A stretch of DNA of 39,216 nucleotides from Bacteroidaceae bacterium. Lineage in GTDB: Bacteria; Bacteroidota; Bacteroidia; Bacteroidales; Bacteroidaceae. Location: positions 1 through 39,216 of the forward strand of contig JAFZKA010000029.1 of NCBI GenBank assembly GCA_017551925.1, given 5' to 3'. Numbering within the stretch: position 1 is the stretch's first letter; each line of letters starts with the position of its first letter. The position numbers and the translations under genes are program-made. Positions 1-39,216 of this stretch are shown piece after piece. The notes below the pieces were generated by a model. It was not told the origin of the DNA and did no database searches. It was given only the letters and a program-made list of their open reading frames with translations.

Positions 1-1496
1 CGTGTAATCTCCTCCATGTTCTGTGGCAGTGGAACCACAACCTTAAGATGGTCAGGATCAACACCTATGCCGCGGCAGATAGCCTCAAACTTGTTGGTGC
101 CGGCACTGTCCTGTCCGCCGGTCATACCGGTGGTAAGGTTATCAGAGATTATTATTGTAATAGGTGAGTTCTCATTTACTGCATCAAGCAGACCTGTCAT
201 ACCGGAGTGGGTGAATGTGCTGTCACCGATGATGGCAACTGCAGGGAACACGCCTGCATCGGCGGCACCCTTGGCCATGGTGATGCTGGCACCCATATCA
301 ACGGTGCTGTCAAGAGCCTGGAACGGAGGCAGGGCACCCAGGGTGTAGCAACCTATATCACCGAATACCTTGGCATTCTTGTAGTCCTTGAGCACAATGT
401 TGATGGCCTCATATACGCTGCGGTGACCGCAACCCTGGCAGAGGGCGGGCGGACGTGCCACAACGTTCTTGGCAACCTCAGGATGCGGCAGCGGAGCCAG
501 ACCCAGGGCAGCCTTTACAATATCGGGGTTGAGTTCTCCCTGACGGGGCAGTTCACCGGTCAGGCGGCCTATGATCTTGCAGTCAGAGGGGAGGATACCT
601 GCCACCTGCTCTTCAACAAAGGGCTGGCCGTCCTCAATAACCATGATTGAGTCACACTGCTCAGCGAGTGTGCGAATGGTCTCAGCAGGTATTGGGTATT
701 GTGAAATCTTGAGTACGGGGAACGGGATTCCCTCGGGGTAGCACTCTGAGAGATAGTTGAATGCATTACCGCAGGCAATGGCACCCATTTTGAAACGCTT
801 GGCCTGGGCCTTGAAACTGTTGAACGGTGATTCAACAGAGAGACGCATAATTTCAGGCTGACGTTCCAGGAGTGAAGCGTAGCGGCGCTTTGCAATAGCG
901 GGCAGCAACACCCAGTCGCGTACGCCGCTTACAGGATTAAGGTCATTCTGATTACGTTTCTCCTTAAGCGATACAACTGCGCGTGAGTGGGCCAGACGTG
1001 TAACGGTACGCATCAGTACGGGCAGTTTGAGACTCTCTGACAGGTCATATGCGTATGACATCATATCATATGCCTCTTGCTGTGATGAGGGCTCAAGCAC
1101 GGGTATCAGGGCAAACTTGCCGTAGAAACGGGTGTCCTGCTCATCCTGTGACGAGTGCATTGAGGGGTCATCGGCCACAAGGACAATCAGACCGCCGTTC
1201 ACGCCGGTGATTGATGAGTTTACGAACGGGTCTGCAGCCACGTTCATACCCACGTGTTTCATACATACCAGTGCACGTTTGCCGGCAAATGACATGCCCA
1301 GAGCAGCCTCCATGGCTGTCTTTTCATTGGTGCACCAGCGGTTGTGTATCTTTTCGGCAGGGTTCTTTTTGCAGTAACCCTGGATGTACTCAGTAATTTC
1401 TGTTGAGGGTGTACCGGGATAGGCATATACTCCGCTCAGTCCGGCATCAATGGCACCCTGTGCAATGGCTTCATCGCCAAGTAAAAGTTTCTTCAT
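1..1496 (-). CDS. iorA: Indolepyruvate (arylpyruvate) ferredoxin oxidoreductase, alpha subunit; 3' end outside window
   Basis: Thiamine-diphosphate subunit of the 2-oxoacid:ferredoxin oxidoreductase that interconverts arylpyruvates and arylacetyl-CoA. Translation from the ATG at 1496 begins MKKLLLGDEAIAQGAIDAGL and stays open to the window edge (about 498 residues seen), so the C-terminal ferredoxin-like Fe-S part of the family is not visible. Recognisable are the N-terminal pyrimidine-binding segment (YPGTPSTEI), the EKTAMEAALG stretch, and the C-terminal TPP-binding segment with ALCQGCGHR, GDIGCYTLGALPP and GDSTFTHSGM. It lies 61 bp after the symporter gene on the same strand and may have its own promoter in that gap. 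iorB is presumably just beyond position 1. The direction of the reaction is inferred from the operon leader (see the attenuator): reductive carboxylation of arylacetyl-CoA toward Phe/Tyr. Substrate preference (indole, phenyl or hydroxyphenyl) cannot be read from sequence. Confidence 0.93.
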   Translation of the reverse strand, partial: MKKLLLGDEAIAQGAIDAGLSGVYAYPGTPSTEITEYIQGYCKKNPAEKIHNRWCTNEKTAMEAALGMSFAGKRALVCMKHVGMNVAADPFVNSSITGVNGGLIVLVADDPSMHSSQDEQDTRFYGKFALIPVLEPSSQQEAYDMMSYAYDLSESLKLPVLMRTVTRLAHSRAVVSLKEKRNQNDLNPVSGVRDWVLLPAIAKRRYASLLERQPEIMRLSVESPFNSFKAQAKRFKMGAIACGNAFNYLSECYPEGIPFPVLKISQYPIPAETIRTLAEQCDSIMVIEDGQPFVEEQVAGILPSDCKIIGRLTGELPRQGELNPDIVKAALGLAPLPHPEVAKNVVARPPALCQGCGHRSVYEAINIVLKDYKNAKVFGDIGCYTLGALPPFQALDSTVDMGASITMAKGAADAGVFPAVAIIGDSTFTHSGMTGLLDAVNENSPITIIISDNLTTGMTGGQDSAGTNKFEAICRGIGVDPDHLKVVVPLPQNMEEIT

Positions 1497-1520
1497 AATA
1501 GGACTTCTAAAACTGAAGTG

Positions 1521-1554
1521 CAAAATTACATAATTGTCAATTATCAATTGTCAA
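1521..1554 (-). promoter_or_regulatory. Possible internal promoter for iorA
   Basis: On the minus strand TAATTTTG (1528-1521) matches the Bacteroidetes -7 box TAnnTTTG exactly. TTG triplets of the -33 type lie 16 and 23 nt upstream, inside the heptamer repeat. The box is 24 bp before the iorA start codon. Spacing is on the edge of the usual range, so this is tentative. Confidence 0.4.
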
Positions 1555-1564
1555 TTGTCAATTT
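1532..1564. repeat. Tandem heptamer AATTGTC, about 4.7 copies
   Basis: Four consecutive heptamers (AATTGTC, AATTATC, AATTGTC, AATTGTC) followed by a partial unit AATTT. The stop codon of the symporter gene (1558-1560) lies inside the array. Because the unit is not a multiple of three, a change in copy number would alter the last residues of the symporter. Confidence 0.8.
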
Positions 1565-3135
1565 TTGTTCTCGTCCATAAGTGAGGTAGATGCGCGTACT
1601 GTAACCTCACGGTTGTAGCAATTGAACATCTTGTCAATGCTCTCCTTCTCTTTGACAGATGTAAAGAGGCTTACTATTGGAACAATAACCAAACCTGCTA
1701 CCATTGAGAGCACACCTGCGTTGATAGGTGAACTGAAGTAGGGGCTGATGAATGTGGTACCGGTGAATGTTCCGTACATACATCCGCACATGATGGCTAC
1801 ACCGACAATGAAACTTGCCCAAACAGAGGCTCTGGTGGTCTTTTTCCAGTACAGTCCATAGAGGAAAGGTGCCAGGAATGCACCTGCCAGTGCGCCCCAG
1901 GATATACCCATGAGTTGAGCGATGAATGTTACAGAACTCTTGGCCTGGATGATAGCCAGGACAGATGATACTGCAATGAAGAATACAACCAGCAGGCGGA
2001 TTGAGAGCAGTTGTGATTTCTCACTCATCTGCTTGCCGCCCTTGGCCATAGCAGGCTTGATAATATCAAGGGTAAGTGTTGAACCCGATGTCAGAACCAG
2101 CGATGAAAGGGTTGACATTGATGCTGAGAGCACCAGAATGATAACCACGCCAATCATCAGGTCAGGCAGAGTCTGAAGCATTGAAGGTACGATGCTGTCG
2201 TAGATGGGGCCTTTGGGGCCGTATTCGATGACACTGCCGTACAGACGACCGAAACCGCCCAGGAAATAGCAACCGCCAGCCACGATGATGGCAAAGAAGG
2301 TTGAAATGAATGTTCCCTTGCGGATAGCGGCCTCATCACGGATGGCGTAGAACTTACCTACCATCTGGGGCAGACCCCATGTGCCGAGTGATGTAAGCAG
2401 CACAACACCCAGCAGGTAGATGGGTTGCGGGCCGAAGAACGATGTAAAGGCGCCGTTCAATCCGGGTGCTGCCTCGCTGGGAATCTGTGACAGTTTCTCA
2501 ATTGCTGCGGTGAAACCGCCGTTTCCGTTCAGTACAGAAAGGATAACGGCAACTATACCTACCAGCATTATCATACCCTGTATGAAGTCATTTACTGCTG
2601 TAGCCATATAACCGCCCACCAGAACGTAAATACCGGTAAGTATGGCCATTCCAAGAACGCACCAACTGTAGTCAATACCGAATGAGAGTCCGAACAGACG
2701 TGACAGACCGTTGTAGAGTGATGCGGTATAAGGAATAAGGAATACAAACACAATTACTGATGCTGCCACCTTGAGAGCCTCAGAGTTGAAACGCTGACCA
2801 AAGAAATCAGGCATTGTGGCACTCTTAAGGTACTGGGTCATAAGACGTGTGCGGCGGCCCAGGATTCTCCAGGCAAGGAGTGAACCTATGATGGCGTTGC
2901 CAAGTCCGATCCAGGTTGATGCCAGACCGTATTTCCAACCGAACTGACCTGCGTAACCTACAAAGATTACGGCTGAAAAATATGATGTACCAAAGGCGAA
3001 AGCAGTGAGCCATGAGCCTACCTTGCGGTCACCCAGTACAAAACCCTGTACGTTGTTTGCGGTTTTACGGCAATAGATTCCTACGCCTATCATTACGGCG
3101 AAAAACAGTATAAGAATCAGAATTTTCAGAAACAT
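1558..3135 (-). CDS. Sodium:solute symporter family transporter, probable arylacetate/aromatic acid importer
   Basis: A 525-residue integral membrane protein of the sodium:solute symporter (SSS/LeuT-fold) family. Hydrophobic segments follow one another from residue 2 to about 490, roughly 13 helices, with the family-typical GTSYFSAVIFVGYAG near residue 50, GGYMATAVNDFIQG near 175 and SASMSTLSSLVLTSGS near 340. Length is normal for the family. It is the third gene of the arylacetate-CoA ligase / ACT / symporter / iorA run, 40 bp after the ACT gene, so it shares the Phe/Tyr attenuator upstream. Substrate specificity cannot be seen in the sequence. Uptake of phenylacetate or related arylacetates is inferred from operon membership alone; proline-like or other substrates of the family remain possible. 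Confidence 0.85.
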   Translation of the reverse strand: MFLKILILILFFAVMIGVGIYCRKTANNVQGFVLGDRKVGSWLTAFAFGTSYFSAVIFVGYAGQFGWKYGLASTWIGLGNAIIGSLLAWRILGRRTRLMTQYLKSATMPDFFGQRFNSEALKVAASVIVFVFLIPYTASLYNGLSRLFGLSFGIDYSWCVLGMAILTGIYVLVGGYMATAVNDFIQGMIMLVGIVAVILSVLNGNGGFTAAIEKLSQIPSEAAPGLNGAFTSFFGPQPIYLLGVVLLTSLGTWGLPQMVGKFYAIRDEAAIRKGTFISTFFAIIVAGGCYFLGGFGRLYGSVIEYGPKGPIYDSIVPSMLQTLPDLMIGVVIILVLSASMSTLSSLVLTSGSTLTLDIIKPAMAKGGKQMSEKSQLLSIRLLVVFFIAVSSVLAIIQAKSSVTFIAQLMGISWGALAGAFLAPFLYGLYWKKTTRASVWASFIVGVAIMCGCMYGTFTGTTFISPYFSSPINAGVLSMVAGLVIVPIVSLFTSVKEKESIDKMFNCYNREVTVRASTSLMDENKN

Positions 3136-3175
3136 ATTTGTGTAGTTTAAGGGTTAATTAATAAGGTTTCATTGT

Positions 3176-3595
3176 TTATTCCCAGCCCTGTACAAGTGTA
3201 AGGCCCTTTTCTGTGGCTACGCGCTCTGCTATCTCAAGACTGTTTGAAGGGCGTATGATAAGCACCAGCTTGCCGTCCTTATGGAACGTATAAAGATAAC
3301 TTATTGTGCAGCCTCCGGCAGTCAGTGCGTCAATTGCGTCAGTGAATGAAGCGGTATCCGGCTCAACCTGGATGGCGAGTACTTCATTCAAACTTACAAG
3401 GTTTCCCTGGGCAGAGAGCAGTTTGGCTGCTTTCTTTTGGTCTGATGTAATAAGGCGCAGTATGCCGAACTCATTGGTGTCAGCCACAGATGCAGCCTGA
3501 ATCTCTATATTCTCATTCTTGAGAGCGTTGAGTATGTCACTCAGTTTTCCACGCTGGTTCTCAAGAAATATGGAAATCTGCTTGATGGTCTTCAT
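3176..3595 (-). CDS. Tandem ACT-domain protein
   Basis: A 139-residue cytosolic protein made only of two ACT-type ligand-binding units: residues about 1-70 (MKTIKQISIFLENQRGKLSD..., the beta-alpha-beta start of an ACT domain) and about 70-139 (LAIQVEPDTASFTDAIDALT...). ACT domains typically bind amino acids. A free-standing ACT pair next to phenylacetate-CoA ligase is a recurring arrangement in Bacteroidetes and Firmicutes. Its stop is 40 bp before the symporter start and its own start is 11 bp after the ligase stop. It is most likely a sensor or allosteric partner for the ligase or oxidoreductase responding to Phe/Tyr. That role is inferred, since no DNA-binding or catalytic domain is present. 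Confidence 0.85.
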   Translation of the reverse strand: MKTIKQISIFLENQRGKLSDILNALKNENIEIQAASVADTNEFGILRLITSDQKKAAKLLSAQGNLVSLNEVLAIQVEPDTASFTDAIDALTAGGCTISYLYTFHKDGKLVLIIRPSNSLEIAERVATEKGLTLVQGWE

Positions 3596-3606
3596 AATGT
3601 CTTTAA

Positions 3607-4908
3607 TTAATGGTTGTTGCGCAAATCATTCACTCTCTTGGCCTTGCCGTCTGACTGCGGGATAACGCCTTTGCCTACCAGTTTCACCTTAGGTGTGAAC
3701 AGCAGTTCATCCTTGAGGCGGCGGGTAATCTCCTTTGTCAGGTTCTGGAGCATAGCGAAATCATCAGTAGCCTGTGCAAGTTCGGCCTCAATGGTCATCT
3801 CATCATTGTCACCGACAGTCTCAATGGTGATAAGGTAGTCGCTGGCCAGTTCCGGGAACTGCATCAGTATCTTTTCAATCTGAATGGGATAGAGGTTCAC
3901 GCCCTTGACAATAAGCATATCGTCACTGCGTCCCTGGAAACGTGCCAGACGTTTGTGGGTACGTCCGCAGGGGCAGTCACCCGGCAGAATGCGGGTAAGG
4001 TCACGTGTACGGTAACGGAACAGCGGCATGGCCTCACGGTTCAAGGTGGTAAGAACCAACTCTCCAAGTTCACCCTCCGGAACGGGCTCCAGAGTTTCGG
4101 GATCAAGAATCTCAACAATGTAGTTGTCCTCCCAGATATGCATGCCGTTCTGCTCCTGACACTCGATAGCCACGCCGGGGCCGCACATCTCACTCATACC
4201 GAAGTTGTTGTAGGCCTTGGCTCCCCAAATCTCTTCAATACGTTTGCGCTGTGCCTCAGAGTGAGGTTCGGCACCGATGATAAGGGTATGGACGGTGGTG
4301 TTGCGCGGGTCAATGCCTTCCTCCTGGAATGCGGCTGCCAGACGAGTGGCGTATGAAGGTATGCAGTGAAGTGCTGTAGTACCGAAGTCCGTGATGAACT
4401 TTACATGACGCTTGCTGTTGCCGGCACCTGCAGGAACGGTGAGAGCGCCAAGACGCTCTGCGGCATACTGAATACCCAGACCGCCGGTAAACATACCGTA
4501 ACCTGATGTGTTCTGGATAATATCGGTATTGCGCAGACCTATGCAGTACATGGAGCGTGCCATTGCATCGGCCCACTCGTCAAGGTCTTTCTGTGTATGA
4601 AGTATAACGGTAGGATTACCGGTAGTACCGCTTGATGAGTGCAGGCGTACAACCTTTTCCAACGGAACTGACTTGATGCCGAAGGGGTAGGTGGCACGCA
4701 GGTCGTTCTTAGTTGTGAAGGGGAAACGCTTTATGTCCTCAACAGACTTGATACTCTCAGGGGTAATACCCAGTTCCTTGAATTTGGGAGCGTAGAATTC
4801 GCTGCCCATTGCAATCTCTACGGTTTTCTTGAGACGCTCCACCTGCAGTTTCTCCAACTGCTTGCGGGGTATGGTCTCAATCTCTTCATTCCAGTATTTA
4901 CTGTTCAT
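3607..4908 (-). CDS. paaK: Phenylacetate (arylacetate)-CoA ligase
   Basis: AMP-forming ligase (433 residues) that activates phenylacetate or related arylacetates to the CoA thioester, the substrate for IorAB. Visible motifs are the phosphate-binding loop HSSSGTTGNPT (about residue 90), the FGMSEMCGPGVA adenylate motif, and the C-terminal ARFQGRSDDMLIVKGVNLYP hinge typical of the PaaK family. The start was placed at the ATG at 4908 (MNSKYWNEEIETIPRKQLE), which matches the family N-terminus. An in-frame upstream ATG at 4953 would add 15 residues but lies inside the terminator hairpin of the leader. First structural gene of the operon, 35 bp downstream of the attenuator hairpin. Codes for no extra domains and shows no truncation. 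Confidence 0.93.
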   Translation of the reverse strand: MNSKYWNEEIETIPRKQLEKLQVERLKKTVEIAMGSEFYAPKFKELGITPESIKSVEDIKRFPFTTKNDLRATYPFGIKSVPLEKVVRLHSSSGTTGNPTVILHTQKDLDEWADAMARSMYCIGLRNTDIIQNTSGYGMFTGGLGIQYAAERLGALTVPAGAGNSKRHVKFITDFGTTALHCIPSYATRLAAAFQEEGIDPRNTTVHTLIIGAEPHSEAQRKRIEEIWGAKAYNNFGMSEMCGPGVAIECQEQNGMHIWEDNYIVEILDPETLEPVPEGELGELVLTTLNREAMPLFRYRTRDLTRILPGDCPCGRTHKRLARFQGRSDDMLIVKGVNLYPIQIEKILMQFPELASDYLITIETVGDNDEMTIEAELAQATDDFAMLQNLTKEITRRLKDELLFTPKVKLVGKGVIPQSDGKAKRVNDLRNNH

Positions 4909-4942
4909 TTTTATATGTTTTTTTGTCGTTATCAAAAACAAA

Positions 4943-4965
4943 ACCTGCCTCATTGTGGGGCAGGT
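4943..4965 (-). terminator. Attenuator terminator hairpin in the arylacetate operon leader
   Basis: Minus-strand RNA reads ACCTGCC, a 9-nt loop, then GGCAGGT, followed at once by TTTGTTTTTGAT. This is a 7-bp GC-rich stem plus U-tract, i.e. an intrinsic terminator placed between the leader peptide and the ligase gene. Its 5' arm can alternatively pair with upstream sequence (5001-5010). Confidence 0.85.
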
Positions 4966-5044
4966 CTATGATGATTGTCATGTCTTTTTAAATCATACCT
5001 CCTTGCCCCACGTTCAGTCGCGGTAATAAAAATAATTGGAGGTA
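4943..5044 (-). promoter_or_regulatory. Transcription attenuator with mutually exclusive stems (Phe/Tyr responsive)
   Basis: Four segments can be read on the minus strand. Segment 1, TACCTCC (5044-5038), lies within leader codons 4-7. Segment 2 runs from TGGGGCAAGG (5010-5001) into GGAGGTA (5002-4996). Segment 3 is ACCTGCCCCA (4965-4956) and segment 4 is GGCAGGT (4949-4943). Segment 1 is a perfect 7-bp complement of the end of segment 2. TGGGGCAAGG pairs with CCTGCCCCA of segment 3 with one bulge, and segments 3 and 4 form the terminator. This is the 1:2 / 2:3 / 3:4 logic of classical amino-acid attenuators. A ribosome stalled on the Tyr-Phe-Tyr-Tyr codons would cover segment 1 and free 2 to block the terminator. 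Confidence 0.82.
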
Positions 5045-5058
5045 ACGTAAAACTTCAT
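5014..5058 (-). CDS. Phe/Tyr-rich attenuation leader peptide (14 aa)
   Basis: A 14-codon open frame, MKFYVTSNYFYYRD followed by TGA, starts at 5058 in the short leader downstream of a consensus promoter. Six of 14 residues are Phe or Tyr, including the run Tyr-Phe-Tyr-Tyr at codons 9-12. Its stop lies 3 nt before the antiterminator segment. The peptide is too short to have a function of its own; composition and position show it to be a ribosome-stalling sensor of charged tRNA-Phe and tRNA-Tyr. It contains no Trp codon, which argues that the operon responds to Phe/Tyr rather than Trp despite the 'indolepyruvate' name of IorA. The Bacteroidetes lack of Shine-Dalgarno use means the start rests on frame and context. 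Confidence 0.82.
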   Translation of the reverse strand: MKFYVTSNYFYYRD

Positions 5059-5081
5059 GTCTGTATGCTAATTAGGCAGCG

Positions 5082-5112
5082 CAAATTTAGTATAATAATC
5101 GGTCAATTCAAA
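5082..5112 (-). promoter_or_regulatory. Promoter of the arylacetate/aromatic operon
   Basis: Minus-strand TTTG (5112-5109), a 19-nt spacer, then TAAATTTG (5089-5082), an exact match to the Bacteroidetes TTTG / TAnnTTTG promoter. The leader peptide ATG follows 23 nt later. Confidence 0.85.
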
Positions 5113-5126
5113 TGATTGACACTTTT

Positions 5127-5849
5127 TTATTTGATTTTCAGATACTCATCAATCAGATAATCCGCTCCTTTATCTGAAATGCCTATGTAGTAATAGAGCG
5201 GCTGGTTTGCCGTAACCTCTTTTTTGAGGAATACATTGCCTGAACCTCTGTCTGTTATCCTGTGTTCGACATCGGGCATAATTATGATTGCAGTTATGCT
5301 GTCAATGTATTTTACCGCATAGCCGTTCTCAATCTCAGAGACAGAGCCTTTATAGCCGATGGGCATGCCGGCGGCAATGTTGAGAATATCAAACTGGCCG
5401 TTATAATAATCTATCACCTTGATTATGGGGCTATCCTTGTATATTGTTATCTGCTTGTCAAGCGATATGGCCGCATCAAGAACATCCCAGTTGTCATAAT
5501 GTAAACGGATATCGGTCTGCTGTGGGGTATTGGACAGGATCTCGGCCATGGAGCAACCTTTTGGAGATGCATACAGGCCGCTTGTGCCCTGTGGCGCCGA
5601 GGCTCCGTAGCCAAGTGCGGTATTATCCTCTTTAAGGTTTACAAGTTTACCGTCAATTCTGACTGCGGCCTGGAAAGCGGGCAGGTCATTCCTTTTGTCT
5701 TTTGAGTCCATATCAGTACGGAACTCAACCATGGTATTACCCCATTTTACATACTTTCCTGTTTTCTTGAAATAGGTATTGCCACCGGTATTGCAGCCAT
5801 AGACTGAGAATAACAGCAGAAAGGTCAAGTACGATAATAACTTTTTCAT
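5127..5849 (-). CDS. Lipoprotein of unknown function, possibly DUF4861-like
   Basis: A 240-residue protein with a signal peptide and lipobox (MKKLLSYLTFLLLFSVYGC; the lipidated Cys would be residue 19), so it is probably anchored in the outer or inner membrane. The rest is beta-rich with aromatic-rich strands, and fragments such as ALGYGASAPQGTSGLYA and PIIKVIDYYNGQFDI recall DUF4861 proteins. No catalytic motif was recognised and the family match is weak. It is the last gene of the nucleoside kinase-rpoN-purE-ispG-cysS-QC-sufE run, 2 bp after sufE, and its expression presumably depends on the promoter upstream of 13778. No function is proposed. Confidence 0.65.
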   Translation of the reverse strand: MKKLLSYLTFLLLFSVYGCNTGGNTYFKKTGKYVKWGNTMVEFRTDMDSKDKRNDLPAFQAAVRIDGKLVNLKEDNTALGYGASAPQGTSGLYASPKGCSMAEILSNTPQQTDIRLHYDNWDVLDAAISLDKQITIYKDSPIIKVIDYYNGQFDILNIAAGMPIGYKGSVSEIENGYAVKYIDSITAIIIMPDVEHRITDRGSGNVFLKKEVTANQPLYYYIGISDKGADYLIDEYLKIK

Positions 5850-5851
5850 TA

Positions 5852-6262
5852 TCAGGCGTATGCTAATGCGTAGGTTTTAATCTGTCTGAGCATGGCAAGC
5901 AGTCCGTTGCTGCGTGTGGGCGACAGATGCTGTGTCAGTCCTATCTCATCAATAAAGTGTACGTCGCAGTCAAGAATCTCCTTGGGAGTATGCTCGGATA
6001 GGACTCTTATGAGAAGCCCAATCAGACCTTTGGTAATGATGGCATCGCTGTCTGCCTCAAAATGGAGCAGACCGTCCTTGAAATCGGCATGGAGCCAAAC
6101 ACGGCTCTGGCATCCGTCAATAAGGTTGTCTTCGGTCTTATAAGCGGGGTCCAGCGGGGGCAGTTCATTGCCCAGGTCAATAATCATCTGATATTTGTCC
6201 ATCCAGTCATCAAATGCGCTGAACTCCTCAATTATATCTTGCTGTATCTGTTCTGTTGTCAT
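5852..6262 (-). CDS. sufE: SufE-family cysteine desulfurase sulfur acceptor
   Basis: A 136-residue cytosolic protein that takes persulfide sulfur from the SufS desulfurase and passes it to the Suf Fe-S assembly scaffold. The acceptor cysteine is Cys51 in DGCQSRVW, the family signature. The C-terminal segment LSPTRSNGLLAML is also typical. Full length for the family. Its start overlaps the stop of the upstream peptidase gene in an ATGA tetranucleotide (6259-6262), which suggests translational coupling. No sufS or sufBCD lies in the window; the IspG encoded four genes upstream is an Fe-S enzyme, a plausible reason for co-expression. Confidence 0.93.
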   Translation of the reverse strand: MTTEQIQQDIIEEFSAFDDWMDKYQMIIDLGNELPPLDPAYKTEDNLIDGCQSRVWLHADFKDGLLHFEADSDAIITKGLIGLLIRVLSEHTPKEILDCDVHFIDEIGLTQHLSPTRSNGLLAMLRQIKTYALAYA

Positions 6263-7257
6263 TGTTTCTCGTTGTAGATTACTGTCAGAAGTGTTTTTCC
6301 TACAGCCTCAAGCACATTCTTGTCAATATTGCTTATGTTGTCCTGTGTAGTGTGCCATGTAGGGCCGAAACAACTCTGCGGGCATTGAGGCAGGTAGGGT
6401 ACTATGTCAATGGCCGGAATCCTGGCAATGGTATTTATGAAATAGTGGTCATCAGTTATGTAACCGCCGTCAGACTGTTTGAAGAGTGAACTGTAGCCCA
6501 GTGATGCCGCTGCATTCCAAACCTTGTCAACCACCTGCTTTCCGTACATGACAGAATATTTTTCACGTGCAAACTGTGCACCTTTGCCGCCCACCATGTC
6601 AAGCAGAATGGCATAGCGCGCACGATAACCCTCCTTGTGAGGATTCTTGGCCCAGTATTGTGTACCCAACCCCCAGTAAGTATCCAGATGATTGCCTTTA
6701 AAATCCGGACCCGGGCCCCAATCCTCGGCATCCAGGAATATGCAGTCAACGCCTATTCCGGGTGCTTTTTTCTGCAATTGGCGTGCTATCTCCAGAATTA
6801 CGCCGACACCGCTTGCTCCGTCATTCGCCGCATCAACCGGTGTTTTCCAGTTGGCAGGGTCAGAGTCATTGTCGGCCCATGGACGGCTGTCCCAATGCGA
6901 GCAGAGTATAATGCGGGTGGGGCAATCAGGATTGTAACTGCCTATGATATTGTAGCACTGCAGTTTAGACTTGTCAAAAGTTTCGGTCTCAAATCCCTGT
7001 ATGTAGGTCTGGGCACCAAAAACGCTCAGTCTGGATGCAAGCCATGCGGAACACTTTAAGTGAGCCTCTGTGTTGGGAACGCGCGGTCCGAAATCAGTCT
7101 GTTTTTTGATATAACGGAATGCGCTGTCTGCGCTGAACTCAACCGTTGTGGCAGTCGGGGCCGTGGTTGTGACCGGAACTTTAGCCGTGGTGGCCTTGCG
7201 TCCTCCGCATGAGAGTACCACAAACAGAATTGTCAGTATGATTGCGGCTTTCTTCAT
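6259..7257 (-). CDS. M28-family zinc peptidase / glutaminyl-peptide cyclotransferase-like lipoprotein
   Basis: A 332-residue lipoprotein (MKKAAIILTILFVVLSC, lipobox Cys17) exported beyond the inner membrane. The fold is that of M28 aminopeptidases and bacterial glutaminyl cyclases. Metal and catalytic motifs in order are CSHWDSRPWAD, VDAANDGASG, FLDAEDWG, LLDMVGG and PTWHTTQDN, giving the His/Asp/Glu/Asp/His set expected for zinc binding. The SHWDSRPWADND block and tryptophan-rich loops favour a glutaminyl cyclase (forming N-terminal pyroglutamate on exported proteins) over a general aminopeptidase, but the sequence alone does not decide. In Bacteroidetes many exported proteins begin with Gln after signal cleavage, which would be its substrates. 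It sits 3 bp after cysS and overlaps sufE by 4 bp. Confidence 0.85.
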   Translation of the reverse strand: MKKAAIILTILFVVLSCGGRKATTAKVPVTTTAPTATTVEFSADSAFRYIKKQTDFGPRVPNTEAHLKCSAWLASRLSVFGAQTYIQGFETETFDKSKLQCYNIIGSYNPDCPTRIILCSHWDSRPWADNDSDPANWKTPVDAANDGASGVGVILEIARQLQKKAPGIGVDCIFLDAEDWGPGPDFKGNHLDTYWGLGTQYWAKNPHKEGYRARYAILLDMVGGKGAQFAREKYSVMYGKQVVDKVWNAAASLGYSSLFKQSDGGYITDDHYFINTIARIPAIDIVPYLPQCPQSCFGPTWHTTQDNISNIDKNVLEAVGKTLLTVIYNEKQ

Positions 7258-7260
7258 ATA

Positions 7261-8736
7261 TCAGCGGTTGAGTTTCCAGGTGGCACCCTCTTTGGTATCC
7301 TTGATCTCAAATCCCAGTGCAGTGAGTTCATTGCGTATTTTGTCACTTGTAGCCCAGTCCTTGTTGGCCTTGGCTATGGCGCGTTGTTCAAGCAACATAT
7401 CCACTACCTTTCCGAAAGCCTCCTCACGGCCGCTTCCGCCGCCTTCTTCGGCCTTTATTCCAAGAATGTCAAACAGGAATGTGTCAAACAGAGACTTGAG
7501 TTCTGCAACATCGGCGGCAGTGAGTTTGGCGTTGCCGCTGGCAGCCTGATTGATAACCTTGGCTGCATCAAACAGATGACTGATAACGATAGGTGTGTTA
7601 AGGTCATCATCCATAGCCTCATAGCACTTGCCCTTGAATTCTTTTACGCTTACGCTGCTTTCTGCAGCGGGCTGAATGCGGCCTATTGCATTATATGCCT
7701 CCATGAGTCGGCTCATAGCCTTCTCAGCAGCCTGCAAGGCGTCATTGCTGAAGTCAACGGTGCCGCGGTAGTGGGCCATCAGTATGAAGAACCTTATGGT
7801 CATGGGGCTGTATGCCTGCTTCAGATTTGGATTCTGGCCTGTAAAGAATTCGTTAAGGGTGATGAAGTTACCCAGACTCTTGCCCATCTTCTGGCCGTTG
7901 ATGGTTATCATGTTGTTGTGCATCCAGTAGTGCACGATGTCATGACCCTGGCTGGCGACGGCCTGTGCAATCTCGCATTCGTGATGCGGGAATATCAGGT
8001 CCATGCCACCTCCGTGTATGTCAAAACGCTCACCTAAGTACTTGCGTCCCATGGCGGTGCACTCGCAGTGCCAGCCGGGGAATCCGTCGCTCCAGGGTGA
8101 GGGCCAGCGCATAATATGCTCGGGCTGGGCCTTTTTCCACAGTGCAAAGTCGGCAGGGTTGTGTTTCTCCTCCTGACCGTCAAGTTCACGGGTGGTGTTG
8201 AGTACGTCATCAAGATTGCGGCCTGACAGAATGCCGTAGTGATGGTCCTTGTTGTACTTGTTCACGTCAAAGTAGATGCTGCCCTGGCTTTCATATGCGT
8301 AGCCGTTGTCCAGAATCTGCTTTACCAGTTCTATCTGCTCAATTATATGGCCCGATGCGTGCGGCTCGATGCTGGGGGGCAGCACGTTCAGGGCATCCAT
8401 AGCCTTGTGGTAGCGCAGGGTGTAGTACTGCACCACTTCCATGGGCTCCAACTGCTCCAGGCGGGCTTTCTTGGCAATCTTGTCCTCACCCTCATCGGCA
8501 TCATGCTCCAGATGGCCTACATCGGTTATGTTACGCACGTAACGCACCTTATAGCCTAAGTGCTGAAGGTAACGGAACAGGATGTCAAATGTGATGGCGG
8601 GGCGTGCATGACCCAGATGCGGATCACCATATACTGTGGGACCGCACACGTACATTCCTACGTGCGGCGGGTTCAGGGCTTCAAACAATTCCTTCTTTCT
8701 AGTTAGGGTGTTGTAGATGGTCAATTTGTTTTCCAT
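7261..8736 (-). CDS. cysS: Cysteinyl-tRNA synthetase
   Basis: Class I aminoacyl-tRNA synthetase (491 residues) that charges tRNA-Cys in the cytosol. The N-terminal zinc/HIGH region shows [17 protein letters not shown], further zinc ligands are in GWHCECTAM and HHECEIAQ, and the KMSKS loop is present as KMGKSLGN. The C-terminal helical tRNA-binding part extends to residue 491 and ends with a normal family tail, after a short glycine/glutamate-rich linker ([10 protein letters not shown]) near residue 430. The gene starts 1 bp after the ispG stop and ends 3 bp before the next gene, inside the eight-gene operon. Confidence 0.97.
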
Positions 8737-8737
8737 A

Positions 8738-10114
8738 TCATTTTTTCATTGTTTCTTCAATAAATTTGAGGAGCCTGTCAACGGCATTCTCCTCGGGGAT
8801 ATTTTTCTCTATGCACTCCTTGCCTTTGTACAGGCTTATCTTGCTGCGGCCTGCGCCTACGTAACCGAAATCGGCATCGGCCATTTCACCCGGGCCGTTG
8901 ACTATGCAGCCCATTATGGCTATCTTGACGCCTTTCAGGTGGCCGGTGGCGGCTTTTATGCGTGCTATTGTCTCTTCAAGATTATAAAGTGTCCGTCCGC
9001 AGCCCGGACATGATATGTACTCGGGTTTTGTAAAGCGTATGCGTGCGCCCTGCAGTATGGCATCCTCTGTGGATTTGATTTGGGCGGCGGTCATATTGGG
9101 GTTGGTCAGTTTAAGGTCACCGGCCTTGCCGTCAATGAGAAGTGCACCTGCATCCATGGCGGCGTGCAGTTGGAAATCCTCAAGCAACTCATCATTGTAA
9201 GAAAGTTGCAGCACGCCGTTCTCTATCCTGGCCGATGCACGTACCTCAGCGCTGCGTTCAGCATAATCCACCAGTTTACGGGCCACGGGAATCTCACGCT
9301 CAGGAGCCTCTGACAGTGATACGCGTATGGTATCGCCTATACCCTCGGCCAGCAGTGCGCCAATGCCTATGGCGCTCTTTATGCGTCCGTCCTCGCCCTC
9401 ACCGGCCTCGGTCACTCCCAGATGTATTGGGAACGCCATGCCTTCACGGTCCATCTCCTTAACGAGCAGGCGTACGGTTTCAATCATTACCACCGTGTTG
9501 CTGGCCTTGATTGATATGACCACGTTCATGAAATCCTGCTCCACGCATATGCGCAGGAACTCCATGCAACTCTCCACCATACCTGCGGGAGTGTTGCCGT
9601 AGCGGCTCATGATGCGGTCAGAGAGTGACCCGTGGTTAACGCCTATGCGTATGGCGGTACTGTGTTCACGGCAGATGTTCAGGAACGGGATAAAGCGGTC
9701 GCGAATGCGCTGTATCTCCTGTGCATACTCATCATCAGTATATTCCAGATGCTTGAATGTGCGTGCAGGGTCCACATAGTTGCCGGGGTTGATGCGCACC
9801 TTCTCCACATACCGGGCGGCCACATCGGCCACGGCGGGGTTGAAATGGACATCGGCTACCAGCGGAGTGTCGTAGCCGCGGGCAGTCAGGCCATCACGGA
9901 TAAGGCGCATATTCTCAGCCTCACGTGTGCCCTGGGTGGTCATGCGCACCAGTTCACCGCCGGCCTCAATGATACGTATGGCCTGCTCTATGCAGCCCTC
10001 GGTATCCATGGTGGCGGTGGTGGTCATGGACTGCAGGCGTATGGGGTTGCTGCCGCCTATGGCGGTATTGCCCACACGTACGCATATTGTTTTGCGGCGG
10101 TTATATACGGCCAT
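8738..10114 (-). CDS. ispG: 4-hydroxy-3-methylbut-2-enyl diphosphate synthase, short-middle-domain form
   Basis: Fe-S enzyme of the MEP isoprenoid pathway (MEcPP to HMBPP), 458 residues. Residues about 1-285 form the TIM barrel ([58 protein letters not shown]). Residues about 345-458 form the 4Fe-4S domain with [21 protein letters not shown] and the conserved Glu in NGPGE. Between them only about 55 residues remain (about 285-340). Plant- and Bacteroidetes-type IspG proteins usually carry a whole additional A* domain here and are near 600 residues; proteobacterial ones lack it. The remnant keeps the [14 protein letters not shown] motif, so this looks like a reduced three-domain form. Reading frame is intact. 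Confidence 0.95.
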
Positions 10115-10116
10115 TA

Positions 10117-10623
10117 TCAGTTGGTCTTGTAGTTGTATTTCACCTGACTCAGTTCAGCGTTGGCCTTTTCAATCTTATCCTTGAGGCCCTCTTTGTGGGC
10201 GGCCAGACGCGCTGCGAGTTCATTGTCAGCCACTGCCAGAATCTGGGCAGCCAGGATGGCGGCATTCTGTGCTCCGTTCACGCCAACTGTGGCTACGGGT
10301 ATTCCGGGGGGCATCTGGATGATTGAGAGCATGGCGTCCAGACCGTCAAGCATACCCTTGATGGGCACGCCTATTACGGGCACGTTTGTGTTGGCTGCAA
10401 TCACACCGGGCAGGGCGGCTGCCATACCGGCTGCTGCTATGATGACTTTTATGCCACGTTCAGCCGCACCTTTGGCAAACTCCTCAACGGCCGCAGGTGT
10501 GCGGTGAGCGGACAATGCGTTCATCTCAAACGGGACCTGGATACTGTCCAGGAACGCTGCTGCTTTTTCCATAACGGGCAGGTCAGACGTGCTGCCCATG
10601 ATTATACTTACAATCGGTTTCAT
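10117..10623 (-). CDS. purE: N5-carboxyaminoimidazole ribonucleotide mutase
   Basis: Class I PurE (168 residues), the purine-pathway mutase that converts N5-CAIR to CAIR. Diagnostic motifs are the substrate phosphate loop MGSTSDLPVM (residues about 9-18), NALSAHRTP (about 38-46) with the catalytic His, and AAAGMAAALPGV (about 64-75). Full length with a short lysine-rich tail. No purK is in the window. The gene lies 11 bp after rpoN and 2 bp before ispG on the same strand. Confidence 0.96.
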   Translation of the reverse strand: MKPIVSIIMGSTSDLPVMEKAAAFLDSIQVPFEMNALSAHRTPAAVEEFAKGAAERGIKVIIAAAGMAAALPGVIAANTNVPVIGVPIKGMLDGLDAMLSIIQMPPGIPVATVGVNGAQNAAILAAQILAVADNELAARLAAHKEGLKDKIEKANAELSQVKYNYKTN

Positions 10624-10634
10624 TATAGTATGAT

Positions 10635-12107
10635 TTATTTTTTTCTAAGTCTTGCTACCGGAATTCCAATCTGCTCCCGATACTTCGCCACTGTTCGCCG
10701 TGCCACCTTGTAACCGCGCTCCGCCAGTATGTCTGCCAGTTGCTCATCAGTGAGCGGATTGCTATGGTCCTCGGCATCAGTAACCTCACGCAGTATGCGG
10801 TGTATCTCCTTTACTGAGACCTCCTCACCGCTGCTGGTCTTGACGCCGTCTGTAAAGAAGGCCTTGAGCGGAAATGTGCCGAAGTTGGTCTGCACATATT
10901 TGCCGCTCGTGACACGTGATATGGTTGAAATGTCATAACCGGTCCTCTCAGCGACATCTTTCAGGATCATGGGTTTGAGCAGGGTATCATCACCTTCGGT
11001 AAAAAACGGTCTCTGCATGTCAATTATGGCCTGCATGGTTCGGGTCAGGGTCACTTCTCTCTGGTGCAGAGCCTGAATGAATCCTTTGGCCGAATCAAGT
11101 TTGCGCTTTATGTAGAGAGCGGCGTCGCGCTGGTTGCTGTTTCCTCCTTTTATCTGGCGGTCAAGCATATCGGAATACTCACGGCTCACATGGAGTTGTG
11201 GGATATTGCCGTTGTTCAGTGTAAAGGTAATGTCACCGTCATAGTTCTCCAGAATGAAATCCGGGACAATGTGCTGACGGCTGTGTCCAACTGTCTCTCC
11301 CAGTGAACTGCCGGGACGCGGGTTGAGTTTGACAAGTTCAGCAATTACCGCATCGGTTTGCTCCTTGTCTATGCCAAGACGTGCCGATATCTTGTCCCAA
11401 CGCTTGTGGGTGAACTCATCAAACATGGTTGAGATGACCTTTTCCTGCAGTGCTTTTAACGGAGAATCCTCCTTGCGGCGAATCTGTATGAGCAGGCACT
11501 CCTGCAGATTGCGCGCTCCTATGCCTGCGGGGTCAAAGTCCTGAATAACTTTGAGCACCTGCTCAATCTCATCAGTTGAGGCATCAAGGTCATGATAGAA
11601 TGCCAGGTCATCAGATATGGCCTGCACGTCCTTGTCAAGCAGTCCGTCATTGTCAATGGAGCCTATTATGTAGAGCGCAATCTTCATCTGGCGCTCGGTC
11701 AGATCCTGTTCGCGCAGTTGCTCGTAGAGCAAATCATAGAAAGAGCGTGTGTCAGCCAATGGTACATCGGCTACTGTACCTGACATTCCCCTGTCTGAGC
11801 GGTCATACCAGTCATCATCGTCATCATTCCAGTCATCGGAACCGGACCTGTCTTCACGGTAATCATCAGCCCCTTCATCATAGAGTTCATCATCGGGTTC
11901 TGTTGTTTCAGTATCCTGTGAAAGAGGTTCTGAGGTGCCGTCCTCAAGGGCGGGGTTGTCATTGAGTTCAGAACGCACGTGCTCCTCAAGTTCAAGCGTG
12001 GAGAGCGCAAGCAGCCTGGCCTCAAGCACCTGTTGGGGTGACAAGGTCTGTATCTGGACCTGTGATTGGGTCTGGACCTGGGTCTGTATGTTTGACTGCT
12101 CCGCCAT
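10635..12107 (-). CDS. rpoN: RNA polymerase sigma-54 factor
   Basis: Alternative sigma factor (490 residues). Region I (residues 1-50) is Gln-rich and contains LSPQQVLEARLLALSTLELEEHV, the segment that contacts enhancer-binding proteins. Region II (about 55-110) is a long acidic stretch rich in Asp/Glu/Tyr. The core-binding and helix-turn-helix part follows, and the C-terminal RpoN box reads ARRTVAKYREQ. Complete, with no frame disruption. The N-terminus carries an imperfect TQ/VQ repeat (IQTQVQTQSQVQIQ). Second gene of the operon, 6 bp after the nucleoside kinase. No enhancer-binding regulator and no obvious -24/-12 promoter was noticed in the window. Confidence 0.96.
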   Translation of the reverse strand: MAEQSNIQTQVQTQSQVQIQTLSPQQVLEARLLALSTLELEEHVRSELNDNPALEDGTSEPLSQDTETTEPDDELYDEGADDYREDRSGSDDWNDDDDDWYDRSDRGMSGTVADVPLADTRSFYDLLYEQLREQDLTERQMKIALYIIGSIDNDGLLDKDVQAISDDLAFYHDLDASTDEIEQVLKVIQDFDPAGIGARNLQECLLIQIRRKEDSPLKALQEKVISTMFDEFTHKRWDKISARLGIDKEQTDAVIAELVKLNPRPGSSLGETVGHSRQHIVPDFILENYDGDITFTLNNGNIPQLHVSREYSDMLDRQIKGGNSNQRDAALYIKRKLDSAKGFIQALHQREVTLTRTMQAIIDMQRPFFTEGDDTLLKPMILKDVAERTGYDISTISRVTSGKYVQTNFGTFPLKAFFTDGVKTSSGEEVSVKEIHRILREVTDAEDHSNPLTDEQLADILAERGYKVARRTVAKYREQIGIPVARLRKK

Positions 12108-12113
12108 TTCTGA

Positions 12114-13778
12114 TCAATAGTGGAAACTGCTGCCTCCAATAAACTCGCGTACAAGTGATGTGGGCGGCAGATTCTGGCTTGGAATGGTTCTGAACAACTT
12201 AAGGAAATCCTTGAGTTGGCATGCTTTGGCATATTGCGGACTGTTTTCAGGAACCTCATCCAAAAGGGGCAGAACCATATCCTTGATAACCGCAATCTCA
12301 AATATCATGGCAGAGTTGAACATTGCGTCGGCATTCTCCTGATAGGGGAATATCCATTTTTCCTCACCGGCGCGGACCGATGCCCAGCGGCCTATGGTAT
12401 CCTGTGCGGAATAACTGCGGTACTTATGGTCACGCGTTATGCGGCGCAGCAGGCGGTTGTCAGTGGTGGGTATGTAGTTGTGCTGATCAATGCGAATGCA
12501 TGTCAGAGCCGATACGTAAATGAGGAAACGGCTGTCAGCCGGGATATCAGGCATGAGGTCCGGGTTAAGGGCATGGATGCCCTCAATAAGCAATATGTCA
12601 TTGTCACCCAGTGCCATCTCAGGGTCAGTGAACTCACGTATGCCGCCTTTCTTGAAATTAAAGCGGGGCGGCTGTATGCTCTTGCCTGCCAGCAGATCCT
12701 TAAGTTGCTGGTTGAAGAAGGGCAGGTCTATTGCGTAGAGTGACTCAAAATCATGCTCGCCGTTCTCATCAAGCGGAGTGTGATCACGGTCCAGGAAATA
12801 GTCATCAAGTGACAGGACCTTTGGGGTGAGTCCCTGAGCCATGAGTTGTACCATGAGTCGTTTGCTGAATGTGGTCTTGCCCGATGATGACGGACCGGAT
12901 ACCATAATCAGTTTTAGCCCCTTGCCCTCATTGCGTCGGGCCACAATCTGGTCAGCAATATGCACAATCTTTTGTGACTGAAGGGCTTCGGCCACGTTTA
13001 TTATCATGTTTGTCTCTCCCTTTGCTATGGCTCCGTTGAGTTTGCCCAGTGTTGAGAATCCCAGGATACGCATCCAGTCATGATGCTCCTTGAAGATCTC
13101 AAACATCTTGTCTTGACGTATCAGCGGTTCCAGTTGGTCAGGGTTCTTCTTATCTGGAAGGCGTACCAGAACACCTCCTGCCATAGGCTCAAGTCCAAAA
13201 ACCTTAAGGCATCCGGTATGGGGCGGAAGAACGCCAAAGAACCAGTCCGGCAGATCCTCAAGAGTGTAGTAACTGCTGTAAATGGTGCCTATGCTGCGGA
13301 GCAGACGTGCATTGTCCTTGCGGCCTGATTTCTCCATGATATCCGCAACATCGGTTGTGTGGGCGGTATGTTTTACAAAAGGAATGCTGCGTCCTATTAT
13401 GCTTCCCATGCGTTCGCTTATCAGGGTAACGTCTTCATCGGTTAGGTCACGGCCTATCTCAACCGGGCAGTAGAAACCCTTTGATATGGCATTTGAAACC
13501 CTCATCCTGCCTCCGGGATAGAGTTCAGTTATGGCCTTGTAGAGCACAAACACAAGTCCCAGCAGGCAGGAACGTGCTCCGGTGCTGGTGGTAGCATCAA
13601 GAAACTCCACATCGCAGTCCTCATAGACCTTGGCCTCCATATCCTTGACTATGCCGTTTGCATATACGCACATGGGGCACCCTTTGAGTTGCACACCCAT
13701 CTGATTGAATATCTCAGTGTAGGTTACGCCAGGATTGAAACTCTCACTCTTTTTGCTGTTTATGCAGTAGATTTCCAT
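12114..13778 (-). CDS. Nucleoside (uridine-like) kinase with ThrRS-type N-terminal TGS/SAD region
   Basis: A 554-residue cytosolic protein. Residues about 1-65 resemble a TGS domain (SFNPGVTYTEIFNQMG), about 70-250 resemble the second additional domain of threonyl-tRNA synthetase, and about 285-480 form a P-loop kinase of the uridine kinase/PRK family. The kinase region shows Walker A GPSSSGKTTFSKR, SLDDYFLDRDHTPLDENGEHDFES and LLIEGIHALNP. The combination is a known fusion in Bacteroidetes, Clostridia and Thermotogae, usually annotated as nucleoside kinase or uridine kinase; the nucleoside it phosphorylates is uncertain. It heads the eight-gene operon. A -7 box lies 21 bp upstream of its start. 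Confidence 0.88.
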   Translation of the reverse strand: MEIYCINSKKSESFNPGVTYTEIFNQMGVQLKGCPMCVYANGIVKDMEAKVYEDCDVEFLDATTSTGARSCLLGLVFVLYKAITELYPGGRMRVSNAISKGFYCPVEIGRDLTDEDVTLISERMGSIIGRSIPFVKHTAHTTDVADIMEKSGRKDNARLLRSIGTIYSSYYTLEDLPDWFFGVLPPHTGCLKVFGLEPMAGGVLVRLPDKKNPDQLEPLIRQDKMFEIFKEHHDWMRILGFSTLGKLNGAIAKGETNMIINVAEALQSQKIVHIADQIVARRNEGKGLKLIMVSGPSSSGKTTFSKRLMVQLMAQGLTPKVLSLDDYFLDRDHTPLDENGEHDFESLYAIDLPFFNQQLKDLLAGKSIQPPRFNFKKGGIREFTDPEMALGDNDILLIEGIHALNPDLMPDIPADSRFLIYVSALTCIRIDQHNYIPTTDNRLLRRITRDHKYRSYSAQDTIGRWASVRAGEEKWIFPYQENADAMFNSAMIFEIAVIKDMVLPLLDEVPENSPQYAKACQLKDFLKLFRTIPSQNLPPTSLVREFIGGSSFHY

Positions 13779-13798
13779 ACCTATTATATTTAGAGTCT

Positions 13799-13806
13799 CA
13801 AAATTA
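13799..13806 (-). promoter_or_regulatory. -7 box for the nucleoside kinase-rpoN operon
   Basis: Minus-strand TAATTTTG matches TAnnTTTG and lies 21 bp before the start at 13778. No TTTG was found at the usual 19-23 nt upstream, so the -33 element is weak or absent. Confidence 0.45.
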
Positions 13807-13902
13807 CTGCATTTTTTTGGTATAGGCAGAGTGCCGGGTGTAAAAAAGACAAAGTTTGTAGGTAAGCGCCTGATGCAAAATGATACAAAAGGAAACTACC
13901 CC

Positions 13903-13934
13903 TTTGTGCTATTTTGAAAAAAACACTACTTTTG
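13903..13934 (+). promoter_or_regulatory. Promoter of the FKBP-type isomerase gene
   Basis: TTTG (13903-13906), 20-nt spacer, TACTTTTG (13927-13934). Both match the Bacteroidetes consensus; the start codon is 44 bp downstream. Confidence 0.8.
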
Positions 13935-13978
13935 CAGAGTTTTTCCGGAAAACAGGTATTTAAACAAATAATAGAGAA

Positions 13979-14824
13979 ATGAAAAAACTGAATGTTCTGA
14001 TGGCTTGCATGACTGTTGCAGTCATTACATCTTGCGGCGGAATGGGAACCGGCAAGGTCAGTATGAATGATGTAAAGGACACAATCTCATATTCAATAGG
14101 TATGGGGCGTGCAGTACGTGTTTACAAGAACCAACTCCCTGAAGAGATATCAGACTCCATTGCTATGAAGGCTTTCGTTAAAGGATTCATTGACGCTGCC
14201 AAGAATCCTGAGGATGCTGAAAAACTTGCTTACGCTCTGGGCTATGAGATTGGTTGTCAGGAGATGTCACAGGCTTTTCAGGCTCTTAGCCAGACTCTGT
14301 TCGGTGACTATGACACTTTTAACAAGGACAACTACGTAAACGGTTTCAAGGACGGTATGCTTGACAACTGGAAGATCATGACATTTGAGGAAGCCGATGA
14401 AACCTCAAACCGTCTTTATACATACCTGAGCCAGAGGGTTTATGACAAGGTACGTATTGAGAGTGAGGAGTTCCTTGAAAAGAAGTCTAAAGAGGAGAAT
14501 GTGTTCAAGACAGCCAGCGGCCTTATGTATGAGGTTGTAAGTCTTGGTGCCGGCGGTAAGAAACCTACTGAAGAAAGTGAGATTGAGGTTCGTTACAAGT
14601 GCGCATCAATTGACGGCAAGGTTTATGACGAGTCAAAGGAGCCCTACAGATTTACACTTTCAGGTCTGATCAAGGGTTGGACTGAGGGTCTTCAGCTTAT
14701 GAGTGAGGGTGACAAGTACAGATTCTACATTCCTTCAGACCTTGCATACGGTCAGCACGGACAGGGTGAGATTCCTCCCTATGCGGCACTCGTATTTGAC
14801 GTTGAACTTGTAAAGGTATATTGA
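13979..14824 (+). CDS. FKBP-type peptidyl-prolyl cis-trans isomerase lipoprotein (Mip/FkpA-like)
   Basis: A 281-residue exported lipoprotein (signal MKKLNVLMACMTVAVITSC, lipobox Cys19). Residues about 30-175 form the helical FKBP_N dimerisation region (DTISYSIGMGRAVRVY, FVKGFIDAAKN, YALGYEIG). Residues about 185-281 form the FKBP domain with VRYKCASIDGKVYDES, GLIKGWTEGLQLMSEGDKYRFYIPSDLAYG and PPYAALVFDVELV, which contain the canonical active-site residues. It would assist folding of periplasmic or outer-membrane proteins. It stands alone, with its own consensus promoter and a strong terminator. Confidence 0.94.
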   Translation: MKKLNVLMACMTVAVITSCGGMGTGKVSMNDVKDTISYSIGMGRAVRVYKNQLPEEISDSIAMKAFVKGFIDAAKNPEDAEKLAYALGYEIGCQEMSQAFQALSQTLFGDYDTFNKDNYVNGFKDGMLDNWKIMTFEEADETSNRLYTYLSQRVYDKVRIESEEFLEKKSKEENVFKTASGLMYEVVSLGAGGKKPTEESEIEVRYKCASIDGKVYDESKEPYRFTLSGLIKGWTEGLQLMSEGDKYRFYIPSDLAYGQHGQGEIPPYAALVFDVELVKVY

Positions 14825-14846
14825 TTACGGTATAACCCGGATACGG

Positions 14847-14880
14847 AAAGCGGTCAGTTTTGACCGCTTTTTTTGTTTTT
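14847..14880 (+). terminator. Intrinsic terminator after the FKBP gene
   Basis: AAAGCGGTCA, loop GTTT, TGACCGCTTT, then TTTTGTTTTT: a perfect 10-bp stem and U-tract starting 23 bp after the stop codon. Confidence 0.92.
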
Positions 14881-14899
14881 CTGTCAAAATGTTATTGTT

Positions 14900-14934
14900 T
14901 TTGGTTCAACGGAAAAGAAATGTTGCTACATTTG
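14900..14934 (+). promoter_or_regulatory. Promoter of the lrp / C26-M19 operon
   Basis: TACATTTG (14927-14934) matches TAnnTTTG, with TTTG (14900-14903) 23 nt upstream. The start codon is 38 bp downstream. Confidence 0.65.
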
Positions 14935-14972
14935 ATGAAATATTTGTTGCATTGTAATATTTCTCTAACAAT

Positions 14973-15458
14973 ATGAACGCAAAGAAAGCAGTGTCAAGTT
15001 CAGACAGAATGGACTCGCTTGACAGGAAAATACTGAGTATTATCTCACAGAACGCCAGAATCCCGTTCAGGGATGTTGCTCTTCAGTGCGGAGTTTCACG
15101 TGCGGCTATCCACCAGCGCGTGCAGCGTATGTTTGATGACGGAGTGATAACAGGTTCAGGTTACCATGTCAACCCCAGGAGTATAGGATACAACACCTGC
15201 ACTTATGTAGGTCTGACGTTGGAAAAGGGCTCCATGTACCATCAGGTTGTGGCAGAACTTGACCAGATTCCAGAGGTGGTTGAGAGCCATTTTACAACCG
15301 GCCGTTACACAATGATGATCAAACTGTATGCCCGTGACAATGCTCACCTTATGGAACTTATCAACGGACATATCCAGGAGATAAAAGGTGTTACAGCCAC
15401 TGAGACTCTTATTTCACTTGATGAGAGTATCAAGAAAGAGATACCTATAAAGGAATAG
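14973..15458 (+). CDS. Lrp/AsnC-family transcriptional regulator
   Basis: A 161-residue one-component regulator. Residues about 14-70 form the winged helix-turn-helix (LDRKILSIISQNARIPFRDVAL, then CGVSRAAIHQRVQRM as recognition helix). Residues about 80-155 form the RAM/AsnC effector domain (YVGLTLEKGSMYHQVVAELDQIP, VESHFTTGRYTMMIKLYA). Such regulators sense an amino acid and act as octamers. It ends 5 bp before the peptidase fusion gene and is probably co-transcribed with it, so it may tune that gene or respond to its amino-acid products. The first Met was used; an alternative at Met13 (MDSLDRK) is also plausible. Confidence 0.93.
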   Translation: MNAKKAVSSSDRMDSLDRKILSIISQNARIPFRDVALQCGVSRAAIHQRVQRMFDDGVITGSGYHVNPRSIGYNTCTYVGLTLEKGSMYHQVVAELDQIPEVVESHFTTGRYTMMIKLYARDNAHLMELINGHIQEIKGVTATETLISLDESIKKEIPIKE

Positions 15459-15463
15459 GTCAG

Positions 15464-17290
15464 ATGACCAAGGCGGAACAGTTTGAATCCGGAATACGTG
15501 AAATGAATTCCGGCACGGCCATTTTGGGATCAGAATCTCCGTTGATAGGCATAAGCGGAAACTTCAGGGACGGTGACTGCACATTGGCCCAGGCGTACTA
15601 TATGTCTGTGCTTGAAGCCGGTTGCACTCCTGTGGTAATACCGTCATATGATGATGAAAAAGCGCTTGTCTCATTGCTTGATTCACTTGACGGCATTGTT
15701 CTTTCGGGAGGAGCAGACATTGATCCAGATTATCTTTCAGAGGAGCCGTTGGACTGCGTATCCGTCAATCCGCGTCGTGATGCCCAGGAGTTGCTGTTGG
15801 TGCGTCTTGCAGTGGACCGCCAGATTCCGCTGTTGGGTATATGCCGCGGCATTCAGGTCCTTGCTGCCGCTCTTGGCGGCAAACTGTATCAGGATATAAA
15901 GTCACAGCATGACCGGCCCACTATAGAACACAGTCAGACTATTGCGCGCGGACTGCCTTCACATGAGGTCCGGATTGAAAAGGACTCGCTCCTGTTCTCC
16001 ATAATGGGTTCTGAGAAACTTGCCGTGAATTCATTCCATCATCAGGCGGTCAAGCAGGTTCCTGCCGGGTTCAGGGTTACCGCAACAGCACCTGACGGTA
16101 TTATTGAAGGCATGGAGTCAACCGCATTCCGCCCCATTCTAGGAGTCCAGTGGCACCCTGAATGTTTCATTATGGAGAATGACCGTTCCATGATGCCCAT
16201 ATTCAAGTGGCTTACCGAACAGGCATCACTCTATAAACGTGCCAAGAAACTTCACGGCAAGACCATAATTCTGGACAGCCATTGTGACAGTCCCATGTTT
16301 TTTGACAAGGGGGCTCATTTCTGTCAGAAAGACCCGGATGTTGAGGTTGAATATGAATATGTAGGCGAGCCTTCACCTGACGGCAGTCCTACATTCAGAT
16401 ATAATCCTCTGGTTGACCTGCATAAGATGACTGCCGGCCGTTTGGATGCCAGTTTCATGGTTGCATATCTGCATCAGTATGAACGTGACGGTGAATCATT
16501 GAAAGCCGCAATTGCCAAGGCAGACCGTCTGCTTACTCTGATTGATGAGCGTATTGCCGAGTGTAACGGCTTTGCAGCCATTGTTACGTCGCCGAATGAA
16601 CTGTGGACAAACAAGTTCAACGGAATAAAATCTGTTGTAAAGGGAATAGAGAACGGATATGCCATAGGGCTTGACATAGATAATGTTGACCGTTTCAGAA
16701 AACGCGGAGTGGCATATATGACCTTATGTCATAACGGAGATAATGACATATGTGATTCACACAAGGGAAACCATGAGCATAACGGCCTGTCTGCGTTTGG
16801 TCGTGAGGTTGTGGCCAGAATGAACAGTGTAGGCATGATGGTTGACCTGTCACATGCATCAGAAAAAAGTTTCTGGGATGCCTTGGAGTGCAGCAGCAAG
16901 CCTATTATCTGCTCCCATTCATCAAGCCGTGCACTTTGTGACCATACCCGTAATCTGACCGATGAGCAGATGCGTGCCCTTGCCTCAAGCGGCGGTGTGG
17001 CTCAGGTCTGTCTGTACAGCGGTTTCCTTAAGAAGGGTGGTAATGCTACCGTTAATGATGCCGTACGCCATATCATGCACATGATTGATGTCATGGGCGT
17101 GGATCATGTGGGTATAGGTTCTGATTTTGACGGCGGCGGCGGATTGCCGGGTCTTGAAGATGCCTCGTGGTTTGTTTCACTTACTGAAAGGCTTATGGCT
17201 CAAGGTCTCAGTGATCACGACCTGTCACTCGTCTGGGGTCTCAATTTCCTCAGGGTCTGGAGTCTCAACGCTGACGGTGTCAGATTCTAA
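15464..17290 (+). CDS. Fusion: gamma-glutamyl hydrolase-like class I amidotransferase (C26) + M19 membrane-dipeptidase-type peptidase
   Basis: A 608-residue protein without signal peptide, so predicted cytosolic. Residues about 20-250 form a class I glutamine amidotransferase/PuuD-like unit, with VLSGGADIDP, nucleophile Cys127 in LLGICRGIQVLAA, and QWHPE carrying the catalytic His. Residues about 265-605 form an M19 (renal dipeptidase) domain with ILDSHCDSP (His273, Asp275 metal ligands), an Glu in the GIENG segment, MVDLSHASEKS, IICSHSSSRAL, HVGIGSDFDGGGGLPG and the terminal GLNFLRVW. All expected metal ligands are visible. The two halves suggest successive cleavage of gamma-glutamyl compounds or glutathione-derived peptides and then dipeptides. 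That substrate is inferred; a gamma-glutamyl-GABA or cyclic-peptide substrate is possible. The 3' end overlaps the opposite gene by 66 bp. Confidence 0.92.
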   Translation: MTKAEQFESGIREMNSGTAILGSESPLIGISGNFRDGDCTLAQAYYMSVLEAGCTPVVIPSYDDEKALVSLLDSLDGIVLSGGADIDPDYLSEEPLDCVSVNPRRDAQELLLVRLAVDRQIPLLGICRGIQVLAAALGGKLYQDIKSQHDRPTIEHSQTIARGLPSHEVRIEKDSLLFSIMGSEKLAVNSFHHQAVKQVPAGFRVTATAPDGIIEGMESTAFRPILGVQWHPECFIMENDRSMMPIFKWLTEQASLYKRAKKLHGKTIILDSHCDSPMFFDKGAHFCQKDPDVEVEYEYVGEPSPDGSPTFRYNPLVDLHKMTAGRLDASFMVAYLHQYERDGESLKAAIAKADRLLTLIDERIAECNGFAAIVTSPNELWTNKFNGIKSVVKGIENGYAIGLDIDNVDRFRKRGVAYMTLCHNGDNDICDSHKGNHEHNGLSAFGREVVARMNSVGMMVDLSHASEKSFWDALECSSKPIICSHSSSRALCDHTRNLTDEQMRALASSGGVAQVCLYSGFLKKGGNATVNDAVRHIMHMIDVMGVDHVGIGSDFDGGGGLPGLEDASWFVSLTERLMAQGLSDHDLSLVWGLNFLRVWSLNADGVRF

Positions 17291-19384
17291 GCCGGCTTTT
17301 TTTGCCTCTTTGCGGGCTTTTGCCTCAGCCCTTAAATTGCGGTATTTCTCCTTATTCTTTTCGCGGCGCTCTTTACGCTCCTCGCGTTGCTCCTGTTTTT
17401 TCTGTTTGTCATCCTCCTTGTTGCGGGCCTTCTTTTCAAGACGTTCCACATTTTTCTTGTGAATGTCAACCTGTTTCTTTTTGGCCTTTTGTGTCCTTAA
17501 AGCCTCTGGTTTCTGGTTTATCAGGGGTATATCGTCAATGTTCCAGTCAACAGAATGCTCCCAATCAGGTCTTAAGACAAAACTGCGGTTTATATACCAG
17601 ACTTTCTCTGACTGCCTTTTTTCAGAATACTCACCATTGTCCCACTTGCCATTGTCATTTACGTCATCAAACATTGATACGTAATAGGTGCTTGGATCAA
17701 GCAGGAAAAAGTCTGCCGTACCGTTCTCCAGTTTGGAACTGCGTACAACACCGCCTTTGCTGTCAAGTATTCTTACGGTGTAACCGGGCTTGGGATTGGC
17801 TACATTAACGGTCATCTTGCTGAACCTGCTCAGTTCACTGAATGACAAAGTGCTCTTAATGTGGTCATTGTGCAGTCCGTAAAGTCCGACTATACCGGCG
17901 GAGTCAATGGTTATGGTGTATGTGTTTTCAGGTCTCCACTCGGCATAGATCACGTATTTAAGTATATTGAGAGTGTCTTGCTCTATCTCATACGGGATGT
18001 CAAGCCATAGCGTATCCTGCTTTAATCTGACATGGATGACAGTATCAGATACAAAAGAAACGGGCTCCTGGAATGTAAGCGAAATCTCCTTGTACAGATT
18101 CATTGACGAACCTGAGGTCAGCCTTGACTTAAGGAACTGCTTTTCTGGGGTGAGCAGTTTGACTATGCCTAATGAATCACCCGCCTTTTCAAGTTTCTTG
18201 AGTTTTTTCTCTTTCTCTTTGTTCTCTTCTTCAAGCCTCTTTGCAGCCTCTTTGAGTATTTTCTCCCTGCTTCTCTTGGGAGTAAGTTTCAGTGTATCGG
18301 TGGTCGGAACCAATATGCCCGATGTATCCGTTGCCAGATAGGTTATACTCAGTTTTAGAGTATCCATGTAATAGACGGCGGTATCTTTCATCCAGAACGT
18401 GAGTGTGTCATATCGTGCACTGTGCTGGAGTATGTAAGCATCGGACTCATCAAAGTTCAAGCCTTTGACTTTTGGCATCGAGTCAACGGGGAGCGCAAAC
18501 TGGATTGTGAATTTTTCATGGACACTGCGATCGGCCTTGCTCATATACTGGATTGTCGGGGTAGGAGTGAATGCCAGCAGAGTAATGTCATCGGGCATAA
18601 AACGGGTGTACTTGACCAGGAGTGTGGTGTCAACTGAACCGTCATCGTTAAAGATGGTGTCCTCGCGGTATGCAGTTTCAGTTGTGGGAATTATCAGTGA
18701 ATCCAGCCAGGCAATTCTCTCGTTGCGTTGGGAGAAACTGAATGTCTGGTCCATATCCGTGATTGCATATATCCTGTACTTGCCGGGAGCAATGCCGCGT
18801 ATGTTGAAGTGACCGCTTATATCTGTACGTGATATCCTGTCAAACGGTTTGGTGATAAACGCTGAATCAGACAGATCGCTGTGCAGGCCCACGGTTATTC
18901 CCTTGATGGGTTCAAGGTCATTTGCGTTGAGGACATATCCTGAAACCTCAAGGGTGTCAATGGCACTGCCGGTGCTGAAACGGAAACAGTAATTGCCGAG
19001 CGGATTGCCCTCATTGTTGTCAATTATACCGTCAGAGAAGTCTATGGAATATGTGGTGTTCGGTTTAAGCGAGTCAAACAGTTCCACCTGAATCTTTTTG
19101 CCGGTAACCTTGACCTCAGGCTGTTCAATCTGGGGAGGGGAGATGATTACGTTGTCTCTGGGGTTCTCAAGTTTGATGAACTCATTGAAATCAATCGTAA
19201 CCTTGCGCCCGTCATATCCGGTCGCTCCGTTCTTGGGATGACTGTTGGTGATTTTTGGAGGTGTTTCATCAAAAGCGCCGCCGTCAGGATTGCCTATGGC
19301 TGCACAACCCGACAATGCGGCAAAGGTCAGTAAGACCAATGCCGCATTGCAGATTTTTGCGGTTATGTCGCTATAGCGATTCAA
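17225..19384 (-). CDS. Large Ig-like domain lipoprotein with charged coiled tail
   Basis: A 719-residue surface or periplasmic lipoprotein. The signal is MNRYSDITAKICNAALVLLTFAALSGC, lipobox Cys27. Residues about 38-140 form a SbsA-type Ig-like domain (ETPPKITNSHPKNGATGYDGRKVTIDF split here by family consensus, then NVIISPPQIEQPEVK and TTYSIDFSDGIIDNNEGNPL). A carboxypeptidase-regulatory-like beta domain follows (VSGYVLNANDLEPIKGITVGL). The middle is beta-rich with a Lys/Glu coiled coil near 370-410. The last 80 residues are extremely Lys/Arg/Glu-rich and end in an acidic tail. Function is unknown; proteins of this type are widespread in Bacteroidetes. It starts 1 bp after the fabF stop, so it belongs to the acpP operon. 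Confidence 0.85.
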   Translation of the reverse strand: MNRYSDITAKICNAALVLLTFAALSGCAAIGNPDGGAFDETPPKITNSHPKNGATGYDGRKVTIDFNEFIKLENPRDNVIISPPQIEQPEVKVTGKKIQVELFDSLKPNTTYSIDFSDGIIDNNEGNPLGNYCFRFSTGSAIDTLEVSGYVLNANDLEPIKGITVGLHSDLSDSAFITKPFDRISRTDISGHFNIRGIAPGKYRIYAITDMDQTFSFSQRNERIAWLDSLIIPTTETAYREDTIFNDDGSVDTTLLVKYTRFMPDDITLLAFTPTPTIQYMSKADRSVHEKFTIQFALPVDSMPKVKGLNFDESDAYILQHSARYDTLTFWMKDTAVYYMDTLKLSITYLATDTSGILVPTTDTLKLTPKRSREKILKEAAKRLEEENKEKEKKLKKLEKAGDSLGIVKLLTPEKQFLKSRLTSGSSMNLYKEISLTFQEPVSFVSDTVIHVRLKQDTLWLDIPYEIEQDTLNILKYVIYAEWRPENTYTITIDSAGIVGLYGLHNDHIKSTLSFSELSRFSKMTVNVANPKPGYTVRILDSKGGVVRSSKLENGTADFFLLDPSTYYVSMFDDVNDNGKWDNGEYSEKRQSEKVWYINRSFVLRPDWEHSVDWNIDDIPLINQKPEALRTQKAKKKQVDIHKKNVERLEKKARNKEDDKQKKQEQREERKERREKNKEKYRNLRAEAKARKEAKKAGLESDTVSVETPDPEEIETPDE

Positions 19385-19385
19385 A

Positions 19386-20660
19386 TCAGTCTATGCACTT
19401 CTTGAATATAATGCAGGAGTTATGTCCTCCAAAGCCAAAAGTATTGGACAGCGCGGCACGAACCTCTCTTTTTTGAGCTTTGTTGAAAGTAAAGTTCAAC
19501 TTGTAATCTATTTGCTCGTCATCATCACCTTCAACATGGTTGATTGTAGGCGGTATGATATCATTCTTTATTGCAAGCACGGTTGCAATGGCCTCAACAC
19601 CACCGGCACCACCCAACAGGTGACCTGTCATTGATTTGGTTGAACTCAGATTCATCTTGTAGGCGTGATCTCCGAATACAGCCTTGATGGCCTTGCACTC
19701 GGCAATGTCTCCAAGCGGGGTAGATGTTCCATGCATATTGATATAGTCAATATCTGTGGGCTTCATACCTGCATCCTCAAGGGCTTCCTGCATGACACGG
19801 ATTGCACCGCGGCCTTCAGGCTCAGGGGCAGTCATGTGAAATGCATCGGCTGTGGCACCCCATCCGGCAACTTCGGCGTAAATCTTGGCGCCGCGTGCTT
19901 TGGCATGCTCATACTCTTCAAGGATAAGTACACCGCCTCCCTCACCGAGCACGAATCCGTCACGGCTTGCGCTCATTGGGCGTGATGCCGTTTCAGGTGA
20001 GTCATTCCTGGTGGAGAGTGCGTGCATAACCCCGAATCCTATTATTCCACATTTACCCAGTGCAGCCTCGGCACCACCCGTAACTATGACGTTGGCTTTA
20101 CCCAAACGTATCATGTTTACGGCATCAATGATTGAATGTGTGCTTGATGCGCATGCTGAAGATGTGGTGTAATTAGGACCCTTGAGTCCATAGGTAATAG
20201 AAATCAGACCGGCTGCGATAGATCCTATTATGCGTGGGACAAAGAACGGAGTCACCTTTAGATCCTGTCCGCGTCCAACTTGTTCATGGAGGGTATCCAT
20301 GCCCTCTTGAAAAGAGTCAACACCTCCCATACCGAAACCAAGGATAACTCCAATCCGGTTCAGGTCTTCTTTCTCAAAATCCAGTCCTGAATCTTTAATG
20401 GCCTGGGTTGCCGAGGCAATGGCAAAATGGCTGTATTTGTCCATTTTGCGTAACTCTTTGCGGTCAATATACTGAGTCGCATCGAAATTCTTGACCTCGC
20501 ATCCGAACTTGACCTTGGTGGGTACTGAATCAATGTCAAAATTTGTAATAGGGCCAGCACCGCTCACTCCTGCCAGGGCATTGTTCCAGAATTCAGGAAC
20601 AGTGTTGCCTAACGGATTGACGGTACCAAGTCCCGTTACTACTACTCTTTTCAGATCCAT
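19386..20660 (-). CDS. fabF: 3-oxoacyl-[acyl-carrier-protein] synthase II
   Basis: Condensing enzyme of fatty acid elongation (424 residues, full length). The Cys-His-His triad is visible: Cys170 in TSSACASSTHS, the first His in NMHGTSTPLGD, the second in SMTGHLLGGAGG. N-terminal VVVTGLGTVNPLG and the C-terminal LSNTFGFGGHNSC are typical. The gene follows acpP by 19 bp. In many Bacteroidetes the gene after fabF is rnc; here it is the Ig-like lipoprotein gene. Confidence 0.97.
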   Translation of the reverse strand: MDLKRVVVTGLGTVNPLGNTVPEFWNNALAGVSGAGPITNFDIDSVPTKVKFGCEVKNFDATQYIDRKELRKMDKYSHFAIASATQAIKDSGLDFEKEDLNRIGVILGFGMGGVDSFQEGMDTLHEQVGRGQDLKVTPFFVPRIIGSIAAGLISITYGLKGPNYTTSSACASSTHSIIDAVNMIRLGKANVIVTGGAEAALGKCGIIGFGVMHALSTRNDSPETASRPMSASRDGFVLGEGGGVLILEEYEHAKARGAKIYAEVAGWGATADAFHMTAPEPEGRGAIRVMQEALEDAGMKPTDIDYINMHGTSTPLGDIAECKAIKAVFGDHAYKMNLSSTKSMTGHLLGGAGGVEAIATVLAIKNDIIPPTINHVEGDDDEQIDYKLNFTFNKAQKREVRAALSNTFGFGGHNSCIIFKKCID

Positions 20661-20679
20661 ACTTTAAAGCGATTGCAAC

Positions 20680-20925
20680 TTACTTTGTAGCTGCCTGGCT
20701 GATGAGTTCGATAGCCTCACCTACGGTTGTGATTTTCTCAGCCTGATCATCAGGAATTGAAATGCCGAACTCCTTCTCGAACTCCATGATGAGCTCAACG
20801 GTATCCAGTGAATCTGCACCCAGATCAGCTGCGAAACTTGCCTCAGGAGTAACCTCTGATGCCTCAACACCAAGTTTGTCAACGATGATAGCCTGAACTC
20901 TCTCTGCAATCTGTGAATCTGCCAT
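20680..20925 (-). CDS. acpP: Acyl carrier protein
   Basis: An 81-residue ACP, with the phosphopantetheine attachment Ser39 in [12 protein letters not shown]. The start was set at 20925 ([19 protein letters not shown]), matching the family. An in-frame ATG at 21024 would add 34 residues that resemble no ACP and would start upstream of the putative promoter. Acidic helices II and III ([22 protein letters not shown]) are present. First gene of the acpP-fabF-Ig-like operon. Confidence 0.97.
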
Positions 20926-20963
20926 AATTGTAATTTGTTTTAGGTTTATATAAAATTTGGGCG

Positions 20964-20994
20964 CAAAGTAACCTTTTTTTGACCTGTACAACAA
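20964..20994 (-). promoter_or_regulatory. Probable promoter of acpP-fabF operon
   Basis: Minus-strand TTGTTG (20994-20989), about 17 nt, then TTACTTTG (20971-20964), one mismatch from TAnnTTTG. The acpP start is 38 bp downstream. Confidence 0.5.
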
Positions 20995-21067
20995 GTGTAC
21001 TGAAATCAAAATCTTTTCATAATGCACACCGCGCGCAATAATGTGTAATTCATTAAAGCAATAATAA

Positions 21068-21098
21068 TTGTGAATTAAGAAATAATCAACTACTTTTG
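21068..21098 (+). promoter_or_regulatory. Promoter of the DUF4254-GT9 operon
   Basis: TTG (21068-21070), 20-nt spacer, TACTTTTG (21091-21098), consensus for Bacteroidetes. The start codon is 29 bp downstream. Confidence 0.75.
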
Positions 21099-21127
21099 TG
21101 CCAAGAAATCAAGTTTAACCGCCAATC

Positions 21128-21742
21128 ATGTCATTCAGCCAGGAAAGTCTGAAGGTATTTGACCGCTCTATCATAGACTATCACAAATCAGATGATGTTG
21201 ATACGCCTATTGCCAATCCGTACAAGGAGAAATCCATAGAATACTATCTTTATCTTAAGAACTGGATTGATACGGTACAGTGGCATCTGGAGGATATAAT
21301 CAGAGATCCTCAGATTGATCCCGTGGCAGCCCTTGCCATCAAGCGCAGGATTGACCGTTCCAATCAGGAGAGGACAGATCTGGTGGAACTGATTGACAGT
21401 TATTTCCTTGAAAGGTTCAGCGGTGTAAAGGTATTGCCCGGTGCAACAATCAATACTGAAAGTCCTGCGTGGGCTGTTGACCGCCTCTCCATTCTGGCGC
21501 TCAAGATATACCACATGAAGATTGAGGCAGAACGCACTGACACCCCTGCAGATCAGCAGAAACGTTGCCGGGAAAAACTGGCAGTGCTCATGGAGCAGAA
21601 AAAAGACCTTTCAACAGCAATTGACATGCTGCTTGATGACATGGCGGCAGGACGTAAGTTCATGAAAGTCTATAAGCAGATGAAAATGTACAACGATCCC
21701 ACCCTTAACCCTGTTCTCTACGGCCAGAATGGCTCAAAATAA
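21128..21742 (+). CDS. DUF4254 family protein
   Basis: A 204-residue, probably cytosolic, helical protein (no signal or membrane segment) of the DUF4254 type, a family regularly found next to LPS-core glycosyltransferases in Bacteroidetes. Recognisable features are HLEDIIRDPQIDPVAALAIKR, then RSNQERTDLVELID and the C-terminal NDPTLNPVLYGQ. It overlaps the GT9 gene by 14 bp, indicating tight coupling. Its biochemical role is unknown; participation in lipooligosaccharide core assembly is inferred only from the neighbour. Confidence 0.85.
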   Translation: MSFSQESLKVFDRSIIDYHKSDDVDTPIANPYKEKSIEYYLYLKNWIDTVQWHLEDIIRDPQIDPVAALAIKRRIDRSNQERTDLVELIDSYFLERFSGVKVLPGATINTESPAWAVDRLSILALKIYHMKIEAERTDTPADQQKRCREKLAVLMEQKKDLSTAIDMLLDDMAAGRKFMKVYKQMKMYNDPTLNPVLYGQNGSK

Positions 21743-22808
21743 GACTCCCAAATATAAAAACGTGCTTCTGATCCGCTTCTCCGCAATTGGAGACGTGGCT
21801 ATGACCGTGCCGGTAATCCAATCAGTTGCCGATGCATATCCCGATGTACATTTCACCGTACTCTCAAACGCACGTTTTGCCCCTTTCTACGGCGGTATGC
21901 CTGAGAATGTCAGTTTCATGGGCGTTGACCTTAAAAAGGATTACCACGGATTCGGGGCCATGTTCAGACTTTTCTGCAAACTCCGCAGGAAAAAGTTTGA
22001 TGCTGTGGCTGATCTTCACGGAGTGTTGCGTACTACTGCTCTTTCTTTTTTCTACAGGCTTTTCTTTACTAAAGTGCGCCGCATAAAGAAAGACCGTCGT
22101 TCACGCAAACGCCTGACCCGCCAGCACAACAAGGACCTGACGCCTCGTCTGACATCATTTGACCGCTACCGGAAAGTGCTTGAAAAACTGGGTTTCAGGT
22201 TTGAGTTAAAGTTCCGGTCCATATTCGGTCAGGGCAAAGGTGACCTTTCAACCATCAGTTATATCGGCGCAAAAGATTGTCCATGGATCGGTATTGCTCC
22301 GTTTGCAGCCCATAAGGGCAAGATTTATCCGCTTTATCTCATGGAGGAGGTGGTTGCCCAGTTGGATTCGGCGGGGATGTGCCGTCAGTTTGTTTTTGCT
22401 TATGGCAGAGAACTGGCTCAGGTTCAGGGGTGGGCTGACAAGTACCGTTCCGTTGAGATTATCGACACACGTTTGGGTATGGCCGGTGAACTTGTGCTCA
22501 TGAGTCATATGGAGGTCATGCTTGCCATGGACTCTTCAAATATGCATCTGGCATCATTGACGGGTACGCCTGTCGTATCAATATGGGGTGCTACGCATCC
22601 TGCTGCGGGTTTTATGGGGTGGGGGCAGAATCCTGATGACTGCATCCAGATTGACCTTCCTTGCCGTCCGTGCTCAATCTACGGCAAAAAGGAGTGCATA
22701 TACGGTGATTACCGCTGCCTTACCGGCATCGATCCCGACACCGTTTTCGCCAAAGTCAAGATGCAATTGGGGACTGTCCCCTTTTGCACATGCGATAGTA
22801 AGCGATAA
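21729..22808 (+). CDS. Glycosyltransferase family 9 (heptosyltransferase-like) with repeat-encoded C-terminus
   Basis: A 359-residue GT-B glycosyltransferase of the ADP-heptose:LPS heptosyltransferase family, presumably building lipooligosaccharide core at the cytoplasmic face of the inner membrane. N-terminal NVLLIRFSAIGDVAMTVPV is the GT9 signature. LAMDSSNMHLASLTGTPVVSIWG is the C-terminal nucleotide-sugar site, followed by a Cys-rich PCRPCSIYGKKECIYGDYRC segment. The last 15 residues, MQLGTVPFCTC plus DSKR, are encoded by a REP-like repeat arm and flank, and are not part of the family fold. A native terminus near VFAKVK is likely. The identity of the sugar transferred cannot be read from sequence. 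Confidence 0.9.
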   Translation: MAQNKTPKYKNVLLIRFSAIGDVAMTVPVIQSVADAYPDVHFTVLSNARFAPFYGGMPENVSFMGVDLKKDYHGFGAMFRLFCKLRRKKFDAVADLHGVLRTTALSFFYRLFFTKVRRIKKDRRSRKRLTRQHNKDLTPRLTSFDRYRKVLEKLGFRFELKFRSIFGQGKGDLSTISYIGAKDCPWIGIAPFAAHKGKIYPLYLMEEVVAQLDSAGMCRQFVFAYGRELAQVQGWADKYRSVEIIDTRLGMAGELVLMSHMEVMLAMDSSNMHLASLTGTPVVSIWGATHPAAGFMGWGQNPDDCIQIDLPCRPCSIYGKKECIYGDYRCLTGIDPDTVFAKVKMQLGTVPFCTCDSKR

Positions 22809-22854
22809 TAGTTAAATAATACACGTGCAAAAGGGGACAGTCCCCAATTGCATC
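22760..22854. repeat. REP-1 inverted pair: two 30-bp arms, tail to tail
   Basis: Arm 22760-22789 and arm 22825-22854 are perfect 30-bp inverted copies separated by 35 bp. Each arm contains GGGGACAGTCCCC (or its complement) flanked by TTGCA/TGCAA half-sites and a T4 or A4 run. Each arm alone can form a GGGG-CCCC hairpin followed by TTTT, and the pair can form one long stem. Stop codons of the GT9 gene (22806-22808) and of wbqC (22812-22814) both lie in the 35-bp spacer, so the element probably also terminates transcription from both sides. Confidence 0.93.
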
Positions 22855-23444
22855 GGGAACTCCGGGCCCATGTTGAAGAGGAGATCTACGGCGCTCAGGT
22901 TGGGTAGGAAACCGTATTTTTGTTTAAAAACCTGCCAGTAGGGTTGGGGGGATTCAGGTTCTCCGATACCCGGTTCTGCTAGAGCACGCAAATCCAGCAT
23001 ATCATCTGTTTTGCGCGTATATGATTCCGTCAGTTTCAACTGTTTATTGATTCCTGCAAGTTCCATTATGCGCAAGGTGAGTTCAGTGTTGAAGTCAATC
23101 AGGAACTCATACTTTTTTTCATAGAACGGGCGGAAATCATCCTGATAGTACATAAAGAAAGGACTGTTCATATAGGCCGATTCAAGCGCGTTCCAGTGCT
23201 GATGCCGCCATTCGCCATGGTCACTGATACGCACGTCTTTCATGAGTTGCTTAGGGGCGGTGCTTTTGACAACAGGGATGGTCAGAGTCTGGATTCCGGC
23301 CGATGTGGCTATTCTGCAACGGTTACGGTAGGTCTGTTTGCAGTAGTTGTCATACTGCTCAATAAGCACATCACCGCCACTGTTGATGGCGGTGAAGAAA
23401 CTGACTGGCGGCAGATATGCCGAACATAGGAGAATGGTCTCCAT
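22812..23444 (-). CDS. WbqC-family protein with repeat-encoded C-terminus
   Basis: A 210-residue protein of the WbqC-like family (lipopolysaccharide/O-antigen-associated, activity not established). Motifs are LLCSAYLPPVSFFTAI at the N-terminus, QTYRNRCRIATSAGIQTLTIPV, and RISDHGEWRHQHWNALESAY. The family usually ends near LLFNMGPE. Here the frame continues as FPMQLGTVPFCTCII, of which MQLGTVPFCTC is encoded by a REP-1 arm and is identical to the tail of the opposite GT9 protein. The start overlaps the signal peptidase stop by one base (TGATG arrangement). Confidence 0.88.
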   Translation of the reverse strand: METILLCSAYLPPVSFFTAINSGGDVLIEQYDNYCKQTYRNRCRIATSAGIQTLTIPVVKSTAPKQLMKDVRISDHGEWRHQHWNALESAYMNSPFFMYYQDDFRPFYEKKYEFLIDFNTELTLRIMELAGINKQLKLTESYTRKTDDMLDLRALAEPGIGEPESPQPYWQVFKQKYGFLPNLSAVDLLFNMGPEFPMQLGTVPFCTCII

Positions 23445-24898
23445 CAGTTGTAACTTTTGACTGAATGGAACAGACGGTTCCAGCGTATCTTGCCTTTCTG
23501 ACCCCAGTTCTTGTCTTTGTCAAGCGAGAGCCAGATGAAAACCGGACGTCCAACGATATGGTCTTCAGGGACGTATCCCCAGAAACGTGAGTCAGCACTG
23601 TTCTGACGGTTGTCACCCATCATCCAGTAGTAATCCATATTAAAGGTATAACTGGCGGCGGGTTCGCCGTTGATAAGGATTGTGCCGTCACGCTCCACCT
23701 TAAGGTCATTACCCTCATAAACCCTTATGATGCGCTCAAAAAACGGCAGGTTCTCCAAATCAAGTTTAACGGTGGCGCCTTTTGCGGGAATCCAGATCGG
23801 ACCATAGTCATCAAGAGTCCATTTGGTGTTCTTGTTCTGCGGGAACAGCCATTCCGATTCTTCAGGCGCATACCTTATCGGGCTGATATATGAAACAATC
23901 TCTGTATTGGATGCAAGAGTCTCAGCTGCTTTTCTTGTAAGCGGAATAGTGACAGAGCCCGGTTTGTTTTTTGAGGCCGGAAGGTCCTCCAGGCTAAGAC
24001 GCAGTTCCTTACGCAAATTCTCCGGAATGGAGTGTTTGAGAAAGACATTGTAGTTGCTCTGGGCGGCATCGGGTTCTTTGTTGGCCACACCATCCAGATA
24101 GATTATGCCGTTTCTGATCTCAAGAGTCTGGCCCGGCAGTCCGACGCAGCGTTTTACATAGTTCTCACGGCGATCAACCGGACGGGTCATAATCTTGCCG
24201 AATATCTGTTCGTTCTGTAAGATATACTGGCGTCCTACTTTGTAGTAGAAATCATACACCCTGCGCTGCTCCAGAGTTGAAAGACTGTCCAGATCAATCT
24301 CCTTGCAACGGCTCTTTCCCAGCGGATATACAATCATGCAATAGTAATCGGCACTGGAATATTGCGGATTGGACACTATGGTATCGCCCGACGGATAGTT
24401 GAATACGACAATCTCATTCAGTTTTATCTTGCCGAATCCCTTGACACGCTCATATGGCCACTGGGGCTTTTCAAAGTAACTTTTGCCGCCTCCAGGGAAA
24501 GTATTCTGAGTGAGCGGCATGGTAAGCGGAGTCATGGGCTTACGCGGCCCGTATGCTACCTTGCTTACATAGAGGTGGTCACCGACAAGCAATGATTTTT
24601 CAAGTGATGATGAAGGGATAGCGTAGTTCTGGAATACGTAGATGTTCACAAAATAGACGGCAACCAGAGCAAAAACAATGGCATCAATCCAACCCATTAT
24701 CTGATAGAGGGTCTTGTTCTTGAGCCCTTTCCACCAGTCCCATTTGATTATTCGGGTGGTAAAAGCGTCAATAATGAAAGGTATGACGATTATACCCAGC
24801 CAACTCCTGACCCATATCAGGAACAGGATGTACAGGACCAGGTAAACCGATGCCTTGATCCACTGCTTTTTTGTTACCTCATTAAGCGGCTTCATCAA
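23444..24898 (-). CDS. lepB: Signal peptidase I (Bacteroidetes long form)
   Basis: Membrane-anchored type I signal peptidase, 484 residues. There are hydrophobic segments at about 15-45 and 70-90. The catalytic Ser98 lies in NYAIPSSSLEKSLLVGDHL and the general-base Lys249 in ENYVKRCVGLPGQTLEI. The C-terminal box GDNRQNSADSRFWGYVP is present. Two large insertions make it much longer than proteobacterial LepB: about 115-240 before the Lys box and about 285-420 after it. This is common in the phylum. It lies between dapB (11 bp) and wbqC (1-bp overlap). Confidence 0.95.
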   Translation of the reverse strand: MMKPLNEVTKKQWIKASVYLVLYILFLIWVRSWLGIIVIPFIIDAFTTRIIKWDWWKGLKNKTLYQIMGWIDAIVFALVAVYFVNIYVFQNYAIPSSSLEKSLLVGDHLYVSKVAYGPRKPMTPLTMPLTQNTFPGGGKSYFEKPQWPYERVKGFGKIKLNEIVVFNYPSGDTIVSNPQYSSADYYCMIVYPLGKSRCKEIDLDSLSTLEQRRVYDFYYKVGRQYILQNEQIFGKIMTRPVDRRENYVKRCVGLPGQTLEIRNGIIYLDGVANKEPDAAQSNYNVFLKHSIPENLRKELRLSLEDLPASKNKPGSVTIPLTRKAAETLASNTEIVSYISPIRYAPEESEWLFPQNKNTKWTLDDYGPIWIPAKGATVKLDLENLPFFERIIRVYEGNDLKVERDGTILINGEPAASYTFNMDYYWMMGDNRQNSADSRFWGYVPEDHIVGRPVFIWLSLDKDKNWGQKGKIRWNRLFHSVKSYN

Positions 24899-24909
24899 CG
24901 TATGGAGTG

Positions 24910-25671
24910 TTATGAGAGTGAATTCATGAGATCATCCATGCAAAGGAATCCCTTTTTGTCTGCGGTGAACTCGGCAGCAAGGACTGCGCCTAAGGCCAGA
25001 CCGCTGCGGTCTTTGGCAAAATGGATAATCTTTATGAAATCAGCATTTGAATCATAAGTGATCTCATGGATTCCGGCTATTTCACCTTCACGGATGGAGT
25101 CAATGCGGATATCAGAGGGAGCGTATTCCGCTGTGCCTGTTACGGTTCCGTCAGCGTTGAGTACGGTACCCTTGCTCCAACCGGTCTTGCGGTCCAGTTG
25201 TGATATGATACCCTCTGCCAGTGTAATGGCAGTGCCGCTGGGCGCATCAAGTTTGTGGATATGATGCGTCTCAGACATTCCGACCTCATACATGGGATAG
25301 CCGTTCATAAGTTTGGCAAGGTAGGTGTTGACTTTTGAGAACAGAGCCACGCCGATGCTGAAGTTGCTTGACCAGAACAAGGTGTTGGAACCGTCCTTGC
25401 AAAGATTCTTCATCTCGTCACGATGATCCTCCATCCATCCGGTACTGCCGCTTACAACCTTGACGCCGGCCTTGAAGCATTTCATAACGTTTCCGTAGGC
25501 CTGTGTGGGAGCGGTGAACTCAATTGCCACATCGGCATTCCTGAACTCAGGGCTGTCAAAGTCCTGCGGATTGTCAATGTCTATTTTGCATACTACCTCA
25601 TGACCGCGTGAGAGAGCAATCTTCTCTATCTCATGGCCCATCTTACCATATCCAATTAAAGCTATCTTCAT
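24910..25671 (-). CDS. dapB: 4-hydroxy-tetrahydrodipicolinate reductase
   Basis: Lysine/diaminopimelate pathway reductase (253 residues). N-terminal NAD(P)-binding MKIALIGYGKMGHEIEKIA, VVSGSTGW, and the catalytic segment ETHHIHKLDAPSGTAITLAEGI containing the His and Lys of the family. Full length. First of the dapB-lepB-wbqC cluster, 34 bp after the DUF4890-like gene, with which it may be co-transcribed. Confidence 0.96.
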   Translation of the reverse strand: MKIALIGYGKMGHEIEKIALSRGHEVVCKIDIDNPQDFDSPEFRNADVAIEFTAPTQAYGNVMKCFKAGVKVVSGSTGWMEDHRDEMKNLCKDGSNTLFWSSNFSIGVALFSKVNTYLAKLMNGYPMYEVGMSETHHIHKLDAPSGTAITLAEGIISQLDRKTGWSKGTVLNADGTVTGTAEYAPSDIRIDSIREGEIAGIHEITYDSNADFIKIIHFAKDRSGLALGAVLAAEFTADKKGFLCMDDLMNSLS

Positions 25672-25679
25672 TTTTTACT

Positions 25680-25706
25680 TTGGCTATTAGCTGTTGGCTA
25701 TTGGCT
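25680..25706. repeat. Short imperfect direct repeat TTGGCTATT
   Basis: TTGGCTATTAGCTG is followed by TTGGCTATTGGC in the 34-bp gap before dapB, overlapping the last base of the preceding gene's stop codon. This is simple-sequence material, with no evident function. Confidence 0.5.
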
Positions 25707-26263
25707 TAGAACATGCTTTGAGTGTTCTCCTGAACGTGCTGGAGAATGCTGTTGAATTTGTTGTCCAGTTTTGTGCCTGCCATATCCTGCCATAGAGCGT
25801 ACTGCTCGGCATTGAGGGCTTTCTTGTAGCGTTTCTCAAACTTTGCTATGATCTGATCATAGGTCTTTTTGGCTGCAGCGGTATCAAACTGAACGTTAGT
25901 GGGAGTCTCTTGTACACCCATCATGTTTCCACGTCCGCGGAAACCGCCGTTCTGCATCATCTGGAACTCTCTTACTGACATCTGAAGGTTGCGGCAAATC
26001 TCCTCAAATTCCTGAGCATAGAGTTTCACCATTTTGTCGAGTTGTTTCTCTGAAAGGTCCAGACGACCTGCTACATCCTGAATACGTGCGTTGGCTATGG
26101 AGTCTGATTCCTGTTCATAGAAAGGTTTTTCCATTACTCCGGCAGGCATTCTGCCGGGGCCTCCCATTGGACGACCACCTCCCATTGGACGACCGCCCAT
26201 TGGCTGTGCCGATGCTATTACTGCCACAAGGCAGGCTGCGATTGTAAAGATTAATTTTTTCAT
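25706..26263 (-). CDS. Small exported Spy/CpxP-like (DUF4890-like) protein
   Basis: A 185-residue periplasmic protein. The start was set at 26263 (MKKLIFTIAACLVAVIASAQ, a clean signal peptide); a 72-nt upstream extension in the same frame adds an implausible N-terminus. After a Gly/Pro/Met/Arg-rich stretch built on PMGGR/PMGGG units (about 21-45), two helical repeats follow. These are AGRLDLSEKQLDKMVKLYAQ (about 70-90), and FEKRYKKALNAEQYALWQDM (about 145-165), the LTxxQ-like pattern of Spy/CpxP and DUF4890 proteins. An ATP-independent periplasmic chaperone or envelope-stress role is a family-level guess. No strong promoter was found; a weak TAACTTTA lies about 47 bp upstream. Confidence 0.75.
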   Translation of the reverse strand: MKKLIFTIAACLVAVIASAQPMGGRPMGGGRPMGGPGRMPAGVMEKPFYEQESDSIANARIQDVAGRLDLSEKQLDKMVKLYAQEFEEICRNLQMSVREFQMMQNGGFRGRGNMMGVQETPTNVQFDTAAAKKTYDQIIAKFEKRYKKALNAEQYALWQDMAGTKLDNKFNSILQHVQENTQSMF

Positions 26264-26335
26264 TGTTCTGTCCTTGTAATATTTGGTTGTAATATCCTGT
26301 TGTTGGAATAAAGTTAAACGGACTTTAAAAACCAA

Positions 26336-26372
26336 AGATTCTCTTTCCTGCTGTTTGCCGGAAAGAGAATCT
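26336..26372 (-). terminator. Intrinsic terminator after pckA
   Basis: Minus strand: AGATTCTCTTTCC, an 11-nt loop, then GGAAAGAGAATCT, followed by TTGGTTTTT. A perfect 13-bp stem 33 bp after the pckA stop. Confidence 0.9.
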
Positions 26373-26404
26373 CTGATGTTATTGATCTGTATTTACAGTC
26401 ATTA

Positions 26405-28018
26405 TTAGAGTTTCGGACCGGCAGCAACGAGAGCCTTTCCGGCTTCGTTACCCTCATACTTCTTGAAGTTCTTGATGAAGCGGCCAGCCAGATCCTTAGC
26501 CTTCTCCTCCCACTCAGATGCATTTGCATAAGTGTCGCGAGGATCAAGGATTGCAGGATTTACGTTAGGCAGAGCTGTGGGAACCTCAAAGTCAAAGTAC
26601 GGGATCTTCTTGGTCTGAGCCTTCAGGATGCTGCCATCCAGAATAGCGTCGATGATACCACGTGTATCAGGAATTGAGATACGCTTGCCGGTTCCGTTCC
26701 AACCGGTGTTAACCAGGTAAGCCTTGGCACCGCTCTTCTCCATCTTCTTAACCAGCTCCTCAGCATACTTGGTAGGATGCAGCTCAAGGAAAGCCTGGCC
26801 GAAGCAAGCTGAGAATGTGGGAGTGGGCTCAGTGATACCACGCTCTGTACCAGCCAGCTTAGCGGTGAAACCTGACAGGAAGTAGTACTTGGTCTGCTCG
26901 GGAGTCAGGATTGATACGGGAGGCAGTACGCCGAATGCATCGGCTGACAGGAAGATAACGTTCTTGGCGTCAGGACCTGCACTCTTGCCGTTTACTTTCT
27001 GAGCGATCTTGTCGATGTGGTCGATAGGATATGATACGCGGGTGTTCTCGGTAACGCTCTTGTCAGCGAAATCGATCTTACCGTTCTTGTCAACGGTTAC
27101 GTTCTCCAGAAGAGCGTTGCGCTTGATGGCACCGTAGATGTCGGGCTCATTCTCCTTGCTCAGGTTGATAACCTTAGCGTAGCAGCCGCCCTCCAGGTTG
27201 AATACGCCCTCATCGTCCCATCCGTGCTCGTCATCACCGATAAGCAGACGCTTGGGATCAGTTGAAAGGGTGGTCTTACCTGTACCTGACAGACCAAAGA
27301 ATATAGCGGTGTTCTTACCCTGCATATCGGTGTTTGCTGAGCAGTGCATTGAAGCGATACCCTGCAGAGGCAGATAGTAGTTCTGCATTGAGAACATACC
27401 CTTCTTCATCTCACCACCGTACCAGGTGTTGATGATAACCTGCTGACGTGACTTGGTGTTGAAAGCAACGCAAGTATCTGAATTCAGACCCAGTTCCTTG
27501 TAGTTCTCAACCTTAGCCTTGCTGGCGTTGAAGATAACAAAGTTGGGCTGGAATTTCTCAAGCTCCTCTGCTGAGGGCTGGATGAACATGTTCTTGATGA
27601 AGTGAGCCTGCCATGCAACCTCAACGATGAAGCGAACGGCAAGACGGGTAGCCTCATTAGCGCCGCAGAAAGCGTCAACTACATAAAGTTCCTTATTTGA
27701 AAGTTCCTTGATGGCAATCTCCTTAACCTTTGCCCAGATCTCTTCTGACATTGGGTGGTTATCGTTCTTGTACTCATCAGAAGTCCACCATACGTTGTTG
27801 TGACTCTCGTCGTTGTCAACGATGTACTTGTCCTTAGGAGAACGACCGGTGAATACGCCAGTCATTACGTTAACTGCGCCAAGCTCTGTCTCCTGGCCCT
27901 TGTCATAACCAGTCAGACCAGCCTTTGTCTCCTCTTTGAACAACTCCTCATAAGAAGGATTGTGTGCAATCACGGTTGAACCGTTGATTCCGTACACGCT
28001 TAAATCGATTTTTGCCAT
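26405..28018 (-). CDS. pckA: Phosphoenolpyruvate carboxykinase (ATP)
   Basis: ATP-dependent PEPCK (537 residues), interconverting oxaloacetate and PEP. In succinate-producing Bacteroidetes it mainly fixes CO2 onto PEP. Key motifs are the P-loop [16 protein letters not shown], metal-binding [16 protein letters not shown], the substrate-loop [12 protein letters not shown], and [13 protein letters not shown] near the C-terminus. Full length. It stands alone between its own -7 box and terminator. Codon use looks strongly biased (frequent preferred codons such as AAG, AAC), consistent with high expression. Confidence 0.97.
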
Positions 28019-28057
28019 TGTTTTTATAGTTTGATTGTTACTAAACTTTCAAAATCA

Positions 28058-28102
28058 AGCCGGTTTAAAGGGCTTTTCTGAATGCACCCTTGTAAACCGG
28101 CT
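28058..28102. promoter_or_regulatory. 10-bp dyad between the pckA -7 box and start codon
   Basis: AGCCGGTTTA (28058-28067) and TAAACCGGCT (28093-28102) are perfect inverted repeats, with AAGGG / CCCTT extending the inner stem. The right arm starts 2 bp downstream of the pckA -7 box, at the expected transcription start. It could be a 5'-mRNA hairpin or an operator; no regulator is identified. Confidence 0.6.
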
Positions 28103-28103
28103 A

Positions 28104-28111
28104 CAAAAGTA
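28104..28111 (-). promoter_or_regulatory. -7 box of pckA
   Basis: Minus-strand TACTTTTG, an exact TAnnTTTG match 86 bp before the start codon. The nearest TTTG upstream (28138-28141) is 26 nt away, a little beyond the usual spacing. Confidence 0.6.
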
Positions 28112-28211
28112 ATTTCTTTTTGAGGTATAGAAAAATCCAAAAAGGCTTTTTACTTCAACTCACACATTATTTAATATTTTGTAACAAAAGTGTGTACCTC
28201 ACTTTGCAAAA

Positions 28212-28244
28212 TGTCCACGGAAAGAACCGTCCCTACTGCGGACA
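28212..28244. repeat. REP-2 palindromic repeat, copy 1
   Basis: A 33-bp element bounded by TGTCC and GGACA and containing GAACCGTCCCTACTGC. It is 32/33 identical to the inverted copy at 34962-34994. It lies 5 bp from the stop of the 28250-29425 esterase gene, on its 3' side, and shares a flanking TTGCAAAAT with the other copy. Confidence 0.9.
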
Positions 28245-28249
28245 CCTGC

Positions 28250-29425
28250 TTATTTCCACTTGTAGTTATTGCGCCACAGACCGGGCAGGAAGTGGTAGTA
28301 GAGCAGGTGACGCCAGGTTACCAGGTCATGGGCTCCGGGAGCGTCATCATCATACTCGTGCTTTACACCAAGTTCGTCCAACTGGTTGTGCAGGGTGGTA
28401 TGACGGCCCATAAAGCCGGTCTCGTACTGGCCACCGCCTACAAACAGATAGTCAATCTTGCTGTTCACATCGGGCTCTTTGATGGCGGGAGTCTCCTCAA
28501 GGCCGATGGCGGCACTCAGGATACCTGCAGAACCGAATACGTCAAGATTGCGCAGTGCCACATACTGGGTCATGCGGCCGCCCATTGACAGACCGCTCAA
28601 TGCGCGGGCATGCTTGTCCTTGATGCAACTGTAGTGTGACTCCACAAACGGGATGATGTTGTCAATCAGATCCCTTTCTATCATGGGGAATGCCAACTCA
28701 GTGTGCTGCGGGTGGCTGCGGGTAACCATCTGGTCATTGGGGAATACCACAATCATCTCCTTGGCCTTGCCCTCGGCAATCACATTGTCCAGTATCCAAT
28801 TGGCGCGTCCGTGCATGATCCAGGTCTCCGTGAGGTCACCTGAACCGCCCATGAGATAGAGTACGGGGTACTTTTTCTTGGGGTTGTAGTTTGCCGGGGT
28901 ATATACAATCAAGTCACGCAAACCGTTGGTCACATTTGAATAGTAGTAATGTGTGGTCCATGAACCGTGCGGTACATCGGGCTTGGGATCATACCATGCG
29001 GGTTCGTCACCATGCACAAAGAGCATGCTGAATGACGGCATTGCTGCGTGACCCGTGAACTGGTTGTTGGCATCAATGTTCTGTACTCCGTCAATGATGA
29101 TGTAGTAGAGATAGATTTCAGGAGCCAGAGGGCCGATAGTAAGTTCCCAGACTCCGTTTGCACCCTTGGTAAAGTTGGGGCGCTGGCGGTTGTTACCCAC
29201 AAACATTGAACCGGTCAACTGAACGGTCTGAGCATTTGGAGCCTTGACGCGGAACGTAACGGTATGGTCATCATGTACCTCAGGTGAAAGCACCTGGGCG
29301 TTATAAGGAAGTATGCCCTCAGGCTCGGTGCGCTGAGGGTCATACTGTATGTTCACTCTTGACTGCTGTGCCATAAGGGGCAGAGCGGCCAGCAACAATG
29401 TTGAAAGGAACAGTGAACGTTTCAT
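28250..29425 (-). CDS. Secreted CE1-like carbohydrate esterase with N-terminal E-set (CBM48-like) domain
   Basis: A 391-residue exported enzyme (signal MKRSLFLSTLLLAALPLMAQ). Residues about 25-125 form an immunoglobulin-like E-set/CBM48-like unit (TVTFRVKAPNAQTVQLTGS, then GVWELTIGPLAPEIYLY). Residues about 145-391 form an alpha/beta hydrolase of the esterase D / feruloyl esterase type. It has YLMGGSGDLTETW, nucleophile Ser280 in ALSGLSMGGRM, and the catalytic His in PGAHDLVTWRHLL. The likely action is removal of feruloyl or acetyl groups from plant xylans, but the ester it cleaves is not known. Its start codon overlaps the stop of the double esterase by one base, so the two are a single operon. 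Confidence 0.88.
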   Translation of the reverse strand: MKRSLFLSTLLLAALPLMAQQSRVNIQYDPQRTEPEGILPYNAQVLSPEVHDDHTVTFRVKAPNAQTVQLTGSMFVGNNRQRPNFTKGANGVWELTIGPLAPEIYLYYIIIDGVQNIDANNQFTGHAAMPSFSMLFVHGDEPAWYDPKPDVPHGSWTTHYYYSNVTNGLRDLIVYTPANYNPKKKYPVLYLMGGSGDLTETWIMHGRANWILDNVIAEGKAKEMIVVFPNDQMVTRSHPQHTELAFPMIERDLIDNIIPFVESHYSCIKDKHARALSGLSMGGRMTQYVALRNLDVFGSAGILSAAIGLEETPAIKEPDVNSKIDYLFVGGGQYETGFMGRHTTLHNQLDELGVKHEYDDDAPGAHDLVTWRHLLYYHFLPGLWRNNYKWK

Positions 29426-31758
29426 TACTTGAACAGTTCTTTAACGGTCAGTTCAAGATAGTCACGGCAGTTCATCCAGGTGTGGCCACCTTCAGGTTTG
29501 TAGAAGGTGTGCTTGAGACCGTTGTCGGTCAGATACTGGTCAAGAGCCTCGGATATTGTAATCAGTCCATCCTCCTTACCTGTACCGATGAACATGAACT
29601 TGAGCTGTTTCTTGAGTTTCTTGACGGGCTTGTATGTTCCGTTCTTGAAGTTGGTAAGATGCTCCTCTTTGTCCTGCATTCCGATAGCGGGAGCAAAGGC
29701 TGCCACATAGTGGAACTTGTCAGGATTGCCGAATCCTGCGGCAAGAGTCTGACGGCCACCCAGTGAGAATCCGGCGATGGCGCGGTTGTTGGCATCCTTA
29801 AGAACGTTGTAGTTCTTTTCAATGAACGGGATTACCTCCTCAATGAACTCCTTGGTGGTGAGTTTTGTGTCCATAGGATCATAAGCCTCGGCCTTGCCCT
29901 GGGCAATCATCTCGGGATATGGGTTTGCATAAGGCATAACAACGATCATGCGCTTGGCCTCACCCTTGGCAATCATGTTGTCAAGGATGTTGTTCATCTG
30001 ACCAACCTTGAACCAGGTCTCGTAGGTATCGGTCATACCGTGGATCAGATAGAGAACGGGCAGTTTTTCAGTGCCGTTGGGATCATATCCTGCCGGAGTA
30101 TATACGCACATGGGGCGCTCAACACCGCAAGCCTTTGAGAAATAGTAACGGTATGCAACCTTGCCGTGGGGTACATCCTGAATGTCCTGTACCGAGGGTT
30201 CGGCACCGCGTACGTCAACAAGGCTGTTCTTGAAGTTTTCATTGGGGAACAGGTGCATGTTGTTGGGATCGGCGGTCTGTGTACCGTCAATGATGAATGA
30301 GTAGGGGTAAATATCCGGTGCGGGAGGAGTGACAGTTATGCTCCATACGCCGCGGTCATCCTTCTCCATGGGCTTACGACCGCACATCTGGCAGTCAAGT
30401 TCAACTTTCTGGGCATCGGCGGCCTGGCAACGGAATGTTACGCTGCCGTCAGCATTGTACTCGGGTGACTTTACACCTGCTGGGAAGAGGCTTGTCATGA
30501 GTGATCCTGTAAGACGTGAGGGTTCTGCGCCACCCAACTTCTCCAGACGTACCTTTTCAGCCTCGTCAAGGCTCATGCTCTCGGCTACGGCCTGGTCAAT
30601 TACAGCCTGATCCTGGAAGAGCAGCGGGAATGACTTCTCCAGCCAGTAGCGGGCGTTCATCCAGGTGTGACCGTACTTGTCATGAGTGAATACCTTTACG
30701 TTCTTGATGTTGTGACGGTCAAGCATCTGCATCAGGTCCTTTGAGTTTCCGTACAGGAAATCATCGGTGCCGATGCCCAGCCAGAACAGATGAACTTTCT
30801 TGTTAAAGGCCTCTGAATCCTCAAACTGGCTGTCGCGGACCTGTGTGAATGAACTGTAAGAGCACAGGTATGAGAACTTGTCCAGGTTGGCAAGTCCGAT
30901 GGCCATACCCTGGTTGCCGCCGCGTGAGAAACCGCCTATGCCGCGATGGTCGGCATCGTTGATGGTGCGGTAGTTGCTCTCTACGAAAGGCATCAGTACA
31001 TCGGTGAAATCGGCATTGAAGTTGTAGCCTCCGCCCATTCCGCCGAAACCACCCATGCCGCCCATTCCGCCGCGGCCGCCCTGCTGCTGGGGCTGACGCT
31101 CGGTCTTGAGCAGTGTGGCGTTACCGTAGGGGAGTACCAGGATCATCTCCTTGGCCTTGCCCTGGGCAATCAGGTTGTCAAGGATAAGGTTCATCTTACC
31201 TACCTTGAAGTAAACTTCCTCGGTATCGGTAGTACCGCTGATGAGGTACATTACCGGGTATTTCTTGTCCTTGTTCTTGGGGTCGTCATAGAACGGCGGG
31301 GTGTAAACTATTACCGGGATGAACATGTTCAGGCCGGGTGACCAGTAGTTCAGGTAGTCCACGCTGCCGTGGGGAACATCCTTGAGGGCGCTCAACTTGT
31401 CGGCACGCATGTCAAGAAGGCTGTTCTTGAAGGTCTCGTTGGGGAACCACTCGGCGCACTGGGGATCCATTACGCTGATGCCGTCAACCTCAAAGTGATA
31501 GGGGTAGATATCGGGTTCTGCAGGACCGATTGTTGCAGTCCAGACTCCGTTTGCTCCTTTGGTCATCTCCACGTTCTCACTGAACTGGGTCCAGACCTTG
31601 ACGGACTTGGCGTTATTGTTACGATAGTTGAAAGTCACTGTGTTATCAGGATTGATAACGGTTGACGGGGCCTGCTGCCACCATCCGCCCGGCTGAGCCT
31701 GAACAGCTGATGTCAGGGCTAAAGCCAGCAGGAGAGTAAGATTCTTGATGATTCTCAT
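29425..31758 (-). CDS. Secreted double CE1-like esterase (two E-set + esterase modules)
   Basis: A 777-residue exported protein (signal MRIIKNLTLLLALALTSAVQA) made of two full copies of the E-set + esterase architecture. The first E-set is about 25-120, and the first esterase about 135-385 with Ser278 in GIGGFSRGGNQ and His in KYGHTWMNARYW. The second E-set is about 425-515, and the second esterase about 530-777 with Ser665 in AIAGFSLGGRQ and His in EGGHTWMNCRDYL. Both active sites look intact. A Gly/Met-rich loop (about 228-250) interrupts the first esterase only. Substrates are probably feruloyl/acetyl esters of arabinoxylan, inferred from family and GH neighbours. No internal frame break, and the two halves are clearly diverged. 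Confidence 0.88.
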   Translation of the reverse strand: MRIIKNLTLLLALALTSAVQAQPGGWWQQAPSTVINPDNTVTFNYRNNNAKSVKVWTQFSENVEMTKGANGVWTATIGPAEPDIYPYHFEVDGISVMDPQCAEWFPNETFKNSLLDMRADKLSALKDVPHGSVDYLNYWSPGLNMFIPVIVYTPPFYDDPKNKDKKYPVMYLISGTTDTEEVYFKVGKMNLILDNLIAQGKAKEMILVLPYGNATLLKTERQPQQQGGRGGMGGMGGFGGMGGGYNFNADFTDVLMPFVESNYRTINDADHRGIGGFSRGGNQGMAIGLANLDKFSYLCSYSSFTQVRDSQFEDSEAFNKKVHLFWLGIGTDDFLYGNSKDLMQMLDRHNIKNVKVFTHDKYGHTWMNARYWLEKSFPLLFQDQAVIDQAVAESMSLDEAEKVRLEKLGGAEPSRLTGSLMTSLFPAGVKSPEYNADGSVTFRCQAADAQKVELDCQMCGRKPMEKDDRGVWSITVTPPAPDIYPYSFIIDGTQTADPNNMHLFPNENFKNSLVDVRGAEPSVQDIQDVPHGKVAYRYYFSKACGVERPMCVYTPAGYDPNGTEKLPVLYLIHGMTDTYETWFKVGQMNNILDNMIAKGEAKRMIVVMPYANPYPEMIAQGKAEAYDPMDTKLTTKEFIEEVIPFIEKNYNVLKDANNRAIAGFSLGGRQTLAAGFGNPDKFHYVAAFAPAIGMQDKEEHLTNFKNGTYKPVKKLKKQLKFMFIGTGKEDGLITISEALDQYLTDNGLKHTFYKPEGGHTWMNCRDYLELTVKELFK

Positions 31759-31803
31759 AATGTTATTAGTTGTGTTAAGTTATTTTCGGGGCATGAAGAT
31801 ACC

Positions 31804-31822
31804 CATTATTCTTAGAATAATG
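31804..31822. promoter_or_regulatory. 9-bp palindrome between divergent esterase and upp genes
   Basis: CATTATTCT, one T, AGAATAATG: a perfect dyad 2 bp upstream of the upp -33 element and 45 bp before the esterase start. Its position suits an operator for either gene; no cognate regulator is visible. Confidence 0.5.
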
Positions 31823-31823
31823 A

Positions 31824-31852
31824 TTGATTATGTCACAAATTATGTACTTTTG
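31824..31852 (+). promoter_or_regulatory. Promoter of upp
   Basis: TTG (31824-31826), 18-nt spacer, TACTTTTG (31845-31852), the latter an exact match to the Bacteroidetes -7 box. Confidence 0.7.
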
Positions 31853-31867
31853 TTTAATTTTGCTCTG

Positions 31868-31894
31868 CCACGGACAACCTGAAACAGGCCGTGG
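31868..31894 (+). promoter_or_regulatory. Hairpin in the upp 5' leader
   Basis: CCACGG, ACAA bulge, CCTG-AAA-CAGG, CCGTGG: a nested stem starting about 15 nt after the -7 box and 33 nt before the start codon. There is no U-tract, so it is not a terminator. It may affect mRNA stability or bind a regulator. Confidence 0.45.
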
Positions 31895-31926
31895 TTGCAA
31901 TAGCCGGACTATTATAAAACAACAAT

Positions 31927-32577
31927 ATGGAAGTTATTGATTTCAACAAACAGAACAGCATTCTGAACCAGTTCATCGCTGAGATACGTGATGTGAATAT
32001 TCAGAAAGACCAACTGCGTTTTCGCCGTAACCTGGAGCGTATAGGTGAAATTATGGCTCTTGAGGTGAGTAAAAAACTCAATTATGTGACCAAAGAGGTT
32101 ACTACCCCGTTGGGAACCACCACTATCAATGTTCCTGAAGAGGATGTCGTGCTCGGAACAGTGTTCCGTGCCGGTCTGCCCTTGCATCAGGGTTTCCACA
32201 ACTACTTTGACCATTGTGAGAACGCCTTTGTATCGGCATACCGCAAATACCTGGATGAGGTAAACTTTGATGTTCACATTGAGTATATGGCGTCACCCAA
32301 GTTGGACGGCAAGACCCTTATCCTGGTTGATCCGATGCTGGCTACCGGCAACAGTATGTATCTGGCATACCGCGCCCTTTTGCTCAAGGGAACTCCCGCC
32401 AAGGTACACCTGTGTTCAGTGATTGCAGCGCAGGCTGGCGTTGATTACGTTTGCAAGATGTTCCCGCAGGATACCACCACTCTCTGGTGCGCAGCCGTTG
32501 ATCCGGAACTGAACAGTCATGCTTACATCATTCCGGGTCTTGGTGATGCCGGCGACCTGTGTTTTGGCGAGAAGTAA
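31927..32577 (+). CDS. upp: Uracil phosphoribosyltransferase
   Basis: Pyrimidine salvage enzyme (216 residues) making UMP from uracil and PRPP. The PRPP-binding loop is ILVDPMLATGNSMYLAYRALL (split by family as VDPMLATGNS), and the uracil-binding end is YIIPGLGDAGDLCFG. The first 40 residues (MEVIDFNKQNSILNQFIAEIRD) and overall length fit the family. It is transcribed toward the GH3 gene, which begins 38 bp later without a visible terminator or promoter between them. Confidence 0.95.
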   Translation: MEVIDFNKQNSILNQFIAEIRDVNIQKDQLRFRRNLERIGEIMALEVSKKLNYVTKEVTTPLGTTTINVPEEDVVLGTVFRAGLPLHQGFHNYFDHCENAFVSAYRKYLDEVNFDVHIEYMASPKLDGKTLILVDPMLATGNSMYLAYRALLLKGTPAKVHLCSVIAAQAGVDYVCKMFPQDTTTLWCAAVDPELNSHAYIIPGLGDAGDLCFGEK

Positions 32578-32615
32578 AAAAACGATATTATCCAACAATT
32601 ATTAACCGAATATTT

Positions 32616-34973
32616 ATGAGAAAAACCTTATTGACAGTCATTGCCGCATCATGTGTGGCAGTGGTTAGTGCACAACCTAAACTCAGTTCCGACAACATTG
32701 ACGAGATACTCAAGGCTATGACCCTTGAGGAGAAAGCAACCCTTATAGCCGGTTCCGGATGGGGCAGTATGAATGCCGGTTCCATGACCGCCTCAAATGA
32801 GACCCTTGTACCCGGTGCAGCGGGAACCACACAGGCCATTCCGCGTTTGGGTATTCCCCAGACCGTTCTGGCTGATGGTCCGGCCGGACTCCGTATTGAA
32901 CCTGTCCGTCGTGGCGACAGCCAGACCTATTACTGCACAGGTTATCCGGTAGGTACCGTTCTGGCCTGCACCTGGAACACCGAACTGGTGGAACAACTGC
33001 TTGCCACAATGGGTGAAGAGGTTCGCGAGTACGGAGTTGACGTATTGCTTGCTCCGGGCATGAACCTGCACCGCAACCCCTTGTGCGGACGTAACTTTGA
33101 ATATTTCTCAGAGGATCCGCTTTTGAGCGGCAAGATATCGGCCGCATATGTAAAGGGTATTCAGAGCCAGGATGTAGGTGTATCGGTAAAGCATTTTGCA
33201 GGCAACAATCAGGAGATAAACCGTAATGAGAATGATGCTCGCATCAATCCGCGCGCGTTGAGAGAACTCTATCTAAAGAACTTTGAGATTACCGTGCGTG
33301 AGGCCAAGCCTTGGACTATCATGTCATCATACAACAAGATAAACGGTTCATATACCCAGCAGAGCCATGACCTGCTCACAGGAATACTGCGTGACGAGTG
33401 GGGCTACAAAGGTATCGTAATGACTGACTGGGGCAACAAGGCAGGCACGGTAAATGCCGTAAAGGCAGGAAATGACCTTATGGAGCCGGGTGACCGTTCT
33501 GAGTCAAACCGTGTCATTGAGGCTGTGAACAACGGAACTCTTGACCAGGCTGACCTGGACCGCAACGTACGCCGTCTGCTTGAGTACATTGTTAAGACCC
33601 CGCGTTTCAAGGGTTACAAATACTCCAACAAGCCTGATCTTGAAGGTCACGCCAAACTGGTACGTGAGGCTGCTGCCGAGGGTATGGTGCTGTTAAAGAA
33701 CAACGGCAACCTGCCGATGCAGGCTCAAGGTAATATTGCCCTGTTCGGTCTCAATGCCTACAAGTCAATTGCCGGCGGAACAGGTTCAGGAAACGTGAAC
33801 AAGGCTTATATACGCAATATAAGTGAAGGCCTTGAGGGTGCAGGATTTACCCTTGATGCCCGTCTGGCCGATTACTATGCCAAATATCGTGACTATGCCA
33901 CAAGCCTGAACGCTCTTGGAGCAGGTCAGTCACGCAATGTACTGCTTGGCGAGGCTGTCCTGCCCGAAGTTGCCATCAGTACCGCTGCCGTACAGGCTAC
34001 CGTTCAGCGCAATACTGCCGCTGTCATTGTTATAGGCCGTAATGCCGGTGAAGGTGATGACCGTAGAATGGAGAATGACTTTGACCTGACCGATGCCGAA
34101 CGCTCACTCATACGTGATGTCTGCAATGCATATCATGCTGCAGGCAAGAAGGTGACCGTAGTGCTCAACATCGGTGGAGTAATTGAAACCGCATCCTGGA
34201 AATCAATGCCCGATGCTATTCTGTTGGCCTGGACGCCCGGACAAGAGGTGGGTAACTCTGTAGCGGATATCCTTACCGGCAAGTCCAATCCTTCAGGCAA
34301 ACTCTCTATGACATTCCCGCTCTCATATCTTGATATTCCTTCATCACAGAATTTCCCCTACACAGGTCAGCAGGCCCGTCAACAGCAGGGAGGTTTTGGA
34401 GGATTCGGCGGTGGCGGTCGTGGCATGCAGCAGAATACAGGCACACGTAACATTGACTATACCAACTATGCCGAGGGCATCTGGGTAGGTTACCGCTATT
34501 TCAATACAGCCGGTGTAGAGGTTTCATATCCGTTCGGCTATGGACTGAGTTACACCACATTTGAATACAGCAAGCCCTCTGTAAAGGCTCAAGACGGTGG
34601 TTTTACCGCTACCATCACAGTAAAGAACACCGGTAAGGTGGCAGGAAAAGAGACTGTTGAGGTCTATGTATCGGCTCCCGCAGGCGGACTGGTAAAGCCC
34701 AGTGAGGAACTCAAGGCATTCGGCAAGACACGTCTGTTGCAGCCGGGTGAGAGCCAGACCCTGACCCTCAAGGCCGATGCCTACACGCTGGCCAGTTTCA
34801 ATGAGGAGAAATCAGAGTGGCAGACCGCTGCCGGCAAATATACCGTCAAGTTCGCTGCCAGCGCTACCGATGTTCGTGCCACAGCCACATTCAACGGCAA
34901 GGCCCGCACCTGGAAAGCCGGGCAACTGATGCTGCTTGACCAACCCGTGCAGGAGATTGCGTGTCCGCAGTAG
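32616..34973 (+). CDS. Secreted glycoside hydrolase family 3 (beta-glucosidase/xylosidase-like)
   Basis: A 785-residue exported enzyme. The start was chosen at 32616 because it opens a signal peptide (MRKTLLTVIAASCVAVVSAQ); the longer frame from 32559 overlaps upp and has no signal. The (beta/alpha)8 domain is about 25-330 with KHFAGNNQEINRN and nucleophile Asp271 in GIVMTDWGNKAG. The alpha/beta sandwich is about 360-600 (GMVLLKNNGNLPM, VIVIGRNAGEGDDR). The fibronectin-III-like C-terminal domain is about 680-770. A Gly/Gln-rich loop (about 600-625) is inserted. Substrate could be beta-glucosides, beta-xylosides or similar. The final Cys-Pro-Gln-stop is encoded by the REP-2 repeat. Confidence 0.93.
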   Translation: MRKTLLTVIAASCVAVVSAQPKLSSDNIDEILKAMTLEEKATLIAGSGWGSMNAGSMTASNETLVPGAAGTTQAIPRLGIPQTVLADGPAGLRIEPVRRGDSQTYYCTGYPVGTVLACTWNTELVEQLLATMGEEVREYGVDVLLAPGMNLHRNPLCGRNFEYFSEDPLLSGKISAAYVKGIQSQDVGVSVKHFAGNNQEINRNENDARINPRALRELYLKNFEITVREAKPWTIMSSYNKINGSYTQQSHDLLTGILRDEWGYKGIVMTDWGNKAGTVNAVKAGNDLMEPGDRSESNRVIEAVNNGTLDQADLDRNVRRLLEYIVKTPRFKGYKYSNKPDLEGHAKLVREAAAEGMVLLKNNGNLPMQAQGNIALFGLNAYKSIAGGTGSGNVNKAYIRNISEGLEGAGFTLDARLADYYAKYRDYATSLNALGAGQSRNVLLGEAVLPEVAISTAAVQATVQRNTAAVIVIGRNAGEGDDRRMENDFDLTDAERSLIRDVCNAYHAAGKKVTVVLNIGGVIETASWKSMPDAILLAWTPGQEVGNSVADILTGKSNPSGKLSMTFPLSYLDIPSSQNFPYTGQQARQQQGGFGGFGGGGRGMQQNTGTRNIDYTNYAEGIWVGYRYFNTAGVEVSYPFGYGLSYTTFEYSKPSVKAQDGGFTATITVKNTGKVAGKETVEVYVSAPAGGLVKPSEELKAFGKTRLLQPGESQTLTLKADAYTLASFNEEKSEWQTAAGKYTVKFAASATDVRATATFNGKARTWKAGQLMLLDQPVQEIACPQ

Positions 34974-34994
34974 GGACGGTTCCTTCCGTGGACA
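34962..34994. repeat. REP-2 palindromic repeat, copy 2 (inverted)
   Basis: A 33-bp inverted copy (32/33) of the element at 28212-28244, lying exactly across the tail-to-tail junction of the GH3 and GH127-esterase genes. Read in the GH3 frame its first four codons are TGT CCG CAG TAG, which provide the GH3 stop. The GH127 stop is at 34998, 4 bp beyond the other end. Confidence 0.92.
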
Positions 34995-34997
34995 GTG

Positions 34998-37829
34998 CTA
35001 TTTTGCAAGTTGGGAGAGCCACTGCTTGAGGTCACTCATCCATTGCTCGCGGTAAACAAAATTTTCATTGGCGCACCAGCCGTGACCGCCTGTGGGATAG
35101 ACGTGGAGTGCTGAACGCACGCGGTTGGACTGAAGTGCGTTGTAATACTCGATGCTGTTCTTTACGGGTACCAGGTTGTCATCAGAATTGGCCATTATGA
35201 ATGCAGGTGGGGTTTCACGCGTCACCTGCTTTTCATTTGAATAGAGGTCGATGAGTTCCTGTGACGCATTCCTGCCCAGAAGGTTGTTGTGTGAGCCCAT
35301 GTGGGTGAATGACTTGTCCATGGTTATTACCGGATAGAACAGTATCTGGAAATCAGGACGCTGCTCGGGTGTGCTGTAGTGGGTAGCGGCAGTGGCAGCC
35401 AGATGGCCACCTGCTGAGCATCCCTGTACTCCTATCTTCTTGATTCCGAATTTATCGGCATCGGCCTTGAGCAGACGCATGGCCTCATGGACATCATCGA
35501 GCGGAACCTCAGTGTGGCCGTTGGGCAGACGGTACTTGAGTACAGCCAGTGTAATGCCCTGATCCATATACCACTGGGCCATATTGTTGCCCTCAGATCC
35601 GTTCCATACATCGGTATATCCGCCGCCGGGGCAGGCTAATACAGCCAGACCGTTGGGGTTGGGTGCAGCCCAGATGGTCAGTGTGGGCTGTGTCACGTTT
35701 GATACATGCATATCCATAACCCGCTCAGGACCGGTGAGACCGTTATCCGTAGGTGCCCCGTTTGGCCAGAGATTGATTACTGCAGTAGGTTCCGGGATTT
35801 GGGGAGCACTAGTGGTCTGTGCCGGCTGGATGTAGCGTGCCATCCAGACCTCCATATTACCATTGCCGCGGTGAGCCCATGCGTAATAAGGAATCAGGCG
35901 CAGGCTGACTTTCTTGGATTTGTTTGCATTGCCGGCATAATTGTCATACGCGGTGGTAACAAGTGCATTCATCGGGTAATCGCGTCCCTCAACGGTGAGT
36001 TTGGTGGGCACGACCTGGAATGATGCATCGGCGGGAAGTGCAGTGCTCAGGACATTGAAGTCATTGTCAGCCCATTCTGCACAATATACCAGCGGTCCGC
36101 GCTCAACGGCAATCTTGCCGCGATCCTCAACCACCTGACGGTGAGCCATTACAATGCGGGGCTCCATATCGAAATGGATGGTTACCTTATCTCCTTTTTT
36201 CCACTTGCGGTCTATGCCGAAATATCCATTCTCAAGTGTGGCCGATACCTCTTGGCCGTTTACCTGCACGGTATATCCAAGTTTCTTGCCATCGGCATAT
36301 CGATACAAATCAGTGGGCACCACTTCATTACGTACCCATCCGGGGATACGGATATTGAGGCAGAACTGCCCTGGAGTCTTGTCAATGGTTATGTTGATGT
36401 CGCCGTTCCAGGGGTAGCCCGTAGCCTGGGTGAGTTGCAGGTTCTTGCCGGCAACCTTGGTAGTCAGAGTGTTTGACATAAAGAGGTTTACATAGACCTT
36501 GCCGTCCTTTACGGCATATACGTAACCCGGTACTGACGGGATGAATCGGCAGATATTGCTTGGACAGCAGGCGCAGCCGAACCAGGCCTGACGCTGATGC
36601 TGTCCGTGGCTTTCAAGCGGATTGGGGTAGAAGAATCCGCCGCCGTCAAGGCTTACACCGCTTATCACACCGTTGTAGAGTGCACGTTCCAGCACATCCA
36701 TATACTTGGCATCACCGTGCAGCAGGAACAGACGGTAGTTGGTATATACGTTTGCAATGGCAGCGCATGTCTCGCAGTAGCCGTTCATATTGGGCAGGTC
36801 ATAGTTCTCAGTAAAGCCCTCACTGCCGCCTGTGGAGCCGATGCCTCCGGTCAGGTACATCTTTTTGCCCACCATATTCTCCCAGATGCGGTCTATGGCA
36901 GTCACGTATGACTGGTCACCGGTCAGTGCGGCAACATCGGCCATACCGGAATACATATAGCCGGCACGAACGGCGTGACCTACGGCCTCATCCTGTTCAA
37001 TGACGGGCTTGTAAGACTGGTCATATTTGTCCTTGCGGGCGGTCTTTCCCTTGTTGTCAAGGAACAGCTTGGCCTCATCAAGGTATTTCTTGTCGCCGGT
37101 TACCAGATATAGTTTGGCAAGTGCCATCTCGGCAATCTGATGTCCGGGCACTACAACCTTCTGGTCTGGGCCGTAACCAATCTCACGACATACGCAGTCA
37201 GCGTACTTTATGGCTATATCAAGGAACTTACGGCTGCCTGTAGCCTGATAATGGGCTATTGCGCCCTCAACCATGTGACCAAGGTTGTAGAGTTCATGGC
37301 TGCCGCTCTCCTCGGCGCTCCAGCGGGTGGGGCCAGACCAGTCATGCGGATGGGCGGGGTTCATGGTGCGGGCGGTATAGAGGTAACCGTCCGGTTCCTG
37401 TGCTGCAGCCACTATATCGAGCACACTGTCTATGTATGCCTCAAGTTTCTTGTCAGGGTATGTCTGGAGCAGATAACTTGCACCTTCAATTGTCTTATAT
37501 ACATCAGTGTCATCAAACGGGAACTGCGTAGGCCGATAATTACTGCTGTTGTCTCCACGGGCAGTCTCAGCCATCTTGGCGGCTGCATGCTCAAAGTTGG
37601 TGTAGCGGTCTGTCTCCTCACATTTGCTGAATGCCAAAGGAATGGTCACCTCTCGGCTCTGACGGATGCGGTCACCCCAGAATGTTTCAGGTGCAACCTT
37701 TACCGATGTGAAAGGCACATTGCTTATAGGATAACTGGGTTTGTCAGCTTTCTTTGCTGAAATCAGGCCGAGCACTAATGCTATGGCGGCCAGCGGAAGC
37801 GTTCTTTTGAAGATAGTTTTCATATTCAT
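34998..37829 (-). CDS. Secreted fusion: GH127-like beta-L-arabinofuranosidase + C-terminal alpha/beta-hydrolase esterase
   Basis: A 943-residue exported protein (signal MNMKTIFKRTLPLAAIALVLGLISA; Met3 is an alternative start). Residues about 35-650 match the GH127/DUF1680 family of retaining beta-L-arabinofuranosidases that use a zinc-bound cysteine. Counterparts of the HypBA1 site are Glu337 (GSEGFTENYDLPN, acid/base), Glu353 and Cys355 (YCETCAA), and Cys421-Cys422 (ACCPSN). Residues about 690-943 form an alpha/beta-hydrolase esterase with CPGGGY oxyanion loop, Ser805 in VQGCSAGGHLAA, Asp in ANSDDNLVP and His in GGHGWC. This would remove acyl groups and arabinose from plant or glycoprotein glycans with one polypeptide. 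The exact linkage is not deducible. Confidence 0.92.
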   Translation of the reverse strand: MNMKTIFKRTLPLAAIALVLGLISAKKADKPSYPISNVPFTSVKVAPETFWGDRIRQSREVTIPLAFSKCEETDRYTNFEHAAAKMAETARGDNSSNYRPTQFPFDDTDVYKTIEGASYLLQTYPDKKLEAYIDSVLDIVAAAQEPDGYLYTARTMNPAHPHDWSGPTRWSAEESGSHELYNLGHMVEGAIAHYQATGSRKFLDIAIKYADCVCREIGYGPDQKVVVPGHQIAEMALAKLYLVTGDKKYLDEAKLFLDNKGKTARKDKYDQSYKPVIEQDEAVGHAVRAGYMYSGMADVAALTGDQSYVTAIDRIWENMVGKKMYLTGGIGSTGGSEGFTENYDLPNMNGYCETCAAIANVYTNYRLFLLHGDAKYMDVLERALYNGVISGVSLDGGGFFYPNPLESHGQHQRQAWFGCACCPSNICRFIPSVPGYVYAVKDGKVYVNLFMSNTLTTKVAGKNLQLTQATGYPWNGDINITIDKTPGQFCLNIRIPGWVRNEVVPTDLYRYADGKKLGYTVQVNGQEVSATLENGYFGIDRKWKKGDKVTIHFDMEPRIVMAHRQVVEDRGKIAVERGPLVYCAEWADNDFNVLSTALPADASFQVVPTKLTVEGRDYPMNALVTTAYDNYAGNANKSKKVSLRLIPYYAWAHRGNGNMEVWMARYIQPAQTTSAPQIPEPTAVINLWPNGAPTDNGLTGPERVMDMHVSNVTQPTLTIWAAPNPNGLAVLACPGGGYTDVWNGSEGNNMAQWYMDQGITLAVLKYRLPNGHTEVPLDDVHEAMRLLKADADKFGIKKIGVQGCSAGGHLAATAATHYSTPEQRPDFQILFYPVITMDKSFTHMGSHNNLLGRNASQELIDLYSNEKQVTRETPPAFIMANSDDNLVPVKNSIEYYNALQSNRVRSALHVYPTGGHGWCANENFVYREQWMSDLKQWLSQLAK

Positions 37830-37842
37830 TTAGTGGTCATTG

Positions 37843-37874
37843 TTGCAAACTTACGCAAAAAAGCACTATCTTCG
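37843..37874 (+). promoter_or_regulatory. Probable promoter of tRNA-Arg
   Basis: TTG (37843-37845), 21-nt spacer, TATCTTCG (37867-37874), one mismatch from TAnnTTTG, 25 bp before the tRNA. Confidence 0.5.
37846..37853 (-). promoter_or_regulatory. -7 box of the GH127-esterase gene
   Basis: Minus-strand TAAGTTTG fits TAnnTTTG and lies 16 bp before the start codon; no clear -33 element at normal spacing. It overlaps the -33 region of the divergent tRNA promoter. Confidence 0.4.
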
Positions 37875-37899
37875 CGGCCGGATTCAATTTATTTGAATT

Positions 37900-37971
37900 G
37901 CCTCTGTAGTTCAATGGATAGAACGGAAGTTTCCTAAACTTTAAATCCGAGTTCGATTCTCGGCGGGGGTA
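37900..37971 (+). tRNA. tRNA-Arg (anticodon CCT)
   Basis: A 72-nt cloverleaf. Acceptor GCCTCTG pairs with CGGGGGT (including three G-U pairs), D arm GTTC/GAAC, anticodon arm GAAGT-TTCCTAA-ACTTT with anticodon CCT (reads AGG), variable AAAT, T arm CCGAG-TTCGATT-CTCGG, discriminator A. CCA is not encoded. Confidence 0.95.
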
Positions 37972-38004
37972 CAACAAAGGCGGTCAAACGACCGCCTTTG
38001 TTGT
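37971..38004 (+). terminator. Terminator after tRNA-Arg
   Basis: ACAACAAAGGCGGTC, loop AAAC, GACCGCCTTTGTTGT: a perfect 15-bp stem whose 3' arm is U-rich, directly abutting the tRNA 3' end. Confidence 0.85.
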
Positions 38005-38031
38005 GCAAAAGGGGACAGTCCCCAATTGCAC
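38003..38031. repeat. REP-1 palindromic repeat, third copy
   Basis: A 29-bp copy, 28/29 identical to the arm at 22825-22853, with GTGCAA/TTGCAC ends and the GGGGACAGTCCCC core. It lies 5 bp from the stop of the DUF4252 gene, on its 3' side, and is followed on the plus strand by seven T. On the minus strand GGGG-ACTGT-CCCC-TTTT can act as a terminator for that gene. Confidence 0.92.
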
Positions 38032-38036
38032 TTTTT

Positions 38037-38519
38037 TTACTTTGCAGCCTCAGCCATCATGGCCTCCAGCTCTTCCCTGTTTATTTTGCCGTCGAATGCG
38101 ATGAAGGAGACCTCTTTTTCTTCCTTGGCAATCATCACAAAGGATTTTACGGTTTTTTCGTCGCCAGCGGTGTACATGCGCATCACCTCGCCGTCCTCCT
38201 TGGCTTCCATGAGGAGCTCGAAATCACCTTTATCGATGAACTTCTTCACATCACCGGCCAGCTGCTCTGCGATGTCGGGATTCTCGGAACTGATTATGTA
38301 GAAGCCGGACATGGACTTGATGATGGAGGAGATGTTCACGTCGTAATCCTCCATCTGGATGTCCGGAATCTTACCTATCAGCCGGAACATTGCGGGAGAG
38401 ATGTAAACGGCGGCCACATCCTCTTGGTCTGAATACTTGTTGTAAATGTCACGCCCGCTTTGGGCAAATGCTGTCACACTGAGTGCGGCAAGCACCATGA
38501 TTGTGAATATCTTTTTCAT
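38037..38519 (-). CDS. DUF4252 family exported protein
   Basis: A 160-residue protein with a signal peptide (MKKIFTIMVLAALSVTAFAQ), predicted periplasmic or surface-associated. The mature part (YNKYSDQEDVAAVYISPAMFRLI, then MYTAGDEKTVKSFVMIAKE) matches the DUF4252 pattern, a family found next to ECF sigma factors in Bacteroidetes. Its start overlaps the upstream gene's stop by four bases (ATGA). Function is unknown; as last gene of the sigma-factor module it is either a signal-sensing component or a target. Confidence 0.85.
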   Translation of the reverse strand: MKKIFTIMVLAALSVTAFAQSGRDIYNKYSDQEDVAAVYISPAMFRLIGKIPDIQMEDYDVNISSIIKSMSGFYIISSENPDIAEQLAGDVKKFIDKGDFELLMEAKEDGEVMRMYTAGDEKTVKSFVMIAKEEKEVSFIAFDGKINREELEAMMAEAAK

Positions 38520-38857
38520 TTCCAGTAATTTACTTTATTGATTATTGCTTCTGATTCCGCTACTTTATCCGCGGCTGTGTTTACATTTTGGGAAACCTTC
38601 AGCAATGCCTGCTCCACTGCCGCGTAGGCAAGATAGGGGTCGTCGAACGTGTCCTTGGGCTGATAGAGGCGATTCATTCCGAACCACCCCAGGGCGATTG
38701 CTGCGACGGCTGCGGCGGTTATGCTGCTCCACATTCTTACACTCCTGTGCTGAGGGAGACTCACGTTCAGGTCCTCAGGCACGGGGATGCTCTCATCTTC
38801 CCCGATCCTCTTAAGTTCTTCCACCGACAATTCGGTTATTTCCTGAATGCTTTTCAT
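38516..38857 (-). CDS. Small single-pass membrane protein, candidate anti-sigma factor
   Basis: A 113-residue protein: an N-terminal cytosolic acidic part (1-38), one transmembrane helix (about 41-62, WSSITAAAVAAIALGWFGM), and a short C-terminal external segment (ALLKVSQNVNTAADKVAES). It overlaps the sigma gene by four bases (ATGA) and the DUF4252 gene by four bases, so the three are translationally coupled. Its size, topology and place suggest a membrane-bound anti-sigma factor, but no zinc motif or known anti-sigma domain was recognised. Confidence 0.7.
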   Translation of the reverse strand: MKSIQEITELSVEELKRIGEDESIPVPEDLNVSLPQHRSVRMWSSITAAAVAAIALGWFGMNRLYQPKDTFDDPYLAYAAVEQALLKVSQNVNTAADKVAESEAIINKVNYWK

Positions 38858-39216
38858 AAGAGTTGTTTGAGTTTTTTTCTGGCCAGGCTTACTTGGACCC
38901 TGATATTGAGGCCGCTCAGGCCGGTTTCTTGTTCTATTTCTTCGTATGAAAGCCCGCGTATGAAGCGAAGTTTTATAAGTCTCTGCTGTCCGGGCGGGAG
39001 TTGTTCAATCGCTTTTGCCAATGTCTGCAGATCTTCCTTCAGGTCCAACTCCCTGTCCGGCGGGTCGTTCACCGCCATGTTTTCAAGAAGTGCTTCCGAA
39101 GGCCTCCGGCGTCGGATGTAATCTATGCAGAGGTTTTTCAGCATCAGCGCTCCGTAGGACGATGGTTCCCTGACAATCTCCAGATTCTCCTTCAGGTTCC
39201 ACAGCTTGAGATAGAG
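38854..39216 (-). CDS. ECF-family RNA polymerase sigma factor; 5' end outside window
   Basis: The visible 120 residues are open to the right edge (beginning LYLKLWNLKENLEIVREP), so the Met at 39144 is internal, not the start. They contain the end of region 2 (YGALMLKNLCIDYIRRRR) and region 4 with AIEQLPPGQQRLIKLRFIRGLSYEEIEQE split by helix-turn-helix, ending RVQVSLARKKLKQLL. This is a typical sigma-70 family ECF factor controlling an unknown regulon, with its partner membrane protein immediately downstream. The promoter-binding start of region 2 is beyond position 39216. Confidence 0.92.
   Translation of the reverse strand, partial: LYLKLWNLKENLEIVREPSSYGALMLKNLCIDYIRRRRPSEALLENMAVNDPPDRELDLKEDLQTLAKAIEQLPPGQQRLIKLRFIRGLSYEEIEQETGLSGLNIRVQVSLARKKLKQLL

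Follow-up and report, generated by a model that had tools for sequence, protein, structure and literature searches.

A probable tyrosine-specific transcription attenuator upstream of an arylacetate-CoA ligase and symporter operon in Bacteroidaceae

Layout of the locus

The window, i.e. the complete stretch of 39,216 nt analysed here, contains near its start an operon on the minus strand, whose 5' region (4943-5112) had been read in an earlier note as a leader-peptide attenuator. All parts named there are present, on the minus strand, which the note had not given; of the 170-bp span only the end needs correction, as the T-rich tract extends to 4934, slightly outside. The features are as follows.

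5082..5112, minus strand: Bacteroidetes-type promoter TTTG-N19-TAAATTTG; a similar promoter lies at a similar distance from the ATG in relatives
5014..5058, minus strand: leader ORF MKFYVTSNYFYYRD with stop codon; a Tyr-rich leader is found at the same place in 16 relatives
5038..5044, minus strand: segment 1, TACCTCC, within the leader ORF; assessed by pairing with own versus swapped partners
5023..5034, minus strand: control codons TAT TTT TAT TAC (Tyr-Phe-Tyr-Tyr); all Tyr in most relatives
5005..5011, minus strand: core of segment 2, GTGGGGC, 11 nt past the last Tyr codon; pairs with GCCCCAC
4996..5002, minus strand: distal part of segment 2, GGAGGTA, partner of segment 1; assessed by pairing with own versus swapped partners
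4955..4967, minus strand: segment 3, AGACCTGCCCCAC; its GCCCCAC pairs with the segment 2 core, its AGACCTGCC with segment 4
4934..4949, minus strand: segment 4, GGCAGGTTT, and T-rich tract, the putative intrinsic terminator 3:4; from fold and covariation
3607..4908, minus strand: paaK, arylacetate (phenylacetate)-CoA ligase; PF00501 and PF14535
3176..3595, minus strand: ACT-domain pair protein (ACT_8); domain match
1558..3135, minus strand: putative sodium:solute symporter (SSF family); family match
3..1496, minus strand: iorA, indolepyruvate:ferredoxin oxidoreductase alpha subunit, cut by the contig end

The T tract of the terminator ends 25 nt upstream of paaK, which starts at 4908, and the operon follows the order leader-paaK-ACT-symporter, to which some genomes add iorA-iorB-aminotransferase. 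The best NCBIfam model for paaK, TIGR02155, reaches 461 bits, under its cut-off of 646. TIGR03336 matches iorA with 497 bits over profile positions 1-473 of 595, under the cut-off of 651, the gene being incomplete. For the symporter, all named NCBIfam models (PutP, PanF and others) stay under their cut-offs, and the substrate is not readable from the sequence. The ligase, the ACT protein and iorA had already been placed in this operon, while the symporter had not been listed.

The consensus promoter claimed before is found at 5112-5082 as TTTG-N19-TAAATTTG, which we take to be of the Bacteroidetes promoter type. A sigma-70 scan, ill-suited to this phylum, was set aside and the Bacteroidetes consensus used in its place. 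Relative to the leader ATG, the promoter is similarly placed in 11 of the 17 leaders described below with a strict pattern and in all 17 with a relaxed one. Downstream of the leader, the GC-rich core GTGGGGC (5011-5005) is followed by AAGGAGGTA on the minus strand. Just upstream of the attenuator, positions 5127-5849 weakly match the BT3233 family model; in congeners a version 25-59% identical lies at the same place, or none was found.

At gathering thresholds, no Rfam family was found in the attenuator region and only a tRNA elsewhere in the window, and a single sRNA match between 4880 and 5140 is at chance level (E 0.43). The region has no match to a known RNA family at this level, the T-box model included.

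Conservation of the leader and its pairings

Taken alone, the fold of the window is weak evidence: the minus strand gives z = -2.2, with 4 of 200 shuffles folding equally well. A plus-strand structure (z -3.0) was discarded, as it shows the same inverted repeats from the opposite strand, while the operon lies on the minus strand. When the 218-nt intergenic stretch was shuffled 5000 times with its dinucleotides preserved, 32 shuffles contained an ORF of 10-25 codons with 4 of 5 Phe/Tyr, a count made before any demand for a terminator or alternative stems. At the level of sequence, the strong test of whether the element is real is the conservation of its layout in 16 relatives and not the fold of a single sequence. 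Together with the window these give 17 leaders (16 distinct sequences), and common to all 17 are the promoter position, the Tyr-rich leader, the antiterminator pairing and the terminator.

As described before, the leader of the window has 14 codons, six of them Phe/Tyr; it runs from the ATG at 5058 to 5014 on the minus strand. Leader peptides of the relatives include MKSLYTSYFYYYYRD, MNVRFASAYYYYYYRT, MKFNVTSYYYYYYRT, MRSQQTYSYYCYCYYRT and MSFGYTYYYYYYRT. Across the 17 leaders the N-terminal part is variable, while in 16 an Arg comes after the Tyr-rich run, with Thr, Asp or Asn as the next residue, the exception being L026 (MKGNGYTAYSYCSLT), a poor case with three Tyr and a core spacing of 19 nt. 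Each leader has 3-7 Tyr; 13 of the 17 have an unbroken run of at least four, and YYYYYY occurs in 10 of the 16 relatives. Less pure runs are those of the window (Phe), L011 and L012 (Phe, or Phe and His), and L024 and L083 (Cys). In the 15 leaders compared codon by codon, the run positions alternate mainly between TAT and TAC, as expected if selection acts on tyrosine. Given this variation, the YYYYYY motif and the Tyr runs, tyrosine rather than Phe/Tyr is most likely the amino acid sensed. Hence, of the Phe/Tyr signal proposed earlier, the enrichment in aromatic codons holds, but Phe as a part of the signal does not: the relatives are mostly all-Tyr, and the two Phe codons of the window are unusual among the 17 leaders.

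The three mutually exclusive pairings and the terminator with its U-tract were likewise all found on the minus strand, and segment 1 (TACCTCC, 5044-5038) lies inside the leader codons ahead of the Tyr run, as the earlier note had stated. In the window, the 3:4 hairpin is formed by AGACCTGCC (4967-4959) and GGCAGGTTT (4949-4941), and the 2:3 pairing by GTGGGGC (5011-5005) and GCCCCAC (4961-4955). The hairpin with its T-rich tract is present in all 17 leaders, and the tract ends ahead of the paaK start without enclosing it. In an alignment of the 16 distinct rows (A1), on which the covariation analysis of 3:4 and 2:3 is based, 97.9% of the 3:4 cells are paired, compared to 32-59% with the partner slid; seven of the nine pairs changed on both sides, and none of 500 shuffles scored as high. 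For 2:3, anchored by hand, at least six of the seven core positions are kept in 17 of 17 leaders; in A1, 92.9% of the cells are paired, versus 44-57% with the partner slid. Here the covariation is moderate, with double changes in three of seven pairs (6 of 500 shuffles as high), although no shuffle out of 500 reached the covariation score. By the measure of further pair types shuffles come close, with 15 of 500 for 3:4 and 75 of 500 for 2:3.

Segment 1 differs nearly completely between lineages and cannot be aligned, which is why 1:2 was evaluated by a swap test, i.e. by the duplex energy between the stretch from the leader ATG through the Tyr run and the 22 nt after the core. For 15 leaders, the mean was -15.0 kcal/mol with their own partner and -9.4 kcal/mol with permuted ones, and 0 of 20,000 permutations reached the former. 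With nine representatives, one per lineage as grouped by the analyst, the true assignment was the best of all 362,880 permutations. When 13 representatives were used, including four symporter leaders from other genera, it was reached by 0 of 200,000 permutations; the own partner ranked first in 7 of 13, and the window's own segment 2 was third of 13. An alignment of relatives, which had been proposed as a check, hence shows both Tyr-codon enrichment and covarying stems.

A short ORF that is functionless low-complexity sequence, or hairpins that act on paaK translation, would be a highly improbable explanation: Phe/Tyr-rich leaders can arise by chance in such AT-rich sequence, as the shuffles show, but a terminator with a T-rich tract stands upstream of the paaK start in every leader, and three alternative stems covary.

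To follow the distribution of the leader, PaaK relatives from named genomes were used, the best 80 of 319. The 33 nearest loci (L001-L033) carry a Tyr-rich leader at the same place in 14 cases and lack it in 19; directly before the gene, 17 of those 19 leader-less loci have a TAAATTTG-like box, judged by eye. For L007 the box was judged from the start of a partial paaK copy: between 2001 and 2193 of this locus, and at G035:C9:34484-34579, a partial copy of the first 32 paaK codons with an internal stop precedes the intact gene. No Tyr-run leader was found in the 47 more distant loci (L034-L080) in the upstream stretch of up to 600 nt, which was shorter where a contig ended. Weakly aromatic ORFs in four of these have no Tyr run, and none was judged a leader. 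A pattern search in 37 genomes of the genus returned 12 matches, all before paaK, which contributed two new leaders (L083, L088). Counted per genome with a readable paaK upstream region, the leader is present in 16 of 36 genomes (among them G007, G010, G015, G016, G021 and G023) and absent in 20; G014, where the best match is partial, 65% identical and at a contig start, was left out.

Some leader-less congeners have a PaaK that is 97-98% identical. To explain the distribution of the leader over the paaK tree, at least four gains or losses are required, two of them enforced by supported branches; the leader is present in deep lineages of the genus, and a weakly supported clade of 22 rows is mixed, with 18 lacking it and four having it. 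An ortholog of DAHP synthase is missing in 12 of 16 leader-bearing versus 3 of 20 leader-less genomes (Fisher p 0.0005). As the tree gives one supported independent pair only, we draw no causal link between the leader and this loss; shared ancestry may explain the association. The absence of TyrA was not associated with the leader (4 of 16 versus 3 of 20, p 0.67).

Ribosome geometry and the proposed switch

In 16 of the 17 leaders the antiterminator core starts 10-13 nt past the last Tyr codon (19 nt in L026), which is the spacing a stalled ribosome would need to free the core. For the fold model we assumed a footprint reaching 12 nt beyond the first base of the A-site codon. A modelled ribosome awaiting Tyr-tRNA at the last Tyr codon would leave the whole core free, while one at the stop codon covers it fully in 15 of 17 leaders and in all but one base in L024 and L026. 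With the ribosome stalled and segment 4 not yet made, the core pairs with segment 3 with a probability of at least 0.81 in 17 of 17 leaders; with the ribosome at the stop codon, 3:4 forms with at least 0.82, again in 17 of 17.

Two limits were seen in the same model. When the full transcript of a stalled complex was brought to equilibrium, 2:3 beat 3:4 in only six of the 17 leaders, including the window; the remaining ones need a head start of 2:3 over 3:4. If no ribosome is present and segment 4 has yet to be transcribed, 2:3 prevails with at least 0.80 in seven of 17, with 0.99 in the window, so that an untranslated leader may read through. Both limits imply that the order of synthesis must matter, as it does in known attenuators.

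All of the evidence is computational, and to the anatomy, conservation, covariation and geometry observed, the following scheme adds termination and read-through, which we infer. Transcription would start ~20 nt upstream of the leader ATG, and a ribosome would translate the leader behind the polymerase. With ample Tyr-tRNA, the ribosome would reach the stop codon and its footprint would cover the segment 2 core, leaving segment 3 to pair with segment 4, and transcription would end before paaK. If Tyr-tRNA is scarce, the ribosome would stall on the Tyr run, masking segment 1 but stopping just short of the core; the latter would then pair with segment 3, no terminator would form and the operon would be read. 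In the absence of a ribosome, the 1:2 pairing would keep the core occupied.

We regard it as very probable that the element is a tyrosine-specific, ribosome-mediated transcription attenuator of the classical trp/his type; the conservation and covariation among the relatives thus bear out the earlier reading as a leader-peptide attenuator. The mechanism itself is classical and not new. Proteobacterial attenuators (trp, his, pheA, pheST) combine a leader peptide that has a run of control codons with alternative 1:2, 2:3 and 3:4 pairings and an intrinsic terminator, and the first gene lies just downstream. The Tyr leader resembles these in its codon run, exclusive pairings, intrinsic terminator and close first gene, but differs in the control by tyrosine, in the target, which is ligase-ACT-symporter(-IOR) or the symporter, and in the Bacteroidetes promoter. 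Tyr T-box riboswitches of Firmicutes also sense the charging of Tyr-tRNA and act on a terminator, as is proposed here, yet they need no leader ORF, and no T-box model matches the present element.

Related leaders and the role of the operon

A covariance model built from the 17 leaders (R1) has matches with an E-value of at most 0.01 in 210 of 399 Bacteroidaceae genomes, which cover 26 of the 30 genera. Downstream genes are known for the 17 family loci inspected among these matches (L181-L197). Eight are Phe/Tyr leaders before a prephenate dehydratase that is 66-70% identical to, or is, the PF00800 protein of L203, although the match opens without an ATG in two of them, L193 and L194; five are Tyr-rich leaders before a symporter like that of the window, three precede a DAHP synthase and one paaK. 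At order level, R1 matches 48 of 393 genomes at 1e-4. The 18 loci inspected there comprise seven Phe/Tyr leaders before prephenate dehydratase, four leaders (two Phe/Tyr, two Tyr) before a gene weakly similar to aminotransferase and, judged by eye, a YYYWYYY leader before a similar-looking gene, a YYYHY leader before a gene resembling prephenate dehydrogenase and two WWW leaders before genes resembling trpB and trpE; three have no convincing aromatic leader.

The window's genome itself contains a further leader of this kind, before an operon of DAHP synthase, tyrA and pheA (named by Pfam) with aroB and aroA (by eye), in the order DAHP synthase-tyrA-aroB-aroA-pheA.

G000:C29, L099:5503-5660, minus strand: Phe/Tyr/Trp leader MKAINAYYFYFWFTRQYAG and terminator, before the DAHP synthase operon

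Within the genus, an aromatic leader precedes every one of the 22 DAHP-synthase loci examined; 18 of these leaders combine Phe, Tyr and Trp, while four (L118, L120-L122) contain Phe and Tyr but no Trp. In the window's genome, each of the two hisG copies lies behind an HHHH leader, and the sequence there shows a hairpin and a T tract. Judging from these leaders before DAHP synthase, hisG, prephenate dehydratase and the symporter, leader-peptide attenuation looks general in these bacteria.

In the literature, a 2005 paper (PMC1262725) lists, in the accessible part, attenuators for histidine, threonine and phenylalanine, and tyrosine under T-boxes. Within the same phylum, leader-peptide attenuation of amino-acid operons is strongly hinted at for Flavobacterium psychrophilum in the accessible text of PMC9723704, which also lists conserved, structured 5' elements ahead of pheA and of hisG. 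Leaders before prephenate dehydratase and hisG are also found here, while the Tyr class and the arylacetate/symporter operon are named here and not in that part of the account. Short ORFs reminiscent of leader peptides in 5' UTRs of Bacteroides thetaiotaomicron are mentioned in the part of PMC7366714 at hand, and the corresponding part of PMC4833913, on reinitiation at leader genes, has nothing on a Tyr attenuator. Among the matches listed in the open-access literature, seen in part and with subscription papers mostly beyond reach, we found no Tyr-specific classical attenuator and none on a paaK/symporter operon. A Tyr class with such a target in Bacteroidales hence seems undescribed, in line with the earlier note's 'no described example', although attenuation as such is not undescribed in the phylum (PMC9723704, PMC7366714, as far as accessible). 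The present leaders provide a covariation-backed attenuator set for Bacteroidota, for which the accessible parts of these two papers hold only hints.

The ribosome could also be stalled by free tyrosine or by the nascent peptide, similar to TnaC, in which case the operon would be on in times of plenty and serve catabolism. This would fit the indolepyruvate oxidoreductase (IOR) of B. thetaiotaomicron, which is reported to convert phenylalanine to phenylacetate, as cited in the accessible part of PMC13285125. We consider it very improbable, as what is conserved is the Tyr run and its constant spacing to the antiterminator core, while the N-terminal residues vary freely. Arrest peptides require specific residues. 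Moreover, the sister leaders carry codons of their own operon's product: Phe/Tyr before prephenate dehydratase, Phe/Tyr/Trp before DAHP synthase, His before hisG and Trp before the trpB- and trpE-like genes.

Returning to a switch controlled by Tyr-tRNA charging, the operon is probably a means of supplying the cell with tyrosine or tyrosine precursors during a shortage of this amino acid. An arylacetate or an aromatic amino acid would enter through the symporter; the ligase would convert the arylacetate to arylacetyl-CoA, from which IorAB and the aminotransferase, where present, would yield an aromatic amino acid by reductive carboxylation and transamination. Since the switch would open when Tyr-tRNA is uncharged, its direction, and not an observed flux, favours acquisition or biosynthesis over fermentation. 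Rumen work by Allison and others is said to have dealt with aromatic amino acids made from arylacetates. Phenylalanine from phenylacetate in rumen cultures is mentioned in the accessible part of PMC7356843. According to the accessible text of PMC13285125 (2026), the ligase gene next to IOR in Bacteroides codes for an arylacetate-CoA ligase, for which a biosynthetic role is suggested, and the same text cites the B. thetaiotaomicron IOR in the opposite direction. Whether ligase and IOR make or break aromatic amino acids in gut Bacteroidales is hence unsettled, with both sides given there as far as accessible; a switch opening on tyrosine shortage would be evidence for the biosynthetic or uptake side.

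The leader-bearing genome G001 (L097) continues the operon with iorB and an aminotransferase, and ligase-IorA-IorB-aminotransferase is complete in the loci of G001, G024 and G018 (L097, L164, L167), of which L164 and L167 belong to leader-less genomes with the same gene order. IorA runs to the contig end in the window and in L165, and no IorA was found after the symporter in L098 and L166. Of the Tyr-leader paaK loci, 15 (14 and the window) could be read far enough to show the symporter gene, and every one has it; leader-less congeners carry it as well.

The attenuator may act as described but primarily serve the symporter, which would take up tyrosine or an aromatic acid, whereas the ligase genes would merely have joined the transcript in this genus; we rate this as quite possible, though somewhat short of an even chance. 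In two other genera, g7 and g22, the Tyr leader stands directly before a symporter that is 80-82% identical to that of the window (L181, L183, L184, L185, L187). In L198 and L200 the gene that follows encodes an unnamed protein with a signal-like start, without an NCBIfam match in L200. No relative of ligase, IOR or aminotransferase was found in the fetched stretch of five out of five g7/g22 loci, of which L201 extends just ~250 nt past the symporter gene. For the five genomes concerned plus one more, the nearest ligase relatives (~70% identical) have no aromatic leader within 350 nt (six of six). Besides the constant presence of the symporter, G016 and G023 have no ior gene after it. On the other side, ligase and ACT stand first in this genus, directly after the attenuator, and some of its genomes append iorA-iorB-aminotransferase; the symporter also occurs in leader-less congeners, and none of the models under cut-off (PutP, PanF and others) lets its substrate be read from the sequence. 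In other families, Tyr-rich leaders precede aminotransferase-like or prephenate-dehydrogenase-like genes (L222, L224, L228) and not a symporter.

In a wider reading, to which we give an even chance, aromatic attenuators of the classes Phe/Tyr, Phe/Tyr/Trp and Tyr would be widespread in Bacteroidales, with the Tyr class governing the acquisition of arylacetates or aromatic amino acids. If true, the ligase-IOR route of gut and rumen bacteria would be switched on as a tyrosine supply and not as a fermentation.

Two minor observations concern leaders for other amino acids. The hisG copies of the window's genome (L132 and L133, on G000:C126 and G000:C1) each have their own YHHHHTCR leader, and their presence in one assembly may reflect a duplication or mixed strains. 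In L230, an Ile/Leu/Val-rich leader, MNNLFVISILPIILLVVQN, precedes a gene resembling dihydroxy-acid dehydratase and is perhaps a branched-chain attenuator.
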